DNA from: Candidatus Bathyarchaeota archaeon
GTDB taxonomy: Archaea > Thermoproteota > Bathyarchaeia > Bathyarchaeales > Bathycorpusculaceae
Reading direction: 5' to 3'
Length of the DNA: 64,000 nt
Assembly (NCBI GenBank): GCA_026014595.1
Contig: JAOZHY010000048.1
Coordinates: forward strand, 1-64,000
The notes beneath the pieces are model-generated. The model was not told where the DNA came from, made no database searches, and saw only the letters and a list, made by a program, of their open reading frames with translations. Made by a program: the position numbers and the translations under genes. Shown here in pieces: positions 1-64,000 of this stretch; position 1 is the stretch's first letter; each line of letters opens with the position of its first letter.

Positions 1-2
1 AT

Positions 3-107
3 GATGCGGTAAGGTTCCACTTCCGCGATGATGCCTTGCAAGCGCTAGACATGGGTGCAGCAACCCTTGAAAAAGTAATTGCTTGCTTGCAGAAATGCGT
101 AGTATAA
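3..107 (+). CDS. 3' end of an unidentified gene cut by the window edge
   Basis: An open frame enters from the left edge and ends at a TAA at 105-107. It encodes 34 residues ending DALQALDMGAATLEKVIACL plus a few more. The amphipathic helical character and ordinary base composition contrast sharply with the AT-rich DNA that follows, so this is probably the true C-terminus of a gene. It is too short to assign to a family. A Pcc1-like KEOPS tail crossed my mind from the helix pattern, but I cannot support it. Confidence 0.5.
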   Translation, partial: DAVRFHFRDDALQALDMGAATLEKVIACLQKCVV

Positions 108-604
108 AAAAGGCGCTCTCTAAAAGTTTCCTGAAAAAAAATAATCTTTTTTTTAAAAAAAAATTCCAGCAACAACAAAAATTTCCAGAAAAAAAGTTGT
201 GACCAGAAAAAATATTTTGAGAAAAAATAGTTTGTAAGAAAAAAATATTTTTTTCGCTTAACAAAAAAATTCTCAAAATTTTCCACAAGAAAATTTTTTC
301 TCCATTAGTTTTTTTCCAGAAACTTTTAGCCCTGCCCCCAAATATTTTTCCATGTGCAGGGGTGAGCGTGTTTAGATTTTTTTTGGGAAATTGGAATTTT
401 TCAACGCTTGTTTAAAATTTCCATAGTTAAAGTTTTTTATCTTTAAAAAAATAAATTATTTTAGAGATTTTTAGGTTTTTCCCATGCAAAAATCGCCGAC
501 ATAATGGACTATTGCCCATAATATAATTTTAGGTAATAGTTGGATGTTTATATGCAAAAAGAAGCCTAAAACAAGCCCCTTTCAATTATGAATAAATCGC
601 AGCG
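108..604. other. AT-rich non-coding stretch with A/T tracts and short TTCCAGAAA-like repeats
   Basis: About 500 bp with no credible ORF. It is full of homopolymer A and T runs and contains several degenerate copies of a TTTCCAGAAA-like word (near 163, 181, 203, 284 and 314). A 6-bp inverted repeat, CCCTGC/GCAGGG, lies at 330-335/356-361. The stretch lies just past the stop codon of the integrase gene and is much more AT-rich than the rest of the window. It could be a left end, an attachment region or an old replication/partition site of an integrated element. It could also simply be relaxed intergenic DNA. No tRNA fragment or clear att repeat is visible. Confidence 0.5.
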
Positions 605-1258
605 CTAAGTTTCTTGACCTATTTCCCGTTGGATAATATCCATAGCAAAGCGCCTGACATAATTAAAACCTGTCTGCACGCTTTCTAAGTCGAGCCTTCG
701 CTGCACTTTGAAGGCGCCGATGATTGAAGGGTCGGCTTTCACCACGTCTGACGCCGCGGTTTCTCTGAAAAGGTGGCACCATGCTTTCTCAGTTATTGCC
801 CTAACCAGATTGAATATCTGTCTGCCAGTAATCGCTTTATCGCCTATGATTGTGTAGCCTTGACCCCAGAGGCTCTTAGTTTGTGGAAAATAGTATTTTG
901 GCACAGGGGCTAAACTCTGCAGATAATTAAGGTATTCGAGAACGGGTTTAGTCAACGGGTCGGAGAGTGGAATTGATTTTTGAGAACGTTTGGTTATGAC
1001 GTTTTGCCGTCGCTTCTTGCTCAATGTAAACGTTATATGCAAAAAGTCGTTCTCAACTTTGAAGTCTGACAGCTCCAGCCGTGCTACCTCGCTTCGCCGT
1101 TTTCCTGTCAAGCGGAGGATGCACAGCAAAGCTGAGGTCCTTAGGCGGTAAAAAGTTTCAGGGATCGCCTCGGCCTCTCTTAGCATTTCGGCAAACTCTG
1201 CGTCGCCGATCACGTCTTTTCGGTTCACGCGCTCAGGATTACCACGTACAAACGTCAA
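605..1258 (-). CDS. Short tyrosine recombinase (integrase-type catalytic domain)
   Basis: A site-specific recombinase of the tyrosine family. The protein shows the box I pattern GKRRSEVARL (catalytic Arg), a basic SKKRR turn that can supply the Lys, the HxxR signature in WCHLFRETAAS (box II His and Arg) and a late Tyr in TGFNYVRR as the likely nucleophile. The second His/Trp of the usual active site is not evident. The ORF track starts it at an ATG at 1333. I prefer the TTG at 1258, because it overlaps the stop of the upstream zinc-ribbon gene (TTGA) and has a GAGG Shine-Dalgarno 8 nt before it. This gives 217 residues. Only the catalytic domain is present and the usual N-terminal SAM-like core-binding domain is missing. 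It is the last gene of a tight four-gene run. Confidence 0.8.
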   Translation of the reverse strand: MTFVRGNPERVNRKDVIGDAEFAEMLREAEAIPETFYRLRTSALLCILRLTGKRRSEVARLELSDFKVENDFLHITFTLSKKRRQNVITKRSQKSIPLSDPLTKPVLEYLNYLQSLAPVPKYYFPQTKSLWGQGYTIIGDKAITGRQIFNLVRAITEKAWCHLFRETAASDVVKADPSIIGAFKVQRRLDLESVQTGFNYVRRFAMDIIQREIGQET

Positions 1259-1413
1259 GCTGCCCGCCTCAAAATCTTGCTGTTTTTCCTGTGAAGTCTT
1301 ACCTCGATAACTGCGCAACTTGGGTTCCAGCATTCAAGGCGGCGCTGCCTGTGGTTATAGCGCATTTTTGCGCCGCAGTCTGGGCACGCAAGCGCTAAAC
1401 GTTGACGGCTCAT
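1255..1413 (-). CDS. 52-residue zinc-ribbon peptide coupled to the integrase
   Basis: This gene is absent from the ORF track because it is short. It reads MSRQRLALACPDCGAKMRYN and continues to CWNPSC, giving a CxxC-x14-CxxxxC treble-clef/zinc-ribbon pattern followed by a basic tail. Its ATG overlaps the TGA of the upstream 72-residue membrane gene (ATGA) and its own TGA overlaps the TTG proposed for the recombinase (TTGA). This double overlap is strong evidence for translation and for co-regulation. Zinc ribbons of this size usually bind nucleic acid or protein. A role as accessory or directionality factor for the recombinase is inference only. Confidence 0.75.
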   Translation of the reverse strand: MSRQRLALACPDCGAKMRYNHRQRRLECWNPSCAVIEVRLHRKNSKILRRAA

Positions 1414-1628
1414 TTTTGGAAAACCTGCCTAAGTTTATCCTCTTCCGCCTGCTGCTGCAAGTATTTTTCAGCCAACATGACCGACACGTACAGCCCGAAA
1501 GAAACTAAAACGATGCAAAGTTTCCAGTGCCATTCAAGGCTGCTTTTTAGTGCCAAGCCCCCAACTAAGAGCGCCATGAAACCCAGAGCCAAAGCGGACT
1601 TGGAAAAATTGCCGAATCCAACGGACAT
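1410..1628 (-). CDS. Small two-helix membrane protein in the integrase cassette
   Basis: 72 residues with two predicted membrane helices (about 11-28 and 36-54) and a charged C-terminal tail with QQQAEEDKLRQ. The ATG follows immediately after the TAA of the upstream propeller gene with no spacer, and the TGA overlaps the start of the zinc-ribbon gene. It therefore sits in the middle of an apparent four-gene operon. I recognise no family. The opposite-strand ORF at 1402-1632 is its shadow. Confidence 0.65.
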   Translation of the reverse strand: MSVGFGNFSKSALALGFMALLVGGLALKSSLEWHWKLCIVLVSFGLYVSVMLAEKYLQQQAEEDKLRQVFQK

Positions 1629-3581
1629 TTAGCCCCGCCTCTCGCTCCATTTTCGTGGTTTACTTCCCAACAACACAGCAGCCGCAGCCACAACAATTAC
1701 CGCGGCGACGGCTGCAATTATGAGGAAAAACAACCAGCCCCGGTTAACTGTTTCTTTATTTTGCGGCGGCTGCGATGGCGGGGGCTGTGTTGCAGGTTCT
1801 GCGCCTGGGTTCCCTGGAATCAGATTCCAGACCACAACCGCGGGTGTGGCGGTGAAGTTGACGTTTTGCCCCGTTTCACAGTCATATAAACCCGAGACGC
1901 TGTACGTGTGCACCGCAGGCACCGCCGAGAAATCAGCGAAGCAGGGCAGCGAGGCGTTCTCCAAAAAGAGAACCCCGTCCTTAGTGATGTTTACAACGTA
2001 GTCGGTGTAGCCGTTGCCGTTTTTGGTTACTGCAACGTTAACCTGCACAGCGTCCCCCTGAATAACGGGGATTCTCTCCGACGTGTAAGTCAGGACAACA
2101 TTGTAATCTCCTTGCGTTAAAGTGAAGTTGTATAGGTTACTTGCGGCCCAGTTGTTTGCGGTGTCGTTAGCGTAGATTTTAGCAGAGACTACGTTTCCTA
2201 TGGTTTCATTCCACGTTAAATTTAAAGTGATTGGGTTGGATGTGAATGCTGTTGTTGTTTCGTTTTTCCAACTTCCGGTATTGTTGTGGCTCCAAACGTA
2301 GTGGCTGACCGCTTTATTATCTGAGATGTTCGTTGACAACTGAGCTGCTTTTCCAGCTTTGGTTGTATTGGCTGAAATGGAGCTAAAAGTTGGTGGGTCT
2401 TCGTCTGGTGGGGTAATGTTTAAAAACGCGAATTTCACGTTGTAGGGGCTCTCAGTTTTAGTCATGTAAATTGCTGTTATGTAATTACCATACTGGTCTG
2501 AGCAAGCAACCTTTTCCGATGTTAACACTTCACTTTCCTCACTGACCCAGTCTGTTGCAGCACTCCAAGTACTGCCGCCGTCTACTGATGTTTGATAGTA
2601 AATATGGTTAGCTACTGCTCCTGAAGGTTGTCCACTGGTTTTAGTTGCCCAAAAACAATAAAGTGTCTCGTTGTTTGCTATGCTTATAGATGGATATGTA
2701 GCGGCTGCCACGCCAAGTTTAATTTCTGAGAGCGCGGTAAAGCTGTTTGAGGAGTAAACGTACTGTGTATGAAATAATCCCCAAACTGAACCATTCCATG
2801 TCCGGTAAGCGATATGCACGGTGTCGCCTTGAGCAACAGCGCAAAACTGTTCAGGGTCTTGGATGAATGTTGGAGTTGCCACTTCATCCCCCCATGCTGA
2901 ACCGTTCCAAAGGCGCGTTCTAATGGGGTTGCCGTTTACCGCGTAGATTGTAAGCATCTTCTCCTCCGTTAAAGGCAAAATTGTGAAGTCCCAAAGTCCA
3001 GACTGCGGCGCAAGTTGATATGGAAAGCCGTTGGGTGTGGCACCCCAAGTGCCGTCAGTGTTTCCACTTTTTATTATATACGGATAATAGTTGTCTGAGT
3101 ATGCTATCCATGCATACCCGTTGTTGTCAACGGCGACGTATGGGAAAAAGGTTTGGTTGTATGTGGTTGCAATAACCTGTTCAGCGGCGCTCCAAGTGAT
3201 TGTGCCGTCTATGTTAGGCGTGCCTTGTCGATAATACAGTTGCCCGCCAGACGTATAAGCGTAATTTAAATGTGTTCCGTCGAAGTTTACGGAGAAATCG
3301 TATCCGCTTGCGGCTTCTCTAATAGCTGCTGTGCTTGTCCACGTTCCCCCGTTTAAGCTCGTTGCATAAACTAAATGTGTGCCATTTGCGTAGAAAATCC
3401 AGAAACGGTTTTTCGCGTAAAAGGTTCTGTCTTGGTATGGATAAGCAAATGCGTTTTGCCTTGTGGAAGTCCCTGCAATGTTTGGCTCCTGCGCTTTTGT
3501 AAGGTTCACTTGGTAAAGTCCTAAGAACATTGCCGAAACTAACAAAGCAACGAAAATTGTTGACAAAAATTTAGCTTTCAT
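1629..3581 (-). CDS. Secreted, membrane-anchored beta-propeller (BNR/sialidase-like) surface protein
   Basis: I place the start at the ATG at 3581, not the track start at 3692. It gives a clean signal peptide (MKAKFLSTIFVALLVSAM...) and has an AGAGGCG ribosome site 6 nt upstream. The result is 650 residues. Residues about 40-370 form repeated Tyr/Trp-rich strands of a propeller, including one good Asp-box (SVDGGSTW) of the BNR/sialidase type. An Ig-like segment with many N-x-S/T sequons follows, then a Pro/Gln-rich linker, a C-terminal transmembrane helix and a basic stop-transfer tail. It probably sits on the outer face of the membrane and is heavily N-glycosylated. Sialidase catalytic residues are not evident, so the role may be binding rather than hydrolysis. 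It abuts the 72-residue gene downstream. Confidence 0.75.
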   Translation of the reverse strand: MKAKFLSTIFVALLVSAMFLGLYQVNLTKAQEPNIAGTSTRQNAFAYPYQDRTFYAKNRFWIFYANGTHLVYATSLNGGTWTSTAAIREAASGYDFSVNFDGTHLNYAYTSGGQLYYRQGTPNIDGTITWSAAEQVIATTYNQTFFPYVAVDNNGYAWIAYSDNYYPYIIKSGNTDGTWGATPNGFPYQLAPQSGLWDFTILPLTEEKMLTIYAVNGNPIRTRLWNGSAWGDEVATPTFIQDPEQFCAVAQGDTVHIAYRTWNGSVWGLFHTQYVYSSNSFTALSEIKLGVAAATYPSISIANNETLYCFWATKTSGQPSGAVANHIYYQTSVDGGSTWSAATDWVSEESEVLTSEKVACSDQYGNYITAIYMTKTESPYNVKFAFLNITPPDEDPPTFSSISANTTKAGKAAQLSTNISDNKAVSHYVWSHNNTGSWKNETTTAFTSNPITLNLTWNETIGNVVSAKIYANDTANNWAASNLYNFTLTQGDYNVVLTYTSERIPVIQGDAVQVNVAVTKNGNGYTDYVVNITKDGVLFLENASLPCFADFSAVPAVHTYSVSGLYDCETGQNVNFTATPAVVVWNLIPGNPGAEPATQPPPSQPPQNKETVNRGWLFFLIIAAVAAVIVVAAAAVLLGSKPRKWSERRG

Positions 3582-3854
3582 TTTTTGCGCCTCTGTTTTT
3601 GCATGCGCCAGTAGCGCCTCAGCTCCGTGTCTGGTTTGCGTGGTCTGCCTCTTTGCTTTGCCATGGCTGCTCAAAAAAAACTGTTTTTCCAAGAATTTAA
3701 AATACGTTTAAAATGTTTTAGAATGGAAAAGACTTGAGGTTTTTGCGTGGTTTAGCCTACCCTTTTTTGTTAAAAAACGCTTAGTCGTCTACATGGTGAA
3801 CGCTGTTGCGGCGATATTGTGAAATGTGTAAAAACTGTAAAAGTGTAAACCACA

Positions 3855-4082
3855 TCAGCGTTTCCGTTTCTGAGCAGGGACAACTTGCAGCTCCATGTCT
3901 ATTTTCTCAAGCACAGCAAACAACTCGCTGGTTAAAGTGTTGAACCTTGCTGGGCTGCGCCGCCTGAACTGCGTGAGCTGGTAGCGCCTACGCATGAACG
4001 CGTTATAGTTGCTGCGCTGAGACGTGTCACCATCACATAAAAGCGCTGGCAGCTTCTTGACTACACGTTTAGCGTTCACCAT
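3855..4082 (-). CDS. Small basic hypothetical protein
   Basis: 75 residues, very rich in Arg and Lys and ending QKRKR. A GGAGAG lies about 12 nt before the ATG, which is a loose Shine-Dalgarno. It is flanked by non-coding DNA and has the same orientation as the surface-protein gene downstream. The central ELFAVLEKIDMELQVV segment looks helical. No family is recognised. Composition suggests nucleic-acid binding, but that is a guess and the ORF itself may be fortuitous. Confidence 0.4.
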   Translation of the reverse strand: MVNAKRVVKKLPALLCDGDTSQRSNYNAFMRRRYQLTQFRRRSPARFNTLTSELFAVLEKIDMELQVVPAQKRKR

Positions 4083-4138
4083 GCGCTAAAACTCTCCAAA
4101 AAAAAGAGGGGAAGATTGGGGAGACATCACCAATTTGC

Positions 4139-4178
4139 GCGGGTTACAGCCAACACACCAGCCTATCCTTGAACCCGC
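4139..4178. repeat. 7-bp inverted repeat in the 4.1-4.3 kb gap
   Basis: GCGGGTT at 4139-4145 is matched by AACCCGC at 4172-4178 with a 26-nt loop. The gap between the small basic ORF and the SGNH gene (4083-4337) holds nothing else that I can call. Read on the minus strand, GGCGGGTTCAA resembles a tRNA T-arm, but there is no matching 3' stem. A structured RNA or a chance hairpin are both possible. Confidence 0.3.
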
Positions 4179-4337
4179 CTTCTCTTAAAGGAACAATATA
4201 CTACAAGAAAAACGAAACCCTGTAGCGAGATTGGCAGCGTCAACACTTGCTAAAAAGAGCCTTATTTTCGCGAGGCAGCTTAAAATAGGTGTGCGTCCAA
4301 TTTTGGGAAAATAACTAACCGGGGAAATATAGGGCGG

Positions 4338-5006
4338 ATGACGACTGCTAAAAAGGCGTTGCTGGCGTTCGCAATTATTATCCTTATAATGTCATCGTCT
4401 TCGATGATTTTGTTCTTGGCGATCGGCAACGTGAACAATACTGGCTTAATTCGCGTGGCCTGTGTAGGAGACAGCATCACAGAAGGGTCAGGATACACCG
4501 TGAACCTACAAGCCATGCTTGGCGCTGACTACATGGTGGGTAACTTCGGAGTTTCCGGCTCAACAGTAATGCTCAACTCGGATAAACCCTACATGAATCA
4601 ATCGGCATTTCACAAGGCGAAGCTGTTCCAACCGTCCATCGTGGTGATTATGCTAGGCACCAATGACGCCAGAGAAAACGTGACCGAATTAGTTGAGAAG
4701 TTTCAAGCTGATTACAAGAGGCTAATTGAGGCATATCAAACGCTTGAAAGCAACCCTCAGATTTGGCTGGTGAAGCCACCTCCAATCTTCGAAAACAACT
4801 TAGACTTGAGCAACGCGAACTTGGAGCAGGATGTAATCCCCTGCATAGACCAAGTGGCAAATGAACTTGACTTATCCACGATTGACGTTAATCGGCTTTT
4901 ATTAGAGCACCCTGAGTATTTCGGCGATGGCGTTCACCCCAACAGCGAAGCTGCATATCTCATTGCTAGTGAAATCAGCCAAGCTGTCACTGTTAACGGT
5001 TCCTAA
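4338..5006 (+). CDS. Membrane-anchored SGNH/GDSL-family hydrolase
   Basis: 222 residues. An N-terminal hydrophobic helix (about 5-31) serves as signal or anchor and puts the catalytic domain outside the cell. SGNH blocks are present in order: GDSIT at 44-48 (nucleophile Ser46), the oxyanion Gly in NFGVSGS (about 69-75), GTND at 107-110 (Asn109) and DGVHP at 197-201 (Asp197 and His200). The family comprises esterases, lipases and carbohydrate acetylesterases. The exact substrate cannot be read from the sequence, but a surface location suggests deacylation of envelope or environmental polysaccharide. It stands alone on the plus strand between minus-strand genes. Confidence 0.85.
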   Translation: MTTAKKALLAFAIIILIMSSSSMILFLAIGNVNNTGLIRVACVGDSITEGSGYTVNLQAMLGADYMVGNFGVSGSTVMLNSDKPYMNQSAFHKAKLFQPSIVVIMLGTNDARENVTELVEKFQADYKRLIEAYQTLESNPQIWLVKPPPIFENNLDLSNANLEQDVIPCIDQVANELDLSTIDVNRLLLEHPEYFGDGVHPNSEAAYLIASEISQAVTVNGS

Positions 5007-5071
5007 ACCAACACCTTTTTAAGCGGCGTGATTTTTTGGACACTGCATTTTGGAAAAGAGAGAATAGACCG

Positions 5072-5686
5072 TTATTGTCTGGTCAGTATAAGGCTGTTAG
5101 TTGCGGTGTAGACTTGCTGCTCGTATGCCATACTCCAGTGATCATTCCAGGTTGCTGTAATTATGTCAGTGGTGAAGTTGCATTCGGCTATGGTGCGGTC
5201 TCCTGTTTTGAGCGTTAAGCGTGTCCCGCTGATTACGCCCTTGAGGAACATAGGCGAAACATCAGGCGTGTATCCTGAATCCGCGACTAACTGGCGGTTG
5301 GAAACCGTGAACCGCGCCTCAACATCTACGACGTTCTCATCGCTTGCCGCAGTGATAATCCAAGTCATCGAGCGGTTTTCTGAACCCACATCTTGGAGTT
5401 CGCCGAAAGTTGCAAAGTCAGTTTTGATGTAGAACGTTACTGGAAACGAGGTTTTCCATGTGCCCTCCAATTTTCTTGCGGGAGTCAGCGATGTAGCGCC
5501 CTGTGTATCCGTGTTTGTTGAGGGCTGAAATTCATCAAAAAAGCCCAAATAATAAAATGAAGCAAAAACAACAACAAAAGCTATGATTATTATCGCTACG
5601 GTCTGCAGTTTTGCCATTTTCTTCGGCGCTTGTTTAGCGGAGTCGGATGCGGTCAACAATTCACCATTTCTTGAATCAGACCGCAT
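5072..5686 (-). CDS. Membrane-anchored hypothetical extracellular protein
   Basis: 204 residues by the track. An internal ATG at 5617 begins MAKLQTVAIIIIAFVVVFAS, which is a more typical N-terminal anchor and would give 181 residues. The longer form has a plausible cytoplasmic tail, and neither start has a good Shine-Dalgarno. After the helix comes a Ser/Thr/Gln linker and a roughly 130-residue beta-rich domain with phrases such as LEGTWKTSFPVTFYI and FLKGVISGTRLTLKTGD. That looks like a lipocalin-style or cystatin-style sheet. The family is unknown. The most likely topology is a single helix with the domain outside. Confidence 0.55.
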   Translation of the reverse strand: MRSDSRNGELLTASDSAKQAPKKMAKLQTVAIIIIAFVVVFASFYYLGFFDEFQPSTNTDTQGATSLTPARKLEGTWKTSFPVTFYIKTDFATFGELQDVGSENRSMTWIITAASDENVVDVEARFTVSNRQLVADSGYTPDVSPMFLKGVISGTRLTLKTGDRTIAECNFTTDIITATWNDHWSMAYEQQVYTATNSLILTRQ

Positions 5687-5933
5687 AAGCAGTTAACTGT
5701 TGCGTCGCCAAAATACTTTTGCTGAATACATAGCTGCTCCCCAGAGTGCTGATACGTTTCTTTTAAATAAGGGGGCTTTTGGCGAAGAAGAGCAGCACCA
5801 AATTGACATAAGATTAGCACAGATTGACAAAAGGTCAGCCATTGAATATTGGCAAGATTCTCTTCTTTCTCCAACTTCTCGTCTTGCACTTCTTCGGATT
5901 CACCGTTTCCTTCCTTCAAGAAATGCAGCACGC

Positions 5934-7634
5934 CTAGCCCAGCTTGGCTTGTTTGTTCTTAATTATTTTCTCCAGGTTAATTTCGAAAGTAGCCGCAGGA
6001 TTCTCCAGTTTCCACGCCTCAAGCACACCCGGATAAACCTCACCAACCACACCCACCTCTTCGTCGTTGACCACAACCGCGCCAACTCTTCCCTCAATAA
6101 AGCTGGGGTGCGCGGTTTCCCGTATTTGCCAGTCCACGCCGAAGTTCATGAAAAACGCGTCCAAAGCGGATTTGATTTCGGTGAAGCCAGCCGCTGAATG
6201 CGACGTGACTGCTGCAAGCCAATCCTCATCGCGTGTCTTTGTCTCCTTCGACTCGTCCAGCAGCGTAACCTTGCCCAGCTCGAAGATTCTCTGCGGAAAC
6301 TCCACCGACTGGTTGCTGCTAAGGAACTCCATTAAGCTGGGCAACAGCCAGTTCCGCAGACACGTCATCGTCACCACCTTAGGATTCGCCACCTCCACAA
6401 CCCGCGTTCTCTCACAGTTCATCCTGTCAAACAGCGTCTCAGGATTCGTCAAGTTATACGTCAAAACCTCCTGATAACCCAGCCCAACCAGCAACTCACG
6501 CGCAACATCCAGCAAACGCTGCTCAGGCTTCACGCAGCCAGTTGTAGGCAACTCACGCCAAACAGGCTTAATGTTGTTGTAACCGTAAGCAACGGCGACA
6601 TCTTCAACCAAATCCACAGGATGCATCACGTCCACACGATAGCAAGGCACCAAAACCCCAACGCTTTCAACGCTGACGCTTTCCACGCCGAACCCTGCGG
6701 TCAGCAGCAGCTCCGCAATTTGCTTCGCGGAGAGCCGCAAGCCCAAAATCTTGTTCGTGTAATCTACGTGTAACTCCATCAATCGGCTTCGAAAGTCAGG
6801 GGTAACCACCCTTAAACCGTCAGACTCGTACTGCATAGTCGCTGCGAAAACCCTGCCGCCCCTGTCAACCAAAGCCAAAGTCACAAGCTTTAAAGTGTTA
6901 AGCACCGTCTCATGCACGGTTCCCGTAACCTCCACAAGCACGTCACGCGTTTCCGCCGTCACGCGTCCCAAATCGTTCGAGTTGATTATGGGCGGAAAAC
7001 TCAGCACCTTGTTCTGCGAGTCCATTATTATCGGGTAAACCTCATGCCGCTTCACGATGCTGCCGTACTCGATTCCCTTCGGATGCTGCTCCAGAATCTC
7101 CGCAAGACTCAGCGAATCGCTGAAGCCCAACGGCACAAACCTCACCGCTTCCGGCTTCACAACTTTGTAACTCAACGGCGGAACAATCAGGCTGTAATCG
7201 TAAAGCCCAATGGAGGTTTTCTGCCGGTTTCTGCCGTAAGTCTGGTCAAGCTTATCCTGCAGGTGCATGAGCCCACGAATCACCGTATCCGACAAAGCAA
7301 CGTTCTTGACGACTGCACATCCCATGAATGGTCGAATGGTTCTGAGCCGCGAATCCACGGAGACATCCACCACAGCCTCGCCGACAATGTACTCCTTAAG
7401 CCCTTTTTCGATGCCAAGGTAGCCGCGAAGCGCTCTAGCTAAGCCTTCAACGCTCCAAAGGTCAGGGCGGTTCGTGTCCTTAATCTCGATGCTCGCAATG
7501 CCCTCTTGCCGGTTGTAGAGTTTCACTTCGCCCTTAACAAACGCCAAATCAGAATCCAGCTTCTCCACGTCACCGCGGTACGCAACGCCCAGAAGCTTCT
7601 TCAACTCGCCTAAGTCAACATCTATCGTGGGCAT
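5934..7634 (-). CDS. pheT: Phenylalanyl-tRNA synthetase beta subunit
   Basis: The non-catalytic and editing subunit of the (alpha-beta)2 PheRS that charges tRNA-Phe. I start it at the ATG at 7634 (MPTIDVDLGELKKLLG), two bases after the pheS stop. The track start at 7664 lies inside pheS. This gives 566 residues, the short archaeal/eukaryotic form. The N-terminal domain is followed by the B3/B4 editing-type region (about 80-260), a B5 DNA-binding-like segment around VDYTNKILGLRLSAKQIAELL, and a degenerate synthetase-like domain toward the C-terminus. It forms an operon with pheS and is certainly co-expressed with it. Confidence 0.93.
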   Translation of the reverse strand: MPTIDVDLGELKKLLGVAYRGDVEKLDSDLAFVKGEVKLYNRQEGIASIEIKDTNRPDLWSVEGLARALRGYLGIEKGLKEYIVGEAVVDVSVDSRLRTIRPFMGCAVVKNVALSDTVIRGLMHLQDKLDQTYGRNRQKTSIGLYDYSLIVPPLSYKVVKPEAVRFVPLGFSDSLSLAEILEQHPKGIEYGSIVKRHEVYPIIMDSQNKVLSFPPIINSNDLGRVTAETRDVLVEVTGTVHETVLNTLKLVTLALVDRGGRVFAATMQYESDGLRVVTPDFRSRLMELHVDYTNKILGLRLSAKQIAELLLTAGFGVESVSVESVGVLVPCYRVDVMHPVDLVEDVAVAYGYNNIKPVWRELPTTGCVKPEQRLLDVARELLVGLGYQEVLTYNLTNPETLFDRMNCERTRVVEVANPKVVTMTCLRNWLLPSLMEFLSSNQSVEFPQRIFELGKVTLLDESKETKTRDEDWLAAVTSHSAAGFTEIKSALDAFFMNFGVDWQIRETAHPSFIEGRVGAVVVNDEEVGVVGEVYPGVLEAWKLENPAATFEINLEKIIKNKQAKLG

Positions 7635-7636
7635 GG

Positions 7637-9163
7637 TTAAGCCACCTGTTTCCTCCTGAGCCAATCAAGGTCTTGGCTAAAAATGTAGCGAATATCATCG
7701 ATGCCTGCACGCATCATAAATAGGCGGTCAACACCCAAACCCCAAGCGATGACGGGAACCTGCACGCCCAAAGGCAACGTGACTTCTGGACGGAAAATTC
7801 CGGAGCCGCCGAACTCAATCCAGCCGTAACCTTCCTTGTAAGCGCTTAACTCGACGCTGGGTTCCGTGAACGGGAAGTAATCGGGCTTAAAGCGGACTTT
7901 GTCTGCTCCGGCGATTTCACGGGCGAACTTTTCCAGCACGCCCAGCAAGTCCCTGAGCGTTAAGTGCTCATCGACCACGATGCCTTCAACCTGGTTGAAT
8001 TCGCTGAGGTGTGTTTTGTCGATGACTTCTGGTCTGTAAACGCGTGCAATGGAGAAGTATCGACTTGGCACTTCAAGGTCTTTGCTGAGGAGCGTGCGTG
8101 CGCTGAGGCATGTGCCGTGCCCTCGCAAAATCAGGCGTTCGGCTTCGCGTATGGCGTATGTGCTGTGCCATCCTGTGGAGCCTGTTTTCCAACCGTTCTC
8201 ATGCGTTTCTTTAACGTGTTCCACGGCGGTTTTGTACTTGCTGATGTCGCCGTAAGCTGGGCTTTTGACATAGTAGATGTCGGATGGTTCGCGTGCAGGA
8301 TGGTCTTGGGGCGTGTACAGGGCGTCGAAGTTGAAGAAAGCGGTTTCCACGCTGGTTCCAGTCATTTCTTTGAAGCCGAGTTGGACAAGTTTCATGCGGA
8401 CTTCTTCGAGGAAGCTGAGGTAAGGATGTTTTTTTCCAGGCCAAGTTTTGGCTACTGGGGCCTGGATGTTATACTTTTGGAGATTGACTTTTCGCCATTT
8501 GCCCGTGATTATGTGTTCAGGTGTGAGCTGCGTTATTTCTGCTGCGGCAGCTCTGCGAGTTGCAGCGTGTAAGCCTGCATGTGTGATTTCGAGTTTACGT
8601 TTGGTCTTCGGCTCAACGGTGAGCAGTTTGCGTTTTTTTAGGGTTTCCACGGCTGACTGGAGTTCTGGTGTTAAGTCTTCAAGTGTGGTTTGTTGTCGGG
8701 CGCTGAGGAATGTGAGCAAGGCTTCGTCGTTTTCTTCTGGAATCACGACTTGGTGTAAGCGTGGGTCTGCTATGCGGACTGTGTTGGTTGCTGAATCGTA
8801 AATTGCCCATTTTTTCCTGATTGCCCATCCAAGCGCGATTTGCTTGAACTGCGGTTCCAAGCCTGCTTTTTCTGCGGCTTGGTTTAGGTTTGCGGCTCCG
8901 CCAAGTGCTGCTACAGCTTTGATTAGCCTGCGTTCAGGTAAGCCGTTTTTGGCGTGATGTTCGCCTTCGCTGGTTAACCTGAGTTGGGTTTGCTGTTCCG
9001 CGTAGATTTTTACGAGGTCTTTTTCTTTCAGCGTCAGTGCTACGCGCATTACGGCTGCGTCTGGAAAACCGCATTCGGCGATGAGGTCTTCTACTGTGGC
9101 TGTTCCGCCAAACTTTTCCAGAGCGGAGAGGATTTTTTGTTCGTGCGCTCTAAGCTCGACCAT
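7637..9163 (-). CDS. pheS: Phenylalanyl-tRNA synthetase alpha subunit
   Basis: The catalytic class II subunit of PheRS, 508 residues, the archaeal length. The first 190 or so residues are winged-helix modules that bind tRNA in archaeal and eukaryotic enzymes. The catalytic core then shows motif 2 around RVYRPEVIDKTHLSEFNQVE and motif 3 as GLGVDRLFMMRAG. Phe-pocket residues lie between them in the FTEPSVELSAY region. It is the first gene of the pheS-pheT operon, with a 2-nt gap to pheT. An AT-rich leader upstream (9164-9240) could hold the promoter. Confidence 0.95.
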   Translation of the reverse strand: MVELRAHEQKILSALEKFGGTATVEDLIAECGFPDAAVMRVALTLKEKDLVKIYAEQQTQLRLTSEGEHHAKNGLPERRLIKAVAALGGAANLNQAAEKAGLEPQFKQIALGWAIRKKWAIYDSATNTVRIADPRLHQVVIPEENDEALLTFLSARQQTTLEDLTPELQSAVETLKKRKLLTVEPKTKRKLEITHAGLHAATRRAAAAEITQLTPEHIITGKWRKVNLQKYNIQAPVAKTWPGKKHPYLSFLEEVRMKLVQLGFKEMTGTSVETAFFNFDALYTPQDHPAREPSDIYYVKSPAYGDISKYKTAVEHVKETHENGWKTGSTGWHSTYAIREAERLILRGHGTCLSARTLLSKDLEVPSRYFSIARVYRPEVIDKTHLSEFNQVEGIVVDEHLTLRDLLGVLEKFAREIAGADKVRFKPDYFPFTEPSVELSAYKEGYGWIEFGGSGIFRPEVTLPLGVQVPVIAWGLGVDRLFMMRAGIDDIRYIFSQDLDWLRRKQVA

Positions 9164-9392
9164 GCTTCATGTGCCCTTCGTTATCGTGAATTGCTACGTT
9201 CGTTATGCATAGTTCTTACGTCGCAAATAAAAGCATGCTGATGCAATGACGCGTAACTGTCGTGTGAAAAAAGACTATAGCACCTCTATCTATAGCTTGA
9301 AATGCTGAGAGAACCGCGTAGAGAAACTCTGTTTACCGTGGATTGTGTGGTTGGTTCTTAGCCGTCAAGCTTTTTAGTGGGAAGCATCTTAG

Positions 9393-9692
9393 ATGAGTGT
9401 CGGTGTTGTTATGGAGAAGACTGTTCAGAAGTATTTGGTTATGATTAAGTTGAGCCCGAACATGGCTGCGAAACTGTACGAGCCGCTGATGGAGTTCGGT
9501 GAATCGCCCATCAAATGCGTGAAGCTTGAGGAAGCTTACCAAGTGTTTGGTGAGTGGGATTTCGCTATTCTGTTTCAAGCTGACACCAACGCGAACGCTT
9601 TGCATTTTGTCGGAGACAAAATTCGCTTGATTGAGGGGGTCTTGGAGACTTTCACCATACCGCTGGCGCCCATAAAGACCTACCGCAAATAA
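9393..9692 (+). CDS. Stand-alone RAM/AsnC-C-like ferredoxin-fold regulator
   Basis: 99 residues, with a second possible ATG at 9411 (MEKTVQKYLVMIKL). The pattern of beta-strand, helix, GEWDFAILFQADT strand-turn and C-terminal IKTYRK matches the Lrp/AsnC ligand-binding (RAM) fold or its GYD relatives. No DNA-binding helix-turn-helix is present. Such single-domain proteins bind amino acids or partner with full Lrp regulators. It is flanked by an oppositely oriented acyltransferase. Two more Lrp-type genes lie near 44-45 kb. Confidence 0.6.
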   Translation: MSVGVVMEKTVQKYLVMIKLSPNMAAKLYEPLMEFGESPIKCVKLEEAYQVFGEWDFAILFQADTNANALHFVGDKIRLIEGVLETFTIPLAPIKTYRK

Positions 9693-9708
9693 CTGTGGAT
9701 AAGAGGCA

Positions 9709-10773
9709 TTATCCGATAATCTTCTTCAGAACGGGAACTTTTTTCATGAGGAGGATTAACCCGAGAGTGATGAAGAGCGTAACCACGGTGATTAGTGGCA
9801 CCTCGACTATTGGGTCCAGTATTGTTAGGCTTATTTTGAACCCGAAGTATCCGCGTTGAAGTGATTCCAGAATCATGTAGTGGAACAGGTAAATTGGCAA
9901 AATGTTTGCGCTGATTGCTTGGACGACGCGGTTAACATGAGGGTGATTGTTTCCTGGCCAGTCAGGCTTGTATTTGCTTAAAATGAGGAACAATGCAACG
10001 GTGGAAATTATCATGTTTATGGTCAAAGAGTCGTAGAAGTAATAGTATCGTCCTAAGGAGTTGAAAGGAAAAGTAACCAGAAAGGTGCCAATCATCGTCC
10101 AAGCGAAGCCTAAGATTAAAAGTCCGTATAGAATTGAAGAGCGCAGTTGCACCTTTTGAAGATAAATTCCTAAGATATAGTAGCCTATCCACCCGCCGAA
10201 AACGAACACGTTAACCTGAATCATGGACAAATCGTACACTTTAATCAGTTGAAGAAGGGGCACAACAGCCACGCCTAGAAACCACAGCACCAGAAGGTAC
10301 TTGAGAAGATGCTGCTCGCCGTATGCTGTTATCAAACGCAAAACTGGCGTAATCAAGTACAAGCCAGCAATGAGGTAGAGAAACCACATGTGAATGTACG
10401 CGCCAGACAACAAACCCTGAACTATTGAGTTAAATGTCAAGGCTTCATGGTTGGCGAAGTATCTCCATGCGAAGTACGCCGCGGTCCAGAACATGAATGC
10501 CCAGCCGATGCGGTTAAACCGTTTTTTTAAGAAAACTTTTATGGGCTCGTTAACTTTGGAGGGTTGAAGCAGCAAGGCGCCACTTAAAATAACAAATAAC
10601 GGTACGCAAGTTGCGGCGAAAGAATTGTACGCTGTTGTCGTCAACCAGTACATCATCGCTTGTAAGTCGTTGGCTGGTGGCTCACCGGATGCGTGGAGCA
10701 TAATCACTAACACGATGGCTACGACGCGGATGAGGTTGACTGGAAGGGAGGTTTGACCCGTTTTCGGGTACAA
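9709..10773 (-). CDS. Membrane acyltransferase, acyltransferase-3 (OafA-like) family
   Basis: 354 residues with about ten hydrophobic helices. The N-terminus has the family signature, with an Arg in the first helix (NLIRVVAIVLVIMLH) and the His that is essential for acyl transfer just after it (LHASGEP). Members O-acetylate sugars or other cell-surface groups using acyl-CoA from the cytoplasm. The gene is monocistronic. The start at 10773 is supported by the position of the first helix. Its substrate cannot be told. A surface-glycan role would fit the many envelope proteins in this window. Confidence 0.8.
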   Translation of the reverse strand: MYPKTGQTSLPVNLIRVVAIVLVIMLHASGEPPANDLQAMMYWLTTTAYNSFAATCVPLFVILSGALLLQPSKVNEPIKVFLKKRFNRIGWAFMFWTAAYFAWRYFANHEALTFNSIVQGLLSGAYIHMWFLYLIAGLYLITPVLRLITAYGEQHLLKYLLVLWFLGVAVVPLLQLIKVYDLSMIQVNVFVFGGWIGYYILGIYLQKVQLRSSILYGLLILGFAWTMIGTFLVTFPFNSLGRYYYFYDSLTINMIISTVALFLILSKYKPDWPGNNHPHVNRVVQAISANILPIYLFHYMILESLQRGYFGFKISLTILDPIVEVPLITVVTLFITLGLILLMKKVPVLKKIIG

Positions 10774-10949
10774 ATTCTTGCCTTCAGACTAATTTCTTTT
10801 TAACCCGGTTCAGTTTAATAAAATTTAACATTCTTCTAGCAAATGGAGATGAACGCTTAAGTTTATTGAAAAATTAGAGTAAAGAGAATTTTAAACCACC
10901 ACTTGAAAATAGCGTGATCTTGCAGATATCGCATAAAAAATGATGCTGT

Positions 10950-11318
10950 TTAGGTTTGGCTTTCAGCCTTCCACTTCTTGAATTCCGCGAGCGTTTGCGG
11001 TTTCTTGCGCCCGTCAAACGCATGGTGCAGCGCCAAACTTGGACTGTACAGAAGCATGCGTGGACCAGCGTATCGCATGATTTTTTTCACTTTCTCCCGC
11101 ATGTCAGGCTGATAGCAGTGCACCAGACATTTGCCGCATGTGGATTTGTGCTCTTGGAATGGGCATTTGTCAAGTCTCATGAACGCGTAAGACAAAAATT
11201 CGGTGCATTCGGGGCACAGCGTGTCGCCTTTTGTCTGGTGGTGCCCATGGCAGTATATGTGAACCATGACGTCGATAGTTTTCTTCTCTCTTGTTATCCG
11301 CGGATGTTGCTTGCTCAC
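10950..11318 (-). CDS. YgbA-type (nitrous-oxide-stimulated promoter) cysteine-rich protein
   Basis: I start it at the GTG at 11318 (VSKQHPRITREKKTID). The track's 12 extra residues read through a palindromic CTCTACTAGAGGAGAGGG stretch. The result is 122 residues. The family signature is clear: REKKTI near the start, YCHGHH, LCPEC, DKCPF, CGKC-x3-CY and the conserved MRYAGPRMLL close to the C-terminus. The cysteine and histidine clusters should bind a metal or an Fe-S cluster. In enterobacteria ygbA is nitric-oxide-induced, but its biochemical role is not settled. Its presence in an archaeon suggests a redox or nitrosative-stress function, which is inference. Confidence 0.8.
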   Translation of the reverse strand: MSKQHPRITREKKTIDVMVHIYCHGHHQTKGDTLCPECTEFLSYAFMRLDKCPFQEHKSTCGKCLVHCYQPDMREKVKKIMRYAGPRMLLYSPSLALHHAFDGRKKPQTLAEFKKWKAESQT

Positions 11319-11468
11319 TTGCCCCTTCCCTCTACTAGAGGAGAGGGTGAACAAGAAGATAAGAGTTAACGTTTAAACCTGGATGCTGAAAACGCAGTAG
11401 CATCTACGAAAAAGGGTTCAGATTGAGACTCAACACCCAATAGACCGAGCGAATTTCCAAGTATTTTT

Positions 11469-11870
11469 TCATTTGCTTAAAGACTGACGTGTGTTGCGTC
11501 TGCCTTCAGCTTCCGCATCAATCCGCTCAAGAAGTTTTAGCACTTTCCTGCCTTTCCGCTCCAGCAGTTTCGCGCTGAACTTGCCTTGCGCGCGGCAAAT
11601 CTCGTCCACCACAATCCCCTTCTCCTCATCGTAAATCACTGGGTAAAGGCGGCAACCCAAAGGACGCGATTCATAAATCTTGCACCGTCGAGCTTCGACG
11701 TCGAAGAAAACGCAGTGCCCGTGCTGGTTGCGCAGTTTAGCGTAACCTTCTCTGTCGAACAGCACGAAAAACTCTCGCGGATAGCCTTTCCTTTCTAAAC
11801 GTTCAATGTCCTCGCTGGAAAGCAGCATTTCGGTTTCTGTGCAGCAAGCGCCACAGCGCAAACAACGCAT
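11469..11870 (-). CDS. YkgJ-family CxxCxxCC cluster-binding protein
   Basis: 133 residues beginning MRCLRCGACCTE, the CxxCxxCC hallmark at the very N-terminus. Later conserved cysteines follow in HCVFFD, RCKIYESRPLGCRLYP and EICRAQ. This is the YkgJ/UPF0153 zinc- or iron-chelating fold. Members are linked to Fe-S or metal chemistry and some are fused to methyltransferases. The C-terminal 40 residues are basic and helical. It lies near, but not in an operon with, the YgbA-type gene. The two together suggest a small metal or redox patch. Confidence 0.85.
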   Translation of the reverse strand: MRCLRCGACCTETEMLLSSEDIERLERKGYPREFFVLFDREGYAKLRNQHGHCVFFDVEARRCKIYESRPLGCRLYPVIYDEEKGIVVDEICRAQGKFSAKLLERKGRKVLKLLERIDAEAEGRRNTRQSLSK

Positions 11871-12075
11871 AAGCGTATCCTGTTTCTGCCCCTATTTCAG
11901 TTTTTATCCGAATCCAAACGAGTCTTGATTTGGTATGGCATTCCTTCAAATTCTGTGCAGAGTAGCGCAGGGGTTCCTCAAAAAAATGGAAATAACCAGC
12001 TTCCTGATATTTCACTAGTGACTGCTACGATACAGTCACGAACACATAAAGCCTAGTTTGCACTATTTTCATTAA

Positions 12076-12354
12076 TTGACGTCAGCGATTGAAAAGGCAA
12101 GAAATTTTTTGCTGCTTAAAAAAGCGCACACTTCATGCCCACGTTCCGGAAGCCTTTGCTCCAACATTATCCTGCGCAGCATCGGAGAGAAGGGCGACGC
12201 GGGTTCAGAAGAGTTTGAGCTGCATCTTAAATGGGTTCCTGATGAGCATTCGCGTAATTTTTTGAAAGCTTTCACCATGGAGCACAACTTGGGAATGAGG
12301 GAAAAGGGAAAATCCATAATCATCTATAACCAGCAACCGCAAACGCGTGAATAG
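12076..12354 (+). CDS. Hypothetical protein of 92 residues
   Basis: A TTG-initiated frame with no clear ribosome site. The sequence (for example EEFELHLKWVPDEHSRNFLKAF) reads like a compact alpha/beta domain and ends in a soluble tail. The opposite-strand ORF at 12072-12323 has lower protein-like character. The gene precedes trpS in the same direction, about 260 nt upstream of the preferred trpS start. No family is recognised. Confidence 0.45.
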   Translation: MTSAIEKARNFLLLKKAHTSCPRSGSLCSNIILRSIGEKGDAGSEEFELHLKWVPDEHSRNFLKAFTMEHNLGMREKGKSIIIYNQQPQTRE

Positions 12355-12614
12355 CCTCTGTCCATAGTTACCTACATATGGCTTAACTTGCGCGCCTTGC
12401 AGGTTTTAAATTCGGAGCTACAGATATTCCGATGGTAGTTTTTGGAAGCAGGGGAGAAATGGCTAAGGCAGTGGTGGAAGTCAGCACTTTAGTTAAACAA
12501 TATGGACAGCTGCGGGTTGTTGCCATGCGAAAAGAGATATATGCCTTCACAGATTCTTCCTGTCAAAAAGGTTTGGTGATTCAGATGGTTTCGCCCAACG
12601 CTGGAGAAAACGAG

Positions 12615-13721
12615 ATGGTTGTCACGCCCTGGGAAGTAAAGGGCAAAGTAGACTACGAACGCTTAATCCGCGAGTTCGGCACCCAGCCGCTAACAGAAGA
12701 ATTGCTTGACAAAATCGCCGCACACACGGACAAGCTGCACCTTCAGCTTCAGAGGCGCATCTTCTTCTCCCACCGCGACTTAGACACGGTGCTTGACCTC
12801 TATGATAAGGGAATCAAGTTCGTCTTGTACACGGGCAGAGGACCATCAGGACCCGTACACATTGGACACCTTGTACCTTGGATTTTCACGCTGCACATGC
12901 AGGAAAAATTCGGCACGCGGCTCTATTTCCAGTTGACCGATGACGAAAAGTTCCTGGTGGAAGACGAGGCGAGCCTCGAGCAGACGCGCAGGTACGCTTA
13001 CGAGAACGCCCTTGACCTGATCGCCCTCGGGTTTAAGCCCGAAAACACATTCATCATCTACGACGTGCAGGACATCGACTTGCTTTATGATCTAACGCTG
13101 GAAGTTGCTAAACGCATCACTTACTCCACTGCACGCGCAACTTTTGGGTTCCAAGACAGCACCAACATAGGCTGGGTTTTCTGGCCAGCCCTGCAAGCCG
13201 CGCCATGCTTCATACATGCGAAGTTGACTGGCGAAAACGTGCCTGCACTCATTCCAGCCGCCATAGACCAAGACCCATACTGGCGGGTTACTCGCGACGT
13301 GGCTCAGAAGCTCGGCTATTACAAGCCCGCGCAAATCCACTGCCGTTTTCTTCCAGGCTTGGGAGCTGGCGGGAAAATGAGCGCGTCCATGCCCGAAACA
13401 AGCATATTCACCATGGACCCGCCGGAGTTGGTGAAGCGGAAAATCTGGAACGCTTTTACAGGCGGCAAAGGAACCGCGGCGGAACAGCGAAAGACGGGTG
13501 CCGACCCCACAGTGTGCAGCATCTTCCAGTACTACTTCTACCTCTTCGAGGAAAGCGACAAGAAGCTGGCTGAAAGGGAGCGCAAGTGCAAAACGGGCGA
13601 GTTGCTCTGCGGCGAATGCAAAACCGACTTAGCAGCCAAGCTCAATAAGTTTCTCGAGCAGCATCGGGAACGCCGTGAAAAAGCCAAAGACGTAATCGAC
13701 CAATACCACATAAAGCGCTAG
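12615..13721 (+). CDS. trpS: Tryptophanyl-tRNA synthetase (archaeal/eukaryotic type)
   Basis: Charges tRNA-Trp with tryptophan. The ORF track opens at 12432, but homologous archaeal enzymes begin with a phrase like the one here (MVVTPWEVKGKVDYERL). The ATG at 12615 has GGAGAAAACGAG directly before it, so I use that start, giving 368 residues. The class I signatures are present: GPVHIGH (HIGH) near residue 83 and GGKMSAS (KMSKS) in the C-terminal half. The tail carries Cys residues in CKTGELLCGECK. The substrate tRNA-Trp gene lies 3.6 kb downstream in the same window. Confidence 0.93.
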   Translation: MVVTPWEVKGKVDYERLIREFGTQPLTEELLDKIAAHTDKLHLQLQRRIFFSHRDLDTVLDLYDKGIKFVLYTGRGPSGPVHIGHLVPWIFTLHMQEKFGTRLYFQLTDDEKFLVEDEASLEQTRRYAYENALDLIALGFKPENTFIIYDVQDIDLLYDLTLEVAKRITYSTARATFGFQDSTNIGWVFWPALQAAPCFIHAKLTGENVPALIPAAIDQDPYWRVTRDVAQKLGYYKPAQIHCRFLPGLGAGGKMSASMPETSIFTMDPPELVKRKIWNAFTGGKGTAAEQRKTGADPTVCSIFQYYFYLFEESDKKLAERERKCKTGELLCGECKTDLAAKLNKFLEQHRERREKAKDVIDQYHIKR

Positions 13722-13900
13722 TTTTTGCTTGACTGAGCGGAGGCAGATCCCCTCCCTTATTTAAAGTAGCTTCTAAGGGCAGTCGAAAAAGATTTTGGCT
13801 AAAGCAGTTATTCAGTTTGGCGGGGCAATACGAGAAAGAAAAATAAGCGTCGAGAGCCATCGCAGTCTTAGAAAACAAAGTTAAGTAGAGATGAAAGGTT

Positions 13901-14452
13901 ATGTCTGGAAAAATTGATGTCAACTCCGAATACGCGTACAGGCTCCTTCATCCCATGCACACCGTCATCGTTTCATGCGTGGGAAAAGCAGGAAAACCGA
14001 ATGCCACAACTCTTGCATGGGCAATGCCCACCTCCAACAATCCGCCGCTGGTCGCAATCAGCGTTTCGCCCAAGCGCCTCTCGCACACGCTCATCGAGGA
14101 GTCCCAAGAGTTCATCATCAACATTCCCACGCTTGAGCTATTGCAGGCGACCTATGCCTGTGGCAGTTTCAGCGGCAGAAGTTTCGATAAATTCAAAAAA
14201 GCAGGCTTAACGCCGATTCCAGCCAAGAAAGTGAAGGCTCCAGCGATAAAAGAATGCGTAGCTCACTTAGAATGCGCCGTGGACAGCCAATTCACCACGG
14301 GAGACCACACCATCTTCGTCGGAAAAATCCTTGCGGCATACGCCAACATGGGCGTCTTCACAGAAAGATATAATCTGGAATCGGCACGGCTCCTGTATCA
14401 CGCAGGTGGCAACAACTTCGCAGTCCTCGACCCCAAAATCTACAAGCCCTAA
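13901..14452 (+). CDS. Flavin reductase-like FMN-binding split-barrel protein
   Basis: 183 residues matching the flavin-reductase-like domain: an N-terminal HTVIVSCVGKAGKPNATTLAW segment, the strand PPLVAISVSPKRLSHTLI, the FIINIP motif, and HTIFVGKILAA toward the C-terminus. Archaeal members bind FMN and reduce it with NAD(P)H or act in hydrocarbon or ferredoxin-linked chemistry. The start ATG at 13901 follows GAAAGGTT. It is followed by methionine aminopeptidase after about 100 bp. The specific electron acceptor is not predictable. Confidence 0.85.
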   Translation: MSGKIDVNSEYAYRLLHPMHTVIVSCVGKAGKPNATTLAWAMPTSNNPPLVAISVSPKRLSHTLIEESQEFIINIPTLELLQATYACGSFSGRSFDKFKKAGLTPIPAKKVKAPAIKECVAHLECAVDSQFTTGDHTIFVGKILAAYANMGVFTERYNLESARLLYHAGGNNFAVLDPKIYKP

Positions 14453-14495
14453 AGCGCATGGACTGCGGAAAACAAGAGTACGCATTTAAGCAGCT

Positions 14496-14509
14496 TCCTC
14501 TATAGAGGA
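14496..14509. repeat. Perfect 14-bp palindrome TCCTCTATAGAGGA upstream of map
   Basis: A self-complementary 14-mer lies 46 bp before the methionine aminopeptidase start. Its core CTATAGAGG is also the core of the dispersed repeats at 33.2, 47.9 and 62.8 kb. Archaeal repressor sites are often palindromes of this size near the TATA box or the transcription start. Confidence 0.5.
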
Positions 14510-14554
14510 GACATAAAAAATTTCAAATGAACGGAAACATAAAGGCGATTGTTG

Positions 14555-15460
14555 ATGCCCTCCTATGATAAAGAAGAACTGGAAAAATTTCGATTGTCGG
14601 GAAAGATTCTCCGCGAAGCACGAGAAGAAATGCGTCATTTTGTTCAAGAAAACATGCCAGTAATCGACGTCTGCGAAAAAGCTGAAGCTCTCATACGCGA
14701 GAAAGGCGGCAGACCCGCGTTTCCCTGCAACGTCTCCATAAACGAAGTAGCCGCTCACTACACGTCACCGCCCAACGACGAGCGGAGAATACCTGAAAAA
14801 GCCGTGGTGAAAGTGGACATGGGCGTCCACGTTGACGGCTACGTCACCGACACCGCTTTCACAGCCTGCTTCAACCCAGAATACAGAAGCATGCAGAACA
14901 CGGCGGAACAAGCATTGAAGGCTGCCGTTGACAGTATTCACGGTGAGATGAATGTGTCAAAAATCGGCGAGATAATCGAGCAGATCATAAAAAACCGCGG
15001 GTTTAAACCGATTTCAAACCTGACGGGACACTCTGTTGGGAGATACTTGATTCACGCTGGCACCTCTATCCCCAACGTCCAGCAAATCTCGTTCACTAAA
15101 GTCAGGGCAGGGGAAGTATTCGCTATAGAGCCATTCGTTACGACGCCAGAAGCTGTAGGTCGCGTTGAGGACAGCCCACAAACCACCATCTTCCGTCTGG
15201 TCAAAGCCAAGTCTCAGAAAAATCCTTACGCCAAAGAGATGCTGAAGTACATTGAGGATAATTTTAGAAGCTTGCCCTTTGCTGAGCGCTGGTTGAAAGA
15301 CGTGGTGCCAAAAGACAAGCACCGCGAAGCCTTCAAGCAGCTGCTTGATTCAAAAGCGCTCATGGCCTACCCCGTGTTCGTTGAGGTTAGCAGAAAAACA
15401 GTGACTCAAGCCGAGCACACGGTGCTCATAACCGAGGACGGCTGTGAGGTTTTAACTTAG
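14555..15460 (+). CDS. map: Methionine aminopeptidase, type II
   Basis: Removes the initiator methionine from nascent proteins. I use the ATG at 14555, which has AAAGGCGA upstream. The track's TTG at 14549 adds two residues. The result is 301 residues. Pita-bread metal ligands are in order: the Asp in VDMGVHVDG, the Asp in VTDTAF, the His in GHSVGRYLIH, the Glu in AIEPFVT and the final Glu in QAEHTVLITE. The roughly 60-residue helical insertion before the last ligand marks the archaeal/eukaryotic type II enzyme. It converges on the zinc-ribbon membrane gene with a 4-nt stop overlap. Confidence 0.93.
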   Translation: MPSYDKEELEKFRLSGKILREAREEMRHFVQENMPVIDVCEKAEALIREKGGRPAFPCNVSINEVAAHYTSPPNDERRIPEKAVVKVDMGVHVDGYVTDTAFTACFNPEYRSMQNTAEQALKAAVDSIHGEMNVSKIGEIIEQIIKNRGFKPISNLTGHSVGRYLIHAGTSIPNVQQISFTKVRAGEVFAIEPFVTTPEAVGRVEDSPQTTIFRLVKAKSQKNPYAKEMLKYIEDNFRSLPFAERWLKDVVPKDKHREAFKQLLDSKALMAYPVFVEVSRKTVTQAEHTVLITEDGCEVLT

Positions 15461-15873
15461 ACGTTGTAGGTTTTCTCTTTTTCTTTGACTTCTTTGTATA
15501 TGGCGGTTATGGTCATCTTGTCGTCGCATTTTTGGCACTTGTCCAGCTCTTTGTAGACGTAGTCGCCGCGCTGGAACTCTCTGATGCTCTTGAAACCACA
15601 TTTTACGCATTCGATGGTGGTCATAATCTTCGGTGCTTCAATCTTCAAGTTTGCAACGCGCTTTCGCGATTGTAATAGCAAGTAAGCCGACAAGCCCATG
15701 GTTATGAAGCCTATAATCAGTAGGTATCCAGCCACAACTTGGTCGCCTACGATGAATGCGCTGACGGCGAACAGAAGAGCCACTATAGACAGCGCCAAGA
15801 TTATCAGCACTATCGTTAACATGTAGGTTGAAATTCTGCTAGCTGCTGTGGACGATTGATTGTTTTCAGTCAT
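15457..15873 (-). CDS. Two-helix membrane protein with a C-terminal zinc ribbon
   Basis: 138 residues. Two hydrophobic helices (about 17-40 and 47-65) are followed by a cytoplasmic CVKCGFKS and CQKCDDK pair, a CxxC-x19-CxxC zinc-ribbon arrangement. It precedes no obvious partner, but it is in the same orientation as, and 13 nt from, the DUF1512 gene upstream, so the two are probably co-transcribed. The function is unknown. The membrane-plus-ribbon layout is common in TACK archaea. Confidence 0.65.
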   Translation of the reverse strand: MTENNQSSTAASRISTYMLTIVLIILALSIVALLFAVSAFIVGDQVVAGYLLIIGFITMGLSAYLLLQSRKRVANLKIEAPKIMTTIECVKCGFKSIREFQRGDYVYKELDKCQKCDDKMTITAIYKEVKEKEKTYNV

Positions 15874-15886
15874 TTTTTCTCCTCTC

Positions 15887-16990
15887 CTATTGCCCGATTC
15901 CTATGGTGTTTCCAACGCCGACTATGATGATTTTGTCGCCTTCCTTTGTCCTTTCAAGGATAACGTTTTTCACTCGCTCGATGACTTTGTCAACTGAGTC
16001 TGAAATTTCCTTGCGCATGGGAGAAACCGCGTCGCCTATGTCCTCTTTAATGATGACCGCGTTGATTGGAATGTGATATTTCACGAGGGCCTCTTCAATC
16101 TTGAACTGGTCAACGCCTGGTCCCCCGATTGCTGCGCCTATTCCCTCGGCAACTTCGCCGACTTCCTCACCTTCAAGCTTCAGACCAGCGTCAATCATTA
16201 TAACGTTGGCGATTTTTCCTTCGTTTTCCTCGATGACAGCTTGTACCGCGTCGCCTGGCTTGCCTACGTTGCCGCCTGGACCTTCAGCCTTTATGATGAA
16301 GGCGGTGCGCCCTTCTATGGGCACGGTTGCCACCACGCAGTCTTTAGGCAGTTTACGCGTTTCATAGCCATGCATGAGTTTTGCAGCTACCAATGGACCA
16401 GCGCCGTCGCCTATTGGTTGACCGTAAGCGAACGCTTTAAGCGCGCTTGCATACGCTTCGGCTTCTTTCATAACGAGAGGCAATATCATTTGTAGCTGCA
16501 TTATGACGTAGAGGCTTAGCGTTTTTTTGCCTTGGATATAGTAGTGACGCACAACTTTGTAGATGAAGTTAAGCGCCATAGCCGCTTCCAATGTGTTCTC
16601 GAGATTGTTCACTTGGACTTCGTCGCTGGCGGGCGCCATGATTTTTACTTCATCCTTAAGACGGGTATCTCTTACGTCGAGTATGTGGTCCAGCTTGTAA
16701 ACTATGCCTGCTGGGTCCATGCTCTGCGGGGAGATTGTGAAATACTCCAGGTAACGGTCAACTCTTGGGGTGGGGTCGGTTTGTGGCTTGCCGATTTCTT
16801 TTATGGTTTCTATAGTGATTTTTCGCCCTTCTTCTTTTATGAACTTTAACTTGTAGAGAGACGCTTCAACTTCCCTGATCATCACGTACATTTGGATTCG
16901 TTGCCCGTACAGCATGAACACTACGAATAACAGTATGCTTGCTGCGTAGATTATTTGCGATATTATGTCGCCGCTAGGAACAAAGGCCAC
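15887..16990 (-). CDS. DUF1512 archaeal membrane protein
   Basis: 367 residues starting with GTG. One N-terminal membrane helix (about 10-28) carries a long soluble domain. The phrases DPAGIVYKLDHILD, AFAYGQPIGDGAGPLVAAKLM and IEGRTAFIIKAEGPGGNVGKPG are typical of the DUF1512 family, which is restricted to archaea. The glycine-rich loops resemble a nucleotide- or phosphate-binding fold, but the function is not known. A TATA-like TTTATAA lies upstream at about 17026-17032. Its neighbour is the 5S rRNA gene. Confidence 0.8.
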   Translation of the reverse strand: MAFVPSGDIISQIIYAASILLFVVFMLYGQRIQMYVMIREVEASLYKLKFIKEEGRKITIETIKEIGKPQTDPTPRVDRYLEYFTISPQSMDPAGIVYKLDHILDVRDTRLKDEVKIMAPASDEVQVNNLENTLEAAMALNFIYKVVRHYYIQGKKTLSLYVIMQLQMILPLVMKEAEAYASALKAFAYGQPIGDGAGPLVAAKLMHGYETRKLPKDCVVATVPIEGRTAFIIKAEGPGGNVGKPGDAVQAVIEENEGKIANVIMIDAGLKLEGEEVGEVAEGIGAAIGGPGVDQFKIEEALVKYHIPINAVIIKEDIGDAVSPMRKEISDSVDKVIERVKNVILERTKEGDKIIIVGVGNTIGIGQ

Positions 16991-17072
16991 TTTTTCACCA
17001 CTTCACCAAAAACTATTAGCACTTAGTTATAAATCTTAGCTAACTTCACTCTATATTATCTGCTGTCAAAGT

Positions 17073-17196
17073 GGGCTGCCAGCTTTCCCAGGTTCACGTG
17101 GCCGAAGACCACACTACAGCTGGGAACGGAACGCGGTTTAACTTCTGAGTTCGGAATGGGATCAGGTGGGACCCGCGCCCTTTGGCCGGCAAACCC
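17073..17196 (-). rRNA. 5S ribosomal RNA
   Basis: On the minus strand the sequence contains the universally conserved loop B/C segment CCCATTCCGAACTCAGAAGTT and the loop E/helix IV region near its 3' half. The terminal helix pairs GGGTTTGCC (5') with GGCAGCCC (3') with one bulge, so I set the ends at 17196 and 17073 (124 nt). It is unlinked from 16S and 23S genes in this window, as is usual in this part of the archaeal tree. The exact ends may shift by a few bases. Confidence 0.9.
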
Positions 17197-17289
17197 AGCA
17201 TATTTCATAAGCTTCCCTTCATTAACCTTTCGCTTGTTGTGTTTGTTTATAGTTGCAGATAGCTGTGGTTGTTAGCGTTTGGGATTACG

Positions 17290-17300
17290 GATATATTTTT
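17290..17300 (+). promoter_or_regulatory. TATA-like box upstream of tRNA-Trp
   Basis: GATATATTTTT lies about 45 bp before the tRNA-Trp 5' end. A start some 25-30 nt downstream would give a leader of about 20 nt, which is plausible for an archaeal tRNA gene. This is the only AT-rich box in the interval between the divergent 5S and tRNA-Trp genes. Confidence 0.4.
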
Positions 17301-17377
17301 ATGTCTGCAGTTTCCATTTAGGTGTTCGTACCTGTTGGTGGGGCTGTAGTCTAGGCAGGCATGACGACGGGCTCCAG

Positions 17378-17444
17378 AAAGCAAGCAACGGGTTTGCTGA
17401 CCTCGCCCAGAGGAATGACGAAATTCTGGAGCGGTCTTAGAGAA
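17378..17444 (+). ncRNA. tRNA-Trp intron 1 with box C/D guide-like elements
   Basis: 67-nt intron at the canonical 37/38 position. It holds a perfect box D' (CTGA, 17397-17400), a box C'-like ATGACGA (17416-17422) and a weak D-like CTTA (17436-17439). ACGGGTTT (17388-17395) is perfectly complementary to AAACCCGT (17443-17450) across the 3' exon. The fifth base before CTGA pairs with C39, the position methylated by the tRNA-Trp intron guide in Haloferax (U39 there). TTCTGGAGC (17424-17432) is complementary to the anticodon loop GCTCCAGAA. This matches the known self-guiding tRNA-Trp intron of Euryarchaeota. The box C proper is not obvious. Confidence 0.65.
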
Positions 17445-17450
17445 ACCCGT

Positions 17451-17480
17451 AGGAACGGCCAAGCGACTGTTTCCGGGTAA
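17451..17480 (+). other. tRNA-Trp intron 2, in the variable region
   Basis: About 30 nt between the anticodon stem and the variable loop. The AGG triplet is repeated at both boundaries (17451-17453 and 17481-17483), so the exact splice points are ambiguous by up to 3 nt. An internal GGAA/TTCC pairing (17452-17455/17471-17474) can form the intron stem. I could not draw a textbook bulge-helix-bulge, so a relaxed motif must be assumed. Confidence 0.6.
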
Positions 17481-17543
17481 AGGTCGTCGGTTCAAATCCG
17501 GCCAGCCCCACCAAACGCCACACCAGAACCTTAACGTGGAAAC

Positions 17544-17550
17544 TTTAAAA
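17544..17550 (+). promoter_or_regulatory. TATA box of the M50 protease gene
   Basis: TTTAAAA is centred about 28 nt upstream of the ATG at 17575. That is the distance expected for a leaderless archaeal transcript and supports that ATG over the track start at 17536, which lies before this box. Confidence 0.55.
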
Positions 17551-17574
17551 GACGCGAACTTTTTCTTTATACGT

Positions 17575-18642
17575 ATGAAGTATTCTTTTAAAATTGGCTC
17601 GGTTTGGGGTATCCCCATTGAACTGCACATCACGTTCATACTGCTGATTGGTGCCGTGTTCGTTCTTTTTTATCCAGACCTCTACTTTTTTCTCCTCGTC
17701 GTCTTTCTTTTCGTGTTTGTGGTTTTCCATGAGCTTGCGCATTCGGTTGTGGCGAGGCATTACGGCATCAGAGTTCGCAAAATCGTTCTTTACCCGATAG
17801 GTGGAGTTTCAGAAATTGAGGAGGTTCCGGAAAAGCCGAGCATTGAATGGCGGTTGGCGATTGCTGGTCCGCTCATGAGTTTCGCCGTCGGCGCTGTTCT
17901 TTTAGGCTTGAACCAAATCATTGTGGTGGAGGTGCCTGTGGCGACGCTGGCGCCTTCGATTGCCACTGCTGGAAGCCTAATCTTGGACTTGGCGATTTTG
18001 AACTTTATTCTCGGCGCGTTCAACCTGATTCCGGCTTTTCCCATGGACGGCGGGAGAGTTTTCAGGGCTTTGCTGGCTGAACGGATGAAGTTTTCAGACG
18101 CCACCAAATACGCTGCTTACATCGGCAGGCTCTTCGGCATAGCCATGGTCGTGGTAGGCGTCTTCTACGATTTTTGGCTTATTTTAATCGGCGTGTTCAT
18201 CTACATCGGCGCAAGCGAGGAGGCAGAGCAAACCATAGTCTCAACCAATCTGGCGATGGTGCGAGTTAAGGATGTCATGCAGTCTGAAGCGGGCGCGGTG
18301 CAGCCTGAAACCACTCTTGCGGAAGCGGTGGAAGTGATGTTTAAGGCGCGGTACCACGACGCGCTTGTGGAAAAAGAAGGCGTCTTCCAAGGAGTCGTAA
18401 GCTGGGATGAGATAATGAAAGTCAAGCCTGAGGAAAGAGCCAATTTAACCGTGGGGCAGATGCCGTTGAAATGCATCCGAGTTTTTCAAGATGAATCCAT
18501 CCTTGAAGCCTACAAGGTGATGAACCGAGAAAAAACCGACCTGCTACCCGCCGTTGACCGCGAAGCACCCGATAAAGTTGTCGGAGTCCTGACCAGTGAA
18601 GGCGTGGCGAAAGCCTACGAAAAAGCGAAGAGTCTGCGCTGA
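17575..18642 (+). CDS. Site-2-protease-type (M50) membrane metalloprotease with two CBS domains
   Basis: 355 residues from the ATG at 17575 (MKYSFKIGSVWGIPIELH). It cleaves substrates within the membrane and is usually involved in regulated intramembrane proteolysis. Zinc ligands lie in FHELAHS (HExxH at 52-56) and in the third-ligand motif NLIPAFPMDGGR (Asp158), both in membrane helices. Six or so hydrophobic segments occupy residues 15-215. Two CBS motifs fill 230-355 and probably bind adenine nucleotides to regulate activity. The gene is downstream of tRNA-Trp and has no obvious substrate gene beside it. Confidence 0.9.
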   Translation: MKYSFKIGSVWGIPIELHITFILLIGAVFVLFYPDLYFFLLVVFLFVFVVFHELAHSVVARHYGIRVRKIVLYPIGGVSEIEEVPEKPSIEWRLAIAGPLMSFAVGAVLLGLNQIIVVEVPVATLAPSIATAGSLILDLAILNFILGAFNLIPAFPMDGGRVFRALLAERMKFSDATKYAAYIGRLFGIAMVVVGVFYDFWLILIGVFIYIGASEEAEQTIVSTNLAMVRVKDVMQSEAGAVQPETTLAEAVEVMFKARYHDALVEKEGVFQGVVSWDEIMKVKPEERANLTVGQMPLKCIRVFQDESILEAYKVMNREKTDLLPAVDREAPDKVVGVLTSEGVAKAYEKAKSLR

Positions 18643-18658
18643 AACATGCTTCTGCGCC

Positions 18659-19453
18659 TTAGCTGCTTGCCAAGTATGTGACGGTGAAGCTTGACCCGCC
18701 GGCGCTAATAGATGAGACAGACGCGAGTTGCACGTTCTGCCGGTTGTTCATCACGACCTGAGAGAACGGAAAGCTGCTTATGGCGCCATCACTCTGGTTA
18801 ACGGTATGGTTAACGGTAACGGTTGTGTCTCTGAAAGTTATGCTTCCAAAGTCAGCCAAGGTGCTGATCCGATTGTTCACAGTTGGTCTTTCAACTATCC
18901 ACTCCGCTGAGAGCCGTGAAGAATTGTAAACGAAGTTCTGGTTAAAGCTCTGGCCATTGGTGACATCGAATATCTGTATGAACCACTCATTAGTATCTGA
19001 ATCTACCAGGCGTATTGACGCTGAAACCACGTCGCCTGGAGAAACATTTATGGCGTTTATCGTAATGGAATCGTTAGGTAACATTTCATACCAGACAGAA
19101 TACGTGGGCTGACCATTCATGAAATCGTGCTCTGTCCCAACTTGGATCAATGATCTGTCTAAGAAACCGCCGATGCCTATCCACGCCGCAGAAAAAGTGT
19201 CACCTGCTGAAGCTGCCACTGCAGGCACAGTCCACGAGGCGCTGACACCGGTTACTTCTTGCTGAGGACTTGAAGCGCTTCCAGCTACGACGTACCCTGC
19301 CCAGTCAAGGCTTTCGACACTTGAAACCTGCGAAGTTCTAAGAAAGGTTTCCAGAAGGAACTGGAGCAATGCGAGTGAAACCGCAAATAATAGTATCCAG
19401 AGCAGGATTAGAGAAATCGCTCGAGTTCTCAGTTTTCTCCTGGTCTTATGCAA
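18659..19453 (-). CDS. G1-family (eqolisin-type) glutamic endopeptidase, membrane-anchored
   Basis: 264 residues. A basic N-terminus and one membrane helix (about 12-32) are followed by a beta-sandwich domain. Family landmarks are all in order: SLDWAGYVV, VSASWTVP, AAWIGIGG, the catalytic Gln in SLIQVGTE (Gln104), the YSVWYEMLP strand and the catalytic Glu in SAEWIVERP (Glu184). G1 peptidases were first known as acid proteases of fungi and later found in prokaryotes. With the helix as anchor the domain would lie outside the cell. An acid-active surface or secreted protease is the likely role. Confidence 0.85.
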   Translation of the reverse strand: MHKTRRKLRTRAISLILLWILLFAVSLALLQFLLETFLRTSQVSSVESLDWAGYVVAGSASSPQQEVTGVSASWTVPAVAASAGDTFSAAWIGIGGFLDRSLIQVGTEHDFMNGQPTYSVWYEMLPNDSITINAINVSPGDVVSASIRLVDSDTNEWFIQIFDVTNGQSFNQNFVYNSSRLSAEWIVERPTVNNRISTLADFGSITFRDTTVTVNHTVNQSDGAISSFPFSQVVMNNRQNVQLASVSSISAGGSSFTVTYLASS

Positions 19454-19595
19454 GCTTTTTCACCTTTCAAACTCCATGAACTGCAGGGATTGTGCGCTCA
19501 AAAATCTCATATTTTTCTACTCGGATACTGAGGAATAAACATTGCGGCGTTTCTGAGTGGTATAGGCTTATGTTCTAGCGCGCGAGTGTATTTGT

Positions 19596-20435
19596 ATGTT
19601 TCGTGTGGAAACAATGAATCGGAAGGATTTTACTTTTGCGGTCCAGCTCTCTAACACCATGAACTGGAACATGACAATTGACGACTTCGAGTTGGCAACG
19701 GCGCTTGAGCCTGAAGGATGCTTCATACTTCTGCAGGACTCTGAGCGGTTGGGTATAGCCACGACGGTGAGTTTTGGTAAAGTCGGCTGGTTCGGCAACC
19801 TGATTGTGAGAGAAGAATACAGAAAAAGGGGCGCGGGAAGTTTTCTGTTAAGGCATGCGTTGGATTACTTGAAGGGTGCGGGCGTTGAAACGGTTGGGCT
19901 TTATGCTTACCCGCACCTGATTAAGTTCTATGAGAGTTTCGGTTTCAAGGTTGACGAGGAATTTCTTGAGTTGCATGGCAAACCATTGCCCCGCACAGCG
20001 TCTGAAACATCGAGGAAAATTCAAAGGCAGGATGTCGATGCCGTAATTGATTTTGACAGCCAGTGCTTTGGAGCATGCAGAACCAAACTGTTGGAGCACA
20101 TCTTTCGAGAAAAGAAGAACCTGTGCTACTTCTCTGCTGATGAGGGCGGCGTCAAGGGATACGTTGCAGCGAAGGTTTTTGACGGAATGGCTGAGGTCGG
20201 TCCACTGGTGTGCCACAGAAAACATGTTGATGCCGCTGTGATGCTTCTAGAGGCCGTGTTGAGCAGGTTGGGGGAGCTTAACGTTTTCATGTGCGTGCCG
20301 GCGAAAGAGACCGCGCTTCTCGACTGGCTGTCTGAAGCGGGGTTTCGCAGTGATTTTCATGTGGCAAGAATGTTTTTAGGTCCCGCCGTTGCATCAAACT
20401 GCTTATACGTGGCAGAATCTCTGGAGCGAGGATGA
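19596..20435 (+). CDS. Two-domain GNAT acetyltransferase
   Basis: 279 residues. The first half is a standard GNAT fold, with the acetyl-CoA-binding loop in EEYRKRGAGSFLLRHAL and the terminal strand YPHLIKFYESFGF. The second half (about 130-279) resembles the extra domain of the GNAT proteins that carry an acetyltransferase-18 module. The substrate is unknown. It is the first gene of a three-gene run: its stop is 6 nt before the next ATG. GNATs of this type often act on amino groups of small molecules or protein N-termini. Confidence 0.85.
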   Translation: MFRVETMNRKDFTFAVQLSNTMNWNMTIDDFELATALEPEGCFILLQDSERLGIATTVSFGKVGWFGNLIVREEYRKRGAGSFLLRHALDYLKGAGVETVGLYAYPHLIKFYESFGFKVDEEFLELHGKPLPRTASETSRKIQRQDVDAVIDFDSQCFGACRTKLLEHIFREKKNLCYFSADEGGVKGYVAAKVFDGMAEVGPLVCHRKHVDAAVMLLEAVLSRLGELNVFMCVPAKETALLDWLSEAGFRSDFHVARMFLGPAVASNCLYVAESLERG

Positions 20436-20441
20436 TGGCGC

Positions 20442-21794
20442 ATGCCTGACGATCTATGCCGCAAACTCTTGGAGGATTTTCTCAGAAACTCTTGGACATG
20501 TGTGAAGGACACTGTTGAAGCGCTTGCTGGCTTCAGCGACGTTAGAAAAGTGGTTTTCTTCTGGTTCAAGAATGGAAGGAAAACTGAGCAAACTTTTGAG
20601 GGAACGCATTTCTTTCTGAGGAGTTCAGTTGAGTACTCAAACCCGCAGCTGACCGTAGAGGAAGTGCAAGGCATCATAGGCGCACGCATGCTCGAAGCCT
20701 GCGGAAACCACTTTCACGCTTACGGCTTGAAAGAGCCGGACACCGCTGATTTTGACGAAATATGCGAGGCGCTGAAAAAACCGCCGGAGGGTCTTATTGT
20801 GCCATTTCTGCTTAACACTGACGATATAGAGCCAGACCGTTACTCCATGAACCCGATGAGAAAGTCAATCGTTGCCAGCGGGCAGAGCGCTTTTCCAGTC
20901 GCTTACGTGAAGCCAGAGCCGTTAGTCATGGACAAGCAGTTCTTGAGCAAGTATGAAGGAAAATTGCTTGCGAAAAGCGAAGCCGAACTCATAAACAGCT
21001 ATCATGCAAGCGCTAAAGACTCTTACTTGGACTTCGTGGATTCTGTGAAGTACGCCGAGATGGATGAGTTCTCGCAAACCTTCGGGATTAACTTGTCGCT
21101 TCCTGCTTTGCGGATGCCGTTAGCCACATTGCAAGCCGAAGACAAGAGCGGTTTGCTGCATCACATAATCCGCGAGACCCACAGGGACTATGAGGCGGTC
21201 AGCCAAGCGTACTCGTGCATGGGAAGGAGCATGGCGAAGAGAACAACGTTGCTGACGGTGCCGCACTCGAAGAAGGGTTACGGTTCCAAACGCGCCGCCC
21301 GAGGCAGACTCCACTTCAACGAGGCAAACCTGGAAAGTGTTCATGTCAAATACGAAACCACGCCGCTTTACCCGAACTCGGTTGACCCAGACGACGTTAG
21401 CATCGCAGAGGCTGAAGACGACTTCACCGTGGCAGGCGAAAAACTCGCCCAGTACAACTTCAAGGAAACGCCTTCGTCCCCGCAGTTCTTCCTCTACTCT
21501 TTAGGGTCGCCTGAAAATGGCGTGGTATGGCATGGCATAGGAGCGTACGCTGCGCCGCAGCTGCTGCACAGTTACGTTTCCGTGCACAACGCCTGCATGA
21601 AACAGCTGACCAAGGATTTGAAGGATATGTACGGAGTGAAAACGAGTGTGCCGATGCAGTTTAACCTTGCACCAGAAGGCATGTGGGTTCACCCTCTATA
21701 CCACAACATCGACGCCGGCATAGGCACCGTGGGAAACCCGTCGGAACTGGTTCGCAGGGGCATGAAAATCGAGCACCTTTCAGCGTTCAAGTAG
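20442..21794 (+). CDS. Uncharacterised 450-residue protein in a GNAT/protease operon
   Basis: No family recognised. The protein is soluble, mixed alpha/beta, with several paired His and Cys residues (CGNHFHAYGL, SGLLHHIIRETH, YSCMGRSMAKRTT) that could bind metal or nucleic acid, and a late aromatic/histidine segment (GMWVHPLYHNIDAG). Translation starts with a good site (GGAGCGAGGATGATG...) only 6 nt after the GNAT stop, and the downstream HExxH gene begins 14 nt after its own stop. The function is therefore likely linked to both neighbours. The opposite-strand ORFs here are shadows. Confidence 0.7.
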   Translation: MPDDLCRKLLEDFLRNSWTCVKDTVEALAGFSDVRKVVFFWFKNGRKTEQTFEGTHFFLRSSVEYSNPQLTVEEVQGIIGARMLEACGNHFHAYGLKEPDTADFDEICEALKKPPEGLIVPFLLNTDDIEPDRYSMNPMRKSIVASGQSAFPVAYVKPEPLVMDKQFLSKYEGKLLAKSEAELINSYHASAKDSYLDFVDSVKYAEMDEFSQTFGINLSLPALRMPLATLQAEDKSGLLHHIIRETHRDYEAVSQAYSCMGRSMAKRTTLLTVPHSKKGYGSKRAARGRLHFNEANLESVHVKYETTPLYPNSVDPDDVSIAEAEDDFTVAGEKLAQYNFKETPSSPQFFLYSLGSPENGVVWHGIGAYAAPQLLHSYVSVHNACMKQLTKDLKDMYGVKTSVPMQFNLAPEGMWVHPLYHNIDAGIGTVGNPSELVRRGMKIEHLSAFK

Positions 21795-21808
21795 GAGCAG
21801 CAAGGGCG

Positions 21809-22339
21809 ATGAACTGGCTGGATTACGCAGTGTTTAGGACGTTGCGTTTGTTCGGCAGGCTGCCTTTAAACAAGATAGTAGGATTCGGAGCTTCCACCCG
21901 AACATTCGCGGATTACTTCAAGGGCTTCGAAAAAGTGCCTGCAGTGCGCAGCATTTTCGGCGATAAAACAGAAGAAGTTCTGCGCAACCTCAAAGTGGAT
22001 ATCACGTGGTTCAGCGGGTACATGTTCGTCAACAACGCCAACGGTCACCTCGTCATAAGCGCGCGGTACCTGCACGACGGCGACAAGGTGGACATTTACT
22101 TGGACCTAATTCATGAGCTATACCATGTCAAGCAGCACATGGAAGGGAAAGAGCTCTTCGACAACCGCTACAACTACGTGGATAGACCCACGGAAGTTGA
22201 AGCCTACCGTTACACCGTGCAAGAGGCTCGGCGCATCGGTCTCAGCGACAAGAGAATATGCGATTACCTCAAAACCGAGTGGATGAGCGACCAAGACCTG
22301 AAACGGCTTGCGAACGCCGTCGGCGTCACATGCTGCTAA
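21809..22339 (+). CDS. HExxH metallopeptidase-like protein (ImmA-like)
   Basis: 176 residues from the ATG at 21809, with a GGAG and AAGGG before it. The track's 21683 start extends back into the upstream gene in another frame. A zinc-peptidase core is visible: LIHELYHVKQH (HExxH at 102-106) and a downstream Glu in RPTEVEAYRYTVQEA (129 or 131) as third ligand. The rest has no hydrophobic segment, so it is cytosolic. The scheme resembles the ImmA/IrrE or SprT-like group, but it is a distant match. It is the third member of the GNAT operon and could process or be regulated by the 450-residue unknown. Confidence 0.7.
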   Translation: MNWLDYAVFRTLRLFGRLPLNKIVGFGASTRTFADYFKGFEKVPAVRSIFGDKTEEVLRNLKVDITWFSGYMFVNNANGHLVISARYLHDGDKVDIYLDLIHELYHVKQHMEGKELFDNRYNYVDRPTEVEAYRYTVQEARRIGLSDKRICDYLKTEWMSDQDLKRLANAVGVTCC

Positions 22340-23511
22340 ACACCGAGTGCTTCATGGTAAACCCGCAGCATCTTCTGTGCACAGATGTCCCATGTAAAAT
22401 TGTTCGAAACAAACTCGCGCCCCTTGTGCCCCATCTGCTCTCGCAAAGAGTAGCTGGACAGCAACTTAATGAGGACATCGGCTAGTTCACGGCTGCTGGG
22501 CTTTACAAGCAACCCGGTCTCTCCGTCTAACATTGCTTCGGGGACTCCGCCCACATTAAAGGCGACAACGGGTTTGGCGGTTGCCTGCGCTTCCAACAAC
22601 GCGATGCCCTGACCCTCTTGGATTGATGGGAGAGCAAACACGTCGGCGCAGTTGTACACGGCGGGAAGCACGTTTTCTTTCACGTCGCCCAAGAACACGA
22701 AATTCCGTGACAGGTCGATTTTTTCCAGGTACGTTTCAAGATGTCCCCTCAGAGGCCCGTTTCCAACTATTACAAAGATTACGTTGAATTCTTTAACCAC
22801 GCGTTTGGCGGCTTCAACAAGATACGGCAAGCCTTTCCGGGGAATTAGTCTTCCCACGAAGAGGACGCAGAGCTTGTTGTCTATTCCAATTTGGCGCTTG
22901 ATTTTCTCCAAGCCGCCGAACGGCTTGTATCTTTGGGGGTCCACGCCGTTTGGCACCACCCTTATCTTCGCGGGGTCTGCGCCGTAGAACTGGTGTATCT
23001 TCTTGGCTGAGTATTGGCTCACAGTTACGATTAGGGTGGCGTTTCGGGCTGTTTCTCCTTCGATTCTTGCAAGCCGATACATCATGAGGTTAGCAAGCTT
23101 ATCCCTGACCGTCATGGAGCCGCTTTGGAAGGACTGAGCGTACTCATCCGCTAAAACGCCGTGAACCGTGTGTATGAACGGCTTCTGGACGCCCCGCTTC
23201 TTGAGAGCAGTCTGGAATCCGTAGCCGCTGACGGTGTGCGCCTCGTAGACATCCGCTTCAATGGCGTCGGCTGCTTGGGCGAGTGACCTGTTGAAAAACC
23301 AGTTGTCCACTGGGTAGAGCGCGTCTGTGGAGAAGCAGGGAACAAGATGCAGTCCGTTCACCGTGGTGGGCTTTTTGAAGCCTGCTTTTGTGCCGCTGTA
23401 AACTGTCATGTCAACTTCGCCGAGCAAGCGGTGGGCTGTTTCAACTATGCGGCGTTCGACGCCTCCAAAGTAAAGGTGCGGAGGTTGCGTGTTAAAGATG
23501 GCTAAGTGAAT
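22336..23511 (-). CDS. Family 4 glycosyltransferase (GT-B), with no canonical start codon visible
   Basis: A GT4 glycosyltransferase that adds a nucleotide-sugar-derived residue. The C-terminal Rossmann domain has VVPNGVDP, LFVGRLIPRKGLPYLVEA and the EGQGIALLE (E-x7-E) motif with GGVPEAMLDGETGLLV. The track starts at a TTG at 23427, but the frame continues upstream with KIHLAIFNTQPPHLYFGGVE, the normal GT4 N-terminal strand and Gly-rich loop. The frame is open back to a TGA at 23557-23559 and contains no ATG, GTG or TTG before 23427. I have ended the feature at the ATT codon (23511) after a GGGAGGG ribosome site, but an ATT start or a sequencing/frameshift problem are both possible. It is convergent with the HExxH gene (stop overlap of 4 nt). 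Confidence 0.8.
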   Translation of the reverse strand: MHLAIFNTQPPHLYFGGVERRIVETAHRLLGEVDMTVYSGTKAGFKKPTTVNGLHLVPCFSTDALYPVDNWFFNRSLAQAADAIEADVYEAHTVSGYGFQTALKKRGVQKPFIHTVHGVLADEYAQSFQSGSMTVRDKLANLMMYRLARIEGETARNATLIVTVSQYSAKKIHQFYGADPAKIRVVPNGVDPQRYKPFGGLEKIKRQIGIDNKLCVLFVGRLIPRKGLPYLVEAAKRVVKEFNVIFVIVGNGPLRGHLETYLEKIDLSRNFVFLGDVKENVLPAVYNCADVFALPSIQEGQGIALLEAQATAKPVVAFNVGGVPEAMLDGETGLLVKPSSRELADVLIKLLSSYSLREQMGHKGREFVSNNFTWDICAQKMLRVYHEALGV

Positions 23512-23611
23512 CTTGCTCGAACGGGACCCTCCCTTGGTGACGGGCGTTATTATGTTTCAGACTCTTTCAACTTGCCTTATTAATCTGGTGCCGTCCAGTG
23601 TCTGCTGGGTT

Positions 23612-23644
23612 TTACTACGTACATACGCCTTATGTACGTAGTAA
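23612..23644. promoter_or_regulatory. Perfect 14-bp inverted repeat in the ileS/glycosyltransferase divergent region
   Basis: TTACTACGTACATA, a CGCCT spacer, then TATGTACGTAGTAA. The two arms are exact complements. The repeat lies between the divergent glycosyltransferase and ileS genes, about 60 bp upstream of the likely ileS TATA box. The short 5-nt spacer and perfect symmetry suggest a dimeric regulator site, or a hairpin if transcribed. Confidence 0.7.
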
Positions 23645-23703
23645 CGCTGATCTGCTTTTAAGTGTGACACGACTTCGCCCAACTGCATGCGGAAGCTTAA
23701 TGC

Positions 23704-23711
23704 TTTTATAT
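23704..23711 (+). promoter_or_regulatory. TATA box of ileS
   Basis: TTTTATAT lies about 44 nt before the GTG at 23752. The track's ATG at 23710 falls inside this box, so translation must begin further downstream, at 23752. Transcription would start near 23733. Confidence 0.5.
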
Positions 23712-23751
23712 GCAGTTTCGATGTATTTGCGGTGTACTGGGATGCAAGGTG

Positions 23752-26700
23752 ACTGCCAAATCAAAAACCGAACCCGACTCTAACCTCAGCTTATCTGGAG
23801 ATTACCGACCGCTTGAGCTTGAACAGGAAATCCGTGAGTTCTGGGAGAAAAACAGGATCCGCGACAAGCTGGAGCACCGAGAAAACGGCGCCAAGGGCTT
23901 GCTGGGCTACGTTGAGGGACCACCCACGCTCAACGGGATTCCGCACATCGGTCACGCACGTGGGCGCGTGATGAAGGACATCCGCTACCGCTGGAAGACC
24001 ATGCAGGGTTACTACGTACCTTTCTGGGCGGGGTGGGACTGCCAAGGCTTGCCCGTGGAGCTGGAGGTCGAGAAACTCTTAGGCGTGAAGAACAAGCGGG
24101 AACTGCTGGAACGCGTGGGCGAAGAACGCTTCATAGCGGAATGCAAGAAAGTCATCATGAAGTACCATCGCGAGTGGGCTGAATCCGACAGGCGCCTGGG
24201 CATATTCATCAACCAGGATAAAGCTTACTGGACGTACCGCGACGAGTACATCGAACGCGAGTGGCAGTACCTCAAACGCGCATGGGACCAGAACCTACTT
24301 GAGGAGGGGCATTACGTGGTGGCTTACTGCCCAGGCTGCCAAACCTCGCTTAGCAGCGCCGAAGTGGGCTACGAGGGTAGCTATAAAGAGGTGGAAGACC
24401 CGTCACTGTACTTTAAATTCAAGGTGGCGGGCAGCGAGAACACGTTTTTCCTCATCTGGACAACCATGCCCTTTACGATTATAACGGACACGATGCTGGC
24501 AGTCAAACCCGACGCCGAGTACGTCAAGGTGCGAGTCGGCGAAGAATTCTGGATAATGGTGCGGCAGCGCGTGGAGCCAGTCATGCAGGAGCTCGGCATA
24601 ACCAAGTACGAAGTCACTGAGACAATGCTGGGCAAAAGCCTCGAAGGCACGCGCTATGATTACCCGCTTAAAGACCTAATCCCAAAACAGGCGGAGTTGG
24701 AGAAACAGAACCCGCTGGTGCACACGGTAATCGGCGAAGACTTCGTGGACGTAGACACGGCGACGGGCGTGGTCCACCTGTCACCTGGAAACGGCGAGGA
24801 AGACTTCTGGGCGGCGCAGAAGCGCAAGGTGCCGGTGTTCGCGCCTTTCGACGACGAGGTCAAATTCACTGCAGACGCTGGCGTGTTCAGCGGCGTTTTC
24901 GCAAGAGACGCCGACTACTTAATAGTGGAAGAGCTGCGCAGCCACAACGCCTTCGTCGAAGTCAAGAAGACGAAGCATGAGTACCCGACTTGCTGGCGTT
25001 CGCACCACAAGCTCGTGTGGCTGGCACGGAAAGAGTACTTCCTCAGAACCGACAAGATAAACAGCAAAGTCCTCGAAGCCGCCGAGAAAGTCCAGTACTA
25101 CTTCGAAGAGCCAAAAAACCGCTTCCTCTCATTCCTAAAAGAGGGCAAACCATGGTGCATCTCCCGAGAGCGCGTCTGGGGCACGCCCCTACCCATATGG
25201 ACCTGCGAGAAATGCGGCGAGAAACGGCTTGTCGCAAGTAAGAAAGAGCTTGTGGAATCCGCTTTGGAGCCTGTTCCAGCCGATTTCGAGTTGCATAAGC
25301 CATGGGTAGACCGCGTCACGCTCAAATGCCCCAAATGCGGCGGCACCATGCAAAGAGAGGATTACGTATTGGACACGTGGCATAACAGCGGCGCCTCGCC
25401 ATACGCGAGGTTCACGGACGCCGAGTTCGCCAAGTTTGTGCCCGTTGATTTCCTCACGGAGGGCATAGACCAGACACGGGGCTGGGCAAACTCGCTGCTG
25501 CTGGAATACGTCATACTCACGGGCAAGCCAGAAGCGCCTTACCGCGCGTTCCTGTTCCAAGGTTTGACACAGGATGCGAGAGGCAGGAAGATGAGCAAAA
25601 GCCTCGGCAACGTGGTAGAAACCAACAAGCTTCTGGACAAGTATTCGGCGGACGTGTGCCGGTTCTACATGATGCGCAAATGCTCACCGATAGACTTTAT
25701 GAACTTTGACCTGCAGGAGCTTAACCGACGCCCGTATCAGGTGCTGTCCACGCTTTATCACCTGAGCAGGTTTTTCCTCCAGAACGCCGAGTTCGACAAG
25801 TTCAGCCCAGCAAAGTTCAGTTTAGACTGGGCTTTCAACGCAGGGCAACTTAAGGACGCGGACAGATGGCTGCTGTCGAAGCTGCAGGCGATCATCGAGG
25901 AGTATACGCTTGGGCTGGAGCGGTGCGAGTTTAACGCTGCTGTGGCGGTCTTGGAGGACTTTGTTATCGAAACGTTGAGCAGGCTCTACGTGCCCATGAT
26001 AAGGAAAGAGCTTTGGACGGACGACCCGGAAACCCTTGAGAGACGACAGACAATCTACGCTGTGCTGCACCACACGCTGCGGACAATTACGTTGCTGTTC
26101 AACCCAGTCACGCCCTACCTCAGCGAGGCGCTCCACCAAAAAGTCTACAGGCGCCTAGACCCGAAACTGGCTGAGTCCATAAACCTCGAAGGCTGGCCTG
26201 TCCCAGACGAGAAAATGCGCAACAAAACGCTGGAAGAACAGTTCGAAACCTTGTTCAAATGCGTGTCTCTGGTCTACGCCGCAAGGCAGCAAGCGAAGCT
26301 GAAGCGAAGATGGCCACTGTCGAAGGTTGTTGTGGTTGCGCCCAAGAAAACGACTGAAGCCCTGAAAAAAGCCGAGGAACTTTTCTTAGAGCTAACCAAC
26401 GTTAAAGCGGCGGAGTACGCTGAGCAAGCGCCCGAATACGTTGGCGGTGAGAACTGGGTGTCCGCCACTGAAGGCGACGTTCTCGTGTTCGTGAGCGGAC
26501 AGCGCGACGAAACCCTGCTCGGGGAAGGACTCATGCGCGATTTAGCGCGCCGTGTTCAGGCTCTGCGGAAGGAGATGGGTTTCGTGCCAACGGATGTTCT
26601 AGACGCAGCGCACATCGCCGAGCTAGACGAAGAGAGCATGGGGCTTTTGGAATCGTACCTTGAGGAGATGGCGGAGCTGGTGCGCGCCCGAAAAGTGTAC

Positions 26701-26784
26701 CTGCACGGCAGCCGCAGCGAAGTGGAAGCAGACTGGCACGAGTCGGAACTGGACGGAAAACGCATATACATCAACATCCACTAG
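23752..26784 (+). CDS. ileS: Isoleucyl-tRNA synthetase
   Basis: Charges tRNA-Ile and edits valine. I use the GTG at 23752 (VTAKSKTEPDSN) because the track start overlaps the TATA box. This gives 1010 residues, a normal archaeal length. HIGH is PTLNGIPHIGH, followed by GWDCQGLPVE. The editing domain lies around 220-420, with TTMPFTIITDTMLAV. KMSKS is GRKMSKSLGN. Zinc-binding pairs CEKCGEK and CPKCGGTM sit before KMSKS, as in archaeal IleRS. The anticodon-binding helices and a C-terminal domain follow. A small zinc-finger gene starts 13 nt downstream. Confidence 0.95.
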   Translation, partial: TAKSKTEPDSNLSLSGDYRPLELEQEIREFWEKNRIRDKLEHRENGAKGLLGYVEGPPTLNGIPHIGHARGRVMKDIRYRWKTMQGYYVPFWAGWDCQGLPVELEVEKLLGVKNKRELLERVGEERFIAECKKVIMKYHREWAESDRRLGIFINQDKAYWTYRDEYIEREWQYLKRAWDQNLLEEGHYVVAYCPGCQTSLSSAEVGYEGSYKEVEDPSLYFKFKVAGSENTFFLIWTTMPFTIITDTMLAVKPDAEYVKVRVGEEFWIMVRQRVEPVMQELGITKYEVTETMLGKSLEGTRYDYPLKDLIPKQAELEKQNPLVHTVIGEDFVDVDTATGVVHLSPGNGEEDFWAAQKRKVPVFAPFDDEVKFTADAGVFSGVFARDADYLIVEELRSHNAFVEVKKTKHEYPTCWRSHHKLVWLARKEYFLRTDKINSKVLEAAEKVQYYFEEPKNRFLSFLKEGKPWCISRERVWGTPLPIWTCEKCGEKRLVASKKELVESALEPVPADFELHKPWVDRVTLKCPKCGGTMQREDYVLDTWHNSGASPYARFTDAEFAKFVPVDFLTEGIDQTRGWANSLLLEYVILTGKPEAPYRAFLFQGLTQDARGRKMSKSLGNVVETNKLLDKYSADVCRFYMMRKCSPIDFMNFDLQELNRRPYQVLSTLYHLSRFFLQNAEFDKFSPAKFSLDWAFNAGQLKDADRWLLSKLQAIIEEYTLGLERCEFNAAVAVLEDFVIETLSRLYVPMIRKELWTDDPETLERRQTIYAVLHHTLRTITLLFNPVTPYLSEALHQKVYRRLDPKLAESINLEGWPVPDEKMRNKTLEEQFETLFKCVSLVYAARQQAKLKRRWPLSKVVVVAPKKTTEALKKAEELFLELTNVKAAEYAEQAPEYVGGENWVSATEGDVLVFVSGQRDETLLGEGLMRDLARRVQALRKEMGFVPTDVLDAAHIAELDEESMGLLESYLEEMAELVRARKVYLHGSRSEVEADWHESELDGKRIYINIH

Positions 26785-26797
26785 GAGACGTGCGCAC

Positions 26798-26974
26798 TTG
26801 ACTGAAGAACAAAACTCAAACCAACACTTCAAATGCCCCTACTGCGCCTGCGTATTCCTGACCAAAGCGGATTTGCAGAGGCACCTGAACTGCTTCGGCG
26901 ACTTCAAAGAAGCGCACGCGGAATCTTACAGGAGAACCCACGGCAGGGTAGAACACGGATTCGGCGAAGAATAG
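26798..26974 (+). CDS. Small C2H2-like zinc-finger protein (58 residues)
   Basis: Starts at the TTG at 26798, with a strong AGGAGACG 8 nt before. The track showed only a wrong-frame extension of it, at 26660. The protein reads HFKCPYCACVFLTKADLQRH and ends GRVEHGFGEE, with a CxxC and downstream H/C ligands in the C2H2 spacing (FGDFKEAH). Single C2H2 fingers of this type occur in archaea and probably bind DNA or RNA. It is probably co-transcribed with ileS, as it starts 13 nt after that stop, and tRNA-Ala follows. Confidence 0.75.
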   Translation: MTEEQNSNQHFKCPYCACVFLTKADLQRHLNCFGDFKEAHAESYRRTHGRVEHGFGEE

Positions 26975-27041
26975 GCGGATTTCGACTTAACCGAAAGCTC
27001 TAAATTCCCTCGCTGAAGTTTCTTTTCAGACGTGAGTGAAT

Positions 27042-27116
27042 GGGCTGGTAGATCAGTCTGGTATGATCGCCGCCTTCGCAAGGCGGAAGCCGCGGGTTCA
27101 AATCCCGCCCAGTCCA
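27042..27116 (+). tRNA. tRNA-Ala (anticodon CGC)
   Basis: 75 nt without intron. The acceptor GGGCTGG pairs with CCAGTCC and includes the G3:U70 wobble, the identity element of alanine tRNA. D-arm GATC/GATC is 4 bp. The anticodon stem CCGCC/GGCGG encloses TTCGCAA (anticodon CGC). The T-arm is GCGGG-TTCAAAT-CCCGC. CCA is not encoded, unlike in the tRNA-Trp gene. The overlapping minus-strand ORF at 26926-27117 is spurious. Confidence 0.95.
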
Positions 27117-27175
27117 CTCAAAATTGTGTTCAAATTTCTGATTAGTCCCAACTCACTCTGCGCGTTTTTGAGAGG

Positions 27176-27182
27176 TTTATAA
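27176..27182 (+). promoter_or_regulatory. TATA box of the DCD-domain gene
   Basis: TTTATAA sits about 27 nt before the ATG at 27206. A transcript starting near 27204 would be leaderless and would favour that ATG over the track's 27185 start. Confidence 0.5.
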
Positions 27183-27205
27183 GTGTGCAAACCAAAGCTA
27201 TTACT

Positions 27206-27628
27206 ATGTACGCTGGATACGTTTTTATCTGCAACAACACCTCGCAGGAACAATGCCTCCACCGCAAGCTCTACGTCTGCACAGACAAGAAAATCGCGCC
27301 CCAGGAGAAAATCAAGAGAGGCGCAACCATATTCCTCTACAACACCGACACCAAAGCCCTTCTGGGACCCTTCACAGCGCTGAGCGAAGGCGGACAAGAA
27401 CTCGAAAAAGGCTCGTGGGCAATCGACATCGACGAGCACAGCGCCTCGGAGAACGTGAAACTCGAATGGGAGGAACTGCACCTCCTCCAAAACGCGTCGG
27501 AAGTGCTACCGTTCCTGAAAAACCCAGAGACCTGCACGTTGTCTGAAACAGACACCCAACGTGCGCTGGACTTGCTCAAAGAGGCACCGCGGTACGTTCA
27601 TGACGCAAAACACGAAAAGTCTACTTGA
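27206..27628 (+). CDS. DCD (development and cell death)-domain protein
   Basis: 140 residues from the leaderless ATG at 27206 (MYAGYVFICNN). The domain signature is complete for this family: GYVFICNNTSQEQC, a K-R-L-Y strand, KIKRGATIFLYNTDTKALLGPF, and a downstream W-containing EKGSWAIDID strand. DCD domains are best known in plant stress and cell-death proteins, where they bind protein partners. Single-domain archaeal copies exist. The C-terminal 40 residues form a helical tail. It lies immediately after tRNA-Ala and overlaps a minus-strand zinc-ribbon gene by 8 nt at their 3' ends. Confidence 0.75.
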   Translation: MYAGYVFICNNTSQEQCLHRKLYVCTDKKIAPQEKIKRGATIFLYNTDTKALLGPFTALSEGGQELEKGSWAIDIDEHSASENVKLEWEELHLLQNASEVLPFLKNPETCTLSETDTQRALDLLKEAPRYVHDAKHEKST

Positions 27629-27773
27629 TTTTCTTAACTTCGATAGCGAGAATCTTGTGGCAGTTTATGCACCTTGTCAAGACAAGTTCAAACCCGTTCA
27701 GCACATCAAACCGCGTCTGCGTGTACCGCCTCTGCTTTGCATGCTCACAAGTCGCTTGACTGATAGAAATCAG
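27621..27773 (-). CDS. Small zinc-ribbon-like protein with no canonical start codon
   Basis: Missing from the track. The minus-strand frame ending at the TAG at 27621-27623 reads LISISQATCEHAKQRRYTQT and on through LTRCINCHKILAIEVKKIK. It has a CxxH and a CxxC pair, so it probably binds zinc. Its basic, clearly protein-like sequence continues upstream (GEGKETREDR) to a TAG near 27822, but the whole open stretch lacks ATG, GTG and TTG. I mark the CTG at 27773, which follows AGAGGATAGG, as a tentative start. Another non-canonical start or an assembly error is as likely. Confidence 0.5.
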   Translation of the reverse strand: MISISQATCEHAKQRRYTQTRFDVLNGFELVLTRCINCHKILAIEVKKIK

Positions 27774-27922
27774 CCTATCCTCTCGCGTCTCCTTTCCCTC
27801 ACCTGATGGTTGCGCTGGGTTTCCAAATAACCCTTGTGAAAGAATCTTCTAGAAGCAAGTAACTTGGCAGCGCGATGTAGATGGGTGTGCACCCAGAAAA
27901 TGTCACTTAGGTGACGGCGGCG

Positions 27923-28189
27923 TTATACATGGTCAAAATAAAAGGCGGTAGCCTTCACTGTGCTCCGATTTTTTCGTGGCGCCTTTTGCGGTTTGGGCGG
28001 CGCAATCTTTTGCGAGCGTTTGCTGGTGATAAAGACCGAACCGCCTCGGTTCAGGTGCTCTTGGATTCGCAGGAAGTCAACTTGTTCGCTTTCCTCAACT
28101 TCAACGTCTTGGCCTGCGTCGTTGCCCAACAGCAGCACTTGGAAAACCAGCGGGGTTGTCCTTTTTACTTCAAGTATTTCCTTCAACAT
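27923..28189 (-). CDS. Small basic hypothetical protein (88 residues)
   Basis: The N-terminal half is an alpha/beta segment (LKEILEVKRTTPLVFQVLLL) with a conserved-looking FLRIQEHLNRGGSVFITSK phrase. The C-terminal 35 residues are Pro/Lys/Arg-rich (APPKPQKAPRKNRS), typical of a nucleic-acid-binding tail. The complementary ORFs on the plus strand (27911-28249, 27960-28208) lack such organisation. No Shine-Dalgarno is seen. The function is unknown; chromatin or RNA binding would fit the composition. Confidence 0.5.
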   Translation of the reverse strand: MLKEILEVKRTTPLVFQVLLLGNDAGQDVEVEESEQVDFLRIQEHLNRGGSVFITSKRSQKIAPPKPQKAPRKNRSTVKATAFYFDHV

Positions 28190-28292
28190 GTCTCTTTTTC
28201 ATCCCTGATATTTTTGGAACAATATCTTTGTGTTGAAGAAAATTTTTAAAACTATGTGACTGTACGGACACAGCAACAGCGACAACTTCGAA

Positions 28293-28952
28293 TTAAGCAA
28301 GGACAAAATTGACGATGCGGCTTTTCTCCGTTAACGACTTCACGATTAGGTCGGGCTTCGCCTTCTCTAACTCCGCTTCACCGTAGACTCCCGTCAGCAC
28401 CGCGATGCACTTCATTCCTGCAGCTTTGGCGGCTTCAACACCGAAAATCGAGTCCTCCACGACCACGCACCTGTCTGGCGTGCTCTTGAGCTGGACAGCG
28501 CACTTCAGAAAGATTTCAGGGTTAGGCTTTGAGTGGGCGACGTCGTCGGCTGTGAGCACAGCGTCGAAATACTTTCGGATGCTTCTCTTGTTGAGAAGGT
28601 GGTTGATGACTTGGCGGTTGTTCATGGAAGCCAAGCCCAGCTTGACATTGCCCTGCAACGCCTCCAGAAGCGCCAGCGCGCCAGGGAACAGCTTGATCCC
28701 GCTGGATAGTTCGATTTCAGTTTGCACCTTCCTTTCCACAAGACGCTTGATTAACGCCTCGTCGAAAGGTGTTTGTGTGGAGCGCAGGATTTCCCTGAAG
28801 GTTTCTGCTGAGCCTGTTCCGATGCGGCGCTCGATGAACCCGTCGCTTATGGTGCAGTTGATTTCTCTGAGGGCTTTTTGGAACGACGCCACGACTACCT
28901 GTCTGGCGTCGGCGAGGGTTCCGTCCCAGTCGAATATGACTGCTTCAAACAT
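28293..28952 (-). CDS. HAD-superfamily phosphatase (phosphoglycolate phosphatase-like)
   Basis: 219 residues from the ATG at 28952. The track's 29030 start extends 60 nt into proC. HAD motif I is FDWDGTLADA, motif II is GLASMNNR (Ser/Thr), the Lys is in DVAHSKPNPEIF and motif IV is VVVEDSIFGVEAA. An alpha-helical cap lies between motifs I and II (about 20-85). It belongs to the beta-phosphoglucomutase/phosphoglycolate phosphatase group, which hydrolyses small phosphorylated metabolites. The exact substrate is not determinable. It lies 16 nt downstream of proC and is likely co-transcribed with it. Confidence 0.9.
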   Translation of the reverse strand: MFEAVIFDWDGTLADARQVVVASFQKALREINCTISDGFIERRIGTGSAETFREILRSTQTPFDEALIKRLVERKVQTEIELSSGIKLFPGALALLEALQGNVKLGLASMNNRQVINHLLNKRSIRKYFDAVLTADDVAHSKPNPEIFLKCAVQLKSTPDRCVVVEDSIFGVEAAKAAGMKCIAVLTGVYGEAELEKAKPDLIVKSLTEKSRIVNFVLA

Positions 28953-28968
28953 TTCGGCTGAACCTTCG

Positions 28969-29781
28969 CTATTCTGCGTTGAAGCCGAGCTTTTCGCGGA
29001 TTTGTTGGCTTTTTTTGGCGGCTTCCTCAACAGCGCGCATGAGCGACTGCCTGATTTGGCTGCCCTCGAGCTCGTATATGGCTTCGATGGTTGTTCCGCC
29101 CGGCGTGGTAACCATGTCTTTTATCTTGGCCGGGTGCTCTTGCAGCTCGATGACAAGCTTTCCAGTTCCGAGAACGGTCTGCGCTGAACTAGACAGGGCG
29201 ATGTTTCTGGGTAAGCCAACCTTTAGTCCCGCGTACATGAGGGCTTCGATGATTATGGAGAGGTATCCTGGTCCGCTGCCGCTCAGGGCAGTTATGGCAT
29301 CCATGTACTTCTCCTCCACTTCCTCGCATATACCCATCATGTTCAGCAAAGCCTTAACTTTCTCCTTGTCTTTGGCGGTTACGTTCTGGTCGCATGAATA
29401 CGCCGTGTAGGATGCTTGCACCAGTGCGCCGACGTTGGGCATGATGCGAACGGCTTTGGCTTCGGGTATGAATTTTTTCACAAATTTGAGCGGAACCGTG
29501 GCTGCTACGGAGATTACCAGCTTGCCTTTGGTCTCGTGGTTGATGTTTTTCAGGACTTTTTCCATGTCGTTGGGTTTGACGACGATGAACATGATGTCGG
29601 AGTCGGCGGCGGCTTTCCGTGCGTCCGTAGTCACGGCTACGCCGAGTTTTTCTTGTTCCTGTAGCCTTTCGGGCTGGATGTCGACTGCCGTAATCTTGCC
29701 TGCGTATCCGCTTTTGAGGAGGCTTTTGATTATGGCGCCGCCCATCATTCCTGCGCCTATTACGGCGATTTTGTCGTTCAT
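28969..29781 (-). CDS. proC: Pyrroline-5-carboxylate reductase
   Basis: Last step of proline synthesis: NAD(P)H-dependent reduction of pyrroline-5-carboxylate. 270 residues. The Rossmann motif GAGMMGGAIIKSLLKSG is at the N-terminus, KPNDMEKVL follows, and the C-terminal domain holds the signature TALSGSGPGYL and the substrate-binding LVTTPGGTTIEAI (read here as MVTTPGGTTIEAI). The ATG at 29781 is the natural start. The HAD gene follows, so the two may form one transcript. Confidence 0.95.
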   Translation of the reverse strand: MNDKIAVIGAGMMGGAIIKSLLKSGYAGKITAVDIQPERLQEQEKLGVAVTTDARKAAADSDIMFIVVKPNDMEKVLKNINHETKGKLVISVAATVPLKFVKKFIPEAKAVRIMPNVGALVQASYTAYSCDQNVTAKDKEKVKALLNMMGICEEVEEKYMDAITALSGSGPGYLSIIIEALMYAGLKVGLPRNIALSSSAQTVLGTGKLVIELQEHPAKIKDMVTTPGGTTIEAIYELEGSQIRQSLMRAVEEAAKKSQQIREKLGFNAE

Positions 29782-29905
29782 GAGGCAGTCACTCTTTGCT
29801 TTAACTACATTGTATATGCTCTTAACCTTTATTGTCCAACCTTTTATCTCTTAGTCCAGAAACCAATTAAATAAGACGTAGTCTCTTGGTTATGAGGCTA
29901 TTGAA

Positions 29906-30442
29906 ATGAGAGTTCTTGGCTTAGTCGGAAGTCCCAGAAAAAACGGTAACACAGATTTGTTGGTGAGCAGCGTACTGGACGGCGCCAGTGCAAGTGGTCA
30001 TATAGCTGAAAAATTGTATCTGTACGACTTGGATATTTCTCCTTGCGTTGATTGCAGGAGATGCAAGAAGGATGACTTCCGCTGCGCTGTTGATGATGAC
30101 ATGACGACGCTTTACTCAAAACTGGAAGGTGCAGATGTGATTGTCTTTGGAACACCGTTGTATTGGTATGGACCTACTGGAAAGATGAAACTAATGATTG
30201 ACAGACTTCGTCCATTCGTAGCCTCGAAAAAACTGAAGGGAAAAAAGGCTATTTTGGTTACGCCGTCCGAAGAGGGTCCCGGCGCCTGTGATTGCTTAGT
30301 CAGAATGTTTGAACTTTCATTCAAGTATCTGGGGATCGACCTTACAAACAAGATTCTGGTCACCGCTTACGATAAGGCTGAAGTGAGAGAACAGCTTGAA
30401 ACTCTAAACGGCGCATTTGAAGTCGGCAAAGCGCTGAAATAA
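29906..30442 (+). CDS. Flavodoxin-family NAD(P)H-dependent FMN reductase with a CxxC segment
   Basis: 178 residues. The N-terminal GSPRKNGNTDLLV loop binds the FMN phosphate. A Cys-rich segment (ISPCVDCRRCKKDDFRC) follows, as in archaeal iron-sulfur flavoproteins. The YWYGPTGKMKLMIDR region makes the flavin pocket. Whether it carries an Fe-S cluster or only thiols cannot be decided. It probably transfers electrons between ferredoxin or NAD(P)H and flavin. It stands alone between proC and the B3/B4 gene. Confidence 0.85.
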   Translation: MRVLGLVGSPRKNGNTDLLVSSVLDGASASGHIAEKLYLYDLDISPCVDCRRCKKDDFRCAVDDDMTTLYSKLEGADVIVFGTPLYWYGPTGKMKLMIDRLRPFVASKKLKGKKAILVTPSEEGPGACDCLVRMFELSFKYLGIDLTNKILVTAYDKAEVREQLETLNGAFEVGKALK

Positions 30443-30499
30443 CGCGCTAATTAAGGCATAAATAGGCACGTTGAATTTGTTTAGTGTTTGTGTGTTTAG

Positions 30500-31177
30500 A
30501 TGCTGGGCTCTGGTATAGAAGTCGCTGCTGACGTCAAGCAAAAGTTTCCCGATTTGAGAGTTTTGTTGCGTGAAGTTCGGGGAGTAAGGATTTCTGACGT
30601 TGACCCCCGGCTTGAAGAATTTAAAGAGGCGGTCTGTGCCGATGTGAAACGCAGGTTTACTCTTGAAGGCTTGAAGGATGAACCAGTGTTCAGAGCGTAT
30701 CGTGACTTCTTTTGGAGAATAGGTATAGATCCAACTAAAACAAGACCTGCGGCTGAGGCTTTGATTAGACGGGTTTTGGGTGGGCGCTCGTTACCTCGCA
30801 TAAACACGGCTGTAGACGCTTACAATTTAGCGTCAATAAAGACATGCGTAGCTTTAGCTGCTTTTGACATTGACAAGCTTGAAGGACAACTAAACATGAG
30901 ATTTGCTGAGGCGGGCGAGGCGTTTTTTGGGATAGGCATGGACAAACCTGTAACCACAGCGGGCGGAGAAATCGTCATGGCTGATGCCTCTAGGCTTGTG
31001 GCAATTTATCCACATCGAGACGCCAACCACTCACGTTTGACTTTGCAGACCAAAAATGTGCTACTTGTCTCTTGTGGGGCACCAGGCATATCGTATGCTC
31101 AACTTGAAGAGGCGAGTAACACGGCTTCCGAGTTTGTCGTAAGGTTTTGTGGCGGAGTGACAACGTGTGTTTTTTAG
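30500..31177 (+). CDS. Free-standing B3/B4-domain protein (probable tRNA editing-type factor)
   Basis: 225 residues. The sequence follows the B3/B4 domain of PheRS-beta: VRGVRISDVDPRLEEFKEAV, RDFFWRIGIDPTKTRPAAEAL, INTAVDAYNLASIKTCVALAAFD and YPHRDANHSRLT. In PheRS this domain removes Tyr from mischarged tRNA-Phe. Free-standing copies in prokaryotes are thought to act in trans on aminoacyl-tRNA or amino acid substrates, but activity must be inferred. It overlaps trm1 by 4 nt at the stop codons (convergent). The pheT gene in the window has its own copy of this domain. Confidence 0.85.
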   Translation: MLGSGIEVAADVKQKFPDLRVLLREVRGVRISDVDPRLEEFKEAVCADVKRRFTLEGLKDEPVFRAYRDFFWRIGIDPTKTRPAAEALIRRVLGGRSLPRINTAVDAYNLASIKTCVALAAFDIDKLEGQLNMRFAEAGEAFFGIGMDKPVTTAGGEIVMADASRLVAIYPHRDANHSRLTLQTKNVLLVSCGAPGISYAQLEEASNTASEFVVRFCGGVTTCVF

Positions 31178-32394
31178 GAAAGGTTGCGTGCCACTATTTT
31201 CTGTAGTAGCTTTTGCATGACAAGAGCAGGGGCATCTGTTCTCACGCCTCTGGAATTAAAGTGAGTTGGAACCGCCAAGAAACCATTATCTTGCAGGATT
31301 CTCAGCATTGCCGTCACAGAAGGCACAGGTGACGACAGCTTGTTGCTGATTTTGTCGATAACATAGTATGTCGCGGGCGCTTCAGCCTCATCACTGACTA
31401 ACGCTAAGAGGTTGGCGATTCGAGCGCCGTTCCGCAACGCCACCCGCCTGTTTTCCTCCGCCACCAACTCACAAAACTTTGCATCGAAGATTTTTCCCAG
31501 CCAAAGCGGTCCAGCCCAATCCATAGCGGCGCCGCATTCAGGGCACTTCGCTGTCACGAAGGCGGTCCGTGCGGTTTCTCGATGCATACAGTTGAAGCAA
31601 TGCAGCACGAAGCCCATTTGTCGCAGGCTTTCATCTGCTTTTCTGGCGCCGTACGCTATCTCCACGTAGATTCGAATGTAGTGGTCAGCGGAGTGACTGA
31701 ACAGGATGCGGGTGCCCATGTCTTGCCGCGCCGCGGTCGCCACCACACATCCAGCCAACAGCCTGACGGCAAGTTCATGGCAGTACTCGGTGCGCAATGG
31801 TTTTCCGCCGTACTTGCGGATACAAGCTTTTGGGTGAACTCCGCACAGCGGCGCCATGTCGGTTGCGGTTGCCGCCAAAATGCCGTGGTTACGGAGCGCG
31901 CGGACTGCCGAGTCCAAGTAGGGCACGGGCGAACCGAACGGGTCAACATCCACCGCATCGAATCGCTGATGGGGAGCGCCATGGCAGCTTAAAAGGCAGT
32001 TAGCGTCCATGTGCTCCAGCGCCACGCGTTCTTCAAGCCCGTTTAGGCGTATGTTGTGTTTTGCGAGCTGGTAGGCGCGTTCGTTAATGTCAGCTGCCAC
32101 CACTTGTTGGAGGCCGTGGACTTCGGTGGCGAGGCGGACGGCTCTGACGCCGCTGCTGGTCAAGGGTTCGCAGATGGTGATATTGCGGTTCGCGTTGCGC
32201 TGGTAAGCCTGAAACGCCAAAACAGCCAAGTCACGGTTCAGCTCCATGACAGGGTTGTAGAACACAGGCGCTTTGGACGGCGCATAGTCGGAAGGCTCCT
32301 CCCTGTACGCCTCGAGCCGCGGCACTAAGACGCGCACCCTACCTTCCGTAACCATTTCTGTCGGATAATCTGCTGTGAACTCCGTGTCCGCCAT
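31174..32394 (-). CDS. trm1: tRNA (guanine(26)-N2)-dimethyltransferase Trm1
   Basis: 406 residues. It methylates G26 of many tRNAs (m2,2G). Recognised by the N-terminal ETTEGRVRVLVP-like opening (here TEGRVRVLVPR), KAPVFYNPVMELNRDL, the SAM-binding ICEPLTSSGVRAVR, the catalytic DVDPFGSP and CGVHPKACIRKYGGKPL. The C-terminal domain has the zinc pairs CFNCMH and CPECG. The start ATG at 32394 is supported by the N-terminal pattern. It converges with the B3/B4 gene. Confidence 0.93.
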   Translation of the reverse strand: MADTEFTADYPTEMVTEGRVRVLVPRLEAYREEPSDYAPSKAPVFYNPVMELNRDLAVLAFQAYQRNANRNITICEPLTSSGVRAVRLATEVHGLQQVVAADINERAYQLAKHNIRLNGLEERVALEHMDANCLLSCHGAPHQRFDAVDVDPFGSPVPYLDSAVRALRNHGILAATATDMAPLCGVHPKACIRKYGGKPLRTEYCHELAVRLLAGCVVATAARQDMGTRILFSHSADHYIRIYVEIAYGARKADESLRQMGFVLHCFNCMHRETARTAFVTAKCPECGAAMDWAGPLWLGKIFDAKFCELVAEENRRVALRNGARIANLLALVSDEAEAPATYYVIDKISNKLSSPVPSVTAMLRILQDNGFLAVPTHFNSRGVRTDAPALVMQKLLQKIVARNLS

Positions 32395-32470
32395 GGTTCT
32401 GCGCCTTTCCGTCGCTGGGTTAGAGAGAAGAAATTTATGGACATATTAGACTTCTGGTCTATCAGGTGCA

Positions 32471-33016
32471 TTGGCTTTGCGGAAGCGTGTGCTGCTCTTG
32501 ACGGGCAATCCCGGCGTGGGGAAAACCACAGTCTTAGCGAAGGCGGTTAACGCTCTGAAAGAGAAAGGGTACAGTGTGGGCGGCATGATAAGCCGTGAAG
32601 TGCGAGAAGGCGGAACACGAGTAGGCTTCGAGATTCTTGACCTGAACAGTGGCAAACGCGGCTGGCTTGCACATGTTAACCAGCAAGCAGGTCCGCAAGT
32701 CGGCAAATATCACGTGAACATAGAAGACCTCAACGCTGTCGGCGCGAAGGCAATTGTGGACGCTGTGGAAAAATGTGACATTATCGCCATAGACGAAATC
32801 GGACCCATGGAACTGTTCTCAGAAAAGTTCAAGGAAGCCACGCGAAAAGCCCTAAACAGCCGCAAACCCGTCTTAGCCGTCATCCACTGGAAAGCTAGGG
32901 AGCTGATAAGCGAAGCAAAAAATCGCGAAGACTCGGAGATGTTCACGGTCACGCACGAAAACAGAGATGAACTGCCTGAAACAATTGCTGAAAAAACAGC
33001 CGAATCCCTAAAATGA
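32471..33016 (+). CDS. THEP1-type nucleoside-triphosphatase
   Basis: 181 residues from a TTG. The P-loop is TGNPGVGKTTVL, Walker B is IIAIDEIGPMEL, and the GGMISREVREGGTRVGFEI sheet segment is typical of the archaeal THEP1/cancer-related NTPase family. It hydrolyses ATP, GTP and other NTPs, but its cellular role is unsettled. It lies 76 nt after the divergent trm1 start, and a repeat element follows it. The sequence is complete from Walker A to C-terminal helix. Confidence 0.88.
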   Translation: MALRKRVLLLTGNPGVGKTTVLAKAVNALKEKGYSVGGMISREVREGGTRVGFEILDLNSGKRGWLAHVNQQAGPQVGKYHVNIEDLNAVGAKAIVDAVEKCDIIAIDEIGPMELFSEKFKEATRKALNSRKPVLAVIHWKARELISEAKNREDSEMFTVTHENRDELPETIAEKTAESLK

Positions 33017-33194
33017 GCCGAATCAGAGAGAATTGGCGAATCAGCATTTTTCGTCACAGTTCAAATATCTCGAAGCGCGCACCAACACTGCGAAAGCCCG
33101 AACCATGCAAACTGCCGAAGAAGAAGGAGGGTCATGTAAAAAGACAAAAACCCGCAAGCGCCCATTTCACGTGCACCTCACGTCCAGCCGCGGC

Positions 33195-33286
33195 ATATTT
33201 GGCGCCTAATAGTGGTTCGTTGCAGAAACCTATAGAGGGGAGGGGTCGCTATTCGCGCAGAAAACCGCCAAAACAATGCAGAAAAG
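33195..33286 (+). repeat. Dispersed repeat family, copy 1
   Basis: About 90 nt that include TAGTGGTTCGTTGCAGAAAC, then a CTATAGAGGGGAGG core and a GCAGAAAACCGCC end. Nearly the same sequence recurs at 47856 (87 percent identical over 79 positions by my count) and, inverted, at 62868. All three lie in non-coding DNA and face the downstream gene. This copy ends about 50 nt before the DUF429 start. The remaining gap (33017-33194) holds nothing else that I can identify. Confidence 0.8.
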
Positions 33287-33336
33287 GTTTGAAAGAACTA
33301 TAATAGCCCGCTGCAGAAAATAATGGTTGAAACGGC

Positions 33337-33924
33337 ATGTCCGTAGTCGGTTTGGACTTGGCAGGGGTCGAAAAAAGACCCACAGGACTCTGCATTCTCA
33401 ACGGCATGGCAGCAGAGACTCTGCTTGTCTACACGGACCAAGAAATACTGCGGGCAATCGAGGCTGCCAAACCCCGCGTAGTCGCCATCGACGCGCCGTT
33501 AAGTCTTCCGTCCGGGAGAAAGTCAATAGAAGAACGAGCAAACGTTCATCTGCGAGAATGCGACAGGGAGCTTCTGAGGCGGGGGATAAAGTTTTTCCCG
33601 ATAACACTGGGTCCCATGAGAAAACTAGCCGACCGCGGCATAAGGCTAAGAAAAACCCTTGAAAACAGGCACTTCACAGTAATCGAGGTTTATCCTGGAG
33701 GCGCCCAAGACATTTTAGGTATTCCCAGAAAGCAGCGTGGACTCGACAAGCTGAGAGAGGGCTTGGAAAAAGCAGGCGTAAAGGGGTTAAACAGTCAAAT
33801 GAGCGACCATGAACTTGACGCCGTGACCTGCGCACTCGTGGGGAAGCTGTTTCTCGAAGGAAAAAGCGTCATTTATGGAACTCCGAGCCAAGCGATAATA
33901 ATGCCGAAAGCGTCACGCGGTTAA
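33337..33924 (+). CDS. DUF429-family protein (RNase H-like fold)
   Basis: 195 residues. The acidic pattern of the DUF429 family is seen: SVVGLDLAGVEKRPTG at the N-terminus, VVAIDAPLSLP, and a late SDHELDAVTCALVG. These resemble the catalytic Asp residues of an RNase H-type nuclease, and the family is predicted to be a nuclease, but no activity is established. The repeat copy 1 lies directly upstream. The gene is monocistronic and converges with the kelch protein. Confidence 0.82.
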   Translation: MSVVGLDLAGVEKRPTGLCILNGMAAETLLVYTDQEILRAIEAAKPRVVAIDAPLSLPSGRKSIEERANVHLRECDRELLRRGIKFFPITLGPMRKLADRGIRLRKTLENRHFTVIEVYPGGAQDILGIPRKQRGLDKLREGLEKAGVKGLNSQMSDHELDAVTCALVGKLFLEGKSVIYGTPSQAIIMPKASRG

Positions 33925-33949
33925 AGTCAGAAAACTAACCGGCGCTTTC

Positions 33950-35572
33950 CTAAACCGTTTTTCTTTTGAATTTTCTTCTATGTTTCAGGAACAGGTAGCT
34001 ACCTGCAGAGGCAATGATGACTATGGCGATTATGGCTATCACGAGAACTGTTGGGAAAAGCTGTATGGTAAAGTAGACTGTTTCAGATGCCCCGATGTTT
34101 CCATAGTTATCTTCAGCGAAAAACGTCAGGCTATGCGAACCCTCAGACAGTGCAGGCAAGGTTACGTTTCCAGTGACGTTTACTTTTTCTTTTCCATCCA
34201 AGCTGTACGCCATCCACTTCACGGGCTCATCCACGGTGAAAACTGATTTGATGTCGGTCGTGTCGTAGGTTTTGTTCTCTGGAAAAAGAATCAAAATGCT
34301 AGGGGGCAGGGAGTCCACGGAAAATTGGACAGTTTCAGACTTACCGACGTTCCCGCGGGAGTCGTTGGCGTAGACGGTTATGGCGTGAGCGCCTTGAGAC
34401 AGCCCCGACAAAGTCACATTGCCCGTAATCGTTACGTTAGCGTGGTTGTCTAAGCTGTAGCCCATCCAATCTGTCGCCTTGTTCGTGGTGAAAACCAATT
34501 GAACCGAGCTGTATGTTTTATTTTCCGGATACAGCACATGCAGTTCTGGCGGCACGGTTCCGTAGCCAGGCGGCGTGTACTGCTCGTTTGTGTTTAGCCA
34601 AGTATTGTTATAGAACCCGCCCATGGCATACAATAAATCGTTCACGGCGACCAAGCCAAGGTAAAGGCGGGGGGTCGGCATGGGCGTGCTGGTGCCCCAA
34701 GTGTTGTGTCCCGCGTCATACACGTAGGTGGTGTTGCTGTAGTCAGATAAGACAAATCCCCCTACGACGTAAATTCTCTTGGGTGCGTCGATTCCGCTGG
34801 TTGCCGCGGCAGCCATGTAGCTACCAGGAGGGCTGAACATGGCCACGTTGCTCCACGTGTCGTTTGCAGGGTCGTAAACTTGGTTGGCGTTTACATATGT
34901 TAAGTCGAATTTCTGCCAGAATTGGGTTCCGCCGCCGATGATGTATATTTTGTTGTCAACCACTGCGGAGGCGTAACCGAAGGTGGCGGTTGGCAACGCG
35001 GTTTTGTTGGTCCAGGTGTCTGTGACTGGGTCGTAAACTTCGTTGGCGTCACTTTCCTGGTAGTAGGGGTCGAAGGCTAAGTATTTTTTTCCGCCTATGA
35101 GGTAAATTTTTCCATCCACAACCTCTGCGGAAAGGTCCGCTCTAGGCGTGGGCATTGACGTCTTAGTTTTCCACGTGTTAGTTTCGGGGTCATAAACTTC
35201 GACTGCTCCTGTGAATCCAGAGGAGCTGGAGTTGCTGTCGCCTGTTGTGCCACCTATGACGTATATTTTCCTGTCATAGACTGCGACGGCAAAACCGCTT
35301 CGGGCAGTCGGCATCGGCGCCTTAGTCGCCCACGTGTTTGTAGCTGGGTCGTATTCTTCGTTGACGTTGAGGTAGGTGTTATTGTTTAAGCCTCCAATCG
35401 CGTATATCTTTCCGCTGACAACCGCCAAGCCAAGTCCTGCCCGGGCAGTCGGCATCGGCGCGCGCGCAGTCCAAAAGTCTTCTTGTGCCGTGGCGCTGGG
35501 AAACTGAAATATCGTTGCCAGAAGCAGGAAAGATAGAGCTACGATTGTCACAGGTTTGATTCGCTTTTTCAT
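33950..35572 (-). CDS. Secreted kelch-repeat propeller with Ig-like modules and C-terminal anchor
   Basis: 540 residues. A signal peptide (about 1-30) is followed by six kelch-like blades, each with phrases like KIYAIGG and ATNTWATKAPMPTAR (about 35-335). Two Ig-like modules follow, each with PENKTY...W(M)xYSLD...NVT...GNVTL...LSxGxHxxT. The C-terminus has a hydrophobic helix (about 510-527) and a KRK tail. It is a surface protein held in the membrane. Kelch propellers in this setting bind carbohydrate or proteins; a galactose-oxidase activity is unlikely, as no copper ligands stand out. The Ig-like modules recur in the 45.8-47.7 kb protein. Confidence 0.8.
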   Translation of the reverse strand: MKKRIKPVTIVALSFLLLATIFQFPSATAQEDFWTARAPMPTARAGLGLAVVSGKIYAIGGLNNNTYLNVNEEYDPATNTWATKAPMPTARSGFAVAVYDRKIYVIGGTTGDSNSSSSGFTGAVEVYDPETNTWKTKTSMPTPRADLSAEVVDGKIYLIGGKKYLAFDPYYQESDANEVYDPVTDTWTNKTALPTATFGYASAVVDNKIYIIGGGTQFWQKFDLTYVNANQVYDPANDTWSNVAMFSPPGSYMAAAATSGIDAPKRIYVVGGFVLSDYSNTTYVYDAGHNTWGTSTPMPTPRLYLGLVAVNDLLYAMGGFYNNTWLNTNEQYTPPGYGTVPPELHVLYPENKTYSSVQLVFTTNKATDWMGYSLDNHANVTITGNVTLSGLSQGAHAITVYANDSRGNVGKSETVQFSVDSLPPSILILFPENKTYDTTDIKSVFTVDEPVKWMAYSLDGKEKVNVTGNVTLPALSEGSHSLTFFAEDNYGNIGASETVYFTIQLFPTVLVIAIIAIVIIASAGSYLFLKHRRKFKRKTV

Positions 35573-35679
35573 CAGTGAGGAAGCCTCTGATACGCCTTTA
35601 GTAGTATGGTGCAGTCTACCTTTATATTTTTGAAGGTTATCAGCCGAGTTAAACGCCCGTGGGTAGCTCAGCCGTTTGA

Positions 35680-37044
35680 TTAATTCACCATGCTTTTAGG
35701 TGATGCAAATAGCGCTTCTAGTCTGCCTCGGTTAGCCCACAGAAGGCTGAATTGAATTAGCAGGAACGCGGAGAACTGAACTGTCCAAATGTGGCTGCTG
35801 CTCAGGACAGGGGAAAGCTTGTCGAATGAATAGCTCAGTCCGCCAGGAACATCGAAAGACAGCCACTCGTAACCTGACGTCACAACTATCGTTAAAAAGT
35901 TGAAAATCATCGACATCAAAAGCAGATAAGGACCTATTGCGGCAACAAACAATACCAGTTCACGGCGTTTTGCGCTGGGGATTCTCTGCCGCGACAGCAG
36001 AGAGCATTTCTTGGCAGAAGAAGCCGCAATTAAGCAGAACAAGGGCAAAGTAAGGTAGTCATATTTTATCGAGTTAACGTATGGCACCAGCAGACTATTG
36101 CCCAGAACCAGGTAAGTGTTAAAGCCGATGACACCTACGATGGAGGCGAAAAAGGCAACGTCAAAAACCCAAGTCTTTGCGAAATGTTTTTTCTGCAGGA
36201 ACGAAAGCGCGACTGAGAAGAAAAATCCCAAGATGAAGAAAATGCCTAAGGATTCGCTGAGAAAATTCAAACTAAAAACGGGCGAAGGAACAAAACCGCT
36301 TGGTAGGAATGAGCCGAAATCGTCGTGGTTAAGCAGAGAAATTAATTTGCGTCCTGAAATTGGTTCATACCACAAATACTGGATAAAGACAGCAGGCAAA
36401 ACGAAGAGAAGTAACGCCGTCAAAACGCGAGTTCGGCTTTTCGGCTTCGAGTAAACGTAAAAAAGAACGAGTGGAATCAGCATAAACACGGCGAAAAGCT
36501 TTGTCAGAAGCGCAAGCCCGAAAATGACGCCAGCAGCAAAAAAGAGTTTGTTGGAATCTCTCCGTATTGCCCAAATTCCCACCAGCAGGTAAAGCAGGCT
36601 GAAAAAGAGGCACTGCACATCTATGAGGAAAACTCTCGACATTATCACGTGCCATGGAGTAAGAGCAAAAAGTGCAGCCGCGAATAACCCGGTGCGTCGC
36701 CCATAAAGCATGTCGCCTATCTTGTAGGTGAGAAAAACGCATCCAACCGCAAACAAGGTCGTCACCGCCACCGCTGTTTCGTATGACACGCCAAAAATCT
36801 TCAAGAAAACCGCGTCAACGTAGAACCCGAACGGCTGCATGTTAATCAGGTTACCGTAAGTGAGATATGGGAAACCCCATTTGACCACGCCTGAGGCCGC
36901 GGCAAACTCCGTCAGCGAATCCCAACTGGAGTAAGGTCCCAGAGAAATCGACAGCAACGCCGAGCCCAGAAGAATTCCAATAAGCGGAGAATGTTTTGCG
37001 ATGAAACTCTTAAACGCTTGCCATTTGCGGCCACTAAACAGCAC
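35680..37044 (-). CDS. Membrane glycosyltransferase of the dolichyl-phosphate mannose (GT39/PMT) type
   Basis: 454 residues with about ten or more hydrophobic helices. The N-terminal loop SLGPYSSWDSLTEFAAASGVVKWG and the second loop carry acidic residues typical of GT-C enzymes. The GVIFGLALLTKLFAV helix matches the ArnT/PMT group. A GTG start at 37044 has GAAGG nearby. It would transfer a sugar from a lipid-linked donor to a protein or glycolipid on the outer face, which fits the neighbouring glycosylated surface proteins. The acceptor is unknown. Confidence 0.75.
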   Translation of the reverse strand: MLFSGRKWQAFKSFIAKHSPLIGILLGSALLSISLGPYSSWDSLTEFAAASGVVKWGFPYLTYGNLINMQPFGFYVDAVFLKIFGVSYETAVAVTTLFAVGCVFLTYKIGDMLYGRRTGLFAAALFALTPWHVIMSRVFLIDVQCLFFSLLYLLVGIWAIRRDSNKLFFAAGVIFGLALLTKLFAVFMLIPLVLFYVYSKPKSRTRVLTALLLFVLPAVFIQYLWYEPISGRKLISLLNHDDFGSFLPSGFVPSPVFSLNFLSESLGIFFILGFFFSVALSFLQKKHFAKTWVFDVAFFASIVGVIGFNTYLVLGNSLLVPYVNSIKYDYLTLPLFCLIAASSAKKCSLLSRQRIPSAKRRELVLFVAAIGPYLLLMSMIFNFLTIVVTSGYEWLSFDVPGGLSYSFDKLSPVLSSSHIWTVQFSAFLLIQFSLLWANRGRLEALFASPKSMVN

Positions 37045-37357
37045 AGAACCTTCACATTCTTTGTCCGGTGACTGCGACGCCTTCCAACTCCCAAACAGCG
37101 GATTCTCGCCTTAATAGCAGAATTCGTTATTATATCTTCCGAACAACAAAGTAAAATATCACCATTGACAACATGACCTTGATGGCTAACTGAGAAAACA
37201 AGTGCTTTAACAAAGCGCTTGGCTTCTCGCCAAGAAATTTTTGACAACCAGCATAACTGGCGCTTCGCTGAAACGACGCGGATGGAAGCACCCTCAGAGC
37301 AGAGACAGCTTCAGAACTTGCAACAATCCCAACTGCATATACCAATCGGAGAAGGCG
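37045..37357. other. Intergenic gap between glycosyltransferase and beta-helix genes
   Basis: 313 bp without a convincing gene. A minus-strand ORF (37130-37345, 71 aa) ends in a membrane-helix-like stretch and could be a remnant of a membrane protein tail, but its first half looks random. I see no repeat, tRNA or clear promoter in the gap. Confidence 0.4.
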
Positions 37358-38704
37358 CTACGTAACTGTTCCGTAAACGCTGATTTTGACAGTTGCATCT
37401 GTTGAAGCTACGCTTGCTTTTGCGTCGACAAGGATTGCCCAGATTATACTCTGCGACGGAAACAGCCTCAGAATGTCATCGTCACTCAGCCAAACCGTGG
37501 TGCTGTTGGTGAAGGTCTTTTCCACGCTCGGCGAGATTGTGTTGTCGACAAACTCCAAGCGGAACCTGACGGTGATGGTTTCGTTGCTTGCGAAACTGCC
37601 TTGAACCTGTATCTTAGGCTTAAGACTTGTAATCGTTTGCGGACGCATCTGAATATCCACCGTTGACCCATACTGCCCGCTAACGCCGACAGGAACATTC
37701 AAATTCTCTTGCCGGAAAACGCTGCCTGCTCCGGCAATCCATTTGCCGTGCGGGTTGTGAATTCGGGCTGTCCAGTTGCCTAAGAAACTTATACCGCCCG
37801 CGAGAATTGGCGGCGTAATGGAGGTTTCTCCCAGTGCTATGGCGTACAAGTCCTCAGGATAATCTGCGAACGATTCAAAGACCATGCCAAACAGCAGTGT
37901 TTGATGCATCGAACCGTCCAGCAAGAGACCGGTCTGGTTTTTCACGAACCCGTTTTCACCCATCCACATCCGCACATCCTGTAGCTGGCTGTCAGACAGC
38001 TCCGCTAGTCGTTGCACAGATATGCCCACCGAATTGTCAAGAAGGTTGAAAAAGCAACGTCTGATTTCGGTGCTGGCGTAAGAGCCTGTAGCGTTGCCTG
38101 TTGGCGTCCTGAAAACGATTGCCACAGTGCAGTTGATGAACCGTGAATCCTCGATTTTCGTGCCTTCGCTCCAAGTTGCTGTGTTAGCGAACTCAAGTGC
38201 GGTTCCGCAGTTTTCAAACTGCATATTGGATAGGGTTGTTCCGAAAGAATTCTCAATTCTAACCGTGCCGTTGATGACTGTTAGCCCTGAAATCAGGTTA
38301 TTCTGCGACCGAGTGTAATCGTCGCCTTTCAAGGTTAAGGTTTTGCCGTTGCCGATTATGCACGCACCATCGCCCGTTATCTTCGCGTTTTTCTTGTTAA
38401 GCACTTGAACGTCTGAGCTCAGCGTGTAATTGCCAGGTTTGATGTAAACCGTGTTGCCCTTGGCTAATGCTTGCGCTAACACTTGCGAAGCGTTGTCTGA
38501 AGCAATGTCCACAGAACCAGTCAGCTGGTTTTTTGCTTTGTACGTGCCGCCATCCTGGAAAACCACGTAGTCAAACGCTGAATCGTGGGCAGCGTCTTGC
38601 AATGCAATGTTCAAGGTGAATATAAAGTAGGTATTGACGGCTGCCAGAACCAGCGCAGCAACGCAGATTACGGCGAGAACACGCTTAGACAGAGTTATTC
38701 TCAT
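37358..38704 (-). CDS. Membrane-anchored right-handed beta-helix protein (pectate-lyase-like)
   Basis: 448 residues. An N-terminal basic start and helix (about 6-28, VLAVICVAALVLAAV) anchors it. The middle shows repeated short strands (NAKITGDGACIIGN, NLISGLTVINGT, TTLSNMQFENC, TKIEDSRFINC) typical of a parallel beta-helix. The C-terminal third is beta-rich with many N-x-T sites. No catalytic Asp set is clear. It probably binds or acts on polysaccharide outside the cell, or serves as tailspike-like surface protein. Confidence 0.72.
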   Translation of the reverse strand: MRITLSKRVLAVICVAALVLAAVNTYFIFTLNIALQDAAHDSAFDYVVFQDGGTYKAKNQLTGSVDIASDNASQVLAQALAKGNTVYIKPGNYTLSSDVQVLNKKNAKITGDGACIIGNGKTLTLKGDDYTRSQNNLISGLTVINGTVRIENSFGTTLSNMQFENCGTALEFANTATWSEGTKIEDSRFINCTVAIVFRTPTGNATGSYASTEIRRCFFNLLDNSVGISVQRLAELSDSQLQDVRMWMGENGFVKNQTGLLLDGSMHQTLLFGMVFESFADYPEDLYAIALGETSITPPILAGGISFLGNWTARIHNPHGKWIAGAGSVFRQENLNVPVGVSGQYGSTVDIQMRPQTITSLKPKIQVQGSFASNETITVRFRLEFVDNTISPSVEKTFTNSTTVWLSDDDILRLFPSQSIIWAILVDAKASVASTDATVKISVYGTVT

Positions 38705-38829
38705 CGCTTATTTTCTTCCTACAGCGCCCCGAACGCGACACAGAAGTAGATTTAGATAACCAACCGTTAAAAAAGGTTTATCATAACACGCAGTCTGCCC
38801 AGTCACGTACCAGGTGACGCTGTATCAAC

Positions 38830-39144
38830 TTAGAGTTTGACGATCTGCGCGTGAGGAACGCCTTCGATGTGCAGCACCGCTTCTGGATGCACGTAGCCTT
38901 TTGATATGGCTTTTTCAACGCAGTTTTTTCCCACCATGTTCACTATCGTTGAGTTCTCAATCATGCCTAATGCCTCGTCAACGCTGACTTTTCCGCCGTT
39001 GTAAAACTCGTCTTTAACGTGGAAAACGATTTTTCCCTCTTTCAGGGTTCTGCCAAGTAGCTCGCAATCGCATATAGCCAAAAGTACGTTCCTGCCGACT
39101 TTCTTCAGATTAACGTACACTTCCAAATTTAAAGGCACTCTCAT
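38830..39144 (-). CDS. DUF424-family archaeal protein
   Basis: 104 residues from the ATG at 39144 (MRVPLNLEVYVNLKK). The track's 39183 start reads into the upstream gene. Landmarks LLAICDCELLGRTLKEGKI, FHVKDEFYNGG and IVNMVGKNCVEKAI match DUF424, a small family restricted to archaea that is usually next to translation genes. The ATG overlaps the stop of aIF2-beta (ATGA), so the two form an operon. The function is not known, but linkage suggests a ribosome- or tRNA-related role. Confidence 0.88.
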   Translation of the reverse strand: MRVPLNLEVYVNLKKVGRNVLLAICDCELLGRTLKEGKIVFHVKDEFYNGGKVSVDEALGMIENSTIVNMVGKNCVEKAISKGYVHPEAVLHIEGVPHAQIVKL

Positions 39145-39551
39145 AGCTGCTTTATAGACGACCTTGCGCCACACGCGTTGCAAACAAGGAAAGACAAGCG
39201 TTTCTCCTTAACTATATTGGTGTCTGGACGCTTGCAGACTGGACAAATCACGAAGCTCTCCATATACCGCTGCAACAAGCGTTCAAAACTGTCGCGTTGA
39301 AACTTGCCTTGAAAAATGGCTCTGCCCTCATGATAAGTTGCTGCCGTCGCCATTTCCCGAGTTAAAAACTTCAGGATGTGCTGTGGGTCACGGTCTAACA
39401 TGTCAGCTACTTCCTTGAAGTTAGAGATTATGGTGCGCATGCCGACCGTGTTAATTTGCAATCTCGGCAACTCCAGTCGCTCCTGTTTCAGCGAAACTTC
39501 TGGCAGTTGCGAAGTGGCTCGTTTCAGCAGTTCATCATAGTTGTACTTCAT
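39141..39551 (-). CDS. Translation initiation factor aIF2, beta subunit
   Basis: 136 residues. The beta subunit of the heterotrimeric aIF2 that brings Met-tRNAi to the small subunit. Seen are the N-terminal DELLKRATSQLP helix, the core domain RTIISNFKEVADMLDRDPQHILKFL and FQRDSFERLLQRYMESFVICP, and the C-terminal zinc ribbon CPVCKRPDT ... CNACGARSS. It is followed in operon by the DUF424 gene, with ATGA overlap. The start ATG at 39551 matches the typical MKYNYDELL opening of the family. Confidence 0.95.
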   Translation of the reverse strand: MKYNYDELLKRATSQLPEVSLKQERLELPRLQINTVGMRTIISNFKEVADMLDRDPQHILKFLTREMATAATYHEGRAIFQGKFQRDSFERLLQRYMESFVICPVCKRPDTNIVKEKRLSFLVCNACGARSSIKQL

Positions 39552-39706
39552 GTTTTGTCTCTCGCTAAAACATTAATCAACATACTATTAAAACTTATAA
39601 TGCTAAAAAAAGGAAAATGCACCATTAATATGCATAAACATGTCTGAAACCAATATTAATTTGAAAATCGCAATGCTATTATGATAAACCGTGCAGAGGA
39701 AAACTG

Positions 39707-40591
39707 TTGGCAACGCAACGAAAAGCAGACGAAATCGCAGCAATCGACCAGCAACTCGCCACGCTAAAAGAAAAACTCGCGCAAGCAGACCTTGAAGCGA
39801 AAGGGCACATCGAAAAACGGGATAAACTTAATGAACAATTCAGAAAACTACGTAACGAAACAAGTGAGCTAAAAGCCGAACGCGACAGCCTAAACGAGAA
39901 AGTTAAAGCGCTAAAACAGCAGCGGGACAACGCACGAGACAGAAACGGCAAAATAATCGAGGAAATAAAAGCGCACAGCCAAAAAATCAATGAACTGAAA
40001 AAGAAGACACCTAAAAAAAGCCGTGCACAACTGGAAAAAGAGCTGCAAGCCATAGAATGGAAAATTCAAACAACAACGCTTGACCTGCAAGAAGAAAAAA
40101 TGCTTGTGGACGAAGTCAAGCATCTCGAAATGCAGTTAAGCGCCTACAGGAAAATCGACCTTCAACACAAGAAAATCGCGGAATTGCGGAAAGAACTGAA
40201 GTCCCTGGAAACCAGCGCAGACGCAGCACATCAAGAACTCATGGAAGCCGCCCAGAAAAGCCAAGAGCTACACGCAAAAATGCTTGCCAAAATCGACCAA
40301 GCAAAAAACATCAAAGCCGAAGCTGACAGCATCCATGCAAGGTACGTTCAAGCAAGAGAACAAGCAAAGCCCATCCGTGAAGAAGTAAAGAGGCTACTTG
40401 CCCAGAAACGAATGCTTCAAGAAGCCATGCGCAAAGAAGATGAAGCTAAAAGGAAGATGGCGGAACAGGCTCTCAAAGAAAACCTCGAGTCCCAAGCAAG
40501 AAACAAGCTTCAACGAGGCGAAAAACTAAGCTGGCACGAGTTCCAACTGCTCGCAGAAGAAAACGAGCCGGACTCAGAAACGCAAAATTAA
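39707..40591 (+). CDS. Archaeal long coiled-coil protein (COG1340-like)
   Basis: 294 residues from a TTG with an AGAGGAAAA site before it. Almost the whole protein (about 5-260) is heptad-rich coiled coil with high Glu/Lys/Gln content. The C-terminus ends in the family hallmark LQRGEKLSWHEFQLL. This family is widespread in archaea and is often misannotated as phosphoserine phosphatase. It may play a structural or SMC-like tethering role. It is adjacent to the DUF373 gene, 35 nt downstream, so they may be one transcript. Confidence 0.82.
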   Translation: MATQRKADEIAAIDQQLATLKEKLAQADLEAKGHIEKRDKLNEQFRKLRNETSELKAERDSLNEKVKALKQQRDNARDRNGKIIEEIKAHSQKINELKKKTPKKSRAQLEKELQAIEWKIQTTTLDLQEEKMLVDEVKHLEMQLSAYRKIDLQHKKIAELRKELKSLETSADAAHQELMEAAQKSQELHAKMLAKIDQAKNIKAEADSIHARYVQAREQAKPIREEVKRLLAQKRMLQEAMRKEDEAKRKMAEQALKENLESQARNKLQRGEKLSWHEFQLLAEENEPDSETQN

Positions 40592-40626
40592 AGTTGCCCT
40601 ATTAGACAAATAGGAACAGAAAATGA

Positions 40627-41871
40627 ATGATTGAAAAACCGAGTGAGCAGCAAACGCAGAAGCGTATCCTAATTTTATGCGTTGACAGAGACGGTGATAT
40701 CGAGGTAAAAGCAGGGATAAAAACGCCTCTCCTCGGCAGAACCGCAAACTTGGACGCTGCTGTATCCTTAGCTCTGCGTGACCCTGAAGAGCCAGACGCC
40801 AACGCAATGTTCGAAGCGGTTCGCTTGTATGACCGCCTGCAAGGTGAAAGGAAGACAGAAGAAATCTTTGAGGTCGCAACGATTTCCGGCTCGGAACTTG
40901 GAGGAGTTGGCGCAGACAGGAAACTGGTTGCTGAACTTGGCAATCTGCTAAGCTCATTCAACGCCACTGAAGTCATCCTGGTCACCGATGGCTACTCAGA
41001 CGAAGCAGTTTTGCCGCTTGTGCAGTCTAGAGTGCCCGTTTCATCTGTTAGAAGAATAGTTGTTAAGCACAGCGAATCCATCGAGGAAACCGCAGCGCTT
41101 TTTTCACGTTACCTGAAACTCATCTGGGAAAATCCCCGATACGCACGCATAGCTCTGGGCATACCGGGACTGCTCTTTTTCCTTTACGCGATTCTTTCCA
41201 TAGTCGGAGTATCAAGCGGCACTTATCTTTTAGCCATAATTCTCATTCTAGGCTGCGGTTTGCTCATCAAAGGCTTCGGAGTTGACAGAGGAGTGAGAAA
41301 CCTGTACAAGTGGGCTAAAGAATATTCGCCCCCGCCGCTACCAGTGCAGATCTCCAACTACGCCATCATCGCCGGAATCCTTTGCGTAGCCATAAGCGTT
41401 TACCTCGGTGTCGCCAATGCAAGCGCCAATGCGCCTGTGCTAAATAACACTGCGGAATGGGTTGCTGCTCTCCCGACAATAGCGGGTTTCTTCATTAAAG
41501 GTGTCGAAGACCTCCTAATCGTGGGAATAATTATCGGACTTTTTGGCAGGAGCATACGCTTGTACTTCGAACGGGACGTGCGACTTTTGCGAAACGTAGC
41601 CTTAATTGTGTCTGTAGCGTGGTTCCGCTGGATTCTCAACGGCACAGCAGACATCCTTTTCAAACCTGGGATCGGCTTCAGCGACCCAATCTTCTCCAAC
41701 CTAGTCTATGAAATAATCGTCGGCATACTCATAGCCATAGCATCGGTTCTGGTCATATTCATCGTCCACAGGTCAGCTAAAGACTTCTTCTTGGAAAACA
41801 AAGAAAAAGAAGACGAGTTCCGAGAGGGAAAACTAGCCGTCGCCAAAAAGGAAAACTCGAAAGGGACATAA
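40627..41871 (+). CDS. DUF373 archaeal membrane protein
   Basis: 414 residues. The N-terminal cytoplasmic domain (about 1-165) has the DUF373 signature ILILCVDRDGDIEVKAGIKTPLLGR and a VILVTDGYSDEAVLPLVQS segment. About six or seven membrane helices follow (170-395) and a charged KENKEKEDEF tail. The family is almost universal in archaea, and its role is unknown; the acidic N-terminal part resembles a nucleotide- or metal-binding domain. It follows the coiled-coil gene and precedes the cis-prenyltransferase on the same strand. Confidence 0.85.
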   Translation: MIEKPSEQQTQKRILILCVDRDGDIEVKAGIKTPLLGRTANLDAAVSLALRDPEEPDANAMFEAVRLYDRLQGERKTEEIFEVATISGSELGGVGADRKLVAELGNLLSSFNATEVILVTDGYSDEAVLPLVQSRVPVSSVRRIVVKHSESIEETAALFSRYLKLIWENPRYARIALGIPGLLFFLYAILSIVGVSSGTYLLAIILILGCGLLIKGFGVDRGVRNLYKWAKEYSPPPLPVQISNYAIIAGILCVAISVYLGVANASANAPVLNNTAEWVAALPTIAGFFIKGVEDLLIVGIIIGLFGRSIRLYFERDVRLLRNVALIVSVAWFRWILNGTADILFKPGIGFSDPIFSNLVYEIIVGILIAIASVLVIFIVHRSAKDFFLENKEKEDEFREGKLAVAKKENSKGT

Positions 41872-42001
41872 AAAACTTTGAACAATGAAGAACAGTTTTA
41901 ACTTTAGGTACAGCAAACTTTAATTGAAACAATTAGAGTTTCTAACTCTGATATGGCAACCAAACCGTGCTATTGCACCCTGAGAGTGCGAGGTTCACTC
42001 A

Positions 42002-42784
42002 TTGCTTAAGAAACTTCTCTCCATCCTCGGCGTTTACAAACTGTATGAAAAATGGCTTTGGATTCAGGTAAAGAACGGCGCGAAACTGGAGCACATCGCC
42101 ATAATCTTAGACGGAAACAGGCGGTGGGCTTCGGAACAAGAACTTAACCCTTGGCTGGGTCACAAAAAAGGCGCAGAAACCGTTGAGCAACTTCTGGATT
42201 GGTGCCAGAAACTCGACGTCAAATTCATGACGCTCTACACGTTTTCAACGGAGAATTTCAAGCGTCCTCCAGAGGAAATCGAGGAGATTATGCGAATTGC
42301 TGAAGAAAAGTTTCGGAAACTCTTGACTGACGAGCGCATCCACCGGAACAAAGTCCATGTTAAAGTCATCGGCAGAGTAAACCTGCTGCCAGAGAGCCTG
42401 CAACAACTAATCGCGGAAGTGGAGAAAGCCACAGAAAATTACGACAATCAATTTTTGAATTTCGCTTTCGCATACGGCGGCAGAGCCGAAATCGTGGACG
42501 CCACAAAGATGATTGCACAGAAAGTGAGAGACGGCGAACTCAAAATCGAAGACGTGGACGAAAACACGTTCGAAAAGTACCTGTACACCTCACACATGCC
42601 AAAACAGGAACCTGACTTAATCATCCGAACCTCAGGCGAGGAAAGACTCAGCGGCTTCCTCCTCTGGCAGTCAGCGTACAGCGAACTGGCGTTTCTGGAT
42701 GTTTACTGGCCTGACTTCCGCTTAATCGACCTTTTAAGAACCATCAGGACTTTCCAAAAGCGCAAACGCAGGTATGGCGCATAG
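42002..42784 (+). CDS. uppS: cis-prenyltransferase (undecaprenyl/dolichyl diphosphate synthase type)
   Basis: 260 residues from a TTG with a GAGG upstream. Family motifs in order: HIAIILDGNRRWASEQ (the catalytic Asp and diphosphate-binding region), the FSTENFKRPPEE motif, and a C-terminal IRTSGEERLSGFLLWQSAYSE with EL(A)F(L)xVYWPDF. It condenses isopentenyl diphosphate to make the long-chain lipid carrier for glycan transfer, in keeping with the GT39-type enzyme at 36 kb. Archaeal dolichol chain length is not predictable. It is convergent with the OBG GTPase gene. Confidence 0.93.
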   Translation: MLKKLLSILGVYKLYEKWLWIQVKNGAKLEHIAIILDGNRRWASEQELNPWLGHKKGAETVEQLLDWCQKLDVKFMTLYTFSTENFKRPPEEIEEIMRIAEEKFRKLLTDERIHRNKVHVKVIGRVNLLPESLQQLIAEVEKATENYDNQFLNFAFAYGGRAEIVDATKMIAQKVRDGELKIEDVDENTFEKYLYTSHMPKQEPDLIIRTSGEERLSGFLLWQSAYSELAFLDVYWPDFRLIDLLRTIRTFQKRKRRYGA

Positions 42785-42792
42785 ACGCTTTT

Positions 42793-44016
42793 TCAGGCGC
42801 GTTTTTTGGCGCTTACGATGGATATGACGTCTCTGTCCTTCAACACAGCGTTTTCGCCTATCCGCTTTTTCTCACGCGCGTCCACAGCGTAGATGAAACT
42901 TTCACCGAGTTCCGTGTGGATTAGGTAGGCGAACTGGCGTGCGGTTATTCCGTAAGGTACGAGGTAAGCGTCTGGCAGCACTTTGCCGTTGTGGTCAGCT
43001 AAATGCTCCACGTCTTCCACTGGGTAGACAGTTATCATGTTTAGGAGTTTGAAGTAGGCCATGTTTATGGCGTCTTGGACTCCTGTGGAGCCGTTTTTGA
43101 GGAGTACACGTTCGCGTATGGTTTCTAACGCTTTTATTTGGCTTGGGGACAGTTTGCTTTGTTCGAGGATTTTGAAGTTGCAGTCGCCTGGCTTGTAGTC
43201 GATTAGTTGCTTTTCCGCGGCACGCCTCAGCGCTAGTTCAGCTTCTGCACTGCAGGGTATAACGGTGTAGCCGAGCTTTCTTAGGCGTTCGACGTTTGCC
43301 TCGGCGTTTGGCAGGTCTATTTTGTTGGCGACTATGAGCATCGGTTTCGAAGCTCGCCTGAGTGCGTCCACGAATTTCAGGAGGTCTTCTTCGCTCCATG
43401 AGGTAGGTTTGTCAGCGTTCAAGCCCGTGTTTCTGATAGCCTCGAAGATGTGGCTGCGTTTTATGCCTAAACCGCTTAAGCGCTCTTCCAGCATGCTGTA
43501 GATGTCTTTGGATTCGGCTTCAGCTGTCCGTGCGAGTTTTTGCCAGTCTTTTTTGAGTATGGTTGCCATCCACATAGTTATCTCCCGTTCGAGGAACTGC
43601 ACGTCTTCCAGCGGGTCGTGTTCACCAGGCTTGCACAGGCGTCCTTCGCAGTCGGTTCCACCTGAGGCGTCTACTATGTGGATGAGGGCGTCTGCTCGGC
43701 GGATTTCGTCGAGAAACTGGTTTCCCAATCCGCGTCCTTCCCAAGCGCCTGGGACGATGCCGGCCACGTCGATGAGTTCGACTGGGATGAGGCGTATGCC
43801 GTTTAGGCAGATGCTGTTTTTTGGGTTGTCGTTGACTTGGAATTCTTGGTGGACGCATGGTGTTCTGACGTAGCCAACGCCGCGGTTGGGTTTTATCGTG
43901 GTGAAGGGGTAGTTTGCGATTTCAACTGGCACCAGAGTTGCGGCGCTGAAGAAAGTGGATTTGCCCGTGTTGGGCTTGCCGATTATGCCTAATAAGCGCG
44001 AGTATGACCTTTGCAT
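42793..44016 (-). CDS. OBG-family GTPase (DRG/YchF-like) with a C-terminal TGS domain
   Basis: 407 residues. G1 is GIIGKPNTGKSTFF, G3 is IDVAGIVPGAWEGRGLGNQFL (DxxG), and G4 is IVANKIDLPNAE. An insertion with many helices follows G3 (SWSEEDLLKFV). The C-terminal TGS domain (about 330-400) contains ITVYPVEDV and the basic SAKKRA end. In archaea these GTPases associate with ribosomes or tRNA. The start at 44016 gives a perfect P-loop position at residue 13 or so. It faces the cis-prenyltransferase gene tail to tail. Confidence 0.9.
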   Translation of the reverse strand: MQRSYSRLLGIIGKPNTGKSTFFSAATLVPVEIANYPFTTIKPNRGVGYVRTPCVHQEFQVNDNPKNSICLNGIRLIPVELIDVAGIVPGAWEGRGLGNQFLDEIRRADALIHIVDASGGTDCEGRLCKPGEHDPLEDVQFLEREITMWMATILKKDWQKLARTAEAESKDIYSMLEERLSGLGIKRSHIFEAIRNTGLNADKPTSWSEEDLLKFVDALRRASKPMLIVANKIDLPNAEANVERLRKLGYTVIPCSAEAELALRRAAEKQLIDYKPGDCNFKILEQSKLSPSQIKALETIRERVLLKNGSTGVQDAINMAYFKLLNMITVYPVEDVEHLADHNGKVLPDAYLVPYGITARQFAYLIHTELGESFIYAVDAREKKRIGENAVLKDRDVISIVSAKKRA

Positions 44017-44271
44017 TTGTCAGCGTTCACCATTTCCGCGTTACTATTTGGATTCGTGGTGCTATATGATTTGTGCCTGTGGCTTTTTGTTTGGCGCGCC
44101 GGTGTGATGATGCTGACTGAAATTACTCTTTGTCATTTGTCAAGGTTTTATAGCCATTATCTATTCTAACGTGTACGAATGTTCTATTTTTATGGAGGAA
44201 TGTTTAAATAACTTCCTAAATGCTTGAACAATAGTTTAACGCTAAACCTTGAAACATGAAGGGAAGTTACC

Positions 44272-44721
44272 ATGGAAAACCTTGACGACATCGACATCCG
44301 AATCCTCAATCTGCTGCAAGAAGACAGCCGGTTAAGCTACAACAAGATAGCAATGAAACTCCGATTGTCCGTTGGCACAGTGTTCAACCACATCAAAAAC
44401 CTGCAGAAAAAGGGCGTGCTACAGGGTTACACGGTAATTCTCGACTGGACTAAACTCGGTTACAGCTTAACCGCGCTTGTGCTGGTCCAAACTGAGGGCA
44501 AACACATCATGGAAGTGGAGACCGAAATCGCCAAAGCATCAAACGTTATCGCCGTTTATGATGTCACTGGCGACTATGACGCTGTTGTGGTTAGCAAGTT
44601 CAAGGACAGGAACAGCTTGAACGTTTTCATCAAAGGCTTGCTGGCTATGCCGTTCGTCAGGAGAACGGTCACTAACGTTGCATTCAGCGCAGTTAAAGAG
44701 GACTTCAGAGTAAAACTATAG
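44272..44721 (+). CDS. Lrp/AsnC-family transcriptional regulator
   Basis: 149 residues. The N-terminal helix-turn-helix is IDIRILNLLQEDSRLSYNKIAMKLRLSVGTVFNHIKNL. A RAM (ligand-binding) domain fills the C-terminal half, with VIAVYDVTGDYDAVVVSKF. The classical feast/famine regulator architecture binds amino acids and oligomerises. It is followed after 23 nt by the RHH gene. With a stand-alone RAM protein at 45.4 kb it forms a small regulatory group. Upstream, 255 bp (44017-44271) between the divergent OBG gene and this gene contain a likely promoter. Confidence 0.93.
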   Translation: MENLDDIDIRILNLLQEDSRLSYNKIAMKLRLSVGTVFNHIKNLQKKGVLQGYTVILDWTKLGYSLTALVLVQTEGKHIMEVETEIAKASNVIAVYDVTGDYDAVVVSKFKDRNSLNVFIKGLLAMPFVRRTVTNVAFSAVKEDFRVKL

Positions 44722-44744
44722 AACGTGTTTAGGAGAAAAACCTG

Positions 44745-45287
44745 ATGAACCCAACAAGAATAACAGTTGCTTTTGACCAGTCAACAGCCAGCCTTCTGGA
44801 AAAACTCAGCGGAGAAACCGAGCTTTCTCAGAGCGAACTCATGCGGCGTGCGCTGCGTTTCTACAACGAGAACAAAATGCTCTGGGATTCTGCTCAGAGA
44901 AAAAAGACGTTCGACTACTTGGATTTGCTTTCCAGCGGCGAGCATGTTATTTTGGATGTTGACCACTGGCTTCTCTTTCTGAGCCTAGTTGAATCCTGCA
45001 CTGAAGAGGACAAGTTTTGGCGCAGTCACAGAGAAGTGGCTCGTTCTCACGCGGAGCAGTTGAGGAGTAAGGTGCATACTGCAGAGGAACTCTTATCCCG
45101 TCTTGAGACCTGCAACTTGTTTAGAATGACCAAGAACTCGGAAACCGATTTCACGTTGATTTTGGGTTCGGAGCTTCCGAAGAAATTCGTAAAAATCTTC
45201 ATTGAAGAGTATTTTTCAGCGATGGGCATTAAGGCTGAGATTAAGGAGCACTTGGCTAAGCTAATTGTCACTGTGAATCGTCGTTAA
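44745..45287 (+). CDS. Ribbon-helix-helix (CopG/NikR-like) regulator with a C-terminal extra domain
   Basis: 180 residues. The N-terminal TRITVAFDQSTASLLEKLS and SQSELMRRALRFY are a standard RHH DNA-binding fold. The remaining 120 residues (long helix, then LILGSELPKKFVKIF and AEIKEHLAKLIVTVN) form an alpha/beta domain of unknown type that resembles a small-molecule-binding or dimerisation domain. It is co-directional with, and 23 nt after, the Lrp-type gene. The ligand is not known. Confidence 0.75.
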   Translation: MNPTRITVAFDQSTASLLEKLSGETELSQSELMRRALRFYNENKMLWDSAQRKKTFDYLDLLSSGEHVILDVDHWLLFLSLVESCTEEDKFWRSHREVARSHAEQLRSKVHTAEELLSRLETCNLFRMTKNSETDFTLILGSELPKKFVKIFIEEYFSAMGIKAEIKEHLAKLIVTVNRR

Positions 45288-45387
45288 GGCTTTGCATCGA
45301 ACTTGTTTCAAGCGTTCCATAGAATGAGCGTTATGTTAGAAAAGAGGATGGGAAGAATTGGTGCGTGCAACAACTTGGATAAGGGCG

Positions 45388-45621
45388 CTATTCTTCCATC
45401 ATTATCAACGTCAGTGTTGACCGCACTTTGGCGAGTGCCCGGATTCGGCGGGTCACCATATCCTTCAGTTTTTCCATGGTGTCGGCTCTGATTTTGGTGA
45501 TTATGTCGTACACGCCGTAGGAAAAGTAGGCTTCCTCCACGCCTTCTATTATTTTCAGTTCTTTCAGGACTTCGTCTTCGGAACCTGACTCTACGTTTAT
45601 TAGCACAAAAGCTCTCGGCAT
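45388..45621 (-). CDS. Single-domain RAM (AsnC C-terminal-like) regulator
   Basis: 77 residues. The whole protein corresponds to the RAM domain of Lrp: AFVLINVESGSEDEVLKELKII, then EEAYFSYGVYDIITKI, then STLTLIMMEE. It has no HTH of its own. Such proteins can oligomerise with full-length Lrp regulators and alter their ligand response. It is encoded opposite to the Lrp/RHH pair at 44.3-45.3 kb, with a 100-bp gap. The opposite-strand ORF at 45303-45491 is a shadow. Confidence 0.88.
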   Translation of the reverse strand: MPRAFVLINVESGSEDEVLKELKIIEGVEEAYFSYGVYDIITKIRADTMEKLKDMVTRRIRALAKVRSTLTLIMMEE

Positions 45622-45772
45622 TCTGTTCTCCTCAGTTATTCTAACGACGCTAATGATTAAAATGTTTTGCCGTTATGCGGTTGTAAAGGGTCAGCGTGAC
45701 GGATAATATGTCGCGGGGCTGATGATAGCCTCTCTGCAGGGTATTTCTATTAGGCTCAAAGGGGTTAGATGT

Positions 45773-47752
45773 TTAGTGTTTGTGTTTCTTGAAATACATC
45801 AACAAGCCCGCAGCAGCCACAGCACTTATTGAAGCGGTGGAGACCGCTGCCACCGGCAAGAGTGGGAAAGATTCAGGTGCATTTACGCTGAAGAGCACAG
45901 TTTCAGAAGCCGCAAAAACTCCTTCAGTTGTGTTTCCGTAGACCGTTAAGCTGTGCGTGCCTTGCGAGAGGCTGGTTAGCGTAGTGTTTTGGAGAATTGT
46001 GACGTTTGACTGGTAATCGAGGCTATAACCTAACCAGCTGACTGGCTGGGTCACGACTAAGTCCAGTGGAACATCAGAAGCGCTGTAGGTTATGTTTTCC
46101 GGCGAAAGAATAATTATGCGTAATCCGCCGGTTGGAGGGGCAGGTTGGTCGGGCTGCGCTGTTGGAACCCACTCTGCGAACTCAACTGTTACGCTGCTAA
46201 TATCGAAAGGTGATGTGAGGGGATACTGGTCTGTGAAATTTTCGTAGACGACATAGGGGGTTTCGCCTATTCCGTCGCCGTTGGTGTCTGAACCTGTATA
46301 GTCATCCCAGTAGTTGCCTTCTTTGCCGTTGTCGAAGGTGTTTCCTTCTGAATAGTACGTGTCGTTCTGGACGAACCACCAATAAACCTGATGTTCCTCG
46401 TAAGCTTGTGCTGCGTTATCTAGAAAGTTGTTGTGGTAGAAGGTGTTGTAGTTTGAGATGGAGAGATAAATGGCGTATTCGGTGGAACCTGACAAGGTGT
46501 TTCCCAGAATGGAGTTTTGGTGAGCACCACTCAGCATTATTGCATACTTGCATCCAGAGATCAGGTTTTTGAAAACTACTGAATTTTTGGAATTCCTAAG
46601 AGAGATTCCGCTCTCTGGGCAAGTTATGTTGTTTTCATATATGTAATTGTGGTCTGGGATAACCTGTTGTTCCGATACGGAAGTGTACTGTACCGTGTCA
46701 ACCTTGACCGCGGCTTGTCCGGTTGAGGAAATATCGTTTCCCTGTACTTTGTTGTAGGATGAGGCGGTGAGGCTGACTCCGAACCCGTTGGTTGCCTTTA
46801 TTGAATTACCCGCTATGGTGTTGTTGTGAGAGGCTGAGAGTTCGATGGCGGCGCTGTTGTATGAAGCCATGGAGCCTGTTACTGCGAGTTGGTTGTCCAC
46901 GATGATGTTGCTATGCGAGTTCCTAAGTACAATGTTGCCTCTGCAATTGGTTATTCTGGTATTACTTGTTCCGGAAAGCTCTATAGTTGTTCTCAGGTTT
47001 GCGGTTGAGCCAGCATTTTGGACCACCATGTTCTTGCATCCTATGAGAATTACTTGCGCTGCGCCGTCTATGACTTGACCTGATTGGTGTTCAAGGTAAA
47101 CAAGAGGTTTGCCGTTGATGGTGTTGCCACTAAAAACGTTCAGGGAGGAGGGCTCGTTTAAAATTAAGCCGCCATCAATGAATACGTTGTTGGAGAATAC
47201 TGTGTTGTTGCAACGGAACAGCACGCCGTATTGGCTGTTTTTAGAGACGATGGTGTTGCCGGAGACAAAAGCATCGGTTGTGTCAAGAGTCATGCCAAAA
47301 TACGCGGTTTCCAGGTAGTTGTCGAGGACTCGGTTGTTGGATGCGGTTGAATTGCTCTCAAAATCTATGGAGCGCAGTTCAATACCTGTTCCGAAATTGA
47401 TGATGCGGATATTTTTTATTGTTATGTCTTTTCTTCCATGCGCCGCTATTGCCACGCCTGTTCCAGTTCCTTGAATTGTTCTGCCTGAACCATCAAAAAC
47501 GACTCCGTCTTTCTCGATAGTGATAAAAATCTGCCCGTTATCCACGCTACCGCTTAATTCCCCAACTAAAGTGTACAAGTTGCCGCTTCTCGTTATCATA
47601 TCAGTTCCCTGAACTGCGCCGTCAGGTGCTATTCTAATCTCTCCCGTCCATGGACCGGGTGCGGCCTGAACGCTGGATCTTATAGAAACAGCGAAACATG
47701 ACACTGCCAAGATTACAAGGAGAATTGTCATTGTAACCGCTGTTTTCCTCAT
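45773..47752 (-). CDS. Surface beta-helix protein (NosD/PbH1-like) with an Ig-like module and C-terminal anchor
   Basis: 659 residues. The signal peptide (about 1-30, with VILAVSCFAVSI) is followed by about 350 residues of repeated PbH1-like strands (NNTVFSNNVFIDGG, NSHSNIIVDNQLAV, HNNTIAGNSIKATN, YNKVQGNDISSTG). A YWDDYTGSDTNGDGIG calcium-type loop with YPLTSPFD follows, a standard NosD/carbohydrate-binding hallmark. Then come a Pro-rich linker, an Ig-like module (PENITY...WLGYSLD...NVT) and a C-terminal helix (AVSTASISAVAAAGLLMYF) with a KKHKH tail. It is probably displayed on the cell surface. It shares the Ig-like module with the kelch protein. Confidence 0.82.
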   Translation of the reverse strand: MRKTAVTMTILLVILAVSCFAVSIRSSVQAAPGPWTGEIRIAPDGAVQGTDMITRSGNLYTLVGELSGSVDNGQIFITIEKDGVVFDGSGRTIQGTGTGVAIAAHGRKDITIKNIRIINFGTGIELRSIDFESNSTASNNRVLDNYLETAYFGMTLDTTDAFVSGNTIVSKNSQYGVLFRCNNTVFSNNVFIDGGLILNEPSSLNVFSGNTINGKPLVYLEHQSGQVIDGAAQVILIGCKNMVVQNAGSTANLRTTIELSGTSNTRITNCRGNIVLRNSHSNIIVDNQLAVTGSMASYNSAAIELSASHNNTIAGNSIKATNGFGVSLTASSYNKVQGNDISSTGQAAVKVDTVQYTSVSEQQVIPDHNYIYENNITCPESGISLRNSKNSVVFKNLISGCKYAIMLSGAHQNSILGNTLSGSTEYAIYLSISNYNTFYHNNFLDNAAQAYEEHQVYWWFVQNDTYYSEGNTFDNGKEGNYWDDYTGSDTNGDGIGETPYVVYENFTDQYPLTSPFDISSVTVEFAEWVPTAQPDQPAPPTGGLRIIILSPENITYSASDVPLDLVVTQPVSWLGYSLDYQSNVTILQNTTLTSLSQGTHSLTVYGNTTEGVFAASETVLFSVNAPESFPLLPVAAVSTASISAVAAAGLLMYFKKHKH

Positions 47753-47855
47753 TCCGTGATCCCAAAAATTTGGGGGATTTGGCGCTAAAAAAGGTTTTTG
47801 TCAAGGTTTCTTGACTAACCACACCTCTCTTAGTTAAGTTTTCTTGACTGAAGAC

Positions 47856-47947
47856 GTATTTGCTGCCTATTAGTGGTTGGTTGCAGGAATCTATAGAGGG
47901 GAGAGGTCGCTATTGGTGCAGAAAACCGCCAAACCATGTTGAAAACA
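47856..47947 (+). repeat. Dispersed repeat family, copy 2
   Basis: The same element as at 33195 with about ten substitutions in 79 aligned bases, several of them preserving a short hairpin (GGTT...AACC becomes GGTT...AATC with a G-U pair). It lies in the 360-bp gap between the beta-helix and RimK genes and ends about 165 nt before the RimK start. The rest of the gap holds A-rich sequence with no other feature. Confidence 0.8.
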
Positions 47948-48113
47948 GCAGAAGAGCAGCGTCGCCCGCAGAGCAAACCCGTTGCAAAAAGCACAGATCA
48001 GTAACCAAAAATAAGCCATCCGCAACCAAACACCATCCTAATTCTCCACGGAAACTTTAAGAGCATAATCACTCAGCAATCAATGCAGAACAAACATACA
48101 AGGAAGATCCACG

Positions 48114-48992
48114 TTGAAAATCGGAATCGCAACCAGAAACATGGAAGCCTGGAGCAGCACCCAACTCCGCGAAGCGCTTACGAAACGCGGAATCCCATAC
48201 GAATGCTTCACCTTCCCCAAACTAGTCGCCCAACTCGGAGCCAAACCAGCCTTCCGCGTAAACAACACCAAACTCATCGAAGACCTGGACGCACTCATAA
48301 TCCGCCCCATCGGACGCGGCTCCCTCGAAGAACTCATCTTCCGCATGGACATGCTCTACAAGCTGGAACGCCTCGGCTTCTACGTCATAAACCCCGCTGA
48401 AGCCATCGAACACTGCGCCGACAAATACGACATCCTCGCCATCCTCGAAGATAACAACATCCCAGTCCCGCGCACCGTCGCAACCGAAAGCGTCGCTGAG
48501 GCTCTGAAAGCCTTCACCGAGCTCGGCGGAGATGTCGTGGTCAAACCCATATTCGGCTCCAGAGGCATCGGCGCCACACGGCTAGTCGACCCTGAAATCG
48601 CCGCCACAGTCTTCAAAGCCATAACCTTCCACCACGGCGTAATCTACCTCCAAGAATTCGTACCCCACGGAACCTCAGACATCCGCGCATTCGTCATCAA
48701 CAACCACGTCATAGCCTCAATGCGCCGCGTGGCAAAAAGCTGGAAAACAAACTACAGCCAAGGAGCAAAACCAGAGCCCACAGAACCCAGCCCCGAATAC
48801 GCGGAATTAGCCATAAAAGCCTCAAAAGCCGTCGGCTGCAAAATCGCAGGCGTTGACATCCTCGAAGGCCCAGATGGACCAAAAATCGTGGACGTAAACA
48901 GTCAACCAGGATGGAAAGGTCTCCAAACAGTCACCAAAGTCAACATCGCCGAAGAAATCGTAAACTTCGTCCTATCCGAACTCAAAAAATAG
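48114..48992 (+). CDS. RimK-family ATP-grasp ligase
   Basis: 292 residues from a TTG with AAGGAAGA before it. The ATP-grasp core shows GGDVVVKPIFGSRGIGATRL (ATP-binding Gly-rich loop), QEFVPHGTSDIRAFV and a DVNSQPGWKGLQ metal-binding end. The N-terminal part is the RimK pre-ATP-grasp domain. In archaea RimK relatives ligate glutamate to coenzyme F420 (CofF) or tetrahydromethanopterin (MptN), or modify proteins. Which one is not decidable here, but a glutamate ligase for a C1 cofactor would fit an acetogenic or methylotrophic archaeon. It precedes fdhD by 13 nt. Confidence 0.85.
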   Translation: MKIGIATRNMEAWSSTQLREALTKRGIPYECFTFPKLVAQLGAKPAFRVNNTKLIEDLDALIIRPIGRGSLEELIFRMDMLYKLERLGFYVINPAEAIEHCADKYDILAILEDNNIPVPRTVATESVAEALKAFTELGGDVVVKPIFGSRGIGATRLVDPEIAATVFKAITFHHGVIYLQEFVPHGTSDIRAFVINNHVIASMRRVAKSWKTNYSQGAKPEPTEPSPEYAELAIKASKAVGCKIAGVDILEGPDGPKIVDVNSQPGWKGLQTVTKVNIAEEIVNFVLSELKK

Positions 48993-49005
48993 AAGTGAAT
49001 TAGTC

Positions 49006-49785
49006 ATGCAGCAAGTTGAAATCACAAAATACGACCTTTCAACGAAAACATCCAAAAAAATAACCGACTACATAGCAGAAGAAAAGCCCCTCCACCTTTT
49101 CGTGAACAACATGCACTGGGCAACCATCCTCTGCACGCCTTCGAACCTGAAAGAGATGGCAGTTGGGCACTTGCTCTCCGAAGGAATCCTAAAATCCACC
49201 ACAGAAATCGAAGGAATCGCCCTCAAAGAAAACACCTGCACCGTGAAACTGAAACCAGGCATAGATGTCGAAGACCGCATAAAACTCTCCAGACTCCACG
49301 CACGCGTCATTGCATCCGCTTGCGGAAGCGACCAACCATACCAGTACACGGGCAAGGTGCCCACCGTCAAATCAGGATTAACCGTGAAAGCAGAAGTCGT
49401 CTTTAACTGCGTGAATCAGCTGAACTTCAGGGCTGAAGTTTTCAGGAAAACAGGTGGAGTACACGCAGCCGCCATCTACAAAGCCGATGGTGCATTGGTC
49501 GCCATCGCCGAGGATGTCGGCAGACACAACGCGGTTGACAAGGCTATTGGAATGGCAGCCTTGAACAAAGTGGATTTCGGCGAGTGTTTTCTGGCTTCGA
49601 CTGGAAGATTATCAGGTGACGTGGCATTCAAAGCCGCCAAGGTCGGCTTACCAATAGTCGCATCGCTTGCGGCTGCACTTTCTTCGGGCATCGAAACGGC
49701 TAAGGCGGCAAACCTCACGTTGGCAGGTTTTGTGCGGGGAAAACGCATGAACATCTACACTTTCGACAATAGAATCTTGTTGTAG
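49006..49785 (+). CDS. fdhD: Formate dehydrogenase accessory sulfurtransferase FdhD
   Basis: 259 residues. FdhD transfers sulfur to the molybdenum/tungsten bis-pterin cofactor of formate dehydrogenases. Hallmarks are GHLLSEGIL, the Cys loop (SACGSDQPY), TGGVHAAAIYK, AEDVGRHNAVDKAIG and the C-terminal LSSGIETA. The usual CxxC at the Cys loop is here CGSD, with only the first Cys retained. The E. coli enzyme needs both, so the mechanism may differ. It is 13 nt downstream of the RimK gene and overlaps the convergent AIR-synthase gene by 31 nt. No formate dehydrogenase lies in this window. Confidence 0.88.
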   Translation: MQQVEITKYDLSTKTSKKITDYIAEEKPLHLFVNNMHWATILCTPSNLKEMAVGHLLSEGILKSTTEIEGIALKENTCTVKLKPGIDVEDRIKLSRLHARVIASACGSDQPYQYTGKVPTVKSGLTVKAEVVFNCVNQLNFRAEVFRKTGGVHAAAIYKADGALVAIAEDVGRHNAVDKAIGMAALNKVDFGECFLASTGRLSGDVAFKAAKVGLPIVASLAAALSSGIETAKAANLTLAGFVRGKRMNIYTFDNRILL

Positions 49786-50756
49786 GGGTCATCAGCGACA
49801 CGCGGAAAAAGCGTAGCCTTTTTGTTCTTTCTGAGAATGCGGTCTTTGTTTTTCGTGAAAGTGCCCAGATAGCACGCTGAAATTTCCTGCTTTTGAAGTG
49901 TTTCTTCTACTTTCTCTTTAGCCCCGGAATCCACGGCTGCCAGAATGGTGCCCGTTGAAGACATGGATAACACCTGCTTCTCGGAAAGTCTGAAGGTATC
50001 CCACAGTATTTGTTCTTCGTTGCTTATGGGCATACTTTCGATTTCCACGCTGAACCCAACGCCAGAAGCATCAGCCATCTCGTTAAGAGCCGCCACCAAA
50101 CCGCCTTCGGTAGCGTCATGCATCGCGTGGACGCCGTCTATTTGCGAAAGCTGCAACGCTTCCCTAACGCAACTTTGCATGCGCACAAGCCGCGCTAATC
50201 TTGCCGCTTGCTCGACGCCGAATAACCGCTGGGCAAGCGCTTTATGCGTCAACGAGAAGTTGACAAGCGTCTCTAAACCCAACGCTTTCGTGCATAGAAT
50301 AAGGTCTCCGGGCTTGGCGTTTCCAGGCGTAATTAACTTTTCAGGTTCCACGGTGCCGTATGCAGTACATACGCCTGCCATCGTTGACAGCCCATCATAG
50401 GTGCCCGTGTGCCCCGTAACGATTGCCATGCCGAGTTCTTCAGCGGCGCCGCAAGCTTGCGACATGGCTGATTGGAATTTTTGAGGCTCAGTTGCTACTG
50501 GTCCAAGTAAGGTTATGGTGCAGAATTCTGGTTTTGCCCCGAACAACGCCACATCTGAGGCGGCGTAATGAATTAGTAGCCACCCGAACCACTCCTCTGG
50601 GACGCCGATGCATGGGTCTGTGGAGATTACTACGTACTTGTCGCCTAGACGGTGGACGCCTGAATCGTAACCCGGCATTGGCGGTATTATGACTCGTGCG
50701 TCTTTCTTTATGCAGTTTAAGAGTTTTTGGAGTTCTTCAGTGGCGAGTTTTCCCAT
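49755..50756 (-). CDS. AIR synthase-related (PurM/HypE-like) protein
   Basis: 333 residues. An ATP-binding fold with the PurM/HypE/SelD/ThiL architecture. Recognisable are the N-terminal GKLATEEL, the DxxxxGVPEEW segment, GHTGTYDGL, and the DATEGGLVAALNEMADASGVGF motif of HypE-like proteins. In hydrogenase maturation HypE makes the thiocyanate ligand, and ThiL phosphorylates thiamine phosphate. This protein is a divergent member and its substrate is open. Its 3' end overlaps fdhD by 31 nt (convergent), and its upstream neighbour on the same strand is the KaiC-like ATPase, 20 nt away. Confidence 0.75.
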   Translation of the reverse strand: MGKLATEELQKLLNCIKKDARVIIPPMPGYDSGVHRLGDKYVVISTDPCIGVPEEWFGWLLIHYAASDVALFGAKPEFCTITLLGPVATEPQKFQSAMSQACGAAEELGMAIVTGHTGTYDGLSTMAGVCTAYGTVEPEKLITPGNAKPGDLILCTKALGLETLVNFSLTHKALAQRLFGVEQAARLARLVRMQSCVREALQLSQIDGVHAMHDATEGGLVAALNEMADASGVGFSVEIESMPISNEEQILWDTFRLSEKQVLSMSSTGTILAAVDSGAKEKVEETLQKQEISACYLGTFTKNKDRILRKNKKATLFPRVADDPYNKILLSKV

Positions 50757-50776
50757 GTTCTCCTCAAATCCTGTGT

Positions 50777-51484
50777 TTATTCTTCAAGTTCTATGCCTCT
50801 GCTGGTTATTTTGAAAGGAATCCATCCGAGAGGATGTTCACAGCCTTCCATTTTGACGATTCGCAGTTCTCTTTGAAGCTTCTCTTCGTTGAATCGAAAA
50901 TAGATGATGTTATGCGCTTTGTTAAAGTCCAAGTCTGTAGCTTTTTGTGTTGCCAAGTCCTTTTGGGCTGCAGCGGTCATTATGTCGATGTTGACTATGT
51001 TATCGTAATGAGACCAGTTTATGGTCCAGTCTTCAACGGTTTCCATGTATTTCAAATCGTAAAGGGCGAAAAGTTGTTCGCTGAAGTCTCCAGCTGCAAA
51101 CCGCGTCACGTGTTTGGCAGAGATTAGGAACTTGTCGATGCGTTTCATCTCTTCGAAATCGTCTAGGCTGAAGTACGTTACCCGTGGGTCTTGCGGGAAG
51201 GGGCTGAAATGCGGGAAAGCTTGGATGGGGATGAATTTGCCCTTGTCAATGTATGGTTCAATGTTCCATCCGAAGGATTTGAAATAGGCTATTAGACGCG
51301 GAAAAGGTTTGTCCATGACGTCGTACGCTACTGTTTCGCCTTGCTGCAGACCTTGCCAGAGAAACTGCATTGTAAAAACGGTTTTCCCTGTTCCTGGGGG
51401 TCCGTAGAGAATGTTGCGAGAGCCCTGCTCTATTCCGCCGCCTATCAATTCATCGAGGCGTTTGATTCCTGTTTTGAGTTTCAT
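50777..51484 (-). CDS. Single-domain KaiC-like RecA-type ATPase
   Basis: 235 residues. Walker A is GPPGTGKTVFTMQFL and the N-terminal TGIKRLDELIGGGIEQGSRNI is the KaiC/RadA-type opening. Archaeal KaiC-like proteins lie in signal or chemotaxis pathways; this one has only one domain and no Lon/autophosphorylation tail. Its C-terminal part (about 150-235) holds KAHNIIYFRFNEEKLQRELRIV. It is in the same orientation as the AIR-synthase-like gene and the ThiT transporter upstream (15 nt gap), so all three may share the riboswitch-controlled transcript. That is inference. Confidence 0.82.
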   Translation of the reverse strand: MKLKTGIKRLDELIGGGIEQGSRNILYGPPGTGKTVFTMQFLWQGLQQGETVAYDVMDKPFPRLIAYFKSFGWNIEPYIDKGKFIPIQAFPHFSPFPQDPRVTYFSLDDFEEMKRIDKFLISAKHVTRFAAGDFSEQLFALYDLKYMETVEDWTINWSHYDNIVNIDIMTAAAQKDLATQKATDLDFNKAHNIIYFRFNEEKLQRELRIVKMEGCEHPLGWIPFKITSRGIELEE

Positions 51485-51499
51485 CTCTATCCCTTCAGG

Positions 51500-52051
51500 T
51501 CAAAGATAAATGTTAAGCGCTTTGCTTTTCTGGAGTAGGTAGATTATGACCACGCTTATCACCATCTCAGGAAGCATATAGCTTGCATTGTATCCAACTG
51601 AGTAAACGAAGGGGTTCAGGTCTGGCGCAAACATCGGAGCAAACCAGACTACGCCAGATATGAAGTGCATCACGAAGCGTCCCGTTGTGCCCACAACCAC
51701 GCCGAAAGCGGGCCATTTTTTGAAGAAACCTGCCAAGCCGAGACAGCCGAAAGCGAACGGGTAGTCAAACAGAACTTGAGCAGGGTTATACGCGTAAGGC
51801 ATAACAACTAGCTGTACCACGCCGTACAGTGCGCCTGTGAACAAGCCGATTTTGGCTCCTCTTCTCAGCGATAGCCACAGGATAGGAACCATCGACCCCG
51901 CGGTGACTGAGCCGCCCTGCGGTAAGATTGTGAATGTCACGAAACTTAACGCCGTCGCCAAGGCAACAAAGGTTATGATTTCGGCGAGTATTTTGGTTGA
52001 AAAAGCTTTTCTGAGTCTGGTCAATAAGGTAGGTTTGTTTGTTTGGTTCAT
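51500..52051 (-). CDS. thiT: ThiT-type thiamine transporter (ECF S-component)
   Basis: 183 residues from the ATG at 52051. The track's longer start (52090) translates the riboswitch itself. Six hydrophobic helices, with the S-component/ThiT pattern in GGSVTAGSMVPILWLSLRRGAK and GVVQLVVMPYAYNPAQVLFDYP. ThiT takes up thiamine with an ECF energising module; none is in this window. A TPP riboswitch sits in its 5' leader, which supports the assignment independently. The KaiC-like and AIR-synthase-like genes follow with short gaps, hinting at one TPP-responsive unit. Confidence 0.92.
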   Translation of the reverse strand: MNQTNKPTLLTRLRKAFSTKILAEIITFVALATALSFVTFTILPQGGSVTAGSMVPILWLSLRRGAKIGLFTGALYGVVQLVVMPYAYNPAQVLFDYPFAFGCLGLAGFFKKWPAFGVVVGTTGRFVMHFISGVVWFAPMFAPDLNPFVYSVGYNASYMLPEMVISVVIIYLLQKSKALNIYL

Positions 52052-52052
52052 T

Positions 52053-52150
52053 GTTTTTCCCTCCGCCAGTATTATCTGGTTCAGGTTCAAAGGGTCGACA
52101 ACAGCGTCGGTTGTCCTCTCAGCCGGGTTCGCTCCCAGCTCCCCGAAACC
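52053..52150 (-). promoter_or_regulatory. TPP riboswitch in the thiT leader
   Basis: On the minus strand the leader contains the hallmark GGCTGAGAGGAC, ACCCTTTGAACCTGAACC and CCAGATAATACTGG (the GAUAAUxCxGGCGxAGGGAA box) of the THI element. The 5' GTTTC can pair with the 3' GAAAAAC as P1, closing the aptamer. The 3' strand includes GGAGGG, the only good ribosome site for thiT, 8 nt before the ATG. Ligand binding can therefore hide the site and block translation. TPP riboswitches are well documented in bacteria and in some archaea. Confidence 0.93.
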
Positions 52151-52177
52151 TTAAAGGGGATAATGTTTTTAGGTGGT

Positions 52178-52188
52178 ATTTTAATTTT
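52178..52188. promoter_or_regulatory. Shared AT-rich promoter box between thiT and valS
   Basis: ATTTTAATTTT is nearly symmetrical and may act as TATA box in both directions. On the minus strand a start about 25 nt away falls at 52155, just ahead of the riboswitch. On the plus strand the same spacing falls at 52210, giving valS a short leader. Confidence 0.4.
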
Positions 52189-52222
52189 CCTAAGCAAACA
52201 AGCTAACGAGGAACCGTGAAGC

Positions 52223-54703
52223 ATGCAGCCCCTGCCTAAAGAATACAAATTCGCCGAGATTGAACGGAAATGGCAGCAGAAATGGGAAGAACTGGGCGTT
52301 TACCGCTTCGACTGGAACGACACCAAACGCGTTCCGTTCACCATCGACACTCCACCGCCTTACCCGTCTGGCGAGTTGCACATGGGCAACGTTCTCAACT
52401 GGACATACTTCGACATTGTGGCGCGTTACAAGCGCATGCGTGGCTACAACGTGCTTTTCCCGCAGGGCTGGGACTGCCACGGCTTAAGCATCGAAATCCA
52501 AGTGGAGAAAGAAAACAAAATCCGAAAACGAGATGTGCCGCCTGACCAGTTCCGCAAATGGTGCGAGCAACTCGTGGAAAGATACATCGCCATGATGAAG
52601 GAAGGCATCCTGAAACTCGGCTGCAGCATCGACTGGACAACAGAGTACCGCACAATGGATCCTGACTACTGGCGCCGGACGCAGCTAAGCTTCATTCTCC
52701 TGCACAAGAAGGGCTACATGTACCAAGGCACGCACCCGGTGAATTGGTGTCCCCGCTGCGAAACCGCCATTGCAGACGCAGAAGTCGACTACGAGAAACG
52801 AGAGGGCACACTGTATTACATCCGTTTTCCTTTAGAAGGCAGCAACGAGTACCTGCTGGTTGCCACGTCACGTCCAGAGTTCATTCCCGCCTGCGTCGCG
52901 GTTGAAGTAAACCCCGAAGATGAGCGGTTCAAGATGTACATCGGCAGGAAAATCATCGTGCCTGTAGTCAACCGCACGGTGGCGATTATCGGCGATGAAG
53001 CAGTTGACCCATGCTTCGGCACAGGCGTGGTTCAGATTTGCACGTACGGCGACAAGGAAGATGTAAAGACCGTGATGAAGCACAAGCTTCCCGTCATAAC
53101 GCTTCTCACGGAGAACGGAAGGATAACTGAGAACGGCGGCAAATACGCAGGGTTAACCGTGAACCAAGCCCGAAAAGCCATAGTTGAAGACCTTGCCGCG
53201 GCTGGGCTGCTGGAGAAAAGCGAGAAGATAACGCAGGAGGTCGGCGTGTGCGACCGCTGCAAGTCACACGTGGAGATTCTGGAGCGCAAGCAGTGGTTCA
53301 TGAAAACGCGCGTTTTGACAGACTTGGTCGAGAAAACCGCCAACGAAGTGGTCTGGTATCCAGATTACATGAAGGCGCGTTTGATTGACTGGGCAAAATC
53401 GCTCGACTGGGACTGGGTGATAAGCCGCCAACGCGTGTTCGCCACACCCGTCCCCGTCTGGTACTGCAAAAACTGCAACGAAATCATCCTCGCCCAGGAA
53501 GACTGGGTTCCCATAGACCCGAAACTTGAAAGCCCACGCATTGACAAGTGCCCGAAATGTGGCAGCCGAGGGTTCACACCAGAAAGCGACGTTTTCGACA
53601 CGTGGATGGACTCGTCAATAACATGCGCGGTGCATGCTGGCTGGCCTGACCGAGAAGACTGGCGAAGACTTTTCCCCGCTGACATACACCCTTCAGGCAT
53701 CGACATAATCAGGACCTGGGCTTACTACCTCATGGTCAGGCACTTGGCATTGTTCAACGAGACACCTTACAAGAGCTGCCTCATCAACGGCATGGTTCTG
53801 GGCTCAGACGGCAGAAAAATGAGCAAGTCGCTCAAAAACTACGTTGCAGCACCCGAAGTTCTGGACAAGTACGGCTCAGACGCCACACGCCAATGGGCTG
53901 CGGGCGGCGGCGCCACGGGTTCCGACATTCCTTTCCGCTGGCCAGATGTGGAGTACGGCAGGCGCTTTCTGGTTAAGCTGTGGAACGTTTCAAGCTTCGC
54001 GAGCAAGCTCCTGACAGACTACGTGCCTGCGGAATCGGGTGCGCCTGGGCTTCAGGTGCTGGACAGGTGGATTCTGAGCAAGGCTGAGAAGCTGACAAGA
54101 ACGGTTACAGAAGCCATGGAGAAATGCCAATTCAACATTGCAGTAGAGGCAATTCGCAACTTCACCTGGCACGTCTTCTGCGACTCATACGTCGAAGCAG
54201 TTAAAGACAGGCTTTACAAGCCGGAAGCGCACGGCGACAGCAAGCGGTTGGCGGCGCAGCAGACCCTTTACGATGTGCTGTACAGGATTCTGCAGCTTCT
54301 GGCGCCCATAACGCCGCACTTGACAGAGGAAATTTACCAAGCCATGTACGCTGAACACAAGGGCTTCAAGAGTCTGCAGGTGTCGCCGTGGCCAGAGTTC
54401 AATGCAGCAGTGGTGGATGAACACGCGGAAAAGCGCGGTGACCTTATCGTCGCGTTGATTGGCGAAGTTAGACGGGAAAAGGCTGAGAAACGCATGCCAT
54501 TGAACACGCAGATAAAGCGGTTAACGGTTTACGCGGGTGACCACTCAGCCGCGGAAGCGATTGCTGACGCCGAAAGCGATATCATCGGCGCATGCAAAGT
54601 CGAGAGTCTCACAGTGCTGCCTGAAGAGGGCGTGGGCAGGGACATCGCTCAATATCCAAGCGTGCACTTCATAGCAGAATATGCAGAGGAAGCGAAAAAA
54701 TGA
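52223..54703 (+). CDS. valS: Valyl-tRNA synthetase
   Basis: 826 residues. Charges tRNA-Val and edits threonine. HIGH appears as PPPYPSGELHMGN and the ValRS-specific GWDCHGLSIEIQ follows. The editing domain (about 190-340) has LLVATSRPEFIPACV. Zinc-type Cys pairs CDRCKSH and CPKCGSR, the DVFDTWMDSS and DIHPSGIDIIRTWAYY segments, and the KMSKS as GRKMSKSLKN are all present. The ATG at 52223 follows CGAGGAA. The stop overlaps nadX (ATGA), so the two are translationally coupled. Identity with ValRS over LeuRS or IleRS is clear from the KMSKS context. Confidence 0.95.
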   Translation: MQPLPKEYKFAEIERKWQQKWEELGVYRFDWNDTKRVPFTIDTPPPYPSGELHMGNVLNWTYFDIVARYKRMRGYNVLFPQGWDCHGLSIEIQVEKENKIRKRDVPPDQFRKWCEQLVERYIAMMKEGILKLGCSIDWTTEYRTMDPDYWRRTQLSFILLHKKGYMYQGTHPVNWCPRCETAIADAEVDYEKREGTLYYIRFPLEGSNEYLLVATSRPEFIPACVAVEVNPEDERFKMYIGRKIIVPVVNRTVAIIGDEAVDPCFGTGVVQICTYGDKEDVKTVMKHKLPVITLLTENGRITENGGKYAGLTVNQARKAIVEDLAAAGLLEKSEKITQEVGVCDRCKSHVEILERKQWFMKTRVLTDLVEKTANEVVWYPDYMKARLIDWAKSLDWDWVISRQRVFATPVPVWYCKNCNEIILAQEDWVPIDPKLESPRIDKCPKCGSRGFTPESDVFDTWMDSSITCAVHAGWPDREDWRRLFPADIHPSGIDIIRTWAYYLMVRHLALFNETPYKSCLINGMVLGSDGRKMSKSLKNYVAAPEVLDKYGSDATRQWAAGGGATGSDIPFRWPDVEYGRRFLVKLWNVSSFASKLLTDYVPAESGAPGLQVLDRWILSKAEKLTRTVTEAMEKCQFNIAVEAIRNFTWHVFCDSYVEAVKDRLYKPEAHGDSKRLAAQQTLYDVLYRILQLLAPITPHLTEEIYQAMYAEHKGFKSLQVSPWPEFNAAVVDEHAEKRGDLIVALIGEVRREKAEKRMPLNTQIKRLTVYAGDHSAAEAIADAESDIIGACKVESLTVLPEEGVGRDIAQYPSVHFIAEYAEEAKK

Positions 54704-55434
54704 AGGCAGTCGGCTTAATCGGTTGCGGCGCAATCGGCACCGTGCTCGCTGAGGCTGTCGAGCGGAAACTGGTAGTTTGCGACGAGCTTATCCTCTACGA
54801 CGTTGACACGGCGAAAGCTGAGCATCTCAAAAACGCGCTGAAGTTCCCTGTAACGGTCGTGCGTAGCTTGGACGAGATGCTTCAGTGCAAGCCAAAAGTC
54901 ATCGTGGAAGCAGCGTCGCAGCAAGCAGCCAAAGACTACATTGGCAGAATCGTAGCCGAAAACATCGAGCTAATCGTTTTAAGCAGCGGCGCCCTGCTGG
55001 AATCGGATGTTGACCTGAGCAGAGTACATGTGCCTTCCGGCGCCATAGGCGGACTTGACGCTCTTTCCAGCGCCGCTTTGGCTGGGATTGACGAGGTGAT
55101 TTTGACTTCGCGGAAAAATCCTCGTGCCTTCGACTTGAACAATAAGGGACCGAAAGTCATGTACGAAGGCAGCGCTGAAGATGCTGCTAGGCTTTTTCCA
55201 CGGGAAATGAACGTTGCCGCCACGCTGGCGTTAACTGTCAAACCTGCCAAGGTTCGGGTGCGGGTGATTTCTGACCCTGCGGTGCAGCGGAACACGCATG
55301 AGATTCAGGTAAAGTGGCGGTTTGGCGAGATGCTCCTAAGGTTTGCGAATGATCCGCATCCAGAGAATCCTCGAACGAGCGCGTTAGCTGCTTGGTCAGC
55401 GATTAGACTGCTTCAAGAACTTTTGAAAGAATGA
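54700..55434 (+). CDS. nadX: L-aspartate dehydrogenase
   Basis: 244 residues. Oxidises aspartate to iminoaspartate for NAD synthesis. The N-terminal GLIGCGAIGTVLAEAVE is the nucleotide-binding Rossmann loop, and the SSGALLESDVDLSRVHVPSGAIGGLDAL and DPHPENPRTSALAA segments are characteristic. The His of DPHPEN is the proposed active-site residue. The ATG overlaps the TGA of valS. No other NAD-pathway genes lie in the window. Confidence 0.92.
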   Translation: MKAVGLIGCGAIGTVLAEAVERKLVVCDELILYDVDTAKAEHLKNALKFPVTVVRSLDEMLQCKPKVIVEAASQQAAKDYIGRIVAENIELIVLSSGALLESDVDLSRVHVPSGAIGGLDALSSAALAGIDEVILTSRKNPRAFDLNNKGPKVMYEGSAEDAARLFPREMNVAATLALTVKPAKVRVRVISDPAVQRNTHEIQVKWRFGEMLLRFANDPHPENPRTSALAAWSAIRLLQELLKE

Positions 55435-55525
55435 AGCTTTTTTCAGTTCCAAAAAAGGGTTGTGTCGCAAGATATAAGTATGGACTTGCTCATATAGCGT
55501 TTAATCAAGAGAGGTGACGTTTGGG

Positions 55526-55852
55526 TTGGGTTTATTGGATGATTTGTTTGGTTTCATTGCTTCTGGGAACATTGCGGGGATACCGACGATTGTGATAATG
55601 ATTATTCCGTTCATAATCGGCTTGGTCATAGGCTTCTTCATCAAAAAAATGCTGAAAATTGCCATTATCGCTGCGATTATAGTCGTAATCGCGAGTTACT
55701 TGGGCTTTTTCGGCTTAAGCCTTGGCGCGTTGGCAAGTGTTGCGGAGCAGTATGGTCCAGTGGTGTTTCATTACGCTGTGCTGTTGATGGGCATGTTGCC
55801 GTTGGGCTTGGGGTTTGTGGTGGGCTTGATTCTGGGCTTCCTGTTCGGTTGA
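55526..55852 (+). CDS. Small multi-helix membrane protein
   Basis: 108 residues from the TTG at 55526, with GAGGTGA about 8 nt before. The track's GTG at 55514 overlaps that site. Three to four hydrophobic helices, with a GLVIGFFIKKMLK turn and a glycine-rich LGLGFVVGLILGFLFG end. No catalytic motif. It may be a small channel or an accessory subunit. I recognise no family. A TATA-like GATATAAG lies about 55 nt upstream. Confidence 0.65.
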   Translation: MGLLDDLFGFIASGNIAGIPTIVIMIIPFIIGLVIGFFIKKMLKIAIIAAIIVVIASYLGFFGLSLGALASVAEQYGPVVFHYAVLLMGMLPLGLGFVVGLILGFLFG

Positions 55853-55922
55853 GCTTGCAGCGGTTACCTGCGCAAAGTCTTTATGTTCAAAGCGGAATAC
55901 GAAGCGGTTGAGGCTGGAATGG

Positions 55923-56879
55923 ATGACGACTGTGAAGGCCAGTTTGCGGAATCGTGGCAGCGGCAGATTAGAGTTTGCGAATGGCACGCTGAGGTTTTAT
56001 GTGGAGAGAGGACGTTTCAGAAAAACATCCGAACTGGTCAGGGAAGTTCCCATAGCTGATGTTGAGGTTGCCGCGGTGGCTGGGAAGGAGTTTAGCATCA
56101 CATGGAAGGGTGTGGCTGACGTGTTTGATGTGGAAACGGCAGAATCAGCCAAGGCGATTTGCGATGAAGTGAATGCCTCATTGGAGAAACCGGCAGAGAC
56201 GGCGGAACTGGCGGAACCTATGGAAGCGGCAGAGGCAGAAGTCGCGGAGGAAAAGGCGCCTCAACAAAAGCCTATTGCACTTGGCAAGATGGTTGGGGTG
56301 GCTTTGGGCGTGGTTGATTCGCTGTTTGATGTTTTGCAGGGTTTGCAGGGTCGTGTTGACTGGAAGCGGGTGGAAGATGCTTTGAAGCGTTCTGAGGAAG
56401 GTGCAGGAGCTTTGGCGGGAGAAGCAGGGATGGCGGTGAGCCTAGATTTTGCGGGTTTGTCTTCAGCGGTGAAGCTGCATCGTGCTGGCGAGGTTTCGAA
56501 AGAGACGTTCGGTATTTTGAAGTCGTTGTTTGGACACTTCGCGGGGTTGGCGATCGCCGATGAGGATCTGCTGAAAACTCGGCTGAGCGTTGAAGACGCA
56601 AGGCGTGTTGTGTTGACGTCGTATCTGCTGAACGATATTATCTTGGGTGTTGTGGTTGGGGATGCTGAGGTTGCGAAGGAACGCGTTGAGCTTGCGGCGG
56701 TTCTGGAGGAGTTGTCGAAGCAGACAGGTGTGAAAATGGATGTGGACGCGGTTAACGAGGTTGTCAACCGTTTGATTGCGGAGAAAGCTGGGGAAAACGT
56801 GGTTGAGGAAAGCAGGACATTGCTTCGGAAGCAGGTGGAGTGTCATAAATATTTGACTGCCGTTGGGTGCACCTTGTAA
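55923..56879 (+). CDS. Uncharacterised soluble protein with a PH-like N-terminal domain
   Basis: 318 residues from the ATG at 55923, preceded by GAGG. Residues 1-85 form a beta-rich segment (LEFANGTLRFYVERGRFRKTSE, then FSITWKGVADVFDVE) resembling a PH-like or GRAM-like fold. A Glu/Ala-rich linker (about 85-115) joins it to an all-helical domain (about 120-318) containing DVLQGLQGRVDWKRVEDALKRS. No catalytic signature. The two-part layout suggests a scaffold or membrane-adapter role; this is inference. Shadows exist on the minus strand but are not genes. Confidence 0.65.
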   Translation: MTTVKASLRNRGSGRLEFANGTLRFYVERGRFRKTSELVREVPIADVEVAAVAGKEFSITWKGVADVFDVETAESAKAICDEVNASLEKPAETAELAEPMEAAEAEVAEEKAPQQKPIALGKMVGVALGVVDSLFDVLQGLQGRVDWKRVEDALKRSEEGAGALAGEAGMAVSLDFAGLSSAVKLHRAGEVSKETFGILKSLFGHFAGLAIADEDLLKTRLSVEDARRVVLTSYLLNDIILGVVVGDAEVAKERVELAAVLEELSKQTGVKMDVDAVNEVVNRLIAEKAGENVVEESRTLLRKQVECHKYLTAVGCTL

Positions 56880-57093
56880 TTGTTGTTCGGGCTTAGTGAT
56901 GCTCTGCTTGGTCATAATTCCCCTATTAGACTTAGAGACAAAAAGGTTAAGACACAAAACTTTGCTAAACCAGCTTACACGACAGTCCTAAACCTGCTGC
57001 CTCGAATTTTTTGCCCGCCTTTCGAAAACATAAATTAATTAGCATTGAAAAGGCAATGTAGCATCAAATGCGCACGCGGAGACAGTTGAAAGC

Positions 57094-57915
57094 TTGAAGT
57101 CTGATTTGCCAGCAACCAGCGTCGAGCGGATTCATGAGGCGAACATTGCAGTGCACCGTTTCGAAGCCGCATACTACGAGCTTTTCCACCCAGAAGTTTA
57201 CAGCAAGCAGGAGCAGAAACGCGTGAAATCCACGCTAAACATGGTCAACGCCCTCGTGGACGATAACAAGCATAAGGCGCTGGACTTCGGCGCGGGCACG
57301 GGAAACCTGACGGACAAGCTTCTCGCCATGGGCTACACGGTGACCGCCATCGACATCTCAGCCGAAATGTGCCAGATTCTACGACGCAAACACGAGCAAT
57401 CCCTGCAAACCAAACGATTGGCAGTCATTAACGCACCTATAGAAGATGCACGTTTCAGCACGGGCGAATTCGACCTAATCTGTGGCTACTCGGTGCTGCA
57501 CCACCTCCCAGACTACGAAGACACAATCCGCAAGCTGTCGGTGTTCCTGAAAAAGGGCGGTGTCATGTACCTCGACCATGAGGCGTCGCCGTTTTACTGG
57601 AAGGACGAGCCCAGCAGCATAGCGAACTTCGTGAAAGGCGCTTACTTCCACTCCAACCCGATGATTAACAGCCTACACTTCCAAGTCATCGGCGTCAAGT
57701 TCCCTTCGCTTGATTACACGCTTTCGGATTACTGGCACAAAAAAGAGCATCCGCTGGACCACCAGAAAATCGAGCAGGTCTTCAAAACTGAGAACTTCCA
57801 ATTCTTCAAACGAACAGACTACTATCTCACGGGAACGTGGATTTTCAACCCGCTCTACCCCGTGTACAGGCGCATTTGCCGTCCTGAAATGAGCTATTGG
57901 ATAGCCAAAAAATAG
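57094..57915 (+). CDS. Class I SAM-dependent methyltransferase
   Basis: 273 residues from a TTG. Motif I is ALDFGAGTGNLTDKL, motif II includes TAIDISAEMCQIL, and motif post-I is FDLICGYSVLHHLPDYED. The C-terminal 100 residues are a family-specific substrate domain with aromatic residues (FVKGAYFHSNPM). It resembles the small-molecule or lipid methyltransferases of the ubiE/UbiG type. It lies just ahead of a B12-radical SAM gene on the same strand (94 nt), so the two may modify the same molecule. Confidence 0.88.
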   Translation: MKSDLPATSVERIHEANIAVHRFEAAYYELFHPEVYSKQEQKRVKSTLNMVNALVDDNKHKALDFGAGTGNLTDKLLAMGYTVTAIDISAEMCQILRRKHEQSLQTKRLAVINAPIEDARFSTGEFDLICGYSVLHHLPDYEDTIRKLSVFLKKGGVMYLDHEASPFYWKDEPSSIANFVKGAYFHSNPMINSLHFQVIGVKFPSLDYTLSDYWHKKEHPLDHQKIEQVFKTENFQFFKRTDYYLTGTWIFNPLYPVYRRICRPEMSYWIAKK

Positions 57916-58008
57916 CGCTCTTCTTAAGCCTTGCGCTTCATAGAGGGCAAGTGTCTTGCAAACGAATTTAAATACGCCGAAAAAGCTACACTAACCATAG
58001 GTAAAACC

Positions 58009-59493
58009 ATGAAAGTGCTCCTCATCAACCCGCCGCAGACTTTCTATCCCGGCTCAGACCCGCCCGCAGGCAACCTCCCACTCGGGTTGATGTACATCGC
58101 CGCCGTGCTGGAAAAAGCCGGCTACAAACCAGAGATTCTGGACGCTTTCATGACCGAGCCTCACTTCCATAAAGTCGGCGACACACTCGAAGTCGGCATG
58201 CCCTACCCGAAGATACGCGAAGAAATCAGAAGGAGAAAGCCCGACATCGTAGGCATCGCTAACCCGTTCACGTGCCAAGCCGAGAACGCTGTTAAAGTTG
58301 CCGACATCGCCAAAGAAGTAGACCCAGACATTCTGACTGTTGTGGGCGGTCCGCACACTACCGTGGTGCCGCTGAAATTCTTAGCGGAAGCCCCGAACGT
58401 TGACGTCGCCGTGGTCGGCGAAGGCGAATACACCATGCTCGGTATCGCCGCGTGTCATGAGGGAAAAAAGAAGCTTAGCGATGTGCGGGGAATCGCCTAC
58501 CGCGAAAACGGCACGCCGACGCTGACCGCGCCCAGACCTTTCATTGAAGATTTGGATGAGCTTCCTTACCCTGCTTACCACTTGGTGGACATGGAGCAGT
58601 ACCTCAGTCCAGAGAAGATCGAGTACCGCAGCTTCAAAGACCGCGCCATATCCATGATAACCAGCCGCGGCTGCCCCTTCAACTGCAACTTCTGCTCGGT
58701 GCATCTGCACATGGGCAAAATGTTCAGGGCGCACTCCCCAGAATACGTCATCGGGCACATCGAGTACGTGATAGGCAAGTACCGCGTCAAGACCATTTTC
58801 TTCGAGGACGACAACCTCACGCTGGACCGGAAGCGGTTCGAAACCATATGCGACAAAATAATCGAAAGGGGCATCCGGTTCAAGTGGGAGACGCCTAACG
58901 GCATAAGAGCCGACCACCTCACTCGCGAGCTTCTGCTGAAGATGAAGCGGTCAGGGTGCCAAAGCATAATATTCGCCATCGAATCCGGCGACCAATACGT
59001 CCTGGACAATATCATCCAAAAAAGCCTCAAACTGGAAGACGCCGTCAAAGTCGCCAAAACCTGCAGAGAAATAGGCTTACCCGCATCCGCCTTCTACATC
59101 ATCGGGTTCCCAGGCGAGAAACGGGTGAACATGATGAAAACCGTGAACCTCGCTCTTCGCCTCAAGAGGGAATACGACTTGGGCATGCTTCTGCACGTTG
59201 CCACGCCCCTGTATGGCACCAGACTCTACGAGGAATGCAGGGATAAGGGCTTCATACGGGAGAACTTGACCTCGCGGGACTTCGCCACGGTAAGGCAGAC
59301 GCACGGCATGCCACTGATTAGGACGGATGACTTCACGCCTGCTGAGGTGAAGGAAATCGCTATCCAAGCGTTCAAGGCATACAAGCGGCTGTCGCTCATC
59401 AACTACATCAAGAACCCGGGGAAAACGGTGAAAGCAGCGCTGAGCTACCCCAAAATCGTGACTAAATTCATCACTGACTATTTAGGCCATTAA
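58009..59493 (+). CDS. B12-binding-domain radical SAM protein
   Basis: 494 residues from the ATG at 58009, with an AGGT before it and a TTTAAATA box at about 57966. The track start at 57931 is too early. Residues 1-140 are a cobalamin-binding domain (LLINPPQTFYPGSDPP, LPLGLMYIAAVLEKAG, VGGPHTTVVP). The radical SAM core has SRGCPFNCNFC (CxxxCxxC). The C-terminal third has IIGFPGEK and an LIRTDD-type tail. Class B radical SAM methylases or cyclases share this layout. The target is not known; lipid or cofactor methylation is plausible, given the neighbouring methyltransferase. Confidence 0.9.
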   Translation: MKVLLINPPQTFYPGSDPPAGNLPLGLMYIAAVLEKAGYKPEILDAFMTEPHFHKVGDTLEVGMPYPKIREEIRRRKPDIVGIANPFTCQAENAVKVADIAKEVDPDILTVVGGPHTTVVPLKFLAEAPNVDVAVVGEGEYTMLGIAACHEGKKKLSDVRGIAYRENGTPTLTAPRPFIEDLDELPYPAYHLVDMEQYLSPEKIEYRSFKDRAISMITSRGCPFNCNFCSVHLHMGKMFRAHSPEYVIGHIEYVIGKYRVKTIFFEDDNLTLDRKRFETICDKIIERGIRFKWETPNGIRADHLTRELLLKMKRSGCQSIIFAIESGDQYVLDNIIQKSLKLEDAVKVAKTCREIGLPASAFYIIGFPGEKRVNMMKTVNLALRLKREYDLGMLLHVATPLYGTRLYEECRDKGFIRENLTSRDFATVRQTHGMPLIRTDDFTPAEVKEIAIQAFKAYKRLSLINYIKNPGKTVKAALSYPKIVTKFITDYLGH

Positions 59494-59532
59494 TGAAATA
59501 AAGGAAAAATAACGTCGTGTTTGATGTTGAAA

Positions 59533-60054
59533 CTATAGGCTGCTAGAAAGCAGCCGGGTTGTCTCTTCTTCGCTTCTGCGTCTCCTTCTTGCGTGAATAT
59601 CGATGCCAATCATCACCAAGTAGGGTATAATCAGGTATATCACCGCTAGCGCTGGATGGTTTAGGAACGTGGCTACGGAGAACAGTTGTTGAGCCTGAAC
59701 GCCTCCGTAAGCCAGAAGCAAGCCCTGAACTGAAAATGCCAAAAACGCCAGCAGCAGACAGACGAAGTATTGAATGAGGACGCTTCTCTCTTTTCCAAGA
59801 AGCGCCTGAGGTATAACAGAGGACAAGACGAAAATCCATGTAAAAGCATAAATGAAAACTATCATACTCATGTTTGCATTCAACCATGCGGCTGCAGCGG
59901 GCCAGAATGACCCTATAGAAACGCTGACTGCCCTGACGGCTGTGTCAGTGAACAACTGGTAGCTAACAGTCAGAACCCATGAAACAGATAAGTACAGGGG
60001 CGTTAACAGCGCAGTTTTCATACTTTTCTTCCTCTGTCTGCCAGTTAATTCCAA
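59533..60054 (-). CDS. Four-helix membrane protein, unknown
   Basis: 173 residues. Four or more hydrophobic helices, starting with LLTPLYLSVSWVLTVSYQL, then IVFIYAFTWIFVLSSVI, FVCLLLAFLAFSVQGLLLAYG and LAVIYLIIPYLVMIGI, and a basic RRRRR tail. An internal ATG at 60021 is also possible. No motif links it to a family. The opposite-orientation ORFs here are shadows. Confidence 0.55.
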   Translation of the reverse strand: MELTGRQRKKSMKTALLTPLYLSVSWVLTVSYQLFTDTAVRAVSVSIGSFWPAAAAWLNANMSMIVFIYAFTWIFVLSSVIPQALLGKERSVLIQYFVCLLLAFLAFSVQGLLLAYGGVQAQQLFSVATFLNHPALAVIYLIIPYLVMIGIDIHARRRRRSEEETTRLLSSSL

Positions 60055-60216
60055 GTTTAAATTTTAAATTTTATGTCAAATTCAAAGTACGCTTCGGTTA
60101 ATTAAAACACCCTTTCCAACATGCCTTGCAGACCTGCAGAAGCAGGTGCGCTTATCCCATCACCTGTTTAAAAGAGGTTTGAAAAAGAGTAATATCCACG
60201 AACAAAACATGTCAAA

Positions 60217-60984
60217 ATGGCGAAGCAATTGAAGTTAAGTCTTTCCAACGGAGTCTTCTCCAAACATAGTTTAGAAGAGAATATGGCTGGTGTCAAACGG
60301 CTGGGTTTCGAGAACGTAGAGTTTAACATGAAAGCCGTGGCGGAGAACGATGAAGACGCCGTTTACCTAGCAAAGGAACTTGTTGACTCTCTCGGGCTGC
60401 GCTGCTTGACGCTGCACGCCGCCACGTTGCACGTGAAAAACGAGAGCGAAATCCCGAAAGCCATCTACTACGGGCGGGTGTCGGCGGATTTTGCCAGCAA
60501 ACTCTCAGCACCCGTGCTCGTGGTCCACTCCAACGTCTCGCGCAAGCTGCCGGAAAATCTTCGGAACAGGTTTATGGCAGAGATTCTCAGGAAGGTGGTT
60601 TCCTATGCGGAAAGCTTAGGCCTCAGACTTGCTTTGGAGAATCTTTCTTACGCGTCGAGCGGTTTCGGCAAGAACGTTGCTGAACTCGAAGAAGTCCTGA
60701 GCGTGATAGATGACGGGACAGTGGGCATAACATTGGATTTTTGCCATGCTGAAGCTTCTGGACAGACACAGCGGCTTCTTGAAAAATACCACGATAAGCT
60801 CTTGAATATCCACATTAGCAACAGAGCACACAAACCCTTTCTCATGGAAACTCCAAGCCTGAAAACTTTCCTCACAAAACTTCAAGATTACGGCTACAGT
60901 GGACCATTAACCATAGAGCTCAGCAGCAAATGCACAGTTGAAGAAATTCAGGTAACCAAATCAGTTCTGGAAAAGCTGGTTTAA
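60217..60984 (+). CDS. TIM-barrel sugar-phosphate isomerase/epimerase (AP endonuclease 2 fold)
   Basis: 255 residues. A TIM barrel in the AP_endonuc_2/xylose-isomerase-like family. The conserved metal and active-site positions are in VEFNMKAVAEND, LTLHAATLHV, LVVHSNVSRK, ALENLSYASSG, ITLDFCHAE and LNIHISNRAH, and a late TIELSSKC. It probably isomerises or epimerises a sugar. A GTTTAAAAG box lies about 50 nt upstream. The neighbour downstream is a small membrane protein after 25 nt. Confidence 0.88.
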   Translation: MAKQLKLSLSNGVFSKHSLEENMAGVKRLGFENVEFNMKAVAENDEDAVYLAKELVDSLGLRCLTLHAATLHVKNESEIPKAIYYGRVSADFASKLSAPVLVVHSNVSRKLPENLRNRFMAEILRKVVSYAESLGLRLALENLSYASSGFGKNVAELEEVLSVIDDGTVGITLDFCHAEASGQTQRLLEKYHDKLLNIHISNRAHKPFLMETPSLKTFLTKLQDYGYSGPLTIELSSKCTVEEIQVTKSVLEKLV

Positions 60985-61009
60985 TAAGGCAAAAAGATTA
61001 TTCAGTAGT

Positions 61010-61228
61010 ATGCGGTTGGCAACACTTATTGTGGGAGAAATAATTCTGCTGTTCGCTTCGATACTGGTGTTCAGAAGCGCGTGGACGCTGCTTGACCAGT
61101 ACTATGGTCAGTCGAATCTTTGGGCGATGTTGATAATAGGCGTAATATTATCGGTGATAGCGCTTGTCTTGATTAATTACGAGGTCAAGTGCGAACTATA
61201 CAAGAAAAACCACAAAGCAAGTAAATAA
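61010..61228 (+). CDS. Small two-helix membrane protein
   Basis: 72 residues with two helices (LIVGEIILLFASILVFRSAW and LWAMLIIGVILSVIALVLI) and a charged C-terminus. It lies between the isomerase and desulforedoxin genes on the same strand, with gaps of 25 and 27 nt, so it belongs to one cluster. I recognise no family. Confidence 0.6.
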   Translation: MRLATLIVGEIILLFASILVFRSAWTLLDQYYGQSNLWAMLIIGVILSVIALVLINYEVKCELYKKNHKASK

Positions 61229-61255
61229 TCGAAAAAAGGTTGTGGAGGTGACCAG

Positions 61256-61399
61256 ATGACTCAAGTTGGAGAAATATACCTTTGCAAAATCTGTGGGAAC
61301 TCGGTGGAGGTTGTTGCGGCTGGCGCTGGCAAGCTTGTGTGCTGCGGGCAACCTATGGAGCTGATAGGCAACATAGATGACGACGCGGATGAGGCTTAG
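61256..61399 (+). CDS. Desulforedoxin (47 residues)
   Basis: Absent from the ORF track because it is below 60 residues. It starts at ATG 61256, with a strong TGGAGGTGACC before it. The protein is [20 protein letters not shown], continuing with [12 protein letters not shown]. The Cys pattern CxxC plus CC is exactly that of desulforedoxin or the N-terminal domain of desulfoferrodoxin, which binds one FeS4 centre. It would donate electrons to superoxide reductase or rubrerythrin in oxygen defence. A cupin gene follows 60 nt downstream. Confidence 0.93.
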
Positions 61400-61459
61400 C
61401 CAAGCCCGTCCCGCAAAGTTAAAAACAGTCAACGAGCGTTATTACGGAGGCGATTGAAA

Positions 61460-61720
61460 ATGAAGCCCAAAGTCAAGAAACCGACCTCTCAAGAGCGGCG
61501 AGAAGCTGAATCGTGGCCCATCTGGGAGAAAGAAGAATCAACGTTCCCATGGGAATACGATGAGCAGGAAACATGCCTGATTCTCGAAGGCAAAGCTGTC
61601 GTGAAATGCCCTGAAGGAACCGTGGAGTTCGGTGCAGGCGACTACGTCGTTTTCCCGCAAGGACTCAAATGTATGTGGGATATAAAAGAGAAAATCAAGA
61701 AGCACTACAAGTTCGGGTGA
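61460..61720 (+). CDS. Small cupin-domain protein
   Basis: 86 residues from the ATG at 61460 (preferred over the TTG at 61454), as GGAGG is spaced 9 nt before it. Cupin motifs: WEYDEQETCLILEGKAVVKC and FGAGDYVVFPQGLKCMWD. The pattern is that of the DUF861/cupin-3 group, which binds metal weakly or not at all. The role is unknown; a link to desulforedoxin is suggested by their adjacency (60 nt). Confidence 0.85.
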   Translation: MKPKVKKPTSQERREAESWPIWEKEESTFPWEYDEQETCLILEGKAVVKCPEGTVEFGAGDYVVFPQGLKCMWDIKEKIKKHYKFG

Positions 61721-61727
61721 GTAGCGT

Positions 61728-62639
61728 TCACGAGCGAAGAATTTCACCCAGTTTTTCCAAATAGTCAAACATGACGCAATGTCCCTTTCCCTCGAAAACT
61801 TCCAAGCGTGCGCCGGGAACGTCTCGGGCAATCCTGAAGGCGTTCTCAACGCGGCAGGTTTTATCTTCAGCGCCTTGCCAAACGAAAACTTTGTCCGGCG
61901 GAATCCTTGACAGCGGTATGTCCCATGTTTTCGTGAAAAGCTGGTGCTCCTGCAGTACGGCTTTGACTCCTTTGTCGCCTTGCCGAAAAGCCTCAGCCAT
62001 CGACCGATACAGCAAAGATAGCCAGGTTCTGTTGGAAAAGAATTTCACGTCTTCTTTGGAACAGCCTTTCAGCATCTTTTCCCATTCCTTCGACCCTAAA
62101 AAGGCGTCTATATTTTCGTTCGCTTTCAGCACTTGAGCCCTCATCTGCCTCAGCGCGAGCATTCCAATATAGGGGACTTTCATGGCGTAGCGTGCAAGAG
62201 GGTTGTTGTGCGCTGTTGACACGTCGAAGGGCAAGGCTGGTGCTCCAACAACCACTGCGTTGGTGACGCGCTCTGGGAAAAGGGCGGCGTAAGCAAGCGC
62301 GAAGACGCCTCCGCCGGACCAGCCGAGAACCGCGGCGCTTTCAAGCCCCAAGTGCTTAGTTAACAAGTTAACGTCGCAGGCAAAGTCGCTAAGGTTCCTT
62401 CTGGGCGCGTACGTTGAAAGTCCGTAGCCTGGCCTGTCTATGCCGATTATCTGCAGCTTCGCGGTGAAAGCAAGCTCTTTCAGCAGCAGGGTTTCTAGGC
62501 GGCTGCTTGCTGTGCCGTGAAAGTAGAGCACGGGTTTTCCTTCGCCGACCGTGCAATATGCAAGTTGGCGTCCGTCTGGCAAAGAGAAGGCTTGCTCTCG
62601 CTGTTGCGCTTCTTCATTTTTTGTGTCCGTGGCAACCAC
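61728..62639 (-). CDS. Alpha/beta-hydrolase-fold enzyme
   Basis: 303 residues. The N-terminal PVLYFHGTASSRLE contains the oxyanion HG. The nucleophile elbow is AVLGWSGGGVFALAY (Ser in GWSGG). The C-terminal acid and His lie in FVWQGAEDKTCRV and EVFEGKGHCVMFDYL. It hydrolyses an ester or related bond. It may be an esterase or an epoxide-hydrolase-type enzyme. It is convergent with the cupin gene (8 nt). A repeat copy lies upstream, facing the gene. Confidence 0.88.
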   Translation of the reverse strand: MVATDTKNEEAQQREQAFSLPDGRQLAYCTVGEGKPVLYFHGTASSRLETLLLKELAFTAKLQIIGIDRPGYGLSTYAPRRNLSDFACDVNLLTKHLGLESAAVLGWSGGGVFALAYAALFPERVTNAVVVGAPALPFDVSTAHNNPLARYAMKVPYIGMLALRQMRAQVLKANENIDAFLGSKEWEKMLKGCSKEDVKFFSNRTWLSLLYRSMAEAFRQGDKGVKAVLQEHQLFTKTWDIPLSRIPPDKVFVWQGAEDKTCRVENAFRIARDVPGARLEVFEGKGHCVMFDYLEKLGEILRS

Positions 62640-62800
62640 CTGAATACTGGTAAAGTGGCGGTGTATTTGTGTTTATTGACACTTCAACGGTGTTCCTTTG
62701 CCCGCGTCTTCCGTGTTACCGAGGTTAACTGAAACGAAGGAATCTGCGCACGTTGTAATGGTAAAACGTTCATGCTATAATTAACATGTTATTGGGCTTG

Positions 62801-62868
62801 AAAATCGCCAATACGGACCTACCCCCTCTATAGTTTCTGCAATGAACCACTATTAGGCTCCAAATATG
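62801..62868 (-). repeat. Dispersed repeat family, copy 3 (minus strand)
   Basis: Reverse-complement copy with the same TAGTGGTTCATTGCAGAAAC and CTATAGAGGGG core. It is a partial copy that decays past the core. It lies about 160 nt upstream of the alpha/beta-hydrolase start and is oriented the same way as that gene, as are the other two copies relative to their downstream genes. The rest of the gap (62640-62800 and 62869-62922) holds no gene that I can see. Confidence 0.75.
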
Positions 62869-62922
62869 ACCTTGATAAAAATCCTTTTTTGCATGAAATA
62901 GCGTAATGATTCTGGTGCTAAA

Positions 62923-63858
62923 GTGAAGAAAAAACCAATTACAGTAGCCCTAATCGCGATTTGCCTTGCTGTCACATATCTCCAAACCGCCGATTCCGCG
63001 GAGGCATATCCCATTTTGGAAATGTCACCAAAGGTCAACGTGCCAGAAACGAACGTTAACGCAACAATCTACAAAGTCAACGGAACCCTTTGGGCAAGAA
63101 TTGACGCAGAATACACGATGCACGCAGTCTATGCGTATGGGGACAGTTATCTGGCAGAAAACTATGGAATGGGGCTGATATTATATCCAGACTCTCCGTA
63201 TGTGATGGTCACGGTTACGCAAGATGTGCTGGAAGCCCATTATCCAGTTCCGCGTGGTGCAAGAAACATTTCTGTAAGCTTGAACGGCGAAGAAGTTGAA
63301 GTGCAGCAGGATGCGCACGGATTTTTCCATATCTTCGATGTTGATTTGGCGGAAATTAACTGGACGGTTTCACCTGTTCCAGATGACTTCGTCGTGACAG
63401 TTCATTATGAGCAACCGATTCCGGAGATAACCGAGACGTATGCTTATCTTGGAGATTATGCGGTCACACTGCCTTTGTATGGGCGCTATGGATGCAGCAA
63501 CATCTCGTATCCTCTGTACTCGTGGTACGGGTATCCTTCCAACGATTACAGAATTCAAATTGAATCCCGAACCGCACTCGCTCAAGTGCAAGTTTACTCT
63601 GTAGACGCTCAAGGAACGCTGACCCCATTAAACCCAACTTTGACTGATGATAATGTGCGATGGGTGATTGCATTTTGCAGAGAGAACGAATCATCCTTCG
63701 TTCACGGCGCCGTCTTGGTCTTCAGCGCCCCTCCAGAGGAAAGTTTTCCCTTTCCTTTCGTGCCGTTAGTTGCTGCAACAACCGTGATTAGCGTTGCTGC
63801 CATGGCTGGCTTGTTGGTTTACTTCAAGAAACGTCATGTTAAGAGCATTGCGACATGA
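62923..63858 (+). CDS. Membrane-anchored secreted hypothetical protein
   Basis: 311 residues from a GTG. N-terminal signal peptide (MKKKPITVALIAICLAVTYLQ), a beta-rich extracellular domain with several N-x-T sites (for example NATIYKVNGTLWARID) and a C-terminal helix (PLVAATTVISVAAMAGLLVYF) with a KKRHVK tail. The last part is very like the anchor of the 45.8-47.7 kb protein (SISAVAAAGLLMYFKKHKH), so these proteins share an anchoring route. No catalytic motif or known domain. It may be part of the same surface-protein set. Confidence 0.72.
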   Translation: MKKKPITVALIAICLAVTYLQTADSAEAYPILEMSPKVNVPETNVNATIYKVNGTLWARIDAEYTMHAVYAYGDSYLAENYGMGLILYPDSPYVMVTVTQDVLEAHYPVPRGARNISVSLNGEEVEVQQDAHGFFHIFDVDLAEINWTVSPVPDDFVVTVHYEQPIPEITETYAYLGDYAVTLPLYGRYGCSNISYPLYSWYGYPSNDYRIQIESRTALAQVQVYSVDAQGTLTPLNPTLTDDNVRWVIAFCRENESSFVHGAVLVFSAPPEESFPFPFVPLVAATTVISVAAMAGLLVYFKKRHVKSIAT

Positions 63859-64000
63859 ATCTGAACGTTGATTCGAACAGGAAACGCGAGAGGAAAACTC
63901 GACAGCACTGCAAATAAAAAACTGAAATTAAATGCAACAGAACCACAAAACAGAGTTACTTGTCAAGCGTTTTCCTAAAACAAGCAGAATGGCGCATATT

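Follow-up and report, generated by a model that had tools for sequence, protein, structure and literature searches.

Does the first intron of an archaeal tRNA-Trp gene guide the methylation of the very precursor in which it lies? In Haloferax and Pyrococcus, the tRNA-Trp intron has a box C/D guide nested within it, directed at C34 and at residue 39 (PMC4090602, PMC7994747, PMC7714728, PMC6313347). The locus that raises the question here occurs in a 64,000-nucleotide stretch of DNA from Candidatus Bathyarchaeota archaeon (contig JAOZHY010000048.1), all of which was analysed and is referred to below as the window. An earlier note on this DNA, made from the sequence alone, had recognised in it a tRNA-Trp gene with two introns, one of them carrying possible guide elements. 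We consider it quite likely, based on comparisons of sequences, that intron 1 is an intron-borne ‘half’ box C/D guide with a single kink-turn, aimed at C34 and C39 of its own precursor. As such, it would make Cm34, and probably Cm39.

The interrupted gene and its genome

Sequence analysis of the window places a tRNA-Trp(CCA) gene with two introns inside it at 17340-17513 (+). The Rfam tRNA model RF00005 matches 17340-17510 with 37.4 bits, and ARAGORN, run on the raw window, did not call the tRNA-Trp gene at 17340-17513. After removal of both introns, the 77-nt product GGGGCTGTAGTCTAGGCAGGCATGACGACGGGCTCCAGACCCGTAGGTCGTCGGTTCAAATCCGGCCAGCCCCACCA is called by ARAGORN as tRNA-Trp(cca), and the predicted spliced 77-mer is a perfect tRNA-Trp. 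This call and empty sites in relatives uphold the two introns of the earlier note, which had also placed the 67-nt intron 1 with exact boundaries. Its second intron, put at about 17451-17480, stands as an extra segment of 30 nt, and is located at 17452-17481 if the cut follows A44. The genes and their parts are as follows:

12432..13721 (+): tryptophan--tRNA ligase gene (NCBIfam NF008927, 526.9 bits, exceeding the cut-off)
17340..17377 (+): tRNA-Trp exon 1 (positions 1-37), from the RF00005 match and the ARAGORN call on the spliced product
17374-17376 (+): anticodon CCA, with C34 at 17374
17378..17444 (+): intron 1, at 37/38, bearing the guide elements; its homologues comprise 168 distinct sequences
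17445..17451 (+): tRNA-Trp exon 2, consisting of A38, CCCGT (39-43) and A44, with C39 at 17446
17452..17481 (+): intron 2, in the variable region; a hairpin plus H helix, absent in relatives L026 and L028-L031
17474..17478 (+): CGGGT in intron 2, which pairs with A38-G42, bases also used by the D' guide and the 5' anticodon stem
17482..17513 (+): tRNA-Trp exon 3, with the remaining variable region, T arm, acceptor strand and encoded CCA

The boundaries of intron 2 can slide by 1-2 nt without altering the spliced product. Relatives L026, L028, L029, L030 and L031, all of the same order, read CCCGT-AGGTC-GTCGG with no insert, which is the predicted empty site. A second intron in the same gene had been thought new or rare, and it proves ordinary in this order, where 51 of the 62 parsed genes carry it (a raw count in which at least two, L154 and L156, are parsing artefacts), usually with a length of 28-33 nt. 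The intron folds as a hairpin, and pairing of CGGGT with A38-G42 leaves U43-A44 and AAA as bulges at the two cuts; [CT]GGG, the partner of 39-42 in the H helix, occurs at the place of CGGGT in 45 parsed introns 2 of the same type. Since an exon-side helix was not found in the fold analysis, the structure is a relaxed bulge-helix-bulge, a form described in archaea whose splicing endonuclease has two kinds of subunit (PMC4090602). Introns in the variable region belong to a class already known in archaea (PMC4090602). Compared with shuffles, the intron 2 fold has no extra stability (z -0.05); what supports the intron is the conserved hairpin together with the empty sites, and not the folding energy. 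A different arrangement occurs in other Bathyarchaeia orders (L126, L127, L131 and L133), where an intron in the 5' anticodon stem ends in CCGCCA(A). This end is exactly complementary to TTGGCGG/TGGCGG in another intron of the gene, located in the variable region, and the two introns pair with one another over the anticodon stem.

The source genome is bathyarchaeial, 2.06 Mb in size and 89% complete. The tryptophan--tRNA ligase gene sits ~3.6 kb upstream of the tRNA-Trp gene, and the nearest named relative of its product is that of Ca. Bathyarchaeota archaeon A05DMB-2 (99% identity). This match and the searches of relatives place the host in Bathyarchaeia, in line with the TACK-type archaeon that had been surmised. 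No intronless Trp anticodon arm turned up in a search of the genome (the best match had 3 mismatches and was not a tRNA-Trp arm), so the interrupted gene is probably the only tRNA-Trp of the genome, in an assembly that is incomplete. The genome encodes fibrillarin (317 bits) and Nop5 (243 bits) in adjoining genes at C17:281089-282616, as well as L7Ae (98.6 bits), and has two splicing-endonuclease genes.

Some related genomes have two tRNA-Trp copies, with the guide intron in both (G013, C35 and C15; G082, C22). In the window, the tRNA-Trp gene has a 5S rRNA gene at 17074-17193 (-) as its back-to-back neighbour. Elsewhere in it, a TPP riboswitch (RF00059, 52041-52155 (-), 68.3 bits, exceeding the gathering score) is directly followed by an ORF for a small membrane protein (51500-52090 (-)) that appears ThiT-like by eye.

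Guide elements and their covariation in relatives

From 5' to 3', intron 1 comprises a variable stretch, ACGGGTTT, G, CTGA, CC-loop-GG, A and ATGACGA, and then a 12-nt spacer that includes TTCTGGAGC, GTCT at the place of box D, and TTAGAGAA up to the splice site. Its elements are:

17388..17395 (+): D' guide (n9-n2), 8 bp, pairing with the last two intron bases, A38 and 39-43
17397..17400 (+): box D' CTGA, the non-bulged kink-turn strand; relatives have CGGA, CAGA, CCGA and others
17401..17413 (+): C-stem CC/GG and loop, closing the D'/C' kink-turn; two-sided changes occur at the third pair
17415..17421 (+): box C' ATGACGA, the bulged kink-turn strand; ATGA[ACGT]GA in most Bathyarchaeia
17424..17432 (+): D guide, 9 bp, with 31-37 and intron +1,+2 as partner
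17434..17437 (+): expected box D site, which reads GTCT (degenerate); NNGA in 22 of 59 representatives
17440..17442 (+): GAG, the intron strand of the bulge-helix-bulge helix, which pairs with C32-C34 and competes with the D guide

The D' guide (17388-17395) complements AAACCCGT at 17443-17450 in 8 of 8 positions, and the D guide (17424-17432) complements GCTCCAGAA at 17371-17379 in 9 of 9. With the covariation in relatives described below, this bears out the guide elements that had been seen in intron 1. By the N+5 rule, n5 of the D' guide, five bases upstream of box D', faces C39 (17446), the target to which the earlier note had counted from CTGA. The register of the D guide is taken from box C' because box D itself is degenerate. 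Counted in this way, C34 lies opposite 17429, which is n5 of the 12-nt spacer after C', and the degenerate box D gives the same register from the other side. Cm32 and Cm34 had both been offered as the second target; the register fits C34, and C32 is rejected.

Boxes D' and C' fit a kink-turn with a short stem, a 3-base bulge (A-A-U in the window intron, G-A-U in many relatives), tandem sheared G.A pairs, and then a Watson-Crick pair between D'1 and C'6. This kink-turn, closed by its own stem-loop, would be the site at which L7Ae binds and recruits Nop5-fibrillarin. Methylation would be directed to C39 by the stretch before D', paired with the 3' anticodon stem and the last part of the intron, and to C34 by the 12-nt stretch after C', paired with the first part of the intron and the anticodon loop. 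The exon-intron duplex would then stand where a C/D motif would be.

Homologous loci were collected from BLAST searches over 40 relatives, which found the tRNA-Trp gene in nearly all, and with a covariance model built on 33 introns (alignment A1). The guide system had been expected to be new or rare in TACK archaea. It is instead the rule in Bathyarchaeia, where the intron model matches 144 of 163 genomes. In a sample of the phylum, 142 of 299 genomes match, with 56 of these matches inside Bathyarchaeia; among Thermoproteota outside Bathyarchaeia, matches occur in 86 of ~240 sampled genomes, about a third. Judging from these matches, this stripped-down form of intron guide is common across the archaeal phylum. 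In another archaeal phylum, entered via a genome labelled Thermococci archaeon B88_G9, 20 of 28 genomes match at E<1e-8. After the addition of 100 divergent loci, 168 distinct introns were parsed, of which 136 have a recognisable kink-turn, and these were reduced to 59 representatives. Both the search model and the parser demanded the D guide, so its seeming universality is partly a matter of ascertainment.

Likewise, the pairing of the D guide with 31-37 proves nothing alone because it was demanded by the parser. The pairs at intron +1 to +3 were not demanded by the parser (+1 and +2 were pairs in the search model). Among the 59 representatives, the D guide is paired with +1, +2 and +3 in 100, 93 and 69% of cases, compared with 69, 47 and 34% in shuffles (0/2000 each), and its pairing at +4 and +5 is at or below background. 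In 81 disjoint sister pairs, double compensatory changes number 4, 9 and 8 at +1, +2 and +3 (21 in total) and 0, 0 and 1 at +4, +5 and +6. Sliding the partners by one base leaves 0 to 2 double changes. We regard this covariation of aligned sequences at +1 to +3 as strong and largely free of shared ancestry. In 151 of 154 introns, the D guide lies at a fixed distance from the RTGA of C' (11, or 8 if ATGATGA is counted from its second ATGA). In several families (L118-L133, f10-f15), the C34 guide has a mismatch opposite A36 (CAGGAGC/CGGGAGC, not CTGGAGC), and the flanking pairs are kept.

Of the 136 introns, 102 retain the D' guide, as do 32 of 59 representatives. It is lost or degenerate in the other 34 introns (e.g., L144-L149 and L163-L165), where the kink-turn and the C34 guide stay. 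Among guide-keeping representatives, 88% have n3 paired with the last base of the intron (48% when shuffled, 0/5000), with C-G, T-A, A-T and G-C all seen, and 84% have n9 paired with 43 (50% when shuffled); neither pair was in the search model. As n1/-3 is a conserved mismatch, the duplex comprises n2 to n9. No double changes were found in the D' guide between close sisters. Its changes lie mostly on deep branches, so its covariation rests on fewer independent events than that of the C34 guide. Given the covariation at +1 to +3 and at -1, both guide duplexes span exon-intron junctions.

The C'/D' kink-turn recurs in relatives, although its G.A/A.G core was partly imposed by the parser. The outer two pairs of the C-stem are formed in 33 of 33 sequences and the third pair has 14 two-sided changes, while D'1/C'6 is paired in 81% of guide-keeping representatives (54% when shuffled); neither the covariation of D'1/C'6 nor the third C-stem pair was imposed by the parser. 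Results for the 3b/3n position (D'2/C'5) are mixed, with no significant covariation against shuffles and four double changes between sisters.

Missing terminal boxes, the splicing fold and other readings

Box C is absent from the window intron, as the earlier note had remarked, and the same is true across the lineage: RTGA occurs in the 5' part of only 4 of 59 representatives. In about half of the representatives, a box C with its spacer would not fit into the room upstream of the D' guide. The terminal box C (RUGAUGA) and box D (CUGA) of a box C/D sRNA sensu stricto are therefore not found, and because box C is lacking and the box D site is mostly not NNGA, intron 1 falls outside the canonical dual box C/D sRNAs. 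Under textbook rules, this leaves the C34 guide without the kink-turn that should carry its fibrillarin. Two substitutes were considered and rejected. An ATGACGA in the 5' exon (D-arm positions 21-27) lies at too great a distance from the D' guide, is not shared by relatives whose D arms differ, and appears to be a coincidence. No RUGANGA occurs across the junction of the circularised intron.

The splicing signals of intron 1 are also conserved. Intron bases -3, -4, -5 and -6 pair with 32, 33, 34 and 35 in 98, 95, 70 and 82% of representatives, and the bulge-helix-bulge has a helix of 32-34 with GAG and 2+1-nt bulges around both cuts, with 3 of 4 H pairs in the window. For the 84-nt arm, the C34-guide fold is the predicted minimum at -28.6 kcal/mol and the constrained splicing fold has -20.9 kcal/mol, values that ignore the kink-turn and protein binding. 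The two folds cannot coexist because the guide duplexes extend over the splice junctions and draw on exon bases that the splicing fold also needs. Given that each duplex includes such a junction, both guides probably act on the unspliced precursor. Methylation should precede excision of intron 1 since the guide fold and the bulge-helix-bulge exclude each other; methylation would come first, then refolding, and then excision by the splicing endonuclease. Intron 2, an ordinary variable-region intron, should leave before C39 can be guided because its splicing helix sequesters A38-G42. We infer the order intron 2 out, methylation, refolding, intron 1 out.

A broader reading, which we put forward only tentatively, is that throughout Thermoproteota the exon-intron duplex replaces the terminal C/D motif, and one C'/D' RNP methylates C34 (and C39 if the D' guide is kept) of its own precursor. 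In this order, the three mutually exclusive partners of A38-G42 (the anticodon stem, the D' guide and intron 2) could then make intron 2 a switch for splicing-methylation-splicing.

Could the excised, circular intron instead act in trans, as a free guide on other pre-tRNA-Trp or on spliced tRNA? The Haloferax data have been read in this way (Singh et al. 2004, as cited in PMC7994747), and Thermococcus contains abundant circular tRNA-Trp intron (PMC9014305). In the bathyarchaeial species of the window, the D' guide can also pair with spliced 36-43, with one G-U pair. However, pairing is kept with intron -1/-2 and +1 to +3, which are absent from the spliced tRNA. In L034, L043, L120 and L123, n3 is A, which breaks the pair with G37 and keeps that with intron -1 (T). 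Pairing of n3 with G37 of the spliced tRNA shows no covariation, and the spliced tRNA as target of the D' guide, while possible in this species, is unsupported where n3 changes. Overall, we find a trans-acting guide doubtful, although action in trans on unspliced precursors is possible.

It is improbable that intron 1 is an element of precursor folding, one that masks the anticodon loop and 3' stem or sets the path of folding and splicing, perhaps with L7Ae bound, and guides no methylation. Such a role would fit the guide-D fold being the predicted minimum and the absent terminal C/D motif, and identical pairing geometry would serve masking. Yet masking leaves unexplained the fixed distance from C' to the guide, and the n1 mismatch with pairing of n2-n9. 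Moreover, the N+5 register falls on C34 and C39, both of which are methylated in Haloferax tRNA-Trp (PMC4090602, PMC7714728), and Cm34 is present in the tRNA-Trp of a TACK archaeon, Sulfolobus acidocaldarius, as detected by mass spectrometry (PMC7668247). The predicted methylation at 39 was not detected in Pyrococcus (PMC7668247). In S. acidocaldarius, exactly one tRNA was enriched by L7Ae RIP-seq (PMC5539422).

That the intron is a relic of a former box C/D guide, with Cm34 made by a protein-only methyltransferase or a separate sRNA and C39 unmodified, seems to us very improbable. Box C is missing, box D is degenerate, the D' guide has been lost in a quarter of introns, and Haloferax is viable without its intron (PMC4090602), all of which suit a relic, but recent compensatory changes at +1 to +3 between close sister species indicate that selection still acts on the pairing. 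Chance complementarity, which the earlier note had offered as its alternative given the missing box C, or a decayed tRNA gene, has nothing beyond that missing box to recommend it and is hardly credible, because the lack of box C extends across the lineage and the pairings nevertheless co-vary, as tested against shuffles and slid partners, in deeply conserved genes that yield a correct tRNA after splicing.

Comparison with known guides and introns

If intron 1 is a self-guiding half guide, self-guiding tRNA-Trp introns are not a euryarchaeal speciality and would predate the split of the main archaeal groups. A minimal box C/D guide would then consist of one kink-turn and pairing to its own exons, and the intron would be a natural half-guide for asking if a fibrillarin RNP methylates beside box C' without a C/D partner. 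It may also provide a candidate guide for the Cm34 of Sulfolobus tRNA-Trp, for which PMC7668247 names none, although it names guides for other S. acidocaldarius positions. As far as we searched the open-access literature, the following are new: the spread in Bathyarchaeia and other Thermoproteota, a box C that is consistently missing, the proof by covariation that the guide duplexes include intron bases, and the competition from a second intron.

So, what does intron 1 most resemble? The known euryarchaeal pre-tRNA-Trp guides include the 103-nt intron of Haloferax volcanii, sR50 of Pyrococcus abyssi and the 62-nt circular intron of Thermococcus kodakarensis. The parallel that had been drawn with the self-guiding introns of Haloferax and Pyrococcus holds in the gene, the 37/38 position, the order of elements (D' guide to 39, C', D guide to 34) and the target nucleotides, and Pyrococcus-type introns are of similar size. 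Here too the duplexes cross exon-intron junctions and exclude the splicing fold; in euryarchaea, junction-spanning duplexes and mutually exclusive guide and splicing folds were reportedly described by Clouet d’Orval in 2001 and Bortolin in 2003. The euryarchaeal guides are said (Bortolin, 2003) to have kink-turns at both C'/D' and terminal C/D, whereas Bathyarchaeia and other Thermoproteota lack the terminal box C throughout and have a degenerate box D. In addition, residue 39 is C here, not U, and a second intron competes for the target of the C39 guide.

With box C/D sRNAs in general, intron 1 shares a kink-turn with two sheared G.A pairs, the 12-nt C'-to-D spacing and the N+5 rule, in a genome that encodes fibrillarin, Nop5 and L7Ae. 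Unlike them, it is without box C and a good box D, and is encoded inside its own target. Intron 2 resembles the non-canonical archaeal tRNA introns (e.g., at 45/46; Crenarchaeota, Thermoproteales) in being short, in lying in the variable region, in its relaxed bulge-helix-bulge and in a host with two splicing-endonuclease subunit genes. It differs from them in that it shares its gene with a guide intron, and its splicing helix uses the target bases of that guide.
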